From positions 1-35,955 of the IMG/VR virus record IMGVR_UViG_3300005290_000327: 35,955 nt of DNA; one strand, written 5' to 3'. Below are positions 1-35,955 of the stretch, piece after piece. Position 1 is the first letter of the stretch. Every line of letters begins with the position of its first letter. The position numbers and the translations under genes are program-made. The DNA is from a virus. The notes under the pieces were generated by a model that saw only the letters and a list, made by a program, of their open reading frames with translations, was not told the DNA's origin and did no database searches.

Positions 1-540
1 CAGCGCCTGCCCGCCGAGCCACGCCGGCGCATCCACGAACCGCGCGCCGGCCTGCTCGGCCGCCGCGGCATCGCTTGCCATATCGCCGACGTAGACCATC
101 GTATCGCTGCGGTAGTCCAGGCCCACCCCGCGCGCGGCGATGAGCATCCCTGGCTGAGGCTTGCGATAGTAGGGATTGATGAAGGTCTGGCAGCGCACGT
201 GTGGCAGCGCCGCTTTGAGGAGCGGATCCAGCGCCGCCGCGGCGGCGGCCTCCGCGCGCCACCAGTTCGCACCCTCCCGGCCCGCGCAGCAGCACACGAG
301 CAGCTGATCAGGCCACCAGCGGAGCAGGCGAAAGCCCTCGACCAGGCGCGTGACCACATCCTCGACGGTCGGGTACTTTGTCTGGCCCAGCACGGCGCGG
401 AAGGCCGGCCCGCCCTGGTTGGTGGCCACGAAGGAGGGCGCTTTGGGCGGCAGCGTGGCCAGTTGCTCGCGTGCGTTTGGGAGCGGGGTGGATGTCCAGT
501 TGGTGACCAGCGTATCATCGAAGTCGAAGCCGTAGATCAT
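1..540 (-). CDS. HAD-superfamily phosphatase, GmhB/PNKP-like (3' end off window)
   Basis: The reading frame starts at an ATG at 540 after AGGAA and stays open to the window edge, giving about 180 visible residues. All HAD motifs are present: DFDDT near residues 6-10 (nucleophile and acid/base aspartates), VATNQGG (motif II), RKPQPGML (motif III lysine) and YVGDMASDAAAAEQAG (motif IV aspartates). The motif spacing and TNQ/KPQPGM signatures resemble D-glycero-D-manno-heptose-1,7-bisphosphate phosphatase (GmhB/HisB-N) and polynucleotide kinase 3'-phosphatase domains. The same element carries GmhA-like and HddA-like genes in its late operon, which favours a heptose phosphatase role, but substrate is an inference. 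It has its own promoter and sits downstream of a terminator, so it is a separate unit from the recombination operon. Confidence 0.85.
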   Translation of the reverse strand, partial: MIYGFDFDDTLVTNWTSTPLPNAREQLATLPPKAPSFVATNQGGPAFRAVLGQTKYPTVEDVVTRLVEGFRLLRWWPDQLLVCCCAGREGANWWRAEAAAAAALDPLLKAALPHVRCQTFINPYYRKPQPGMLIAARGVGLDYRSDTMVYVGDMASDAAAAEQAGARFVDAPAWLGGQAL

Positions 541-587
541 GGCGCGTTCCTGTGCGTGGGCGCGATGGGTTTTCTGCGTCTCTGCGC

Positions 588-596
588 AGTATAGCA
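588..596 (-). promoter_or_regulatory. Extended -10 promoter for the HAD gene
   Basis: On the minus strand TGCTATACT forms an extended -10 element (TGn plus TATACT) about 48 bases upstream of the HAD start codon. No good -35 is seen, which is common when the TG extension is present. Confidence 0.45.
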
Positions 597-654
597 CATG
601 CGATCTGACAGGTGGTAAAAGCGCGACGCGGGCGAGATCGATCCCGCCGGCGAA

Positions 655-693
655 CGCAAAACCGCCGCGATCCATTGGCGCGGATCGCGGCGG
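655..693 (-). terminator. Rho-independent terminator of the SSAP operon
   Basis: A perfect 12-bp stem (arms 662-673 and 682-693, 8-nt loop) is followed on the minus strand by TTTT. It lies 56 bases after the last gene of the minus operon and before the separate promoter of the HAD gene. Confidence 0.8.
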
Positions 694-748
694 TCCCGAC
701 TGCGTGCGTGCGTGCGGTGCGGCTAGTGTAGCACGATCGTGCTATTCC

Positions 749-925
749 TCACCTCTCGGCAGAGTGGCGCTCCCTTCGCTTCTGCGCCTTGAGCGCCCGC
801 GCGCGCGCTGCCACCGATAAATCGAGCAAGACCATACCAACGAACGTCCAAAGCACCTCAGCCCGCATACTGCGCGGTAGTCGCCGTAGCTGTTCCCGCA
901 TCTGTTTCCATCGCGCATTTCGCAC
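749..925 (-). CDS. Small single-TM protein of unknown function
   Basis: A 58-residue frame starts at GTG 925, preceded by AAGGGGG at good spacing. It overlaps the 3' end of the upstream gene by 68 bases and ends shortly before the terminator. The sequence has a basic, amphipathic N-terminal part (KQMREQLRRLPRSMRAE), one hydrophobic segment (VLWTFVGMVLLDLSVAARA) and a very basic tail. This suggests a membrane-anchored or membrane-associated small phage protein. No family is recognised. The long overlap and GTG start make the call tentative. Confidence 0.45.
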   Translation of the reverse strand: MRNARWKQMREQLRRLPRSMRAEVLWTFVGMVLLDLSVAARARALKAQKRRERHSAER

Positions 926-1160
926 AGTGAACCCCCTTGTCGTGATAGTACGGGTGCGCCCTGCGCTGGAGGCCGTGCGCCGCGCAATACTGGAATGGCC
1001 CATCCGCGGAGGGATTGAGCAGTTCGCGCATGTCGGCGCGTACTTTTGGCCCAATCCGCATGTCGCCAACCCACTCCTCAAGTAATTCATGGAACAAATC
1101 AAGCTCGGCTGACATCTTGCGGAGGAGTGCGGCGCGGGCTTCGCAAACATCGTTATTCAT
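858..1160 (-). CDS. Hypothetical protein with Cys/His cluster
   Basis: This 100-residue protein starts at ATG 1160, overlapping the TGA of the SSAP gene by four bases (ATGA). Its N-terminal half is an acidic helix (LDLFHELLEEWVGDMRIG). The second half carries CAAHG and, about 20 residues later, CAKC, a CxxH...CxxC arrangement that could bind zinc. The GGGGGGAGGA tract lies immediately before the ATG, so initiation probably depends on coupling to the upstream gene. The family is not recognised. Position in the recombination operon suggests an early DNA-metabolism accessory role, which is only an inference. Confidence 0.6.
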   Translation of the reverse strand: MNNDVCEARAALLRKMSAELDLFHELLEEWVGDMRIGPKVRADMRELLNPSADGPFQYCAAHGLQRRAHPYYHDKGVHCAKCAMETDAGTATATTAQYAG

Positions 1161-1774
1161 TCCTCCCCCCTCGGCAGCGTGGCGTACATCTGCGCGACCA
1201 CGCCGGCGGGATCGACAAACGCCTTTTTCTGCTCATCGTAGGCCGCCCATGTCTGGGGAAAGTTGTAGAGGTAGCGCCCGAGGCCGAACGCCACGCACGC
1301 GCGCTTGAACGCCTGCGACTCGGCGCTGGTGGCCGCGTTCTCATCGCCCGCGTCGCGCGGGTAGTCGCCACACGCGCTCTTGGTCACGCCGAAGATGGTC
1401 AGGGCGCAGACCGCGCCGCGCTCGGAGAGCGTGATGGTGTGCGACCAATGCTCGGGGCCGCAGATCTTATCCAGCCGGGCGAAGTACACGCGCATATCGG
1501 CGTAGGGGCTGGCCAGCGCACGGGTCTTGTCGCGCGTGGTGGCGGTGGGCTTCAGCTCGACATCCTTCTGCGCAAACGGCTTCAGCAGCCAGGGCGCGGC
1601 CTCAGCCAGGCTGGTTGGGCGCGCGGGCCTGGCTGGCGCGAGCGGCGGATCGGGCAGTGTGGCCAGCGGCGCGCGGCTGGCCTCGGCGCGCTTGCGCTCG
1701 CGATCGTTCAGGATCTTCTCTGCGGCCGGGGTCAGCACCTCGCGGCCGGCTTGGGTGGTGGTGGTTACTGGCAT
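1157..1774 (-). CDS. Rad52/22-family single-strand annealing protein
   Basis: Start is ATG 1774 (MPVTTTT...), with AGAGGA nine bases upstream, giving 205 residues. After a Pro/Ala-rich N-terminus of about 75 residues comes a Rad52-like core: YADMRVYFARLDKICG with a following W, a beta-strand stretch (VCALTIFGVTKSACGDY), then ENAATSAESQAFKRACVAFG and GLGRYLYNFPQTWAAY. The A-S-AFKRA...GLGRYLY pattern is the hallmark of the Rad52_Rad22 family, found in eukaryotic Rad52 and in phage annealases such as Sak. Such proteins anneal complementary single strands during phage recombination and repair. It is the recognisable core gene of this leftward early operon. No exonuclease partner is seen in the window. 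Confidence 0.85.
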   Translation of the reverse strand: MPVTTTTQAGREVLTPAAEKILNDRERKRAEASRAPLATLPDPPLAPARPARPTSLAEAAPWLLKPFAQKDVELKPTATTRDKTRALASPYADMRVYFARLDKICGPEHWSHTITLSERGAVCALTIFGVTKSACGDYPRDAGDENAATSAESQAFKRACVAFGLGRYLYNFPQTWAAYDEQKKAFVDPAGVVAQMYATLPRGEE

Positions 1775-1819
1775 GGTCGTTGTCCTCTCGTGCTTCAGGT
1801 GATTGTACTGCAAAATCGG

Positions 1820-2047
1820 TCACTCGTTGGGATTCGGGTAGGTCGGGATCGGCGCGACCGGGCCGTTGCCGATCGGCGCGGTCTCGGTTGGCGGGGTATC
1901 GTCGCGGTGCATCGGTGGCTCGCTTTCCGTATTGTGCAAAGATGGGTGTGGCGGTAGGACGATGCGACCGCCGGCGCTGCCGTCATTCGTGATTGCTGAG
2001 TCCGGTGGTGGTAGCAGGGCGGCGATCCGTAGATCGGTGCTCGTCTA
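1820..2047 (-). other. Coding-like frame without a proper start (possible degenerate or readthrough ORF)
   Basis: After an in-frame TAG (2047-2045) the frame is open for 74 codons to TGA (1822-1820). Its third codon positions are strongly GC-rich, as in real genes here. It reads as a proline-rich acidic peptide (for example ETAPIGNGPVAPIPTYPNPN). No ATG or GTG occurs near its beginning. The first ATG is at 1912, leaving only 30 residues with no clear ribosome site. It is in the same frame as the SWIM gene upstream, separated from it by two TAG codons. It could be a short peptide from 1912, a remnant, or a readthrough tail. The rest of 1823-2101 shows no other gene. Confidence 0.3.
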
Positions 2048-2101
2048 TCGGCAGGTCGCATGCCCTGGCGCGATCGTTCCTGCCAGACCTTGCAGGGGGC
2101 G

Positions 2102-2554
2102 CTACGCCGCGCTGCGCATCAGCTGCGCGCGGGTCTCGCTGATCTTCCGTGATAAACGCTGTTCCGCTTCGTCTTCTGCGAGGGCCTCCAGCTCGGCCGC
2201 GCGCTCCAAGATATTGACCAGCATATGGTGCCAGCAGAGCGCGCCCTTCACCCCGGCCTCGCAGCTGCACACCACGATCCCGCCCTGCTTGGTCAGCCGA
2301 TGCACGAGCGCGCCCGGCCGGCTGGCGCTCGCGAGCAAATAGGCCGGGCCGCTGATCGTCGGGCGCACGCCCTGCACAAAGTAGCTCTCGGCCTTGTTCA
2401 GCGCGTTCAGCTGCCGCCGCCAGAAGGCCGCTTCCTCCTTGTCCTGGGGCTGCTGCTGCTGGGCTGCCGTCAGGAGGCCACGCACGTCGGCGAGCAGCTC
2501 CGCAAAGGCGGCGCTGACGAAGGTATCCAGGGGGAGGGTGGTGAGGGTGTTCAT
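2102..2554 (-). CDS. SWIM zinc-finger protein
   Basis: A 150-residue protein starting at ATG 2554, directly after the stop of the upstream gene (TAGATG) with ACAGGAG upstream. Residues 96-109 read CSCEAGVKGALCWH, matching the SWIM signature CxC-x(n)-CxH (Cys96, Cys98, Cys107, His109). The N-terminal half is helical with a poly-Gln run, and the C-terminus is an acidic amphipathic helix. SWIM domains bind zinc and act in DNA or protein binding. Some Rad51-regulator partners carry one, which fits its place beside a Rad52-like annealing protein. That functional link is inference. Confidence 0.75.
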   Translation of the reverse strand: MNTLTTLPLDTFVSAAFAELLADVRGLLTAAQQQQPQDKEEAAFWRRQLNALNKAESYFVQGVRPTISGPAYLLASASRPGALVHRLTKQGGIVVCSCEAGVKGALCWHHMLVNILERAAELEALAEDEAEQRLSRKISETRAQLMRSAA

Positions 2555-2749
2555 CTACTTGGCTCCTGTCATCAGCTCGTGTACCACCGCCCACCACACC
2601 TTGGCTTCGCTGTAGCGGCAGTCGTTGAAGAAGTACTGCCAGTTGGCCAGCGCTACGTCCATCGTGATCCGCGTGTGCGCCGGTGCGCAGCGGCGGATGT
2701 CGTTGGCGATTTCGGCTTTGATGGTGTTGGCGAGTGTGGCGGTGGTCAT
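2555..2749 (-). CDS. Small hypothetical early protein
   Basis: This is the first gene of the leftward early operon: 64 residues from ATG 2749 to TAG 2557-2555. It begins MTTATLANTIKAEIANDIR and contains a Trp/Tyr/Phe-rich middle (NWQYFFNDCRY) and a helical C-terminus. The start lies about 36 bases downstream of the predicted start site of the minus promoter at 2792-2819. The ribosome site is weak (GAGA). The family is not recognised. It is directly abutted by the SWIM gene. Confidence 0.65.
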   Translation of the reverse strand: MTTATLANTIKAEIANDIRRCAPAHTRITMDVALANWQYFFNDCRYSEAKVWWAVVHELMTGAK

Positions 2750-2781
2750 TGCGGTGTGTCTCGTTGTGTTGCGTTTAATCT

Positions 2782-2888
2782 CGTTGAATGTAGTATAACA
2801 TAGTTCAAACGAATGTCAAGCAGATCATCGTAAAAAGACGATGATCTGCTTGACAGCTAGACTAAACTAGATTACACTCAATTCAACG
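2782..2888. promoter_or_regulatory. Symmetric divergent promoter/operator switch
   Basis: A perfect inverted repeat with 17-bp arms (2814-2830 and 2839-2855, 8-nt loop TAAAAAGA) carries TTGACA at the outer end of each arm. Rightward: TTGACA (2850-2855), 17-bp spacer, TACACT (2873-2878). Leftward: TTGACA (2819-2814), 16-bp spacer, TATACT (2797-2792). An outer 8-bp dyad, CGTTGAAT (2782-2789) and ATTCAACG (2881-2888), has practically the same centre and falls near both predicted start sites. The geometry implies one regulator contacts both -35 regions and both start sites at once, controlling the leftward SSAP operon and the rightward HTH gene. Confidence 0.8.
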
Positions 2889-2911
2889 CAAGAGCGAAGG
2901 GAGGCCCGCCA

Positions 2912-3151
2912 ATGGACGAGGAATATTTCACGGTCGCAGAGGTCGCGGAGAAGCTGAAGGTCACACCTCAGGCAGTGTACAAATGGATCAAACAGAAGCG
3001 GATCGGGGTGGTCTACGCTGGCGCGGATACCCGCATCACCAGCGCGGCGATCGAGGCGTTCATTAAGTCAAGCACCGAGTCGCGCTTGAAGAATGATTCA
3101 GCTAAAATGGAGACACAAATAGACCGCCTGGCCATGCAGCCGACATTTTAA
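2912..3151 (+). CDS. Excisionase/MerR-type HTH DNA-binding protein
   Basis: 79 residues from ATG 2912, with GGGAGG eight bases upstream. The N-terminal 60 residues match the helix-turn-helix_17/excisionase family: EEYFTVAEVAEKLKVTPQAV, then YKWIKQKRIG, then a beta-hairpin wing and TRITSAAIEAFIKSS. Proteins of this class bind DNA as Xis recombination-directionality factors or as small phage repressors. It lies alone on the rightward side of the symmetric switch, so autoregulation is likely. Its last codons form the left arm of a terminator stem. Whether it is Xis, a repressor or both cannot be read from sequence. Confidence 0.8.
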   Translation: MDEEYFTVAEVAEKLKVTPQAVYKWIKQKRIGVVYAGADTRITSAAIEAFIKSSTESRLKNDSAKMETQIDRLAMQPTF

Positions 3152-3178
3152 CAACTGCATGACCAGGCGGTCTATTTT
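3117..3178. terminator. Bidirectional terminator overlapping the HTH gene 3' end
   Basis: Arms 3117-3139 and 3155-3177 pair over 23 positions with a single mismatch. The right side ends in TATTTT, and the minus-strand reading also ends in a T-rich stretch. The stop codon TAA of the HTH gene (3149-3151) sits in the loop, so the left arm is coding sequence. It separates the HTH gene from the convergent lipoprotein unit. Confidence 0.8.
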
Positions 3179-3210
3179 GCTGGTTTCGCGACCGCCTTGC
3201 CAGATGAGCG

Positions 3211-3279
3211 CGAAACCGACCGGCCATCCCTCGCATCGCATGAGCGACCCGAAGTTAGGCCATCTATGAAATCTGAGGT
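3211..3279 (-). repeat. 3' element copy 1 (downstream of lipoprotein gene)
   Basis: It shares two conserved blocks with the copy at 3900-3971: ACCGACCGGCCATCC, and AGTTAGGCCATCTATGAAA followed by TGAGGT. The blocks are separated by about 20 less conserved bases. It lies immediately after the stop of the lipoprotein gene, in its presumed 3' untranslated region. An adjacent 9-bp inverted repeat (3182-3190/3209-3217) could act in termination. Confidence 0.7.
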
Positions 3280-3280
3280 A

Positions 3281-3838
3281 TCAGCGACAAACAGCGGCTT
3301 GCAGCCGCTTATCCAGCCGTTTCACGTAGGCGGTAATCTCGCGGGTGTCGACGCCACTCATCGACACATCGACAACCGCCTGGCAGCGCACGAAGGTCAC
3401 GCCACGAATCGGGAGCAAGTCGGTTCCAAGAAAGAGCTTCGCCTGTTCGCCGACACCAGACAGCGACTCACTATACTTACTGGCTTTCGTCGCCAGCGCC
3501 GTCGCCTGGTCAAGGTCGGATTGTTGATCATAGAGCAAGACGACGACCCCGCCGGCCGTCTTGTTATTGCGCTGGAAGCGCTGATCAATCGCCTTCGTCG
3601 CCTGTGGGTAGTCTTTCAGTGCGGGCGGTGCGGCATCTTTGATTTGCGCTCCGCTAAAGCCAGACGGGAGATCGCCGGACTGGACAAGCAACGGTTCAAG
3701 ATCAATATCTTTCAGCGCTACAGCGGCCGGCGCCACAACAGCCGTAGCAGGTGGCGCAGACGCCGGCACGACTTGCTGTTCGCCGCCGCAGCTGATGAGC
3801 AGCGTGGCCATGCAGACCAGGATAATCCAGGTTTTCAT
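3281..3838 (-). CDS. Predicted lipoprotein (lysogeny cargo candidate)
   Basis: Start is ATG 3838 with GGAGGGG upstream, giving 185 residues. The N-terminus MKTWIILVCMATLLISC is a lipoprotein signal with lipobox LISC, so the mature protein would be anchored by its cysteine on the outside of the membrane. A Pro/Ala linker follows, then a globular domain containing SGDLPSGF and a Cys pair near the C-terminus. The overall plan resembles the adjacent exported protein at 3971-4720. It has its own orientation and flanking terminators, as for a moron expressed from the prophage. Surface exclusion or host-fitness roles are possible but not shown. Confidence 0.75.
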   Translation of the reverse strand: MKTWIILVCMATLLISCGGEQQVVPASAPPATAVVAPAAVALKDIDLEPLLVQSGDLPSGFSGAQIKDAAPPALKDYPQATKAIDQRFQRNNKTAGGVVVLLYDQQSDLDQATALATKASKYSESLSGVGEQAKLFLGTDLLPIRGVTFVRCQAVVDVSMSGVDTREITAYVKRLDKRLQAAVCR

Positions 3839-3899
3839 TGTTCCCCTCCGTGGTGTGATGAATGTTTGATGGAAGGAGTAAGGAGCCCAAAAAAGCCAG

Positions 3900-3971
3900 C
3901 GAACCGACCGGCCATCCCATCCTCTTCGCAGCACGCTCAGAGAGTAGTTAGGCCATCTATGAAAGTGAGGT
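3900..3971 (-). repeat. 3' element copy 2 (downstream of exported protein gene)
   Basis: Second copy of the element at 3211-3279, beginning ACCGACCGGCCATCC and ending AGTTAGGCCATCTATGAAA then TGAGGT. It follows the stop of the gene at 3971-4720. On the minus strand a short GC hairpin (GCCGG...CTGGC) at its far end is followed by TTTTTT, so this copy probably includes that gene's terminator. Confidence 0.7.
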
Positions 3972-4720
3972 TAATGCGCTGTATCTGCGTCGCGCGGCAG
4001 GGCTACGTCTTTCTGTGATTGCTGAACATGCGGCAATGGCGGCGCATCGGACTGCAACACCTGCGGCGTATTCAAGATGTGGACGAGCGGGATGTTTGCA
4101 TAGTAAATTGCCCGATCGACGCTGATATACCCCGTGAGACCAATAACCTGCACTTCGCTGACATACCGACCCGCCTGAACGATGATGTCGAACTGGTCAT
4201 AGTTATGGCCGCTGTCCGTGAAGGTGCGGCGGAACCCGACGATTGGACAGCACGGCGCACTGATGTTAAACGGGCGATAGTCAGGGCGATCGTTGAGTAT
4301 CTTCGCGATGGTGTACTGAAAGCCTTGTGATGCGCCCTCAATGGTGAGGTAGCGAAAGACCTGGTTGCTAACAACAATGGCATCGCTGTATCGATAGTCA
4401 AGTGACGTGTAGTCCGCAATCCAGCTTGTTTCACGTCCCTGTTGCTGGAATGCTAATGCTGCGGCATTTGGGTCTGCGTAGTTCTTCGCAGCGTCGGCAT
4501 TCGTCAGTTCTTTGAAGGTTTCTTGCGTATACCCTGATTTCATCTCCGCGAGCTGGATAACGAGCGTGCTGATCGGCGGCGGCACTGGCGTTGGCGGCGG
4601 GATGCGTACAACGGGAAGATAGACACAGCGATCGGTCGTGCAATCCGGTGCGGCCAGCGCGACGCCGACAACCGCGCAGAGTAGCGCGGTGCCAATACCC
4701 AGGACGATCCAACGGCGCAT
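3971..4720 (-). CDS. Secreted or membrane-tethered protein of unknown function
   Basis: 249 residues from ATG 4720. Residues 1-24 (MRRWIVLGIGTALLCAVVGV, then ALAA) form a signal peptide with an AxA cleavage site. The mature N-terminus has CTTDRCVYLPVVRIPPPTPV, a YLPVV segment followed by a Pro-rich linker, a pattern frequent in secreted Chloroflexota proteins. The remaining ~190 residues are globular and include MKSGYTQETF and a CC pair. Length and layout (signal, Pro linker, SG[FY] motif, similar helices) suggest distant paralogy to the lipoprotein at 3281-3838. It probably acts outside the cell and is likely expressed in the lysogen. Confidence 0.75.
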   Translation of the reverse strand: MRRWIVLGIGTALLCAVVGVALAAPDCTTDRCVYLPVVRIPPPTPVPPPISTLVIQLAEMKSGYTQETFKELTNADAAKNYADPNAAALAFQQQGRETSWIADYTSLDYRYSDAIVVSNQVFRYLTIEGASQGFQYTIAKILNDRPDYRPFNISAPCCPIVGFRRTFTDSGHNYDQFDIIVQAGRYVSEVQVIGLTGYISVDRAIYYANIPLVHILNTPQVLQSDAPPLPHVQQSQKDVALPRDADTAH

Positions 4721-4786
4721 CGTTATCTTTCACGAACCGAACTAATCCGACGAATGGCGCTGAAGACCAGCGACCTAGCGTGCACG

Positions 4787-4815
4787 TTGACAACCGAATA
4801 TAAACTTATTGTAAT
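4787..4815 (+). promoter_or_regulatory. Orphan rightward sigma70-type promoter
   Basis: TTGACA (4787-4792), a 17-bp spacer and TGTAAT (4810-4815) match 11 of 12 consensus positions, within an AT-rich patch in otherwise GC-rich DNA. No convincing gene lies downstream on the plus strand before the integrase, which is on the opposite strand. Confidence 0.6.
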
Positions 4816-4821
4816 AGCTAA

Positions 4822-5047
4822 TCTGTGCGACACATCGTCGCACTGTCCGATTCCCTGACAGGACTCGCCCGCATGTTCTGTCAGGAACATCCCGCCGGCG
4901 GCGGTCGATCTACGATGGCCTGTCGCACGACCCTGCGGGTGCGAATCCGGCCGTGTCGGCCAAACGTCCGCATGGGCCATGGGAGCGGATGCAGCGCGAG
5001 CGAGAATCGGCATTCGCCCCCGCGAGTCCGGCCAACAGAGGATAAAA
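4822..5047 (+). ncRNA. Candidate structured ncRNA and/or attP region; no gene in 4721-5109
   Basis: The interval between the exported-protein gene and the integrase has no believable ORF. Starting at the predicted start site of the orphan promoter there are several hairpins. These are a perfect 7-bp stem (4825-4831/4837-4843), an 8-bp stem (4854-4861/4878-4885), CCGCC-GGC-GGCGG, GGCCG-TGT-CGGCC, and TCCGC/GCGGA. TGTCGCAC at 4921 is an inverted copy of GTGCGACA at 4825. A transcript could be a noncoding RNA, or antisense to integrase mRNA if it reads on. Equally, repeats beside a tyrosine integrase are where an attachment site with arm sites would lie. The sequence alone does not decide. Confidence 0.3.
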
Positions 5048-5085
5048 ATGGAGCGAGAGACGGGATACCGACTCGATCGCTCCAT
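5042..5085 (-). terminator. Integrase terminator
   Basis: On the minus strand a 9-bp stem ATGGAGCGA/TCGCTCCAT (arms 5077-5085 and 5048-5056), with further internal pairing (GAG/CTC, CGG/CCG), is followed by TTTTTAT. It lies 25 bases beyond the integrase stop codon. Confidence 0.75.
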
Positions 5086-5109
5086 CTGCTCCAAAATCGC
5101 TGTAAAGAC

Positions 5110-6045
5110 TTACATGAGCCTGCTCGGCAGCAGGTCGATCGCCTTTTGCTTATCGCGTATATCCACAGATAAGTAAATCTGCGTTGTCGCCAGCGAGTTG
5201 TGACCAAGCAGCTGCTGAATCGTCCGCAAGTCCGCGCCCGCGCGCAGCAGCAGCGTGGCGAAGGTGTGGCGCAGATCGTGCGCCGAAATGTGTAGTCCCG
5301 CCTCACGCACCCAGCCGCCCGCTTCAAACATTTTCGCTAAGGTCTTGCCGCTAATCTTGTGGCCGCGCCGCCCGCCGGCGACGTAGCCCACGCGCTCATC
5401 GAGCGGCACCATGGCGAGCGCAGCGACCACCCGATCGTGGAGTCCGACCGCGCGACTCTTCCGCCCCTTGCCGTACCGAATAAGCAGCAGTCGCGCCTCC
5501 AGATCGACATCGTCCCATGCGACGTTGACGGTTTCTGACAGGCGCGTCCCGGCGTAGAGCATCAGCAAGATGCCGCGTCGCTCACGTGCGCGCACCCAGC
5601 GCGTTTCTTTGTTCAGAATGGGCAGCGGCCTGCTCAGCAGCTTTTCCAGCGTGCGCTGCTCATCAGAGGACAGCACGCGCGGCAGGCTCTGCCCACGTTT
5701 GGGCCACACGAAATCCAGCGTCGGATCGTCGGCGCGTAGGCCGGCGCGGATCGCCCAGCGGCAGTAGCTTCTGATGGCTGACAAATCCTTGCCGATCGTC
5801 GCAGCGTCCAGATGGCGCCGATGGATCTGGTAGCCCAGCAGCCGATCGGCCTGGATTTGTCCGATCGTTGCATCTTCCCCCAACCAGCCGATGAAGGTCT
5901 TCATCGATCGCACGTAGGTATCCACCGTGCGACTACTCAGCTTGCGCGCAGCCAATCCAATCGCAAAGCTTGCAAGCGTGCCCGCGATGACTGGCGACAC
6001 GGCCAGCCGTGTTTCGATCCCTGGCTTTGTCTCTACAGCGCCCAC
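5110..6045 (-). CDS. int: Tyrosine recombinase / phage integrase (XerC/D-like)
   Basis: The best start is GTG 6045, six bases after GGGAGG, giving 311 residues. This length is typical of XerC/D-type enzymes, whereas the longer frame to 6276 has a non-coding-looking extension. The N-terminal SAM-like domain (about 20-105) binds core DNA. The catalytic domain has every active residue: Arg168 in GTRLSE, Lys193 in GKGRK, His256-x-x-Arg259 in AHDLRHTFAT, His282 in LGHNS and Tyr291 in TTQIYLSV. It would catalyse site-specific integration and, with a directionality factor such as the HTH protein at 2912, excision. A terminator follows. A hairpin lies directly upstream of its ribosome site. Confidence 0.93.
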   Translation of the reverse strand: MGAVETKPGIETRLAVSPVIAGTLASFAIGLAARKLSSRTVDTYVRSMKTFIGWLGEDATIGQIQADRLLGYQIHRRHLDAATIGKDLSAIRSYCRWAIRAGLRADDPTLDFVWPKRGQSLPRVLSSDEQRTLEKLLSRPLPILNKETRWVRARERRGILLMLYAGTRLSETVNVAWDDVDLEARLLLIRYGKGRKSRAVGLHDRVVAALAMVPLDERVGYVAGGRRGHKISGKTLAKMFEAGGWVREAGLHISAHDLRHTFATLLLRAGADLRTIQQLLGHNSLATTQIYLSVDIRDKQKAIDLLPSRLM

Positions 6046-6060
6046 AACAATCCTCCCACC

Positions 6061-6087
6061 TGCCACGACAGCATCTCTGTCATGGCA
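6061..6087. promoter_or_regulatory. Inverted repeat in the integrase leader
   Basis: TGCCACGACAG (6061-6071) and CTGTCATGGCA (6077-6087) pair over 11 positions with one wobble or mismatch around a 5-nt loop. It sits 16 bases upstream of the integrase GTG, next to the ribosome site, so it could be an operator or a translational hairpin. No confident promoter was found in 6046-6259. Confidence 0.45.
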
Positions 6088-6205
6088 ATAACGTTCAACG
6101 ACGGGCGATTGGGATGCACTTTTCTTGGTACAGCCCAGCCGCGCGGGGTGGAGCGCCCTGCGAGAAAGTGAGGATCCATGAAGTGGTGATCTGACAATCG
6201 AAAAC

Positions 6206-6235
6206 GGGCGTGGAGGCTGTACGCACTCCACGCCC
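6206..6235. promoter_or_regulatory. Perfect 10-bp dyad upstream of the replication operon
   Basis: GGGCGTGGAG (6206-6215) and CTCCACGCCC (6226-6235) form a perfect inverted repeat with a 10-nt loop. It ends 25 bases before the GTG of the first gene. On the minus strand it is followed by GTTTTCG, so it could be a weak leftward terminator insulating the integrase. On the plus strand it would be a leader hairpin or operator. Confidence 0.55.
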
Positions 6236-6259
6236 AAACCCCAAATGAAAGGAGTGGAC

Positions 6260-6592
6260 GTGGCACATTCTACCACGCTTGAGGAAGTGTTTCTCGATCG
6301 CGTATCGCGCGGCGGGAGTGATATCTTCTTTGAAGTCTACTGCGCGGCCTACGCCTCCGGCGCCGGGCTGCCCGATCCGACGCCGCACAGCGAATCGATG
6401 CGCCAGCTGCTCTGGTTGCTCGCCGACCGCCACCGCACCGAGGTGCTGCTGCCGCGCGGCTACGACCCGACGCCTATTGAGGGCCGCAATCCGCCCGGCT
6501 GGTTGCTGGGCCTGATGCGCCAGCGCGATACTACCCCGCCGCCATGCTGTCCTGATTCCGTCGAAGGGCCCGTGGAAGGCTGGCCAGTATGA
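6260..6592 (+). CDS. First gene of replication operon, hypothetical
   Basis: GTG 6260 is chosen because GAAAGGAG ends five bases upstream; an in-frame ATG at 6245 overlaps that site. The 110-residue product begins as (M)AHSTTLEEVFLDRVSRGGSD, has a helical N-terminal half (SMRQLLWLLADRHRTEVLLP) and a Pro-rich C-terminus (DTTPPPCCPDSVEGP). No family is recognised. It leads the plus-strand operon and overlaps the next gene by four bases (ATGA), so it is probably expressed early with the replication genes. Confidence 0.65.
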   Translation: MAHSTTLEEVFLDRVSRGGSDIFFEVYCAAYASGAGLPDPTPHSESMRQLLWLLADRHRTEVLLPRGYDPTPIEGRNPPGWLLGLMRQRDTTPPPCCPDSVEGPVEGWPV

Positions 6593-6789
6593 GTACGGGA
6601 CACAAGTGGTATGTCGAACGCGCCGCCGCCGACCTGGCCGCGCTGCTCAGGGCCTCTCGCATCTATCTGGCTGCGACCCGCCCGCGCGTGTGCGGTGATT
6701 GCGGGCATATCTTCACTATTGCCAGCATGGCGAGCGGCCGTCGCTGCGCGCGGTGTGGGCTGAAGGAGCATACCGATGATCGCGTATGA
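6589..6789 (+). CDS. Small zinc-ribbon protein
   Basis: 66 residues from ATG 6589, coupled to the upstream gene through ATGA. An N-terminal helix (YVERAAADLAALLRASRIYL) is followed by CGDCGHIFTIASMASGRRCA then RC, a clear CxxC-x(14)-CxxC zinc ribbon. Such small ribbons usually contact nucleic acid or a protein partner. The specific role is unknown. The next microprotein starts inside its 3' end. Confidence 0.65.
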   Translation: MSTGHKWYVERAAADLAALLRASRIYLAATRPRVCGDCGHIFTIASMASGRRCARCGLKEHTDDRV

Positions 6790-6868
6790 AGTCCCGCCCG
6801 ACGACGGGCCGGGCGACGACTGCCCTGACCACGGCCCGTATGGGGATGATGAGTGTCCGAAGTGCTGA
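6776..6868 (+). CDS. 30-residue Cys/His microprotein
   Basis: ATG 6776 is preceded by GAAGGAG at seven-base spacing and opens a 30-codon frame ending TGA 6868, overlapping the preceding gene by 14 bases. The peptide is acidic and ends CPDHGPYGDDECPKC, a CxxH-x7-CxxC set that could hold one zinc ion. The strong ribosome site and the motif support it despite its size. A 7-bp hairpin (6868-6874/6881-6887) directly follows the stop, and 6888-6968 holds no other gene. Confidence 0.5.
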   Translation: MIAYEVPPDDGPGDDCPDHGPYGDDECPKC

Positions 6869-6968
6869 GCTGACCACGCCGTCAGCTTTGGGCCGTGTTT
6901 CGCCCGCCCGCTGCCGGCCCCGACCGCCGGCGCATAGATCTGTTCCACCGAGCGAGAAAGTCACGCCT

Positions 6969-7760
6969 ATGGCTCCATCACATCAATCAAGCGTCACCGT
7001 CGATCGGCTCTTTGCGCCGGCGCCGCACGGCCTGATCAACGACCCGCAGATCAGCTATCCGGCGTTCCGGCTCTGGTGTGTGTTGCACCGGCTGAGTTGG
7101 ATTAAAGAGCCGCCCGAAATGGATCGGCTGTGCGCAGAGATGCGCCAGCAGGATCGCACGCCCGATCGGCGCAGCGTCTACCGCTGGTTGAGCGAGCTGG
7201 AGTCGCGCGGCTGGCTACGCTGGCAGCGCACGCCGGGCAAGGCAAGTGTAAACCGTTTTCTTGTGTTGAGTGAACGGGCGCCTGTGACACAAGAGTCACA
7301 GGATGCAGAACCTGTGATCGTAGGATCACAACCTGTGACACCAGAGTCACAACCTGTGACACTACGATCACAGGAGGGGGCGATTCATCCGCGCGCAGAG
7401 CCGCCAGAAAAAGCGACTCAGAATCATGAGAATCATGAGATCGATGGTGATGATGGGCGCACCTTGGCGTTTCTCGAATCGGAGGGCATCGGCGCAGCGC
7501 AAGAGTTTGCACACCTCCCCTACGAACCGCTCCGACGTGACTATCAAAACCGTCGCGACGATGGGCAAGAAAAGGCCATCATCGTCAAAGCCTGGCGACG
7601 CAAGCCCCCCACGAAGGACTATCACTATGAACGATCCCGACCCGCCCAATCAAACGGGCATGCGCCCGATCGGCGCCCTCCTTCCGAGCGCATTAAAGAG
7701 CGTCCGGAACTTCCAGAGGGACTCAAGCTCAGCACATGGAAACCCGATCGCAGCGAGTGA
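6969..7760 (+). CDS. Replication initiator protein (lambda O-like position), HTH
   Basis: 263 residues from ATG 6969. Residues about 10-100 form a winged-helix-type domain: VTVDRLFAPAPHGLINDPQI, FRLWCVLHRLSWIKEPPEMD, then RRSVYRWLSELESRGWLRWQ, the recognition helix pattern of phage replication initiators. Residues 105-135 are a run of heptapeptides PVTxxSQ encoded by the iterons at 7281-7374. The rest is a charged linker and a basic tail. Initiator followed by a DnaC-like loader, with iterons inside the initiator gene, parallels lambda O-ori-P. The ribosome site is weak. The last 134 bases overlap the loader gene in another frame. Confidence 0.7.
   Translation: MAPSHQSSVTVDRLFAPAPHGLINDPQISYPAFRLWCVLHRLSWIKEPPEMDRLCAEMRQQDRTPDRRSVYRWLSELESRGWLRWQRTPGKASVNRFLVLSERAPVTQESQDAEPVIVGSQPVTPESQPVTLRSQEGAIHPRAEPPEKATQNHENHEIDGDDGRTLAFLESEGIGAAQEFAHLPYEPLRRDYQNRRDDGQEKAIIVKAWRRKPPTKDYHYERSRPAQSNGHAPDRRPPSERIKERPELPEGLKLSTWKPDRSE
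7281..7374. repeat. Four dyad iterons inside the initiator gene (candidate origin)
   Basis: Four 22-bp units begin at 7281, 7311, 7332 and 7353, each starting CCTGTGA and having an inverted partner (TCACAGG or TCACAAC) at its end. Units 1 and 4 have the most complete arms (CCTGTGA/TCACAGG). Units 2-4 are spaced exactly 21 bp, two helical turns, so they would face the same side of DNA. A stretch rich in ATCATGAGA follows at 7420-7456 and could be the unwinding element. The most natural reading is the phage replication origin bound by the protein it lies in. Confidence 0.75.
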
Positions 7761-8559
7761 CGCCCGCGTTTGCCCCTGCTGCGGGGAAACGCAGCACGCC
7801 GTGCCAATCCGCCACTACGACGGCGTGAGCACGTTCTACATCTGGAATGTCTGCCAGGCGCAGCAGCGATCGTGGGACGCCAGCGCGCAGCACCTGGCCA
7901 GCCGCCGGCGCAATCTGGAGCAACGCCAAATGCAAGCCGATACGACGATGGGTGATCCGGGCATGGCCCAGATCGCGCGCTTTCCGCTCGATAGCTTCGA
8001 CCCCGATCGGCTGAAGGTCGTCTTTGGTCACGAGAACCCCAAAGACGCCGTCCTGGACTGGCTTGACGCCATCCGTGATCAGCCGCACGGCGACTACCAC
8101 AGCGGCCCCCCAGTGGCCTTGCATCTCTACTTTGCCGGCAAGGGCACGGGCAAAACGCACCTCGCCGCCGGCGCAGCCCTCCGTGCGCGCGCATGGGGCA
8201 AACTGACCGTGTTCCTGGAGGAAGTGAGCTACCTGGAGCGCGCGTGGGCGGCGGATTTCGCGGACAAAGAGCAGCTCAGTATGCTGCCGGGCGAGTCGGC
8301 GTGGCTGACCGTGATCGACGACATCGGCCAGAACCCGCCTGGCCGCGACCCGCGCGGGCTGCAAAAGGCCTGGTACAACATCATCAATCGCCGGTGGTTG
8401 AAACAGGGATGGACGATCATCACCAGCAACAAAACCGTAGAGCAGCTGCTGGATCAGGGCACGTTGTCAGAAGCCGCCTACAGCCGCCTGTACCAGATGA
8501 CGCGCGGCGAGGTGGTGCTGATGGAGGCGGATGACCAGCGACTGCGAGGCGCGCGATGA
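7627..8559 (+). CDS. DnaC-like AAA+ helicase loader
   Basis: ATG 7627 has AAGGA eight bases upstream, giving 310 residues. The N-terminal part has CPCC at 49-52 and another Cys at 76, a possible zinc site. The ATPase core has Walker A GKGTGKTHLAAG (171-182), Walker B LTVIDDIG (227-234), a sensor-like ITSNKT and an arginine in AAYSRLYQM. This is the DnaC/IstB-type AAA+ layout that delivers replicative helicase to the origin. It follows the initiator gene, overlapping it by 134 bases, and is coupled by ATGA to the next gene. No replicative helicase is in the window, so the host DnaB is the likely client. Confidence 0.88.
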   Translation: MNDPDPPNQTGMRPIGALLPSALKSVRNFQRDSSSAHGNPIAASDARVCPCCGETQHAVPIRHYDGVSTFYIWNVCQAQQRSWDASAQHLASRRRNLEQRQMQADTTMGDPGMAQIARFPLDSFDPDRLKVVFGHENPKDAVLDWLDAIRDQPHGDYHSGPPVALHLYFAGKGTGKTHLAAGAALRARAWGKLTVFLEEVSYLERAWAADFADKEQLSMLPGESAWLTVIDDIGQNPPGRDPRGLQKAWYNIINRRWLKQGWTIITSNKTVEQLLDQGTLSEAAYSRLYQMTRGEVVLMEADDQRLRGAR

Positions 8560-8732
8560 GCAGCACTGAATTAGCCTTTGGCAAGCGAGTCATCTGGCGG
8601 AATTTACGCGCCGAGATCGTGGACATCCGCTGGGCCGCCACGCCGCTGGTGCAAATCCGCGTGGTGGGCGGCCATACGCACTGGACGACGCCCGATCGCC
8701 TGGAGGTGGCCGATGTATCTCGCGAGCGCTGA
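8556..8732 (+). CDS. Small hypothetical protein
   Basis: 58 residues from ATG 8556, overlapping the loader stop by four bases (ATGA) and ending TGA 8732. The sequence alternates strands and turns (FGKRVIWRNLRAEIVDIRW, then VQIRVVGGHTHWTTPDRLEV), suggesting a small beta-barrel fold. No family is recognised. GC-rich third positions and the coupled start support it as a real gene. Confidence 0.6.
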   Translation: MSSTELAFGKRVIWRNLRAEIVDIRWAATPLVQIRVVGGHTHWTTPDRLEVADVSRER

Positions 8733-9240
8733 TGTCCAGTCCGAAGATGAGCGCACGACCTGGCGCCGCCGGCTCCAGCAGCAGCGCTGCCTGGTCTGCG
8801 GCGCGCGCGATCTGGTCAACCACCAGACGAGCTACTTTTGTGCGGCGCACATTGCCGACTGGCGCTACTGCGGCCTGTGCGAGACGCTCCGCCCGGCAGC
8901 GGAGCACGGCGCCGACGCGCGCTGCCGGAGCTGCGCAAACGATCGCGCGCTTGCCGCTTACCACGCCAATCCCGACGCGACGATCTATCGCATTCGCCTG
9001 CGCCAGATCGCTAGACGCCAGCACACGCGCGGCGAACAAATCTTCATCCATCTGCGGCGGCGGATCGCGCTGGCCGAGCTGGTGCGACAGACGCCCGGCT
9101 GGTCATGGCCAAGAAGGGCGGCGGTGTTTGGCGGCTATCCGCAGCAACTCGCCTACGCCTGGCGGCAGCAGCAGAGCGCGCAGCTGCGCGACGTGGACGC
9201 CGCCGACAAGGCGCGGGACGCGCACTGGAGCGAACGATGA
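8713..9240 (+). CDS. Multi-CxxC zinc-finger protein
   Basis: 175 residues from ATG 8713, with GGAGG six bases upstream; it overlaps the previous gene by 20 bases. The N-terminal half has a series of metal ligands, CLVCGARD, CAAH, CGLCETLR and CRSC, enough for two zinc sites in a treble-clef or double-ribbon arrangement. The C-terminal half is helical and basic, ending in a possible HTH-like segment (PRRAAVFGGYPQQLAYAWRQ). It looks nucleic-acid binding; the function is unknown. It could be an early transcription or replication accessory factor. Confidence 0.65.
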   Translation: MYLASADVQSEDERTTWRRRLQQQRCLVCGARDLVNHQTSYFCAAHIADWRYCGLCETLRPAAEHGADARCRSCANDRALAAYHANPDATIYRIRLRQIARRQHTRGEQIFIHLRRRIALAELVRQTPGWSWPRRAAVFGGYPQQLAYAWRQQQSAQLRDVDAADKARDAHWSER

Positions 9241-9539
9241 GCCTGACAAGCCTCTTTCACGAAGCCAAGCTCCAGGCCGCGCGCACCGGGACGGATCGCC
9301 CGCTGAATCTCAGTGGCGGCGCGCGGCTCGTGGTACGGGTCAAGGATGGCGTTGTGACCCTGACGATCGCGCGGCAAAGGAAGCGCGTCGGGGATCGCGA
9401 GCTGATCACCTTCAAAGAGCAGTGCGGCATCCCCGCGAACGCGATCCGCTTTCCGCTGGAGGAACAAGGCCAGCGCATGGTGGATGGCGTTCAATGGTTT
9501 TATGTGGCCTACCGATGGACGGAAGGAGTCGACCAATGA
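9237..9539 (+). CDS. Hypothetical protein
   Basis: 100 residues from ATG 9237, coupled through ATGA to the preceding stop. The predicted fold is mixed: an N-terminal helix (SLTSLFHEAKLQAARTG), then several beta strands (ARLVVRVKDGVVTLTIARQ) and a C-terminal strand with WFYVAYRW. No motif or family is recognised. It is one of the run of compact early genes between the helicase loader and the FtsK-like gene. Confidence 0.6.
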   Translation: MSLTSLFHEAKLQAARTGTDRPLNLSGGARLVVRVKDGVVTLTIARQRKRVGDRELITFKEQCGIPANAIRFPLEEQGQRMVDGVQWFYVAYRWTEGVDQ

Positions 9540-9769
9540 CCATCACCCGCTCGCACCTCATCCGCCAGGGGGCCGGCGTTACCCGCGTGCTGCGCCTGGC
9601 CTGCGCCGATGGCCGCGCCTGGCCGCTGGCCTACGAGGTGCATCCCGACGAGGACATGTGTCGCGTGTGCGGCTGCACCAACATCTTTGGCTGCGCGGAT
9701 GGGTGCGCGTGGGCGAACGCGAGCCATACAATTTGTACCAGGTGCCTGGAGAAGGAGCTGTTGCCGTGA
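9536..9769 (+). CDS. Cysteine-rich phage zinc protein
   Basis: 77 residues from ATG 9536 (ATGA overlap). After a strand-rich N-terminus comes CRVCGCTNIFGCADGCAWA, then HTICTRC. The string CxxCGCT-x(n)-C-x2-GC-x-W followed by CxxC recurs in small proteins of many temperate phages and probably binds zinc. I know the pattern but not an assigned function. It overlaps the next gene's GTG by four bases. Confidence 0.65.
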   Translation: MTITRSHLIRQGAGVTRVLRLACADGRAWPLAYEVHPDEDMCRVCGCTNIFGCADGCAWANASHTICTRCLEKELLP

Positions 9770-10200
9770 GCAAAGGCCGAACCGTTCCGATCTACCGCCC
9801 CGGCGTGAACCGCGCCGGCGAGGTCGCGATCCCCGCGTGCGATCTTCCGCTGCCCGACGGGAGAACGCTGATCTATCGCGGGCGCTCCGGCCCGCGCAGC
9901 GTCGGCGGCGGCGCGACGCTCACGCTCTCGGGCTGGATGAGCGCCGACGGGCTGGCGGTCGCGGCGTCGATCGATCGGCTGCCACACCTGACGATTAAAA
10001 GCAAGCTGGGCTTCTTGCATCTCAGTATCAGCCGCGCCGATCGCCTGCCCGATTGGGAGGAGATGGTGCAGGTTGCGGAGACGATCGCCGGCCCCGATCT
10101 GGACATGGCGATGATCAAGCCGCGCCGATCGGACTATGTGAATAAGCACGAATATTGCCTGCACTGGTGGGAGATGCCGGTTGAATGGGGGTTGCAATGA
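9766..10200 (+). CDS. Phage protein, possibly DUF7694-like
   Basis: 144 residues from GTG 9766, with AAGGAG eight bases upstream and overlapping the previous stop by four. The C-terminal part has FLHLSISRADRLPDWEEMVQ, then GPDLDMAMIKP, YVNKHEYCLHWW. This HLSISR...LPxW...GPD...YVN...CLHxW order resembles a small family of phage proteins I would place near DUF7694. The domain number is from memory and should be treated as tentative. Biochemical function is unknown. Confidence 0.65.
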   Translation: MSKGRTVPIYRPGVNRAGEVAIPACDLPLPDGRTLIYRGRSGPRSVGGGATLTLSGWMSADGLAVAASIDRLPHLTIKSKLGFLHLSISRADRLPDWEEMVQVAETIAGPDLDMAMIKPRRSDYVNKHEYCLHWWEMPVEWGLQ

Positions 10201-10679
10201 ACAAAGGCAGACGAGTCCCCGATCCGCCGATCGACCACGCCGCCGCGCTCCGCGATCGGCTGGGCAAGGCGGCGTATACACAATGGCAGCGCGAGACGGG
10301 TGAGCTGCCGAGTTGGGAGCAACTAAACCGTGGCGAGCGCGTTTCTTGGCAGACGATCGGCCAGGCCGTGATGGATGTCATCGTGGACAAGGGCGATCGA
10401 CGCGGTGAGTTTAGCGTATCGTCCATCTACGGCTACGCCACGCAGAAGCCGTATGTGAATATCGAAGTCAGCATGTCGCCGATGCAATGCAGCCCGGCCA
10501 AAGCGCGCGAAATGGCGCTGATGCTGCTGGAGAGCGCGGATGCGAGCGAATCAGACAGCGTGTTGATCGGCTATGCCAAAGATGTCCTGGACTTGGACGA
10601 TCAACGCGCGGCGCAGCTGCTGAATCAGTTTCGCCAGTACCGCGAGAAGCAACTTGGCACGGAGGCGAAAAGCGCGTGA
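10197..10679 (+). CDS. Hypothetical protein, helical
   Basis: 160 residues from ATG 10197, coupled by ATGA. The middle part is IYGYATQKPYVNIEVSMSPM, followed by a helical segment (SPAKAREMALMLLESADASE) resembling the ligand-holding C-terminal helices of small phage early proteins. The C-terminus, YAKDVLDLDDQRAAQLLNQF, is amphipathic. No catalytic motif is visible and no family is recognised. Confidence 0.6.
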   Translation: MNKGRRVPDPPIDHAAALRDRLGKAAYTQWQRETGELPSWEQLNRGERVSWQTIGQAVMDVIVDKGDRRGEFSVSSIYGYATQKPYVNIEVSMSPMQCSPAKAREMALMLLESADASESDSVLIGYAKDVLDLDDQRAAQLLNQFRQYREKQLGTEAKSA

Positions 10680-10972
10680 GCGACGATATCGATCTGGGCA
10701 GTTGCTGCGCCTGCCGGAAAGCCGGCCCCACCGTCCGCAACATCATGACGCTGCCGTTCCGATCGCCGACGCCAGGGTTTGGCTGGGGATGCGTGGTCTG
10801 TCATCTCCCAAGCGATGGCGCAGTGGCGGTGCTGTGCGATGCCTGTTTGGAGTCGGGTGCGCCGATCGTAGACGTGTGCCACGGCTACCCGAAAGAGAAC
10901 ATGCGGATGGCGCGCGAGTCGCTGACGGCGGCGTTCGACCACGATTTGGCGCGGCATGAGGATGAGCTATGA
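10676..10972 (+). CDS. Zinc-ribbon-like protein
   Basis: 98 residues from GTG 10676 (GTGA overlap). Cysteines occur as CCAC near the N-terminus, CVVC in the middle and CDAC later, a CxxC...CxxC...CxxC pattern. The central stretch PTVRNIMTLPFRSPTPGFGW is aromatic and loop-rich. Likely a zinc-binding accessory protein; function unknown. Confidence 0.6.
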   Translation: MSDDIDLGSCCACRKAGPTVRNIMTLPFRSPTPGFGWGCVVCHLPSDGAVAVLCDACLESGAPIVDVCHGYPKENMRMARESLTAAFDHDLARHEDEL

Positions 10973-11196
10973 GAACGATCACCTGGTTCAACAACAGCCC
11001 TGATTGCGGCGATCCAACCTGTCTCTGCTCGTGGTGCGAGGAACAGATCACGGAAGACGATGCGCCGGCGATTCGGCTCTTCGACAGGGACACGAACCGC
11101 GAGGCGCGGTTTCACCGCCGCTGTATCAACCCGGCGCTCTATGGATCGGGACTGCTGCCGGGAACCCACGGGATCGACGATGAGGTTGCGCTGTGA
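10969..11196 (+). CDS. Small cysteine-rich protein
   Basis: 75 residues from ATG 10969 (ATGA overlap). The motif DPTCLCSWCEEQI followed about 30 residues later by FHRRC gives a CxCxxC...HxxC set, a plausible zinc site resembling a short PARP- or LIM-like finger. It ends four bases into the next GTG start. Function unknown. Confidence 0.6.
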   Translation: MRTITWFNNSPDCGDPTCLCSWCEEQITEDDAPAIRLFDRDTNREARFHRRCINPALYGSGLLPGTHGIDDEVAL

Positions 11197-11768
11197 CCGC
11201 CGATATTCGTCTCGCCTACGCCACGCCGCTGGGCCTGGCTGAGTATATCGGCGGATCCGGCCTCAATGGCGGATTTCCGCGCTACACGCTGCCGAACGGG
11301 AGAAAGCTCTGGCATGAAGAGGTCGTCGCGCTCAGCCGCCGGCGCAATCGGAGAGGCCGGCGCGTGCCGGCGCGAGAGGAGGAATCAGGTGAGCGAAGAC
11401 GTGATGAGCGCCGACAGCCTGCTGCGCGAAAACGCCGAACTGCGCGCGGATCGGGCGCTCCTGCGCGCCTATCTCAGCGAGGCGCGATCGGAGTTGAACG
11501 ATGCGCGAGCCCAAAGTGCTGCGCTCGTCGAGGCCTGCGAGGCGCTGGCGCAGTTTATCGAGAGCTATACGCCCGACTCGCTCTTGGCCCGCGCGCAGCC
11601 GACCTTCTACGGCATCTTCCGCGTGTACGGCAAGAACGCCCGCGCCGCCGTAGCAGCCGTGCGCCCCCAGGCCGATGCGCTGCTGGCGAAAATGGCCGAT
11701 CTCAGCCGCCAGATCGGCGAGCAGAACACAACGATCGGCTATCAGGATGCGAAGCTCAGGCGCGCTGA
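11193..11768 (+). CDS. Hypothetical ORF with doubtful C-terminus
   Basis: GTG 11193 overlaps the previous stop by four bases, and the first ~50 residues look genuine (IRLAYATPLGLAEYIGGSGL, then GFPRYTLPNGRKLWHEEVVA). The frame then becomes Arg-rich and runs for 380 bases through the well-supported coiled-coil gene in another frame. A TGA at 11390-11392 overlaps the next gene's GTG in the usual 4-base manner, but lies in a different frame. A real or assembly frameshift around 11320-11385 would give a protein of about 66 residues with normal coupling. Confidence 0.4.
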   Translation: MTADIRLAYATPLGLAEYIGGSGLNGGFPRYTLPNGRKLWHEEVVALSRRRNRRGRRVPAREEESGERRRDERRQPAARKRRTARGSGAPARLSQRGAIGVERCASPKCCARRGLRGAGAVYRELYARLALGPRAADLLRHLPRVRQERPRRRSSRAPPGRCAAGENGRSQPPDRRAEHNDRLSGCEAQAR

Positions 11769-12078
11769 AGCCGATGCGGGATGGTTGCGCGGCCTGGTGC
11801 TTGCCGCGATCGCGCACCTCGACTCCTTTGGTGAGATCAGCACGCCGATCGCCGCAATGGCGGAAGACTTGGAGGTGAAACTTGGAAAGACCGGCGACGC
11901 CGGCGCGGCGCTGCTGGCCGAGCTGGAGGCGGCGCGGGCGGTGGCCGCGGCGGCGCGGCACTACATCACCAGGGAGACAACGTGCCTGCCAATCGAGAAG
12001 GCGGATACGGATGCGATCGGCGCGCTGATTGAGGCGACTCGCGCCTACGACGCGGCGACGAAAGTGAGCGACGCATGA
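11389..12078 (+). CDS. Coiled-coil protein of unknown function
   Basis: GTG 11389 follows GAGGAGG at good spacing and gives 229 residues. The N-terminal half is a long alpha-helical coiled coil (SADSLLRENAELRADRALLR, then AYLSEARSELNDARAQSAAL). After a short aromatic linker (YTPDSLLARAQPTFYGIFRV) further helices follow. There are no catalytic motifs. It could be a structural or assembly factor, or a regulator of a neighbouring protein. It is coupled to the next gene by ATGA. Confidence 0.65.
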   Translation: MSEDVMSADSLLRENAELRADRALLRAYLSEARSELNDARAQSAALVEACEALAQFIESYTPDSLLARAQPTFYGIFRVYGKNARAAVAAVRPQADALLAKMADLSRQIGEQNTTIGYQDAKLRRAEADAGWLRGLVLAAIAHLDSFGEISTPIAAMAEDLEVKLGKTGDAGAALLAELEAARAVAAAARHYITRETTCLPIEKADTDAIGALIEATRAYDAATKVSDA

Positions 12079-12284
12079 AAATGACCGAGCTCCAATTCGC
12101 CGGCATCACGATCAACCTGAGCGCACTCGGCCAGGTCGATCTGAGCGATAACGACCCGGAGCTGCTTATCCAGCTGGCGCAGCTGCTTGAGCGGGCACGA
12201 GCGAACGTCGAAAAGGCGATCGACGTGCAGCAGGAGGCGCAAGCGGCGCGCTACGAGCGCGAGCACGGCGAACCCCCGTTTTGA
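12075..12284 (+). CDS. Small helical protein
   Basis: 69 residues from ATG 12075 (ATGA overlap). A short beta start (LQFAGITINLSALGQVDLSD) leads into a long charged helix (LIQLAQLLERARANVEKAID, then VQQEAQAARYEREHG). No family is recognised. Confidence 0.6.
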   Translation: MKMTELQFAGITINLSALGQVDLSDNDPELLIQLAQLLERARANVEKAIDVQQEAQAARYEREHGEPPF

Positions 12285-12307
12285 ATGATACAGAGGAGTT
12301 GCTTGCC

Positions 12308-12601
12308 ATGATCCTCACCCAGATTACCGTCTCGTATGGCGGAACACAGAGCCTGCCCGAATATTCCAATTGCAAAGTCAACATCAGCCTCACCGCGACG
12401 ATCGACCACGACGATGATCCGGCGGACGCGGAGGCGGTGCTGTGGGCGCACGCGAAAGAATCGGCGCACGCCCAGATCGACGGCGCGTTGGAGGCCAATG
12501 ACATTGCGGCGAAGTACAGCACGGAGCCGCGCTACCAGGTGATGCAGACCTACTGGAATCAGTGGGATCATCGGGGTGAAACAAGCCGCCGCAGTACGTG
12601 A
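12308..12601 (+). CDS. Hypothetical protein
   Basis: ATG 12308 is preferred because GAGGAG lies nine bases upstream; an in-frame TTG at 12281 lacks a site. The 97-residue product has an N-terminal strand-rich part (ILTQITVSYGGTQSLPEYSN, then KVNISLTATIDHDDD) and a helical C-terminus ending in Arg-rich sequence. No motif is recognised. Confidence 0.55.
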   Translation: MILTQITVSYGGTQSLPEYSNCKVNISLTATIDHDDDPADAEAVLWAHAKESAHAQIDGALEANDIAAKYSTEPRYQVMQTYWNQWDHRGETSRRST

Positions 12602-12852
12602 TCATCCTGCCGAACACGATTGACCTCGATCGCGGCGCGTATGCGCAGAAGCTTGTCCATGCCAGTTCGCGTGGTGACAGTCGGAAGCTCCGCTACCAGC
12701 ATGCGCTGCGTATCGCGACTGCCAAGCTGAACGAGGACGACGGCTATACCCTGCTCGACTGTTCGAACGGCGATCTGACGCCGCTCAATCTGGCGATTGG
12801 GGCGCCGGAGAGTAATCCTGAGGTTGCGCCGACGGATCTGTCGTCGTTTTGA
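12598..12852 (+). CDS. Hypothetical protein
   Basis: 84 residues from GTG 12598, overlapping the previous stop by four bases, the usual arrangement in this operon. It reads IILPNTIDLDRGAYAQKLVH, a basic middle and an acidic Pro-containing C-terminus. No family is recognised and the exact start is uncertain because there is no strong ribosome site. Confidence 0.5.
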   Translation: MIILPNTIDLDRGAYAQKLVHASSRGDSRKLRYQHALRIATAKLNEDDGYTLLDCSNGDLTPLNLAIGAPESNPEVAPTDLSSF

Positions 12853-12867
12853 AAAGAAAGGAACACG

Positions 12868-13083
12868 ATGCAACCAACCCGCCAATCAGGCGATCAGCAC
12901 TACAGCAAGCGCACGCCCCATAAGGTCAAGCGTGGCGTGGACGCGCCGGGCGCCAAGCTGAGCGCGTTTGAGATTGCGGAGATACGCGCGGCGTTCGACA
13001 GCGGCGCGACCAAAACCGATCTGGCGCGCGCGTATGGCGTCAGCCGGATCACGATCTGGCGCCATCTCAAGGCGCGCACGTAA
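12868..13083 (+). CDS. Small HTH DNA-binding protein
   Basis: 71 residues from ATG 12868, with AAAGGA upstream. After a basic N-terminal arm (SKRTPHKVKRGVDAPGAKLS) the sequence is AFEIAEIRAAFDSGATKTDL, then ARAYGVSRITIWRHLKA, a typical resolvase/HTH_23-type helix-turn-helix at the C-terminus. It is likely a transcription regulator or a DNA-binding accessory of the adjacent FtsK-like gene. Intergenic 13084-13167 contains a 7-bp inverted repeat (13112-13118/13133-13139). Confidence 0.7.
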   Translation: MQPTRQSGDQHYSKRTPHKVKRGVDAPGAKLSAFEIAEIRAAFDSGATKTDLARAYGVSRITIWRHLKART

Positions 13084-13167
13084 CACGCGAAATCGTGGCG
13101 CACGTGGAACAGCCGGCGAGATCGAACCATCCCGCCGGCCGATTGCAGACAGAGAGGAGTAATCTCT

Positions 13168-14712
13168 ATGTCCACACAACCGATTGTACCACCAACACCC
13201 CCGCCCGAACGCCCGTTCGGCCCCGTGTGGCGCGTGTGCCTGGCCTGTGGCCTGACACTCACGATCGGCCTCATCGCCGCGCTGTGGCCGTTCCTGCAGG
13301 CGCTGGCGAGCGCGCTTGCGGCCTATCGCGGCCCTTTAGCTGTCGCGCTGCTGTTGTTCGCTGCGGCGCTGCTCATCGGCGTCGTGCGCGCGGTCTGGGC
13401 TTGGAGCTGGCGCATTGACGCCCACGCGCGCCAGGCGCGGGTCGTCAGGATGCAAAATGATCTGCCGATCTCGGTCGACGACGTGCATGCCGCCTTCGAG
13501 CAGCATGCCGCCTGGAGCTTGCACGATCACTACGCCGTAGAGCTCGCCGCGGCCCAGCGCCAGTTTCCACTGCTGACGAGTTATAACCAGCACCTGCATA
13601 ACCAGTATGCGCCCGCCCAGTTGGCCGCGCCAGCCGAGACGGTCACGACGGTCGCGCAGATCCCAACGTTCGCGCAGCTGCTCGACCGTGGCCAGATTGG
13701 GCCGGGCCGGCAGCTCATCCTCGGCTACAACGCCGCCACGGGGCAGCCGATCGTCGGCGCATGGAAGGATCTGTACTCGTGTGGCGTGGGGGCGCTCCAG
13801 GGCGCCGGCAAGACCTGGTTGTTAGCGTTTCTGCTCGGCCAGAGCGCAGCGGCCGGCGGGCGGCTGATCATCTGCGATCTGCACGCCGGCGACGATGAGA
13901 GCCTGGCGAACCGGATCGGGGCGCTCGCACCCGCCTTTATGTGCGATATCGCCAGCACGCCCAAGGAGATCGAAAGCGCGTTCGCCTTTGCCGATGACAA
14001 ACTGGAGAAGCGCAAAGGGAACACGGCGCGCTGGCCGATCGTGCTGGTTGCCGATGAGTGGACAAGCTTGCTGCGCACATCGGCCGGATCAGCCTTGCCC
14101 GCGCATATCCAAAATATCGCGGAGCAGGGCCGCAAGTTCAACGTGAATGGCATCCTCGCCGCGCAGGCCTGGACAAAGGCCGCCAGTAGCGATGTGCGCA
14201 ACCAGCTGACCAGCCACTATGTCCTGCGCCAGCGACCCGAGGAGGCGCGCTATCAGCTCGGGCTCAGAGCCGAGCAGCTGCCCGACGATATCCGCGCGCT
14301 GCCCGATGCGACCGGCTATCTCCTGAACGTACAGGGCGATCTCATCAAGGTGGCGATCCCCCTGATGACCGGCGCCGATCTGGCGCGCTGCGGCGAGCTG
14401 ATCCCCGGCCCGGCCGGATCGCCGCCCAAGTTCGGCTTTTTGGCTCCGACCGATCGGCTCCCGATCGCGCCGGCGGAACTCAAAAGGAACTCAGATGGAA
14501 CTCAAAAGGAACTCAGAATCAATCTGAGTTCCAGCGCAGCACAATCCGCCAAACCCGTACCGGCCGAGGCTGCGCGCGCGGCGGCGCTGTTTTTCGAAGG
14601 AAAAGAGATCGCGGACATTATTCGCGAACTGCGCGGCGAACTGACTGGCCGTGCGCGCCAGCAGGCCAGTCTCGAGATTCAACAACTGATCAGAGAGGCG
14701 CTCCAGCAATGA
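13168..14712 (+). CDS. Membrane-anchored FtsK/HerA-like DNA translocase
   Basis: 514 residues from ATG 13168, with AGAGGAG upstream. Two membrane segments span about 21-53 and 56-78. The motor domain has Walker A GALQGAGKT (208-216) and Walker B PIVLVADEW (290-298), followed by NIAEQGRKFNVNGILAAQAW, a pattern typical of FtsK/SpoIIIE/TraB-type hexameric pumps. The C-terminal 50 residues (ALFFEGKEIADIIRELRGEL...) look like a small HTH that could read DNA sites. The gene itself contains a phased 8-bp repeat array. Such pumps move dsDNA through membranes in cell division and in conjugation of actinobacterial elements. They are unusual in a siphophage early operon. Confidence 0.85.
   Translation: MSTQPIVPPTPPPERPFGPVWRVCLACGLTLTIGLIAALWPFLQALASALAAYRGPLAVALLLFAAALLIGVVRAVWAWSWRIDAHARQARVVRMQNDLPISVDDVHAAFEQHAAWSLHDHYAVELAAAQRQFPLLTSYNQHLHNQYAPAQLAAPAETVTTVAQIPTFAQLLDRGQIGPGRQLILGYNAATGQPIVGAWKDLYSCGVGALQGAGKTWLLAFLLGQSAAAGGRLIICDLHAGDDESLANRIGALAPAFMCDIASTPKEIESAFAFADDKLEKRKGNTARWPIVLVADEWTSLLRTSAGSALPAHIQNIAEQGRKFNVNGILAAQAWTKAASSDVRNQLTSHYVLRQRPEEARYQLGLRAEQLPDDIRALPDATGYLLNVQGDLIKVAIPLMTGADLARCGELIPGPAGSPPKFGFLAPTDRLPIAPAELKRNSDGTQKELRINLSSSAAQSAKPVPAEAARAAALFFEGKEIADIIRELRGELTGRARQQASLEIQQLIREALQQ
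14475..14532. repeat. Phased GGAACTCA array with inverted copy inside the translocase gene
   Basis: GGAACTCA occurs at 14475, 14486, 14497 and 14508, exactly every 11 bp, and the inverted TGAGTTCC at 14525-14532. The last direct copy and the inverted copy form a perfect 10-bp hairpin (GGAACTCAGA/TCTGAGTTCC, 5-nt loop). The array also reads as two 22-bp units. It encodes residues about 436-455, between the motor and the C-terminal HTH. Confidence 0.85.
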
Positions 14713-15443
14713 TCAACCGAACCACCATCCGCCTGTCCATCACGCGCGGCCAGCTCGCCATCGCCCGCATCCGCGCGTGGCTGGCGCAGCGCGATCCGCT
14801 CGCTGTGCTTGCCGCGCCCACGCTCCTGCTCGTCGCTATGGGCGCGCTCCTTCGCATCCTCCTGCTCCAGAGCGCGCCGCGGATGGCTGCCCAGCCCACG
14901 CCGCCGCTGCCGATCATTATGATCGCGACGGCGCCGGCCGTGGCGCCGCCCACAGCTGCACCAGCCGCACAGGTAGCAGCGGTGGCGCCGAACACGCTCC
15001 GCCGCGCCGTGGTGGCCTATGACGCACCAGCGGGCAGTGTGCTGGGCGCGATTGAGCAGGGCCGCGCCTACCAGGTGCTGGCGCGCTATGGCGCGGACTG
15101 GCTCCAGGCTGAGGTTGCAGGATCGGGGATTGTTTGGCTCAGGGCTGATCAGGTGCTCGACTTGCCCGCCGATCTGGCCAATTTACAGCCGACCGCCGCG
15201 CCGCAGATTGTCTACGAGGTGGTCAATCAGCCCGTCCAGGCTGCCCAGGAGGCCGCGCCAGCCGCCGCACCGGAGATCGAGGCCGTGCCCACGCCCGCGC
15301 CGCCCTCCCAGGTGCTGAGCGAGCGGGAGCGCAATATCCAGCAGCACTACGTGGAGATCCCGCCCCGCGCCCCGATGGAACAGGATAGCGTCACACAGGC
15401 ATGGGCGAGAGTGCAGTGGGCGGCCGAACATCCGCAGCCCTAG
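14709..15443 (+). CDS. Membrane-anchored SH3-like protein
   Basis: 244 residues from ATG 14709, coupled to the translocase by ATGA. One membrane segment lies near residues 31-54 (LAVLAAPTLLLVAMGALLRI). An Ala/Pro linker follows, then a bacterial SH3-like domain: AYDAPAGSVLGAIEQGRAYQ and YGADWLQAEVAGSGIVWLRA. The C-terminal third is Ala/Pro/Glu-rich and disordered. SH3b domains bind peptidoglycan or proteins outside the membrane. Being fused to the translocase operon, it may form part of an envelope complex with it. It ends TAG just before the terminator. Confidence 0.7.
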   Translation: MINRTTIRLSITRGQLAIARIRAWLAQRDPLAVLAAPTLLLVAMGALLRILLLQSAPRMAAQPTPPLPIIMIATAPAVAPPTAAPAAQVAAVAPNTLRRAVVAYDAPAGSVLGAIEQGRAYQVLARYGADWLQAEVAGSGIVWLRADQVLDLPADLANLQPTAAPQIVYEVVNQPVQAAQEAAPAAAPEIEAVPTPAPPSQVLSERERNIQQHYVEIPPRAPMEQDSVTQAWARVQWAAEHPQP

Positions 15444-15466
15444 CCGTGCTCCCTGGTTTCCCGAGC

Positions 15467-15495
15467 ACGCCCCCGGTCATCACGACCGGGGGCGT
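15467..15495. terminator. Strong convergent hairpin between early and late operons
   Basis: ACGCCCCCGGTC (15467-15478) and GACCGGGGGCGT (15484-15495) pair perfectly over 12 bp with a 5-nt loop. It lies 24 bases after the plus-strand operon's last stop codon and 4 bases before the late operon's last stop, so it would serve both directions. There is no long T-run on either strand. Confidence 0.75.
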
Positions 15496-15498
15496 GTC

Positions 15499-16218
15499 TC
15501 ATCCCCACCACCCAAGCACATCCACAAACCCCTTTGCGATCGGCCCGTTTTCGGTCTTGATGAGCAGCGTCCTATTTCCAGGAGCCGAGATGATTCCGCT
15601 TTCGTAGGCGCGCACCTCGACCCCGAGCCCGGTGATGGGCAGCATCGCCGCCGTTTGCAAGTTCGGGTCAGCGACTTGCGGCCCGCACCGAAAGATCGTG
15701 CCCGCGATTGCGTCCAGTGCCAGGCGCACGTTCAGCGCGCTGGCCGGCGGAATGCCGAACGATGCCAGGTTGACCGTTACTGTGTTGTCAAACCCATCCT
15801 GGTCGACAAACACCCGAATACTGCCATTCGGCGCGCCGACGTAGGCGCCGCCATGCTGCACCTGCACGGCGCCTGGGACACGCGCCGGCGGGCCGGCGGG
15901 CCGGATACTCGATCCTTCCCACGACGACCAATACATCCATCCGTCATGCGCAACATCCAGCCAGCCGCGCCCGGTTCCGGCGCCGCTGATTGGGACGTTC
16001 GCGAGCGCATTATTCTGAAGCTTGAAGATCGAGAAATAGAGCGGGCCGCCGTCGTGCTTGGCGCAGCAACCCAAGAACCAGATCCACGCGCCGTCGAGTG
16101 CCCAATTCATTGTCGCGCCGCCGTATGCCTCAGTCGATTGCGTATCCGGCCCCGCCACAACGTCCGTTCCATCTTCCAGCTCCCAGCCCGCTGGGAGTGT
16201 TAGCAATGATTCACTCAT
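15499..16218 (-). CDS. Last late-operon gene, probable tail-tip/fibre protein
   Basis: 239 residues from ATG 16218, with GTGAGG upstream. The sequence is Gly/Trp-rich and beta-like (GGATMNWALDGAWIWFLGCC, GWLDVAHDGWMYWSSWEGSS) with repeated short strands, no signal peptide and no catalytic motif. Position directly after the tail-tip genes, as the final late gene, is where siphophages keep receptor-binding or fibre components. That role is inferred from position and composition only. Confidence 0.6.
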   Translation of the reverse strand: MSESLLTLPAGWELEDGTDVVAGPDTQSTEAYGGATMNWALDGAWIWFLGCCAKHDGGPLYFSIFKLQNNALANVPISGAGTGRGWLDVAHDGWMYWSSWEGSSIRPAGPPARVPGAVQVQHGGAYVGAPNGSIRVFVDQDGFDNTVTVNLASFGIPPASALNVRLALDAIAGTIFRCGPQVADPNLQTAAMLPITGLGVEVRAYESGIISAPGNRTLLIKTENGPIAKGFVDVLGWWG

Positions 16219-16261
16219 GTTGGCCTCACATCTCCTGTGCTCATCTACATCGCGTATCCCG

Positions 16262-18025
16262 CTACTGACGCCGTGCGTCTTTCGCCAGCAACGCCTGCAC
16301 GCTTGGCAGCGGGGTCAGCGGTTCAACGGTCAGCGTGCGTGCGATCAGGTCACAGCTCGTGCGCGCGATGCGAAAGCTGCGGATCTGGTCAATCGCGACC
16401 GAGACCGTCGGCGGCAGATTGCGGATCACGATCGTGTCGCCCGCGCGCGGCATCCACAGCGGCACGCGCCCGCCCACGCTGTTGTAGACCGCAGCAAAGG
16501 TCAACCCAAAGCGCGGCGGCGGGTCGGCGCTGTCGTTCAGGCTGGCGTCGCGCTGGACATTCGCCTGGGTCAGACTGGTCGTCTGCGCGGTGACCGCCTG
16601 TGTGCGTGTGATCGCCCGTTGCGTGACGCTCGCGGCGTCGGTCGAGACCGCCCCCCGGAGCGTGCGCCCGCTGGCGTCCTGGTAGACCGCGTAGGCGCTG
16701 TTGAACAGCTGATTGAGTGAGCGCTGCACCTCCAGTGCGGTCACGTCCACATACCACGTCTGAGCGGCGGCGCCCGCCACGCGGTAGTACAGCTGCCTGA
16801 GTCCCGTGACGCCCCACTCCCACTGATTCGGGGTCGTCGCGTTGTCGCCCAAGCTGATCAGGTGATCGAGAATCGCGCTCGGGGCCTGGTCTTCGTAGGA
16901 TTCATCGAACAGATCGAGGGCAGGCGACGTGACCTGACTGGTGTCAGGGAGCAGCTGTGTGCTGTTCAGTGTGCTGGCGCTACTCACGAGATCCTTGACA
17001 ATCTCATCGGCGTAGACGACGAACGACTGCACCGTGATGCCGATGCCCTCACCAGCCGCAAAGTCGGCGACAAACTGCGTGCTGTTCAGCACTTGCTTCA
17101 CAATCACGCTCTCGCCGCCGGTTCCAATGCCGCCGGCGATGAACAGCCGCTGCCCGACGTACATCCGCGCGGTGCTGCCGACGGTGGCGGTCACGTTCGC
17201 GCCGGCCAGGTGCGCGACCGTAAAGGTCGTGTTGACCATGTTTGCGGTGGATGTCACCAGGCGCAGATTCGTGACGTGAAAGAAGTTCGCGCCGGTCTCG
17301 CCGGCGTACACCGCATCGACGGCGTTGTAGTCCATAAAAAAGGCGACGATCGGCGCCGCTGCAAAGGTCACGAAGATCGATCCGATCGTCGTGCCGGCGC
17401 CAGGGGTGATAGTCCACGGTACGGCGATAAGCCCGAATGTGGCGGTCTCGGTGACGAACCCGACGCGCCAGTTCGCCGCCGGCAGGGCGGCGACGTAATC
17501 AAACTGCGCGCCGATGATGTCGCGCGTGCCACCCGAGGGCGTGATGAAACACATGTACGCCTGCTTGATCCCGCCGGTCGTGCCAAAGATCGCATTTTTT
17601 TGCGGCGCGATGGAGACGCGGTTCTGGGTGTCGAAGGTAAAGCGGTCGGGCGCGGCGGCGGCGATCTCGGTGGAGATGATCGGGCGGAATGCCCCCACCT
17701 GCGTGCTACTCCACAGCGCGGTGTAGCGCGCGTCGCTGAGTGCCCGCTGATAGCCGAACGCGGTCATGTCGAGCCCGTCGCCGTGCGCCGCGATGTCCTC
17801 GACGCGACCCTGAAACGGCGTGGCCGCGCCGTCGGTGATGATGGCGTGCGGCGTCCCGGCGCGATCGTAGCGCTCGAACGTGCTGGACAGGCTGAGCTTC
17901 GCCGACAGCTGCAACGCCTCGTCGCCATGCAGATTGCTCGACATGATCGCCCGCGTCAGACGCGGCGTCAGATCGGACTGCTGCGCGCCGCCGGGCGAAT
18001 CTTGGATGGTGAGGGTCAGCGTCAT
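16262..18025 (-). CDS. Tail-tip/hub protein
   Basis: 587 residues from ATG 18025, just after the stop of the upstream tail protein. It opens TLTLTIQDSPGGAQQSDLTP, then RLTRAIMSSNLHGDEALQLS, resembling tail hub/Tal N-termini that bind the distal tail protein. The centre has Gly/Ala/Thr-rich beta sequence. The C-terminal part (GDTIVIRNLPPTVSVAIDQI then RSFRIARTSCD) resembles hub domains of long-tailed phages. Located between a Dit-like protein and the last late gene, it is most likely the central tail-tip protein. Confidence 0.65.
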   Translation of the reverse strand: MTLTLTIQDSPGGAQQSDLTPRLTRAIMSSNLHGDEALQLSAKLSLSSTFERYDRAGTPHAIITDGAATPFQGRVEDIAAHGDGLDMTAFGYQRALSDARYTALWSSTQVGAFRPIISTEIAAAAPDRFTFDTQNRVSIAPQKNAIFGTTGGIKQAYMCFITPSGGTRDIIGAQFDYVAALPAANWRVGFVTETATFGLIAVPWTITPGAGTTIGSIFVTFAAAPIVAFFMDYNAVDAVYAGETGANFFHVTNLRLVTSTANMVNTTFTVAHLAGANVTATVGSTARMYVGQRLFIAGGIGTGGESVIVKQVLNSTQFVADFAAGEGIGITVQSFVVYADEIVKDLVSSASTLNSTQLLPDTSQVTSPALDLFDESYEDQAPSAILDHLISLGDNATTPNQWEWGVTGLRQLYYRVAGAAAQTWYVDVTALEVQRSLNQLFNSAYAVYQDASGRTLRGAVSTDAASVTQRAITRTQAVTAQTTSLTQANVQRDASLNDSADPPPRFGLTFAAVYNSVGGRVPLWMPRAGDTIVIRNLPPTVSVAIDQIRSFRIARTSCDLIARTLTVEPLTPLPSVQALLAKDARRQ

Positions 18026-18029
18026 AGCG

Positions 18030-19442
18030 TCACTGCGGCAACAGGTAGGGCGCGCGGCGGGTCAGGGCAAGCGTGAAGCTAATCTGCGCCGCGGCGGTCG
18101 TGTCCCACGGCCGCCAGAGCGTGCCCTGGGTGGCCAGCCACATCGCGGTCACGACCGCATCCTTGCTGACCAGGTACGCATCGCCGCTGATCGGCCACGG
18201 CTCATCCGTCCCGCCCGTCGCCTCACGGCCCGTGACTTTCGGCGTCGGCTGCGTGAGCGCCTGTGGGTCGTAGACCACGCTCAAGGGGCTGGTGGCCGAC
18301 GCGCCGTTGAACGGCGTGTAGCTATTCGGGTCGATCACGGTCGCGACTGCGCGCGCATCGGACGCATTATTCAGCGCGATGCACACCACCACATCGATGT
18401 CGAAGGTGCTGTTGAACCAGTCCACGTTGACCTGCACGCCAGTGGCCGGACTGCCACTCGGCATGTCGATAATCCCCAAAAACACCGGCTGCGGCAAGCC
18501 GTTCACGCCGAAATACGTATCATCGACGGGCACGATCGGCCCCAAGACCGGCGCGCTGTTGCGGTAGAGGATGGCCTGCATCGTGTTTGCGCCCGTCGGC
18601 ACGGCGTTGATTCGGATGGTTGCGAAGACCGCCACCTGATAGGCGTTGGCCGCAAACGGCGCGCTGAATGCCTTGAACAACTGCGCATGCGCCGGCGGAG
18701 CCGAGAGGCGCATGACGCTGCCGTTCGAGGCGTGCGCCGCCGCGTCGGCGGTGCTGGTGGCCGTGCCGCCGCCCGTATTCGTCATCGTCTCGGCCTCGAT
18801 CAGCTCGATCCGGTTTTGTGGCGCGATCAGGAGATACCCCAGCTGAAAGGCCAGCACCGAGCGATTGAGCGGCCCCGACAGCGTGGCGAGAGTAGGCGTC
18901 TGATGTGATACAGCGCCGGCCGCGAACGTCGCCGTCAGCACACTCGGCATCCCCGCCGTGTTGGATGTTGCGGTCTGCGTCGCGCCCAGCCAGAGCGGCC
19001 CGCGCACGAACTGAAGCGTGATGTTTTGGATGACGTACTTGCCGAAGTGCTCGTGCCACATGGCCGGCAGCGTGACACCGGCCGGGCCGCCACTCGCCCG
19101 CCCGCGCACGAGCGCGGTCAGCGGGGTCGTGATGGTCGCGACGATCGAGTCCTGCGCGATGGCTTTCAGCGTCACCGCGCTAACCACCTCGTTTTGCCAC
19201 CAGCGAAACGCTTGCTCCAGCAGCGTTTGCAGCGCGTCCGCCGCCGCGTAGGCCAGCGCAGCGGTCGTGCCCATCGCATGCACCGTGATCGTATCGACCA
19301 CATTGTCGTACGGCCCCTGACTGCCGAGTAAGCTCTCTTTGAGCGGCGCGGCGGTCGGCGCGTAGCTGACAAGCGCGTAACTCACGCCGTCGGTCAGCTC
19401 CAGCGTGGTTGTGCCGTCCGTGATGGCCAGGTAGCTAAACAT
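18030..19442 (-). CDS. Distal tail (Dit-like) protein with added beta domains
   Basis: 470 residues from ATG 19442, overlapping the tape-measure stop by eight bases. The N-terminus FSYLAITDGTTTLELTDGVS with YALVSYAPTAAPLKESLLGS and a DNVVDTITVHAMG strand is similar to distal tail proteins. The middle (IELIEAETMTNTGGGTATST) resembles carbohydrate-binding jelly-roll inserts. The gene order tape measure - this - hub matches Dit in siphophages. Larger than a minimal Dit, so it probably carries an extra sugar-binding module. Confidence 0.65.
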   Translation of the reverse strand: MFSYLAITDGTTTLELTDGVSYALVSYAPTAAPLKESLLGSQGPYDNVVDTITVHAMGTTAALAYAAADALQTLLEQAFRWWQNEVVSAVTLKAIAQDSIVATITTPLTALVRGRASGGPAGVTLPAMWHEHFGKYVIQNITLQFVRGPLWLGATQTATSNTAGMPSVLTATFAAGAVSHQTPTLATLSGPLNRSVLAFQLGYLLIAPQNRIELIEAETMTNTGGGTATSTADAAAHASNGSVMRLSAPPAHAQLFKAFSAPFAANAYQVAVFATIRINAVPTGANTMQAILYRNSAPVLGPIVPVDDTYFGVNGLPQPVFLGIIDMPSGSPATGVQVNVDWFNSTFDIDVVVCIALNNASDARAVATVIDPNSYTPFNGASATSPLSVVYDPQALTQPTPKVTGREATGGTDEPWPISGDAYLVSKDAVVTAMWLATQGTLWRPWDTTAAAQISFTLALTRRAPYLLPQ

Positions 19443-22400
19443 TCGGCGCTCGCATCCGAATATCCGCGCTGCGGCCCTCGGCAGCTAGGCCTGCCTGCAC
19501 CCCGCGCGTGATGTCGGCGACGGTCAGGCTCGACCCGCGCGCGTCCACGTTGATGATCGTCTGCTGACTGACCGCGCCGCCGCGCCCCAGAGAGCCCAGC
19601 TGCATCAGGCTGGGCATCGCGTTTCTGATCGCGCTCGTCGGCGTGACGTAGCTATCGGTGTTCGGCGTCACGATCTCCGGCCCTCTTTCCCCCACCAGGT
19701 AGGAGTCCATCGCCTGCATCGACCCGCCCGCCGCCTTGCCGCCGCCTCCGCCGTCGCCGCCGCCCTGGTGGCGCGGGTTCTGATCCTCCTCCGACCGCTG
19801 GCCGCTCGTCTCGTACCTGGTTGTGACCGTCGTCGTGATCTCTTTGGGGATGCGCTCCAAGCTCTCGATATAGGAATCCGCGTTTTGCTTCCCATCCAGA
19901 AAGTTATTCGTTTGTTTCGCGACGTACTCTTTCGCGTAGTTATCCAGTTTTCGTTGGGTATCCTCGGCCGCCTGCCCTTGGTCGTGCAGATCGCCGATCA
20001 GGTCGTTGATGTCGCCGCCGGCCTGCTGCGCGAACTTGTCGATCGAGCCGGCCATGCGCAAGAAGGTGGTTGCCGTACTCGACTCTTGCAGGCCGTACTC
20101 TTTCTCCAGCCCGGCGGTGATCTCGGCCGCTTTGTCTTTGGAGATGTTGCCGAGTTGCGCCTGCGCCACCGTGTAGTCGATCAGCATCTGGCCCAGGTGC
20201 TGCCGCTGCGCCTCCTGCTGGCGCGCGTAGGACAGCGCCGCCGCGCCCTCCTGGTCGGCATACGACTGATTGACCTGGGCGATCTGGTCGTCGATGCCCT
20301 GCTTTTGCTCTTTGGTGGTCGCGTCCTGTTTCTTTTTCTCCAGGTCGGCGATCTTCTGCGCGTGGTCGGCCGATCGCTGCTCCACGCCGGTCGCGAACTC
20401 GCTGTAGCTGGTGGCGTACTTCTGGACGGCCTCCTGCCCATCCTGAAACGTCTTCTCGATCTTCTTGCCCAGATCCTCGATGTCTTTCGCGGTCAGCGTC
20501 GTCTGCGCGCTCAGGTCAGTCTCGGCCGATTGCAGCTCGGTCGCGCGCTGGGTCGCGGTCAAACCGGCGGCCGCCTGGTCGATCTGCGCCTGCGACACCT
20601 TGTTGTAGGCGTCGGTCACTTGCACCAGACCGTCGCGGTGCGACTGGATCACCTTCAGCTCGGCGTTGTACTGTTCTTCTGAGAGCATCCCGGCCGCCAT
20701 GCGCTGGCCCAGGCTCTCCACCTCGCCCTGGATCTGGTCGCGGAGCACCTGGATGGTCGCGGCGTAGGGCTCTAAGGCCTTTTTCGCCTCGCCGGTCTGG
20801 GTGGCGTAGTCCTCGATCGCGAGCGTACTGGCCTCCCACCACGGCTTGGCGTTCAGCAGCTCCTGGGTCGCACTCTGGACTTTGCCGATGAAGTCGTTGT
20901 AGGCCAGCACGACCCCGCCGACGGCGACCGCGATCAGGGCGTAGGGCGCGAGCGCGGCCATAATCGCGGCCGCGTTGGCGTAGAACGCCGCGGCCTGGGC
21001 GGCTAAGGCCGGGATGCTCTCGTAGATCGAGGGGATCGCCTGCACCGTCTGCACGATCGCGTAGGCGGTCAAGGCGGCGGTCACGCCGGTGATGGAAGGG
21101 ATCGCGAGCGTCTGGATTGTGCCGGCGATCTTGGCCAGGGCCGTCTCGCCCTTGATGGTCGCGTCGGCGTAGTCGGTGATCGCATTGATCCCCGAGGCCA
21201 GCAGATTGACCAGCTTGGTCAGGATAGGCAGCATGGCCGTGCCGACGGTGATCTGAAAGGCCTCTAAGCTCCCCATCATATTGTCGACTGCGACATTGAA
21301 GCCCTGCTGCTTCTTGGCGGCCTGAACGGCGGCCGATCCGGCCTTGGCCATCTCCTCGGCCATGTGCTGATAGCCGTCGGCCCCGGCGTCGGCCAACATG
21401 CCGGCGGTGCGGATGGCGTCCGCGCCAAAGGCGGCGTTCAAGGCCGCGCTCTTCTGGGCCGCGCTCATCCCCTTCAGGCTGTCTTGGAGCAGCTGGGCGG
21501 CCTTGTCCATGCCGATGAACGCGCCCTGCGCATCGTAGAACTTGGATGTGCCCTCGGCGGTCAGCAGATTGAGGTTCTTGAAGGCCGCGGCCTGGCTGTC
21601 GGTGGTCGGCTGGAGACGGGTGAGGAAGGTCTTGAAGCTGGTGCCGGCGTCGGCGGCGCTGGAGAAACCCGAGCTGATTAGCGCCATCGAGGTCACAGTC
21701 TCGCGGAAACTCAGTCCGGCGATATCGGCCGACTTGCCGGAGTTTGCGAGGCCCAGCGCCAGGTCGTCCACGTCGACCGTGCTGGCGTTCGCGGCCTGGG
21801 AAAGCAGATTGACCGAGTCTTTGAGAAAGGCGGCCTTCTCGGTCGCGCTGGCCGACTGGTCGACCCACACGCCCAGTTGCTTACTGGCGATCTCGGCCGC
21901 CTGGGCGATCGACACCTCGCCGGCGGCCGCCAGATTCAGCACGTCGCGCAGCCCGCCGGCGGCGATCGTGGCCGGCTCGATCCCGCCTTTGGCCATCTCG
22001 ATCGCGGCCTGCTGCACCTCCGCCGTGCTCACCGGTAGCTCGCGGCCCAGACTGATAAACAGATCCTTGAACTGGTCGAGCGACTGCCCACTCTCATCCA
22101 GGGCGCTGCCGGTCACGCTGGCGAAGCGGTTCATCCCTTGCTCGAAATCGCCCGACACGTTGATGGTGTCGCCGACGAACTTCAAAATGGCGCGCCCGGC
22201 CTGCTCGGCGGCATTGGTCAGCAGCACGCCGACTTGCCGCGCCGCGCCGACCGCGACTTGCTGCAGCCCGCTCAGGCCTTTGGCGCCATCTGCGGCGTCA
22301 TCACCCAGTTTATCCAGCGCCTTGCCCGCGCCGCCGGCGCTGTCGTCGAGCGCGTTGACGCCTGCTACGGCCGGCGCGGCGGCGCTGGCCAGCTTGGTCT

Positions 22401-22479
22401 CAGCCGCTGTGACCTGGGTCAAGGTTTGCAGATAGGCGTCAGCGCCCTGCGCGACGAGATCGATTCCGACCTGTTCCAT
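19435..22479 (-). CDS. Tail tape measure protein (TP901 family)
   Basis: 1014 residues from ATG 22479. Residues ~100-430 match the TP901 core: FEQGMNRFASVTGSALDESG, AEVQQAAIEMAKGGIEPATI and ALISSGFSSAADAGTSFKTF, with the AAFGADAIRTAGMLADAG block. A hydrophobic region (~425-535) follows, then long coiled coils rich in Gln/Ala/Lys and a Gly-rich C-terminal stretch. This protein sets tail length and passes into the host membrane at ejection; at about 0.15 nm per residue it predicts a tail near 150 nm. It lies directly after the tail chaperone frames, as expected. Confidence 0.93.
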   Translation of the reverse strand: MEQVGIDLVAQGADAYLQTLTQVTAAETKLASAAAPAVAGVNALDDSAGGAGKALDKLGDDAADGAKGLSGLQQVAVGAARQVGVLLTNAAEQAGRAILKFVGDTINVSGDFEQGMNRFASVTGSALDESGQSLDQFKDLFISLGRELPVSTAEVQQAAIEMAKGGIEPATIAAGGLRDVLNLAAAGEVSIAQAAEIASKQLGVWVDQSASATEKAAFLKDSVNLLSQAANASTVDVDDLALGLANSGKSADIAGLSFRETVTSMALISSGFSSAADAGTSFKTFLTRLQPTTDSQAAAFKNLNLLTAEGTSKFYDAQGAFIGMDKAAQLLQDSLKGMSAAQKSAALNAAFGADAIRTAGMLADAGADGYQHMAEEMAKAGSAAVQAAKKQQGFNVAVDNMMGSLEAFQITVGTAMLPILTKLVNLLASGINAITDYADATIKGETALAKIAGTIQTLAIPSITGVTAALTAYAIVQTVQAIPSIYESIPALAAQAAAFYANAAAIMAALAPYALIAVAVGGVVLAYNDFIGKVQSATQELLNAKPWWEASTLAIEDYATQTGEAKKALEPYAATIQVLRDQIQGEVESLGQRMAAGMLSEEQYNAELKVIQSHRDGLVQVTDAYNKVSQAQIDQAAAGLTATQRATELQSAETDLSAQTTLTAKDIEDLGKKIEKTFQDGQEAVQKYATSYSEFATGVEQRSADHAQKIADLEKKKQDATTKEQKQGIDDQIAQVNQSYADQEGAAALSYARQQEAQRQHLGQMLIDYTVAQAQLGNISKDKAAEITAGLEKEYGLQESSTATTFLRMAGSIDKFAQQAGGDINDLIGDLHDQGQAAEDTQRKLDNYAKEYVAKQTNNFLDGKQNADSYIESLERIPKEITTTVTTRYETSGQRSEEDQNPRHQGGGDGGGGGKAAGGSMQAMDSYLVGERGPEIVTPNTDSYVTPTSAIRNAMPSLMQLGSLGRGGAVSQQTIINVDARGSSLTVADITRGVQAGLAAEGRSADIRMRAPNV

Positions 22480-22690
22480 GACTGGCCTTCAAACTTTGCG
22501 CGTAACTGTCGACAGCGGCAAAGCGCATCTCGATCCGGTACTCCGCGACGATGCGCGCCTGGCTGTCGCTATCTAAGCGATCGAACCGCTCCCAGCGGTA
22601 GCCGCGCCAGCGCGCGGCGCGCAGCAACTCGTACTCGGCCGCGAAGCCCATCGCGCCTGCTGGCGGGTCAAGCGACGGGCTGAACAGGGG
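22439..22690 (-). CDS. Tail assembly chaperone, frameshifted extension (gpT-like)
   Basis: This frame is +1 (or -2) relative to the upstream chaperone. It reads as good protein even before that gene's stop: QGKPLFSPSLDPPAGAMGF, then AAEYELLRAARWRGYRWERF and IVAEYRIEMRFAAVDSYAQS. It ends at TGA 22441-22439, inside the tape-measure start. An internal ATG at 22651 has only a weak site (GCAGG). In siphophages a G/GT pair is made by programmed frameshifting just upstream of the tape measure. A possible slip site is the CCCC run at 22690-22687, where CCT could re-pair as CCC with a -2 slip. Confidence 0.6.
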   Translation of the reverse strand, partial: PLFSPSLDPPAGAMGFAAEYELLRAARWRGYRWERFDRLDSDSQARIVAEYRIEMRFAAVDSYAQSLKASHGTGRNRSRRAGR

Positions 22691-23231
22691 CTTGCCCTGG
22701 TAGGTCGGCTGGAAAGGCGGCGATATGGGCCTGGATCGCCGCCTCCTGCGGAGACGAGCGCTCAAAGATCGCCCGCAGCAGATCCGTCCAGTCGTCGTCG
22801 CTGCCGACGCACACGAACGCGACATACACGTAGTGGTCGTCAAAGGCCGCCAGGTCGACCCCCTCCGCCGCCATATCCGCCCGCACGGCCGCAACCGCCT
22901 TCTGGTCGACCTCGCACACCACGCCGCGGCGGATCGCGATCCTCCGCAAGCGCTCGCCGGTCTCCTCGTTGACCCGCGCGTTCCAGGCCCGTTTCAGATC
23001 CTGGTAGACCGGGTGACTCTGGTTCGGGATGGTCACATTACCGTCGCCATAGTCGACCGTCGAGGTCGGCGGCTGCGGCTCTTCGAAGCCCGCCGCCTGC
23101 GTGACCTGGCGCCGGGTTTCGGCGCGCAGCAAGCTACTGACCTTCCGAATCTGCACGCTGCGCCCGGTGTCCTGAAAGGTGTGGTCATACAGCACCTCGG
23201 GCGGCGGCGTTCTGCCGTTCTTTTGGCTCAT
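22668..23231 (-). CDS. Tail assembly chaperone (gpG-like)
   Basis: 187 residues from ATG 23231, with GGAGT upstream, ending TGA 22670-22668. It has a variable N-terminus (VLYDHTFQDTGRSVQIRKVS), a conserved-looking middle and an acidic helical C-terminal half (EVDQKAVAAVRADMAAEGVD, then DDWTDLLRAIFERS). Length and position between the tail tube gene and the tape measure match the tail assembly chaperone that coats the tape measure before tube polymerisation. A second frame overlaps its 3' end, as expected for a G/GT system. Confidence 0.7.
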   Translation of the reverse strand: MSQKNGRTPPPEVLYDHTFQDTGRSVQIRKVSSLLRAETRRQVTQAAGFEEPQPPTSTVDYGDGNVTIPNQSHPVYQDLKRAWNARVNEETGERLRRIAIRRGVVCEVDQKAVAAVRADMAAEGVDLAAFDDHYVYVAFVCVGSDDDWTDLLRAIFERSSPQEAAIQAHIAAFPADLPGQAPVQPVA

Positions 23232-23240
23232 CGTGACTCC

Positions 23241-23302
23241 AGCTATCAGCTATCAGCTATCAGCTTTTCGCATGCCTCCTCAGTTCGACAAGCTAAAAGC
23301 TG
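23241..23302. repeat. Heptamer repeats and inverted repeat upstream of the chaperone gene
   Basis: AGCTATC is repeated three times without gaps (23241-23261), then AGCTTTT. CAGCTTTT (23261-23268) is inverted at 23295-23302 (AAAAGCTG), a possible long-loop hairpin. The block fills the 89-bp gap between the tail-tube gene and the chaperone gene. Similar AGCTATC/AGCTTTT runs occur as simple repeats between genes in some bacterial genomes. Confidence 0.7.
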
Positions 23303-23320
23303 ACTGCTAACCGCTACGCA

Positions 23321-24871
23321 CTACAGAATGGGCGCTTGCCCGATCAGGATAATGCCATCGACCAGGCCGCCGCCCAGCCCCGAGATCGCGATGTTGTTCG
23401 CCGCGACCTGCACGTCCGGCACGCGCGGCACGGATAGGCGGTTCGCGCGCCCAAAGGTCGGCAGATTGCCCGGCAGGCGGCTGGTGTTGTTCTCGCCCCA
23501 GAGCGCCCCGCCGAACAGCCCGGCAAACAGCGCCGCGGTGGGGCCGGTGCGCGTGGCCGCGATAAAGCCAAACTCCGCAGAGGCCCAGAGAATATCCTGG
23601 ATCGCCGTCAGCGCCGCGCCCGGCAGCACCTGCTGCGTCCAGGATGCGCCGCCGTCGAGCGTGTACCAGACCTTGCCGCTGGTGTCGAGCGTGCCCACCC
23701 AATACTCCAAGACGGTCTTGACCGCGACCGCGCTGTGCGCGCCGGTCACGCCCGCCGCCGTCGCCGCCCAGCTCACGCCGCGATTCGTTGATTTGATGAT
23801 CGTGTTACTCGCGCCCACCGCCAGCAGCACACCCGCGCCGCCGTGGATGCGGTTGAGGTTGTTGGATGTCGTGCCGGCCGCCGACAGCACGCTGACGCCG
23901 CTCAGAATATCCGTCGAGACGTAGATGTAGCCGCCATCGGCCACGAAGTACACCCGCGTGGGGCTTTCCACGAACATATCGTTCGGCGTTTTGGCCGCGA
24001 CAAAGCCGGTGCTGACTTTCGTCCACGTCCCCGGCACGCCGGTCATCTGATTGATCTGGCTCACGTAGTAGGCGTTTTCCGTCTTGCAGACCACCACCAG
24101 GTACTGGCCCACGATATCGATCGCCGTGACCAGACTGCCGACCGCCAGCCCGGTGATAGCCGAGTCGGCCCAGGTGCGGCCGCCATTGGTGGTGTACTTG
24201 ACCACGCCGTTGACCGCGCTCGATCCGCCGGCCGTCTGCTGCAGCTGATAATTCCAGATCGTGCCATCGTTGCCGGGGCCGCAGTCACTGCACTGCGCAA
24301 AGCCGCCGTAGACGCCGTCGATCACCTCGGTCGTGACCTCCACGCTGGCCACCTCGCCGATCGGGATGCCGCCGACACTGTACGCATCGCCCAGCCACGA
24401 GAACTGCACCGCGGCCGTGCTCTCATCACTGCCGTCGAACGGCGTGCGCCCGGCGTAGGTCTTGTCGCTCGACAGGCCGCGCGACAGCACATTCATCGTC
24501 AGCCAGCCGTTCAGCGGATCGGCCGGGTCGCCGCACAGGCCCTCCGACTCGTAGATGTTGATCGGGCAGTTGAGGCGGAACTTGTACCAGGGAATGCCGC
24601 CGAACTTCTGCTTGAAGGTGACTTCCGCTGAGGGGATGTCCGGCGCGTCGATCGTGATGCCGGTCTGCTTGAACAGCCCGCGCACCTGCGGATCATTCAC
24701 ATTGATCGCGTTGATGCCGCCGCGATCGGGCCGGCTGATGTCGCCCACCATCAGATACTGCTCATCCATGCCGGCGAAGCGGTAGGGGTTGTTGGGCGCC
24801 GGGCCGCCGCGCTGGGTGAAGGCGCGGATAAAATTCTGCGTTAAATTTTCGTTCGTCTGCGTAACTGGCAT
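23321..24871 (-). CDS. Tail tube-like protein with Asp-box (BNR) repeats
   Basis: 516 residues from ATG 24871, with AAGGAG upstream. Residues 1-190 have the layout of a major tail protein (FKQKFGGIPWYKFRLNCPIN, EVASVEVTTEVIDGVYGGFA), and the C-terminus (ISGLGGGLVDGIILIGQAPI) resumes a tail-like fold. In between, residues ~226-411 contain three Asp-box motifs, YTTNGGRTW, KSTNRGVSW and YTLDGGASW, typical of sialidase/Ycf48-type beta-propeller blades. A tube subunit with an inserted propeller module would put it on the tail surface. Sugar or surface binding is plausible; enzymatic activity is not indicated. Confidence 0.65.
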   Translation of the reverse strand: MPVTQTNENLTQNFIRAFTQRGGPAPNNPYRFAGMDEQYLMVGDISRPDRGGINAINVNDPQVRGLFKQTGITIDAPDIPSAEVTFKQKFGGIPWYKFRLNCPINIYESEGLCGDPADPLNGWLTMNVLSRGLSSDKTYAGRTPFDGSDESTAAVQFSWLGDAYSVGGIPIGEVASVEVTTEVIDGVYGGFAQCSDCGPGNDGTIWNYQLQQTAGGSSAVNGVVKYTTNGGRTWADSAITGLAVGSLVTAIDIVGQYLVVVCKTENAYYVSQINQMTGVPGTWTKVSTGFVAAKTPNDMFVESPTRVYFVADGGYIYVSTDILSGVSVLSAAGTTSNNLNRIHGGAGVLLAVGASNTIIKSTNRGVSWAATAAGVTGAHSAVAVKTVLEYWVGTLDTSGKVWYTLDGGASWTQQVLPGAALTAIQDILWASAEFGFIAATRTGPTAALFAGLFGGALWGENNTSRLPGNLPTFGRANRLSVPRVPDVQVAANNIAISGLGGGLVDGIILIGQAPIL

Positions 24872-24883
24872 GTGCGTGCTCCT

Positions 24884-26158
24884 TTATGCTGCGTAGCCGC
24901 GCCGTAACGTGTAGTCCTGGCTCATTTTCCAGGCCTGAATATGGCCTAAGCGCGTCCCGAAGGGGTTGTCTAAGTCCTTCTGACTGCGCTGATACCGCTC
25001 GGTCTCAGTGGCCTGCAAGGCCATGTCCATCTGGAGGTCGTGCAGGCGCTCATTGGTCTCGCGACAGGCCACGATGCGCCGCTTGACCTCCGCCGCCCCC
25101 AGCATGGCCACCACCTGCTGCCATTTTTTCGCCATCACGCCGCGCTCTAACGGATAGCCGGCCAGATACCGCAGCACCACCCGATCGGGCTCGGCGTAGC
25201 AGTCGCAGGCCGATGCTGACGACCAGAGGCCCGTGCTCGTGTTGTAGACACTCGCCGCCGGCGTCAGCAGCCCCAGCGTGCGGTCGCGGATGCCGCTTCT
25301 TGCGATCACTTCGGCAAACGTGCCGGGGTCGGTCGAGCCATTCAGCGGCCCGACGCAGAAGCCCGCGCCCCAGCCGCCGCAGTCGCTCGACTCGTATTGC
25401 AAGGTGGCCTGGCAGGTGGTGACGCTGTTGCCGTCGCCATTGGTCGTGCGCTGATAGACATCCAAACTGGTCACAAAGTTGCCCGCCGCGGTCGCATCAA
25501 GCGCGTTCAAGGTCGGCGCTTCGTACAGGATGGGCCTGACGACGAGATAGCGCCGCCCGATGATGGTCACGTTGCCGCCGGCGATGCTGACTTGCACGGG
25601 CTCAATCCGCCAGCGATCGAAGGTGCGTGTGTCGTCGAAGCGATCCGCCGCGCTGAAGTAGACCGCGATCTGGCTGATATCCGTGACCGTGGTCGGCAGC
25701 GTGATGGTAAAGGTATCGTTCATGCCGGTATTGAATTGGTCGCTATAGACCAGCGTGCCGCCCGCGACCGTCGCTGTGCCGATCAGGGTGAGCTGCTCGA
25801 TCCCCATCGCCTGAATATGAAACTCCGGCGCCATGACCGCAATGCGCCTACCCGTAGCGTCCACGTCGCGGTAGCGCACCATACTGGCGTCGCCCAGGCG
25901 CGGCCACGGGAGCGGCTCGGTCTCCACATACTGCGGCGCGACGCGGTACTGAAGATAATCGAACAGCATCGACTCGGCGCGCTCGATCGCGCGCCGGAGA
26001 TCGTCCCGCCCCGCCGTGTCACTGCCCTGCCACGAATACTCGCGCAGCAGCCCCGAGCACTTCGAGTTATCGACGATCGGCCCGCCGGCACAGCCCCAAA
26101 ATTTCCATGGCTCCATGCCGATTTCCGCTCTCCAGATGTCGAGTGGCAGGAGATTCAT
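24884..26158 (-). CDS. Head-tail connector / neck protein candidate
   Basis: 424 residues from ATG 26158, overlapping the upstream stop by four bases (ATGA), with a G-rich ribosome site. The N-terminal part has DLRRAIERAESMLFDYLQYR then VAPQYVETEPLPWP, like the helical gp6-type adaptor proteins. A beta-rich, Cys-containing middle follows (QATLQYESSDCGGWGAGFCV), and a long helical C-terminus (VKRRIVACRETNERLHDLQM). It lies between head/capsid and tail-tube genes, matching a connector or neck role. Family assignment is by position and N-terminal resemblance. Confidence 0.6.
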   Translation of the reverse strand: MNLLPLDIWRAEIGMEPWKFWGCAGGPIVDNSKCSGLLREYSWQGSDTAGRDDLRRAIERAESMLFDYLQYRVAPQYVETEPLPWPRLGDASMVRYRDVDATGRRIAVMAPEFHIQAMGIEQLTLIGTATVAGGTLVYSDQFNTGMNDTFTITLPTTVTDISQIAVYFSAADRFDDTRTFDRWRIEPVQVSIAGGNVTIIGRRYLVVRPILYEAPTLNALDATAAGNFVTSLDVYQRTTNGDGNSVTTCQATLQYESSDCGGWGAGFCVGPLNGSTDPGTFAEVIARSGIRDRTLGLLTPAASVYNTSTGLWSSASACDCYAEPDRVVLRYLAGYPLERGVMAKKWQQVVAMLGAAEVKRRIVACRETNERLHDLQMDMALQATETERYQRSQKDLDNPFGTRLGHIQAWKMSQDYTLRRGYAA

Positions 26159-26583
26159 ACATCCCCCCATGCGGCCCCGTTGATTTTCAAGTAGGCTAAG
26201 ACCTCGTTGTTACTGACCTGTATCGGCGCCCGACCGCCGGCGAACAGGATGAAGCGCATCTGATTGACGCCCCCGATACTCATCAGCACGATCGTGCTGG
26301 GCACGGTTCCAAACGTCTGACTTGATGTCGTGGCCGTGATGGTCGCGACACTCACGCCGAGCGCGGTCGCGAGCAATTGCTTGAGCCCCGCCGTGGTGAT
26401 GTCCGCATCCTGAAATTGCGCGCGCATGATCGTCGCATTGCCGTCAAGTCTGCCGCGCCAGTGCATCAGCTCGGCCGTGGACGGGTGCGTCGGCGGGCCG
26501 ATTTGCGAGAGCGTCGCGCGAAAGGCGTCTTTCTGCGCCACCGTGAGTGCGATATTTTCCGCGCCCAGATAGGTCGAGATCAT
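26155..26583 (-). CDS. Small head-tail/tail-completion candidate
   Basis: 142 residues from ATG 26583, with GGAG nine bases upstream, chained by ATGA overlaps on both sides. The sequence has helices at the N-terminus (ENIALTVAQKDAFRATLSQI) and strands at the C-terminus (STIVLMSIGGVNQMRFILFA). No family is recognised. Located with the connector gene, so head-tail joining is a reasonable inference. Confidence 0.6.
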   Translation of the reverse strand: MISTYLGAENIALTVAQKDAFRATLSQIGPPTHPSTAELMHWRGRLDGNATIMRAQFQDADITTAGLKQLLATALGVSVATITATTSSQTFGTVPSTIVLMSIGGVNQMRFILFAGGRAPIQVSNNEVLAYLKINGAAWGDV

Positions 26584-26669
26584 CGCATCATGCTCCAGAT
26601 CAACACAAACAGCACCAGAAACCCGAGTGTAAAGGCCAGGAACGCCAGCAGCAGCGCGCGACATCTCAT
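26580..26669 (-). CDS. 29-residue single-TM microprotein
   Basis: ATG 26669 overlaps the LamG gene's TGA by three bases (ATGA), and its own TGA (26582-26580) overlaps the next ATG in the same way. The product is MRCRALLLAFLAFTLGFLVL followed by FVLIWSMMR: a basic N-terminus and one strong membrane helix. Double coupling in an otherwise gapless operon argues it is translated. A holin, spanin-like or membrane regulator role is possible; nothing in the sequence decides. Confidence 0.55.
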   Translation of the reverse strand: MRCRALLLAFLAFTLGFLVLFVLIWSMMR

Positions 26670-27601
26670 AGCGTCGCCGCGCTCAGGACTTCAGATGCCG
26701 AGAGCGCGCGATTGAATACGGCGCCGTCCGCCATGAGCCCGTTCCAGACGTTTGCGGGCGCTTGACTGATCGCGCCGATAAGCGTGGTGGTGGTCGCAAG
26801 GCTGCCCGCGAACACGCCCAGTCCCGTTGCGGTTGCGCCGCTCTGCACGCCGCCAACGTAGAACTTGACCGCATCTGCGCTCTTGCTCCACGTCATCGCC
26901 ACGTGAAAATAGGTTGTCGGAGAGAACGAGGTCACGCCGCCGGTCTTGCTCGTGCCGCCCGCAACGTACAGATAATCAACTTCGTTATTCGAGTTCGACT
27001 TGACCAGCGACACGCGGTTATTGGCATCAACCGCAAGATAGATCATTCGCCGTGCTACGGTGTCCGTCCACACGCCCGCCGCGCTGACCTTGCCCCACAC
27101 CATGATCGTGCCCTCTTGGCCATTGAACGCCGCCGCCAGGCTGGCCGAGTACACATTGTTAAAGCTGGTCGCGCCGTCGAATGCCGCCGCCGTCCGCCCG
27201 TCGCCGATCCCCGGCTGCCCGAGCGCGACTCCGGTGTACGCGCCGTTCCGCCCGTTGCCGCTGCGGTCAAAGGCGACGCTGCCCGAGGGCTCATCCATCG
27301 GCAGGTACTGGATCGGGCCGAGCGCCGCGATCTTTGCGCCATACGCCGATCCGAGATACCCGCTCACGACCCGCACCGGTTGTGGCGGCCCGGCAAGGGT
27401 GAATCCATTGCCGCGCGAGACCACGATCGGCACGGGCTCATTCCCCTGTGTCGGGCGGTTGTCGAACACCTCGACCATCCCCCTCGCGGGGCCAGCCTCG
27501 ACGACACGTCCATCGCTGACCACGGCGACGCGCAGCGCCGGGCCGCCGTCGGGCGGCTGGTTGGACGCAATCACGGGAATAGCTGGCCCTGCCTGGGTCA
27601 T
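26666..27601 (-). CDS. LamG/concanavalin-like domain virion protein
   Basis: 311 residues from ATG 27601 (ATGA overlap with the membrane-protein gene). After a ~110-residue N-terminal region comes a LamG_3-type lectin fold: YLPMDEPSGSVAFDRSGNGR, then YFHVAMTWSKSADAVKFYVG and NGLMADGAVFNRALSASEVL. These are the end-to-end signature blocks of the family, which usually binds carbohydrate. Its place among head-tail genes suggests a decoration or adhesion protein on the capsid or tail. Confidence 0.75.
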   Translation of the reverse strand: MTQAGPAIPVIASNQPPDGGPALRVAVVSDGRVVEAGPARGMVEVFDNRPTQGNEPVPIVVSRGNGFTLAGPPQPVRVVSGYLGSAYGAKIAALGPIQYLPMDEPSGSVAFDRSGNGRNGAYTGVALGQPGIGDGRTAAAFDGATSFNNVYSASLAAAFNGQEGTIMVWGKVSAAGVWTDTVARRMIYLAVDANNRVSLVKSNSNNEVDYLYVAGGTSKTGGVTSFSPTTYFHVAMTWSKSADAVKFYVGGVQSGATATGLGVFAGSLATTTTLIGAISQAPANVWNGLMADGAVFNRALSASEVLSAATL

Positions 27602-27876
27602 CGCTTGTTCTCCCACTTCCGAATGATCACGGTCACGCCCGACAGCGCCAACCAGGTCAGCGGCCAGTCGCCCGCATAGTCGATCCACAGCGCGAACGGC
27701 AGCGCGATCCAGACGGACATACAGATGATGCACGCCAGCCCGCGCCCGATCCACGTCTCACTCTTTGCCAGGCCGCGCAGCTTCACAAACACAGAAAACG
27801 GCCCTTCCTCATCGGTCAGCATCCGGCTCAGGCGGTAGACCGCCAGGCTGGCCAGCGCAAAGGTCAGCGGCTGCAT
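27598..27876 (-). CDS. DUF1360-like membrane protein
   Basis: 92 residues from ATG 27876. It begins LTFALASLAVYRLSRMLTDE, then EGPFSVFVKLRG, has CIICMSVWIA in the middle and a second membrane helix near the C-terminus. The R-L-S-R-ML-T-x-E-x-GPF and CxxCxSVW features match DUF1360, a small two-helix family common in phages and Firmicutes. Holin-like or membrane-modifying functions have been suggested for genes in this position, but DUF1360 has no proven role. It overlaps the isomerase gene by 13 bases. Confidence 0.7.
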   Translation of the reverse strand: MQPLTFALASLAVYRLSRMLTDEEGPFSVFVKLRGLAKSETWIGRGLACIICMSVWIALPFALWIDYAGDWPLTWLALSGVTVIIRKWENKR

Positions 27877-28361
27877 AACGCCTCGGTCAGCCAGTGCCCG
27901 ATCGCCAGGTGGCAGTCCTCGATGATACCGTAATGGGTATGCGGCACGCGGATAGTCACATTCGCGTCGCTCTCATTGCAAAGCGTACTCGTGACCAGCG
28001 CAGATCGGATGCGCTGCGCCCGTGCTTCCCGCAGCGCACCCTCGATATTCGGGCTGGCGCCGCTGCACGAGAGACAGATCAGCGCATCGTCGGGCCGCAC
28101 GAGCCGGCTCAACTCCGCGCCCAAGCCAAGCGCGTAATCGCGATCATTCGCCCACGCCGTCAGTACCGCCGGATTGCTGCCCAGCGCCTGTACGCGCCGC
28201 CCGGCCGCTTTACTCAGGTCGCAGGCCCAGTGCTGCGCGGTACTCGCGCTGCCGCCATTCCCCGCCAGCCACAGCGTGCCCTGGCAGGCCTGCACGAAGG
28301 CGAGCAGCGGTGCAATGTCGAGGCGTGAGAGCGCCACTTTCAGCTCGTCGATGTAGTTCAT
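27864..28361 (-). CDS. gmhA: SIS-domain sugar-phosphate isomerase (GmhA-like)
   Basis: 165 residues from ATG 28361, overlapping the upstream stop (ATGA). It has the SIS signatures GNGGSASTAQHWACDL, ANDRDYALGLGAELSRLV, CLSCSGASPNIEGAL and, near the end, EDCHLAIGHWLTEAL with the catalytic-type Glu and His. These match sedoheptulose-7-phosphate isomerase (phosphoheptose isomerase), the first step of heptose biosynthesis. At 165 residues it is slightly shorter than typical GmhA (~190). Next to a HddA-like kinase, the pair would make D-glycero-D-manno-heptose-1,7-bisphosphate. Confidence 0.85.
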   Translation of the reverse strand: MNYIDELKVALSRLDIAPLLAFVQACQGTLWLAGNGGSASTAQHWACDLSKAAGRRVQALGSNPAVLTAWANDRDYALGLGAELSRLVRPDDALICLSCSGASPNIEGALREARAQRIRSALVTSTLCNESDANVTIRVPHTHYGIIEDCHLAIGHWLTEALCSR

Positions 28362-28534
28362 GGCGTGATGCGTTCCCAATGGACAATCTTCCGGCCGTCC
28401 CGATACTCCCACGCGCCGACCTTCGCGCCGTGGATGGCGTCTTTCAGGCAGCGCGGCTGCCCAAAGGCATCTTGTGCGACCCGCCGCCCGTAGGCGCGAA
28501 TCCCAACGGCATACTCAGGAAGCAAACACGACAC
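28358..28534 (-). CDS. Small hypothetical protein in the glycan island
   Basis: 58 residues from GTG 28534, with GGAGG six bases upstream, overlapping the kinase gene by 20 bases and the isomerase by four (ATGA). The sequence (YAVGIRAYGRRVAQDAFGQP, then AWEYRDGRKIVHWERITP) is strand-rich and basic. A longer frame to ATG 28567 exists but has no ribosome site. No family is recognised. Confidence 0.55.
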   Translation of the reverse strand: MSCLLPEYAVGIRAYGRRVAQDAFGQPRCLKDAIHGAKVGAWEYRDGRKIVHWERITP

Positions 28535-29450
28535 GGCAGCCCTCCACGCCGACTCTGATCGGCACATGGCGCAGGCCGAGCGCCTGTGCGACCGCCTGAT
28601 GGCGCTCAGGGGGAGCCATCAGGAGCAAGAAGCCGCCGCCGCCCGCGCCGCACAACTTCCCACCCCAGGCGCCCGCCTGTTCGGCCACGGCAACCATTCT
28701 GCCGTAGACCTCCGCGACAAACTGCCGCTTGATCTGCCATGCGTCGCGCATAATGCCGCCGCATGCCTCCAACTCGCCGTCTCTGAGCAGCTGCGCGAAG
28801 CACTGCGCCAGCCATGCCAGCTCGCGCACATCGTCGCGATCCTGCCGCTGGCTGGCCAGCACGTGGCCAGCATCGCCGTTTCTCGCGAGGCCGGTATCCA
28901 GCAGCAGGCAGTGCGCCGACAAGGCGTCCAGGTCGCTTTCTATCGGATCGACACTCACGCCGGCGATGGTGAACGTCAGGAGGTTCAGGCCGCCATAGGC
29001 AGAGGTGTACTGATCCTGTAATCCAATGGGCTTTTTGCATTCGTCTATCTCGATGACGCCAGCCAATTTCGCGCAGGCGCTGGCATTCATCTTTTGTCCG
29101 ACATGCGCCGCAATAGCCGCGACCGCGCCGACCGTAAAGCTGCTGCTGCTGCCCAGGCCCGTGCCGCCGGGGATGTCGGCGATTGAGTGCAACTCGATCC
29201 CGCCGTCGAACGGAAACCAGCCTAGCGCATGCCGCATCAGCTCGTGCTGTAGCTCGCTCACGCTCCCTACGTTCTCTGTCAGAGAATACGCGGCCCGAAT
29301 GCTGCCGTCGTACTTCGGATTGACCGCGACATACACGTACTTGTCGATGGCGGCCGCCACGCACGCGCCCGGCTCTTCAGCGAAGAACCGGGGCCGGTCG
29401 CTGCCGCCGCCCACAAAGCTGATTCGGAGGGGTGTCTTGGTCACGATCAT
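28515..29450 (-). CDS. hddA: GHMP kinase, D-glycero-D-manno-heptose 7-phosphate kinase-like
   Basis: 311 residues from ATG 29450. GHMP motifs are clear: TKTPLRISFVGGGSD at the N-terminus, the ATP-binding loop GGTGLGSSSSFTVGAV, and CGAGGGGFLLLMAP near the end. The LRISFVGGGSD start and KPIGLQDQYTSAYGGLNLL block are characteristic of heptose 7-phosphate kinase HddA and its fucokinase-like relatives. With the GmhA-like isomerase, it would phosphorylate heptose 7-phosphate at C1, feeding a GDP-heptose type route. The nucleotidyltransferase (HddC) is not in the window. Confidence 0.85.
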   Translation of the reverse strand: MIVTKTPLRISFVGGGSDRPRFFAEEPGACVAAAIDKYVYVAVNPKYDGSIRAAYSLTENVGSVSELQHELMRHALGWFPFDGGIELHSIADIPGGTGLGSSSSFTVGAVAAIAAHVGQKMNASACAKLAGVIEIDECKKPIGLQDQYTSAYGGLNLLTFTIAGVSVDPIESDLDALSAHCLLLDTGLARNGDAGHVLASQRQDRDDVRELAWLAQCFAQLLRDGELEACGGIMRDAWQIKRQFVAEVYGRMVAVAEQAGAWGGKLCGAGGGGFLLLMAPPERHQAVAQALGLRHVPIRVGVEGCRVVFAS

Positions 29451-29454
29451 CAGG

Positions 29455-30303
29455 TCACCACGTCTTATGCGCGAACAATATCGGCTCGCCGTCCAGTGTC
29501 GCGGTCTCTTTCATCCCCCAGCCGCCGTAGGGCGGCCCCAGCTCGCCCCAGTGGCCATGCGTCGAAAAGGATTGCGGCAGCACTATCCGCTCGAAGCCCT
29601 CATTGATGCACAGATTGAGCGTCCACTGCTGCACCGCGATGTGCGCGAAGTACGGCGCGGTATCCAGCCAGCGCCGCAGATACGCTTGCCAGAGTCTGAG
29701 CCAGGTTGACCTGGTGGCCACCACGCAGCCGGCATTGCCGATCGGGTCGGCAGCGCTGGTGTGGAAGCGTTCGGCGATCTCCTCATCACTGACGAGCGGC
29801 TGAATGCGACACAGCTCGTTAATCATGTTGTCGCCGCCCGCCTTGGGCTCGTTCGGCCCGATGCCGATCTGGCCATCCTGCCACGCTTGCAGCCAGGCCC
29901 ACTCATCGTCCGAAAAGGGCCGCTGCATCTTCACATCGCCGTCGATGCAGATAATCACCGTGTCGTCGGCGGTGGCGAGATAGGGCAGCCAGTTGCCGTG
30001 CTGAATGCAGCCGTTGCCCGGATTGCCGAGACTGCGATCGAGCATCCCCTGTGGGATGGTGTAGCAACTGACCCCCTCGGGGCGGTCCGGCCTTTCGCAG
30101 CCCACCAGGCCCAGCGCCACGCAGGCGCGACCCGCGTGCTTTGCCAGATAGTCCAGCGTGCCGATCTCTTCGAGCCGCGGCAAGTAGTTGTGGGTCGCGA
30201 TCGTCGTGATGACTACTTCACGAACACCAGCCCCTGCCGTGTACTGAACGGGTGCGAGCCGTTCGCTCTGACCCAGATTGTCGCTTCGGTGTCGAGTCGC
30301 CAT
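29455..30303 (-). CDS. Glycosyltransferase-like protein (GT-A type)
   Basis: 282 residues if ATG 30303 is used; GGAG lies eight bases upstream, but the first ~30 residues overlap the methyltransferase gene by 91 bases and look less conserved, so the true start may be later (no ATG or GTG is available there). The protein has ITTIATHNYLPRLEEIGTLD, a DxD-type metal site ICIDGDVKMQ, GCIQHGNWLPYL and a C-terminal acceptor region. It resembles nucleotide-sugar transferases with a GT-A fold. Acceptor and sugar are unknown. Confidence 0.65.
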   Translation of the reverse strand: MATRHRSDNLGQSERLAPVQYTAGAGVREVVITTIATHNYLPRLEEIGTLDYLAKHAGRACVALGLVGCERPDRPEGVSCYTIPQGMLDRSLGNPGNGCIQHGNWLPYLATADDTVIICIDGDVKMQRPFSDDEWAWLQAWQDGQIGIGPNEPKAGGDNMINELCRIQPLVSDEEIAERFHTSAADPIGNAGCVVATRSTWLRLWQAYLRRWLDTAPYFAHIAVQQWTLNLCINEGFERIVLPQSFSTHGHWGELGPPYGGWGMKETATLDGEPILFAHKTW

Positions 30304-30770
30304 CCATGCTGCTCCAAAAGACTAATCCAGTACCCCTGCGGCTGACAGTTGACATGGTGCCAGCCAGGAAAGCCCGGCGGCGCGGCGGTGAGAAAGAGTA
30401 TGTCGCCGACCGCGAACGTGGCCAGGTAGTTGTCCTGGTACTGCGCCTCGACGTGCTCCACGAACTCCATACACCAGATCAGGCCAAATGCGCGCGGCGG
30501 CGTGAACGGCCCGGTCGTATAGTCGTGAATGATGACGTTCGGCCGCTCCATATACGGATCGCCGTCAACCCCCCACGCATCGTACCCGCGCTCCGCCGCC
30601 GCCTGTACCATCCCGCCCGGCCCACAGCCCACATCCAAAAATGAGTGTTTGCGAAACCGCACGGTCAGGTAGTCGAGCGTCGCGGTGTCGATGTTGCTGT
30701 TGCCGAAATGGCCGCCCAGGTGCGGCGGGAGAAGGCGCTCCAGGTCGGTCAGCGGCTGATCGTCGGCCAT
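30213..30770 (-). CDS. SAM-dependent methyltransferase
   Basis: 185 residues from ATG 30770, with AGGAA upstream, ending TAG 30215-30213. Class I methyltransferase motifs are present: FLDVGCGPGGMVQAAAERGY (motif I), WGVDGDP (acidic ribose-binding residue), FGLIWCMEFVEHVEAQY and DILFLTAAPPG. This is a Methyltransf_11/23-type enzyme, most likely acting on a sugar or glycan in this context. It overlaps the preceding glycosyltransferase gene by 22 bases. Confidence 0.8.
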   Translation of the reverse strand: MADDQPLTDLERLLPPHLGGHFGNSNIDTATLDYLTVRFRKHSFLDVGCGPGGMVQAAAERGYDAWGVDGDPYMERPNVIIHDYTTGPFTPPRAFGLIWCMEFVEHVEAQYQDNYLATFAVGDILFLTAAPPGFPGWHHVNCQPQGYWISLLEQHGWRLDTEATIWVRANGSHPFSTRQGLVFVK

Positions 30771-31411
30771 CCGCGTTTCCTCCGCTCGTCATACAGCCGC
30801 CCATCGCGCTCGGATTGCGCCCGGCCCTCCTGATACACGCGATCGTCATCCCCGCCGAAATACGGATGGTCGTGATAGAGCGTGGCCCAGGGCGCTTTGG
30901 CGTACATGCGATCGGCGATCGCGCGCTGGCACAGCTCGGTGTCCCCAAAGTTGTGATCGTACCAGGTGGGCCAGCCGCCATAGCGATCGAGCAGCGACCG
31001 ACTGATCAGAAAATGACAGCTATGCGCGGTCTCATGATGCCCGTCGTTAAAGCCCAGCATGCCCGGCCACTCGCCAAACGTCTGCTGATAGGCGCTATAT
31101 GCGCGCTGTAACCAGTGCTGGCCCGGCAATAGGTCATTCGCCAGATTGACCAGCAGCGGCGCGTCGGTGTTGCGTGTGGCCATCTCAAGCGCTTGCCAGT
31201 AGGTCACACGCTGTGCAGCGGTTGTTATCATGCTGACTGTTTCGAGCGTAATATCAGCGCTGCTACATGCCTTCCATATCAACCCCACCTCGTTCTCGCC
31301 ACCGACAAGGTAGAGATGCCACGCGACATCGCCCGCCGTCGCCAGCAGCCGGCGCACGTTCCGCACGGTCTGCTCGCTTCTGCCCCTGCAGGGCATAATC
31401 GCGGCGATCAT
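30749..31411 (-). CDS. Glycosyltransferase, family-2-like
   Basis: 220 residues from ATG 31411, with GAGGT upstream and ATGA coupling to the gene before. It begins IAAIMPCRGRSEQTVRNVRR, has PLLVNLANDLLPGQHWLQRA in place of the usual DxD block, and a HFLISRSLLDRYGGWPTWYD followed by FGDTELCQR segment typical of GT2 acceptor regions. Activity is likely but the metal-binding motif is only partly clear. Longer in-frame sequence upstream looks non-coding. Confidence 0.65.
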   Translation of the reverse strand: MIAAIMPCRGRSEQTVRNVRRLLATAGDVAWHLYLVGGENEVGLIWKACSSADITLETVSMITTAAQRVTYWQALEMATRNTDAPLLVNLANDLLPGQHWLQRAYSAYQQTFGEWPGMLGFNDGHHETAHSCHFLISRSLLDRYGGWPTWYDHNFGDTELCQRAIADRMYAKAPWATLYHDHPYFGGDDDRVYQEGRAQSERDGRLYDERRKRGWPTISR

Positions 31412-32457
31412 CGCTTGGACCTCAGCGCCTTTACGTGCGCGTCGGGCGTCAGCACGTCGGTGGGTTTCAAGATCGGCAGCGGCGACGGCGGCTCCGGCCC
31501 ATCGAACACTGGGATGACGCGCACCGGGATGCCATGCTCTAAGAGCCAATCAGCCTGGTCGCGCGTGACATCCTTGTAGCGGTCGATCGCGTTGTTGCCG
31601 AGTCGAATCGCGTTGTGTCGATCGGGGTAGTCAAAGGTCTGAGAGCCGCGATCGTCGCCCAGATATTCCACCCGCACCTTGCCGCCCTCCATCGCGGCCG
31701 CCTCGGGGAACGGCGCATGCGCCGCCGCGTCCGCCGCCAGCCCGGCCAGATCGGCGTCGCCGCCGCAACAGCTTGCCATCGGTATCCTTCCTTCTGCATT
31801 GCGATAGCGGATTAAGACCTGTTCCATCAGCGCGGGATCGCCGCCGTAGAAGCGCGTCATCCGATCGCCCTCGTGTACCCGGTAGGTAAACACGGGCAGC
31901 GGCAGCCGGTGGCCGCACACGCCGGCGATGGCGAGGCGGAGATGCCCCGACCAGTCCTCCCAGGCGTCCACGCCCTCGTCCCAACCGCCGACCTGTCGCC
32001 AGTGGCGCGTCGGCGTCAGCGCGGTCACGACGTGGATATTGTGGTGCCGCATGTGGTCTTGGACGTAGTCGGGCGCCGGGCGCAGCAGATAGCTGCCGTC
32101 GCGCTCAAGCGTGAACGCATCCCCATAGATATAGCCGAACTGCCCACGCCCGTACTCGCGCAGCAGGTTTTCCACCGCGTGCGGCGTCAGGTAGTCGTCG
32201 GCATCCAGGGGCAAAATGAACGCCCCGCGCGCCGCCGCGAGCGCCCGGTTGCGGGTGTGCGCCGGCCCGCGCCGCTCGCCGTCCGATGGCAGGATGGTGA
32301 CCCCTTCCATCGGCGCGACATCCGCGCCGCCGTCGCAGGCGATGATGTGCTCGCAGCGATCGGCCAGGCTCTGCCATGTGACGCTGGCGGCCGCAACGCG
32401 GACATGCGCGGCGTGGCGCGGCCCGCAGGGGGTGATGATCGAGACTAATGGAGCCAT
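31408..32457 (-). CDS. Family 2 glycosyltransferase
   Basis: 349 residues from ATG 32457 (a second ATG lies at 32466). The GT-A/GT2 features are strong: LVSIITPCGPRHAAHVRVAA, EHIIACDGGAD, AHTRNRALAAARGAFILPLD ending in the DADD metal motif, and WEDWSGHLRLAIAG in the acceptor part. It is the first sugar gene after the capsid genes. Overlap with both neighbours suggests co-translation, consistent with glycosylation of virion or cell-surface components. Confidence 0.85.
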   Translation of the reverse strand: MAPLVSIITPCGPRHAAHVRVAAASVTWQSLADRCEHIIACDGGADVAPMEGVTILPSDGERRGPAHTRNRALAAARGAFILPLDADDYLTPHAVENLLREYGRGQFGYIYGDAFTLERDGSYLLRPAPDYVQDHMRHHNIHVVTALTPTRHWRQVGGWDEGVDAWEDWSGHLRLAIAGVCGHRLPLPVFTYRVHEGDRMTRFYGGDPALMEQVLIRYRNAEGRIPMASCCGGDADLAGLAADAAAHAPFPEAAAMEGGKVRVEYLGDDRGSQTFDYPDRHNAIRLGNNAIDRYKDVTRDQADWLLEHGIPVRVIPVFDGPEPPSPLPILKPTDVLTPDAHVKALRSKR

Positions 32458-32645
32458 CGGCGCCACCAGGGCCGGCGCAACCGGCGATAAAAGGCCGCTT
32501 CCTGTTCCGCCCGCTGCGCTTCCTGACGAATGACGCGGATGACGGCGGCTTCCAGATTCGGCGGCAGGTTCGGCACAAAATACATGGCGGGCTCATCGAA
32601 CCAAAAGGTGAGCTTATTGTTAATGTCCCAATCGTCGCGATACAT
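32445..32645 (-). CDS. Small protein following the capsid gene
   Basis: 66 residues from ATG 32645, with AAGGAG seven bases upstream, ending TAG 32447-32445. An acidic N-terminal part (YRDDWDINNKLTFWFDEPAM) leads to a basic helical C-terminus with RRPWWRRW. No family is recognised. It could be a small capsid-associated or head-completion protein. The ~95-bp gap to the capsid stop holds no other gene. Confidence 0.65.
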   Translation of the reverse strand: MYRDDWDINNKLTFWFDEPAMYFVPNLPPNLEAAVIRVIRQEAQRAEQEAAFYRRLRRPWWRRWLH

Positions 32646-32740
32646 GCTCGGTCTCCTTCCAAGCCTCCGTGGTGAGCGCGCGACGGATAGCGGAGTCTCT
32701 ATCTTTTCGGGCCGTCGCCCTAGCCGCGCGCAGTTCCGTC

Positions 32741-34156
32741 CTAGGCGTTTGGATAGAAATAAGGAATCGGGCTTGTTGGCGATCCGCCATTTTCGAAGTA
32801 CGGATTGGCCGGATCCCACTCCTGCTCGTGTATGGAATATGTGTACCTGATGTTTTGGAATCTGGCCGCAAGGAACGGCGTGAGCAAGATCAGGCGCGGG
32901 CGCTCGATCACCTCCACCTGCACGCAGGTGTGGGTGGGCGAGAGCCTGCTAAACAGGAAGCGGCCGTTGTCCAGCACCTCGAAGTAGCCGCCCGGCGCCA
33001 TCCGGCTGGCCGCTGCGACCGCCTCGGCGTTCATATCGAAGTATTCCCAGTACAGACTGGGCTGGCCGTTCACGGTCATGGGCAGCATGTAGATGTCTGA
33101 CTGGTAGGTGCCGACCACGCCGCCGGCGGCGATCGTCTCGGTGATCGTATCGTCGATCACGACCTCGTACTCCTTGCCCTCGATCGGCAGCATGCGCGTA
33201 TTCCGCAGCCGATCGCGCATGTTGGTCTGCTCTTCGAGCGACGAGGTGCGGACGATGCCGTAGCTGGTGGGGCAGCCGCTGGTCGCGTACACGCACGGCC
33301 AGATGCTTGAGAGCGTCAGCCACGCGCCGTAGCGCATGGAGAGGGCCCATTTGACATCCAGGCCCAATTGCTCGCCCAGGCGCTCCATATTGTTGACCGC
33401 GTTCGCCAGCACGTTGTAGATCGTGCCGCCGGCGCTGTTGATGCTGGCGCCGTTGAAGTCGACCACCAGGCTATCGACCGCCGCGCACAGCACGCCCGTC
33501 CTGGCGTCGCGCTTGCCGGTCGCGATCTGCCGATCGAGGCCGTTGAACTGCTGGTAGCCCTGACTGCCGGCGGTGGTGATCGCGTTGCCGGTATACACGT
33601 TCCGGGCATAATCGCGGGCGTAGCCGTTGAACAGCTCGGCGATCTTGTACTCGTACTCGGTCTGAAACACGCGCTGCCAGTTGATCGGCCCCGGCGTCGG
33701 CACATCGCCGCCCGGCTGGCCCAGCAGCACGTTATCGCGAAACTCGCCGCGATTGATGGTCTGGCCGGCGTACTTGATGTTCAGCACCTGGCTCATCCGT
33801 CCCTGCTGGCCGAAGGGGAAGGTCTGGGTGCAGGTCTTGAAACTGCCCACGGTTGGCCAGTCGGAGCACGCGGCGGTCGGCTCGTTGCCGGTGCTGGCGA
33901 GCTGCCCGGTCAGCACCGGGTACAGCTCGTTGGTGTTGACTGACTTCTGCACCGGGATGCGGCCCGCGATGCCCTTCGGCATGATCATCGCGTTGACGAT
34001 CTGCTTGTTCAGGCCGGGGTAGCCGAGTAATCCGCCGGGGCCGTGCAGCGGCGTGCCGGCGGCTGTCCCGGCGTCTTTGAGTGCGGGCGATGCCGACGCC
34101 AGCCAGTTCATCATCTGGATAGCGTCGGGTGAAAGGGCTGGCATAGCACCAGGCAT
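32741..34156 (-). CDS. Major capsid protein (HK97-like)
   Basis: 471 residues from ATG 34156, with AAGGAG upstream, ending TAG. The size, position directly after the protease/scaffold gene, and the layout fit an HK97-fold capsid subunit: MPKGIAGRIPVQKSVNTNEL near the N-terminus, WALSMRYGAWLTLSSIWPCV in the middle, and a C-terminal half with KEYEVVIDDTITETIAAGGV and YMLPMTVNGQPSLYWEYFDM. No signature is strictly diagnostic, so the call rests on context and composition. Confidence 0.75.
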   Translation of the reverse strand: MPGAMPALSPDAIQMMNWLASASPALKDAGTAAGTPLHGPGGLLGYPGLNKQIVNAMIMPKGIAGRIPVQKSVNTNELYPVLTGQLASTGNEPTAACSDWPTVGSFKTCTQTFPFGQQGRMSQVLNIKYAGQTINRGEFRDNVLLGQPGGDVPTPGPINWQRVFQTEYEYKIAELFNGYARDYARNVYTGNAITTAGSQGYQQFNGLDRQIATGKRDARTGVLCAAVDSLVVDFNGASINSAGGTIYNVLANAVNNMERLGEQLGLDVKWALSMRYGAWLTLSSIWPCVYATSGCPTSYGIVRTSSLEEQTNMRDRLRNTRMLPIEGKEYEVVIDDTITETIAAGGVVGTYQSDIYMLPMTVNGQPSLYWEYFDMNAEAVAAASRMAPGGYFEVLDNGRFLFSRLSPTHTCVQVEVIERPRLILLTPFLAARFQNIRYTYSIHEQEWDPANPYFENGGSPTSPIPYFYPNA

Positions 34157-34189
34157 AGCGTCGTCTCCTTACGTCGGTTAAGCGATCGG

Positions 34190-35955
34190 TTAGGTTGCGG
34201 GCGGCGGCGGCGTCCATCCGGCGAAGCTGCCGCCGGCGTCGGTGCGATAGAGCGCGGGCATCGTGCGCGCGGCGATGGCGGCGAAGGGCCGGCTGGGATC
34301 GTCAGGAACGACGGGCGCGTTCGGATCGGGCGGCGGCTGCGGACCCGCGCTCTTCAGCGCCGCGGCCACGTCGTCACTCAGAATCACGGAAGGCTGATCG
34401 CCCTCGATCTGGGCGATCTTGGTCGTCAGCTCGCTGAGCGATGCTTTGAGACTGGCCAGCTCCTGCACGCGCGCGTCGTCCTTTTGGGCCACGCCGCCGT
34501 ACATGCCCTTCAGCTCGGCGTGCGCGTCGCCGATGCTCTTGACCATGTCCTGCATCTTGAGCACGGGCGCGAGCAGCGCGCCGAGCTTTTGGGCGAACTC
34601 GTCCCAGGACATATCGCCCAAATAGGCGCCCGCCATTTGCGCGGTGTCGTCGATCGGCGGCTCGCCCTCGGCTTCCTCATCCACGCCGCTGTCACCGCCC
34701 AGCGCGGGATCGTCTTCGGCGTCTAGCATCGGCGGCGCACTCGCGGCCTTGAGCGCGACCCACTGCCCCTCCTGAATAATGCCCGGCTGATTGCCCGGGC
34801 CGTAGTAGACGGTTTCAGCGGGTAGCTCGGCAGCACCTTCCGCCTCGGCGCTCTTGAGCGCGATCCGCTGCTCCGTCGCGGTCTTGACCGTTGCGACCAG
34901 CTGCGCACCAAGCGCCTGCGCCTGTTCGCGATCGAGGCCCAGGTCGGCAATGGCGGTCTTGAAGCGCCGCTCCATCTCATCCAAGCTCATGACATCCATA
35001 CGGGACTCCTTTACGGCGAGGCCGGTAAATAGATTGCTGGCGCGGCCATAGCGCATCGGCACCAGACTCCGCTCAAATGTGCGCATGGCGTGGAACACCT
35101 TTGCCGCGTCGGGCTGATCGGGGGGGTAGAAGAAGCCGGGCGACAGCTCGTAGCCGTCGCTTTTTTGGGCAATCGCTTGCGCAATGTGCGCGTCGCGGAA
35201 GGTGCCGCTCTCGATCCGCGTTGGCCCGATCTGGATGCTATAATCACAGTCGCCAATATCCAGTCCCGGCCCCCACGGTCGCTCCAACTCGAACGGATCA
35301 GGCTGCCCAACATGCCAGTAACGCAGCGGGCCGAACTGCTTCGTCGCCATCATGCGCTGGCTGTCGGCATCCAGCGTGGCCGCGCTGATAATTTCGTCGT
35401 CGCGGTCGCGGTAGGCCGTGGTCGAGCGCGCGATCCAGCGATGCTGGCCAGCGTGATCTTTGAAGACGACAAACGACTTGGTGCGCCAGTCCTCCGGCAG
35501 CGCGTCCGTGGCCCCGATCGCTTTCGCACGTCGGATAATCCCGCGCTTCACCGCGGCCTTGTCGTGTTTCGTGCGGCCCAGACTGCGCACGGCGTCTTTG
35601 ACATCCTGCGCCGTTTTGATGGGAAAGCTGCGATCGGGCCCCGCAAAAATGCTGTCGTCGAGCTTGCTGCGCTTGATGCCGCCGTAGGTTTCAGCCTTGA
35701 GTCGCCACATCGTGCCGTCGTCTTCGGCCATCCCCGCGTCGGTGAGTTGATTACGCTGGGCCTGGGTGAGCTTCGCGCCGCCTTGCGCCTGGCGCTTCAA
35801 CCGATCGAGCACGCGCTGCTGTTTGGCCTGGCGATCGGCCGCGGCCGCAGCGCGGCGCGCTTCCACCTGGCGCCTGCGCTCCGCCGTGGCCTGCTGACGA
35901 CTCGCGCGCGCCGCATCTCGCGCCTCCTGCCGAGCCGATCGCGCTATGTCGGCGG
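34190..35955 (-). CDS. Capsid maturation protease/scaffold fusion (5' end beyond window)
   Basis: The frame is open from the right edge to TAG 34192-34190, so the N-terminus is missing. A GTG at 35866 gives 558 residues, but the upstream sequence (RSARQEARDAARASRQQATA) stays open and coding-like. After a basic helical start comes FPIKTAQDVKDAVRSLGRTK and IIRRAKAIGATDALPEDWR, a block seen in actinophage-like capsid proteins. Then RWIARSTTAYRDRDDEIISA and GYELSPGFFYPP resemble prohead protease cores. The C-terminal third is coiled coil and acidic (SELTTKIAQIEGDQP), like a scaffold. It sits just before the capsid gene. Confidence 0.7.
   Translation of the reverse strand, partial: ADIARSARQEARDAARASRQQATAERRRQVEARRAAAAADRQAKQQRVLDRLKRQAQGGAKLTQAQRNQLTDAGMAEDDGTMWRLKAETYGGIKRSKLDDSIFAGPDRSFPIKTAQDVKDAVRSLGRTKHDKAAVKRGIIRRAKAIGATDALPEDWRTKSFVVFKDHAGQHRWIARSTTAYRDRDDEIISAATLDADSQRMMATKQFGPLRYWHVGQPDPFELERPWGPGLDIGDCDYSIQIGPTRIESGTFRDAHIAQAIAQKSDGYELSPGFFYPPDQPDAAKVFHAMRTFERSLVPMRYGRASNLFTGLAVKESRMDVMSLDEMERRFKTAIADLGLDREQAQALGAQLVATVKTATEQRIALKSAEAEGAAELPAETVYYGPGNQPGIIQEGQWVALKAASAPPMLDAEDDPALGGDSGVDEEAEGEPPIDDTAQMAGAYLGDMSWDEFAQKLGALLAPVLKMQDMVKSIGDAHAELKGMYGGVAQKDDARVQELASLKASLSELTTKIAQIEGDQPSVILSDDVAAALKSAGPQPPPDPNAPVVPDDPSRPFAAIAARTMPALYRTDAGGSFAGWTPPPPAT

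Follow-up and report, generated by a model that had tools for sequence, protein, structure and literature searches.

A DNA motor gene of a probable Chloroflexota phage contains, within its own coding sequence, a repeat array that the motor probably recognizes

Why would the gene of a DNA-pumping motor contain helically phased repeats within its own coding sequence? We addressed this question in IMG/VR virus record IMGVR_UViG_3300005290_000327 (positions 1 to 35,955; hereafter the window, i.e., the whole 35,955-bp stretch analyzed). An earlier note, made from the sequence alone, reported four copies of an 8-bp word exactly 11 bp apart and a fifth, inverted copy forming a perfect 10-bp hairpin in the 3' part of an FtsK/TraB-like gene, just before its presumed HTH. 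By analogy with TraB of Streptomyces plasmids and AICEs, which has a C-terminal winged helix and recognizes 8-bp repeats at clt close to traB, the note proposed a self-encoded loading site for dsDNA translocation. We found that the repeats are exactly as the note described them. Its interpretation was partly supported: comparison strongly favors a DNA-level array read by the translocase that encodes it, whereas the winged helix and a sequence relation to Streptomyces TraB were not supported, binding remains inferred, and the window itself is a phage rather than an AICE.

The word GGAACTCA is present at 14475–14482, 14486–14493, 14497–14504, and 14508–14515 on the plus strand and at 14525–14532 on the minus strand, 17 bp after the fourth direct copy. 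These are the only five copies in the window, whereas dinucleotide shuffles gave a mean of 0.64 and a maximum of 3. GGAACTCAGA (14508–14517) and TCTGAGTTCC (14523–14532) pair perfectly over 10 bp around a 5-nt loop, forming a 25-bp dyad (14508–14532, plus strand), and the array is the strongest 11-bp-lag self-match in the whole window (28 of 33 positions). Because the pitch of 11 bp shifts the reading frame at each copy, the encoded peptide (AELKRNSDGTQKELRINLSS) is not repetitive; a protein repeat was rejected as the explanation, as neither 11 nor 17 is a multiple of three.

The host gene (13168–14712, plus strand) encodes a 514-aa FtsK/HerA-like protein. Its structural model, rather than a dedicated transmembrane predictor, shows two long N-terminal hydrophobic helices (residues 20–52 and 56–97), followed by a motor domain (approximately residues 166–412), a disordered linker (residues 416–461, pLDDT below 50; DNA at 14413–14550, plus strand), and a C-terminal HTH-like domain (residues 465–514; 14560–14709, plus strand). 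The 58-bp array falls entirely within the DNA of the linker. The Walker A region (GALQGAGKT; 13789–13815, plus strand) and the Walker B region (PIVLVADEW; 14035–14061, plus strand) contain, respectively, G and K residues and a DE pair that were invariant in the protein alignment (A3). In a Foldseek search, the motor fold matched FtsK motor structures first (6t8o, E = 2.7e-12), then EccC and TcpA, whereas Pfam assigned no family and gave only weak HerA/DUF87/EccC hits. The AF2 model of the C-terminal domain (mean pLDDT 96.6) contains three helices and no strands, and had no PDB match at E ≤ 0.001; on this model, we rejected a winged helix as the reader of the array.

The window carries a tape-measure gene among its tail genes, a tyrosine integrase, and an O-like replication initiator gene (6786–7760) followed by a DnaC-like loader gene, and is therefore a temperate tailed phage. 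Inside the O-like gene, at 7281–7374, CCTGTGA/TCACAGG repeats spaced by about 21 bp form a candidate lambda-like in-gene origin. The late genes include an int-alpA RNA (RF02996; 32664–32730, minus strand; 43.4 bits, above the gathering score) and a gene (28515–29450, minus strand) for a protein of an unknown phage family (phrog_34407), whose Caulobacter phage Cr30 relative is annotated as a heptose-7-phosphate kinase. Adjacent to the motor gene, in all five phage contigs, lies a gene for a membrane protein (14709–15443, plus strand in the window) that looks SH3-like by eye, without a Pfam hit.

We next asked whether the array is retained in homologues. A peptide-pattern scan of genome contigs (alignment A1) and searches of phage and plasmid collections returned no relatives, whereas three further distinct phage contigs carry the gene at 78, 71, and 58% identity, besides a 99% copy. 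Centering on Chloroflexia genomes through a 16S probe, followed by HMM searches of 158 Chloroflexia genomes and then of 400 genomes spread over the phylum, gave further members with the same C-terminal domain, 13 of which could be analyzed. These homologues were found in Chloroflexia and one other Chloroflexota class, which makes a Chloroflexota host of the phage likely; a search of the class of homologues G322 and G378 (G numbers denote homologues and their genomes or phages; L numbers denote loci) gave no new members. The C-terminal domain alone, sought in the same genomes, was found confidently only at the end of these motors.

All 17 distinct homologues with this C-terminal domain (four phages and 13 Chloroflexota genomes) have repeats in the linker, and 16 have exact 6-mer repeats at 11- or 12-bp pitch. 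The earlier note had named homologues lacking the repeats but conserving the peptide as grounds for refutation; the comparison came out the other way, as linker peptides diverge and the repeat architecture stays. The word, however, differs, most members having their own 8-bp motif: GGAACTCA in the window and G002, GGACGGCA in G003, AGTAGCCG in G004, GGTAGCCA in G036, GGAAGCCC/GGTAGCCC in G045, GGAAGTCA in G091, CGTAGCCG in G076, GGAAGTGG in G022, CGAAGGGG in G042, GGAAGGGG in G013, CGAAGCGG in G060, GTCAGCCA in G038, GACAGCGG in G068, and GGCCCGGT in G025. In its fullest form, the layout consists of two copies at 12 bp, a gap near 33 bp, three copies (in the common layout, three or four) in the opposite direction at 11/12-bp pitch, and one copy turned back after 17–19 bp. 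G022, with six exact GGAAGTGG copies, and G036, with six GGTAGCCA-type copies, show it completely. The window and G004 have four direct copies and the inverted one, and G003 has one, four, and one, whereas G038, G043, G060, G076, and G322 are less regular. The 17-bp inverted offset of the window recurs in G003, G004, G036, and G045. The number of copies is often six; a link to a hexameric motor is tempting but is only an idea.

Over the 17 non-redundant genes, exact 6-mers recurred at lag 11 in 12 genes (synonymous-shuffle mean 2.5, maximum 6), at lag 12 in 10, at lag 22 in 9, and inverted at offset 17 in 10 (maximum 7). Two hundred synonymous-codon shuffles of the same genes never reached these counts, and upstream DNA of the same genes showed 0 at lag 11. 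Lag-11 matches totaled 95, against a shuffle mean of 4.2 and maximum of 15, whereas 16 motor homologues with other C-terminal domains, used as a negative control, had 10, against a mean of 2.0 and maximum of 11. Little signal was thus seen in the control set, although its G239 genes (L175 and L176) carry CT-rich and GA-rich inverted repeats in the same linker position. A per-gene 7-mer score allowing one mismatch was weak and too noisy, and was replaced by the exact 6-mer spectra. Four viral loci found after the layout was defined (L229, L230, L231, and L236) together had 33 lag-11/12 matches against a null maximum of 18, although by number of genes (3 of 4) this small set is not significant by itself (P = 0.17). 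Codon conservation in the array between the window and G002 was only modestly unusual (13/14 versus 227/366, p = 0.013; 16 of 367 windows equal it).

These results bear on whether the repeats are mere chance or slippage in a low-complexity linker. The linker is disordered and tolerant, and G003 and G042 have near-perfect tandem units. However, in the window the 8-bp cores are exact while the 3-bp spacers differ, inverted copies sit at fixed offsets, synonymous shuffles and other regions of the same genes lack the pattern, and unrelated linker peptides keep the same layout; this reading is strongly disfavored. Action in the mRNA, as a hairpin or attenuator controlling expression, is also very unlikely. 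The hairpin is stable in the window (MFE −21.6, z −2.7) and the 17-bp inverted offset recurs in 10 of 17 genes, but the 11/12-bp pitch of several direct copies and the far inverted pair have no simple RNA reason, and G002 keeps four direct copies without the hairpin partner.

Which protein, then, reads the array? The nearest relative by C-terminal domain had the closer word in 12 of 16 genes and the nearest by ATPase in 2, with 2 ties (one-sided sign test calculated by hand, p = 0.0065). The Mantel correlation of word with C-terminal distance, given ATPase distance, was 0.23 (p = 0.013), whereas that with ATPase distance was negative (r = −0.05); motif phase was set by hand for some genes, and the signal weakened without G002 (partial r = 0.18, p = 0.047; plain p = 0.096). 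Phages G002 and G003 share 94% of the ATPase but only 50% of the C-terminus and differ in word, and G045 has an ATPase closest to G022, G068, and G013 but a C-terminus and word like G004, G036, and G076. L236 resembles G042 at the C-terminus and has the same word, CGAAGGGG, and L229 compared with G068 shows a concerted change across copies (GACAGCGG to GACAGCAC) with the 11-11-13 spacing kept. These facts favor the motor's own C-terminal domain as the reader. The linker and this domain are adjacent, and we cannot exclude that exchange or co-inheritance of one 3' module linked word and domain without recognition, although linkers whose peptides no longer resemble each other would then have no reason to keep the layout. 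Alternatively, a repressor, a partition protein, or a host factor could read the array, for example to regulate the operon, as arrays with inverted copies are also typical of operators and centromeres. We consider this unlikely: the motor gene is the only gene shared by all 18 loci compared, a host factor would not explain different words in phages with 84–94% identical ATPases, and the array is tied to homologues with this C-terminal domain.

Some homologues lie in 7–9.5-kb integrative elements. Two chromosomal members lie in elements bounded by long direct repeats starting in tRNA genes, of 81 bp in tRNA-Pro (G091, about 9.45 kb) and 47 bp in tRNA-Gly (G038, about 9.4 kb); these elements carry integrase, motor, and D5_N primase-helicase. 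Beside the latter gene in the G038 element, 11-bp-pitch repeats ACTTTTGATCT (L108:11928–11960) are possible replication iterons. G022 pairs integrase and motor with an HUH-type Rep within a possible 6.8-kb element bounded by a 19-bp direct repeat (L171:2–6812), and G060 has a serine recombinase next to the motor. G036 has a capsid gene nearby, so at least two contexts exist, phages and small integrative elements.

The G091, G038, and G022 elements have the gene set of actinomycete AICEs such as pSAM2, i.e., integrase, replication protein (D5_N primase-helicase or HUH Rep), and FtsK-like motor, with no T4SS or relaxase among the ORFs examined, which falls short of an exhaustive search. Their hosts, however, are Chloroflexota rather than Actinobacteria, and the window, with its tail genes, does not fit this set. 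Streptomyces TraB recognizes 8-bp repeats at clt through a C-terminal winged helix (PMC4170104, PMC5365140, PMC3583192). Similar to the TraB–clt systems of pSVH1, pIJ101, and pJV1 and TraA–clt of pWTY27, the present locus combines an FtsK-type motor, whose two long hydrophobic N-terminal helices may be a membrane anchor, a presumed C-terminal DNA-reading domain, and a cluster of short repeats with inverted copies whose words are element-specific (PMC3583192, PMC4170104). It differs in that the array lies wholly inside the motor's own gene, in the linker, at 11/12-bp pitch with a conserved layout, and in the predicted wingless three-helix domain. Ten Streptomyces traB genes examined have no such in-gene array, and the pWTY27 clt overlaps its traA by only 16 bp. 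A tblastn search with phage homologue P0004 in a plasmid collection that includes pIJ101 gave no match at E ≤ 0.01. We therefore regard the locus as a variant of the TraB–clt arrangement and not as a TraB system. Streptomyces plasmid spdB/DUF2637-type genes near traB contain in-gene repeats (L224:4324–4595, L223:3552–3673, and L225:4152–4276; CCGTGAGC seven times, CGAACACC, and GGGGGACA), which are possibly unrecognized clt sites.

Escherichia coli FtsK shares the motor fold and an 8-bp word read by a C-terminal domain, but KOPS are scattered and polar over the chromosome, whereas here all five copies lie in one 58-bp cluster; KOPS-like use was rejected on this ground. The lambda O gene likewise contains the binding sites of the protein it encodes (here the reader is only presumed), but O starts replication, whereas the present gene encodes an FtsK motor and the O-like gene of the window lies elsewhere. 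TcpA of pCW3 (Clostridium), an FtsK-like conjugation motor among the next-best fold groups, works with a T4SS-like system, no genes of which were seen in the ORFs examined.

Taken together, we interpret the array as a cis-acting loading site for the translocase encoded by the same gene, with a probability of roughly 0.68. In this view, the C-terminal domains of the presumably membrane-anchored motor would bind an 8-bp word repeated once per helical turn, often in about six copies in a fixed back-to-back layout, seating the motor on the DNA that carries the gene; the motor would then pump that double-stranded DNA, most likely across a septum or into a neighboring cell, as proposed for TraB–clt in Streptomyces. 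Placing the site in the linker next to the reading domain would keep motor and word linked when modules are exchanged. The analysis itself establishes the array, its conserved layout, its association with homologues bearing this C-terminal domain, the change of word with that domain, the FtsK fold, and the AICE-like gene sets, whereas binding by the domain, loading, and transfer as the purpose are inferred. That the array is a functional DNA site is very likely, and that the gene's own C-terminal domain reads it is likely, but transfer between cells as the purpose is about as likely as not. In the window the motor sits in a tailed phage, where transfer by TraB-like conduction is not an obvious need. 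Segregation or dimer resolution of the element or prophage inside the cell, with the same site and reader, is a less likely but possible purpose: the best fold match is chromosomal FtsK, helically phased direct repeats also resemble plasmid centromeres, and tailed phages have virions for transfer. Conversely, no partner partition gene is shared between the loci, and the gene set of integrase, replication protein, and motor without capsid genes matches AICEs, which transfer by such a motor (PMC3218068).

More speculatively, and rather unlikely on present evidence, temperate tailed phages of Chloroflexota, a phylum with filamentous members, and the small elements sharing the motor may carry a one-gene double-stranded DNA transfer system with an embedded docking site, letting prophage DNA spread between cells of a filament without virions, in parallel to TraB spreading in Streptomyces mycelium but with a different DNA-reading domain. 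The cis-acting site of AICEs is poorly known, none having been described for pSAM2 according to one paper (PMC9513070), so a clearly visible candidate site makes the loading question testable. If our reading is right, a motor and its address label are packed into one gene and the label can be read from sequence alone, which gives about twenty natural protein–site pairs with different words for working out how such motors choose their DNA, and points to TraB-like DNA spreading outside Actinobacteria, in phages as well as in small integrative elements.
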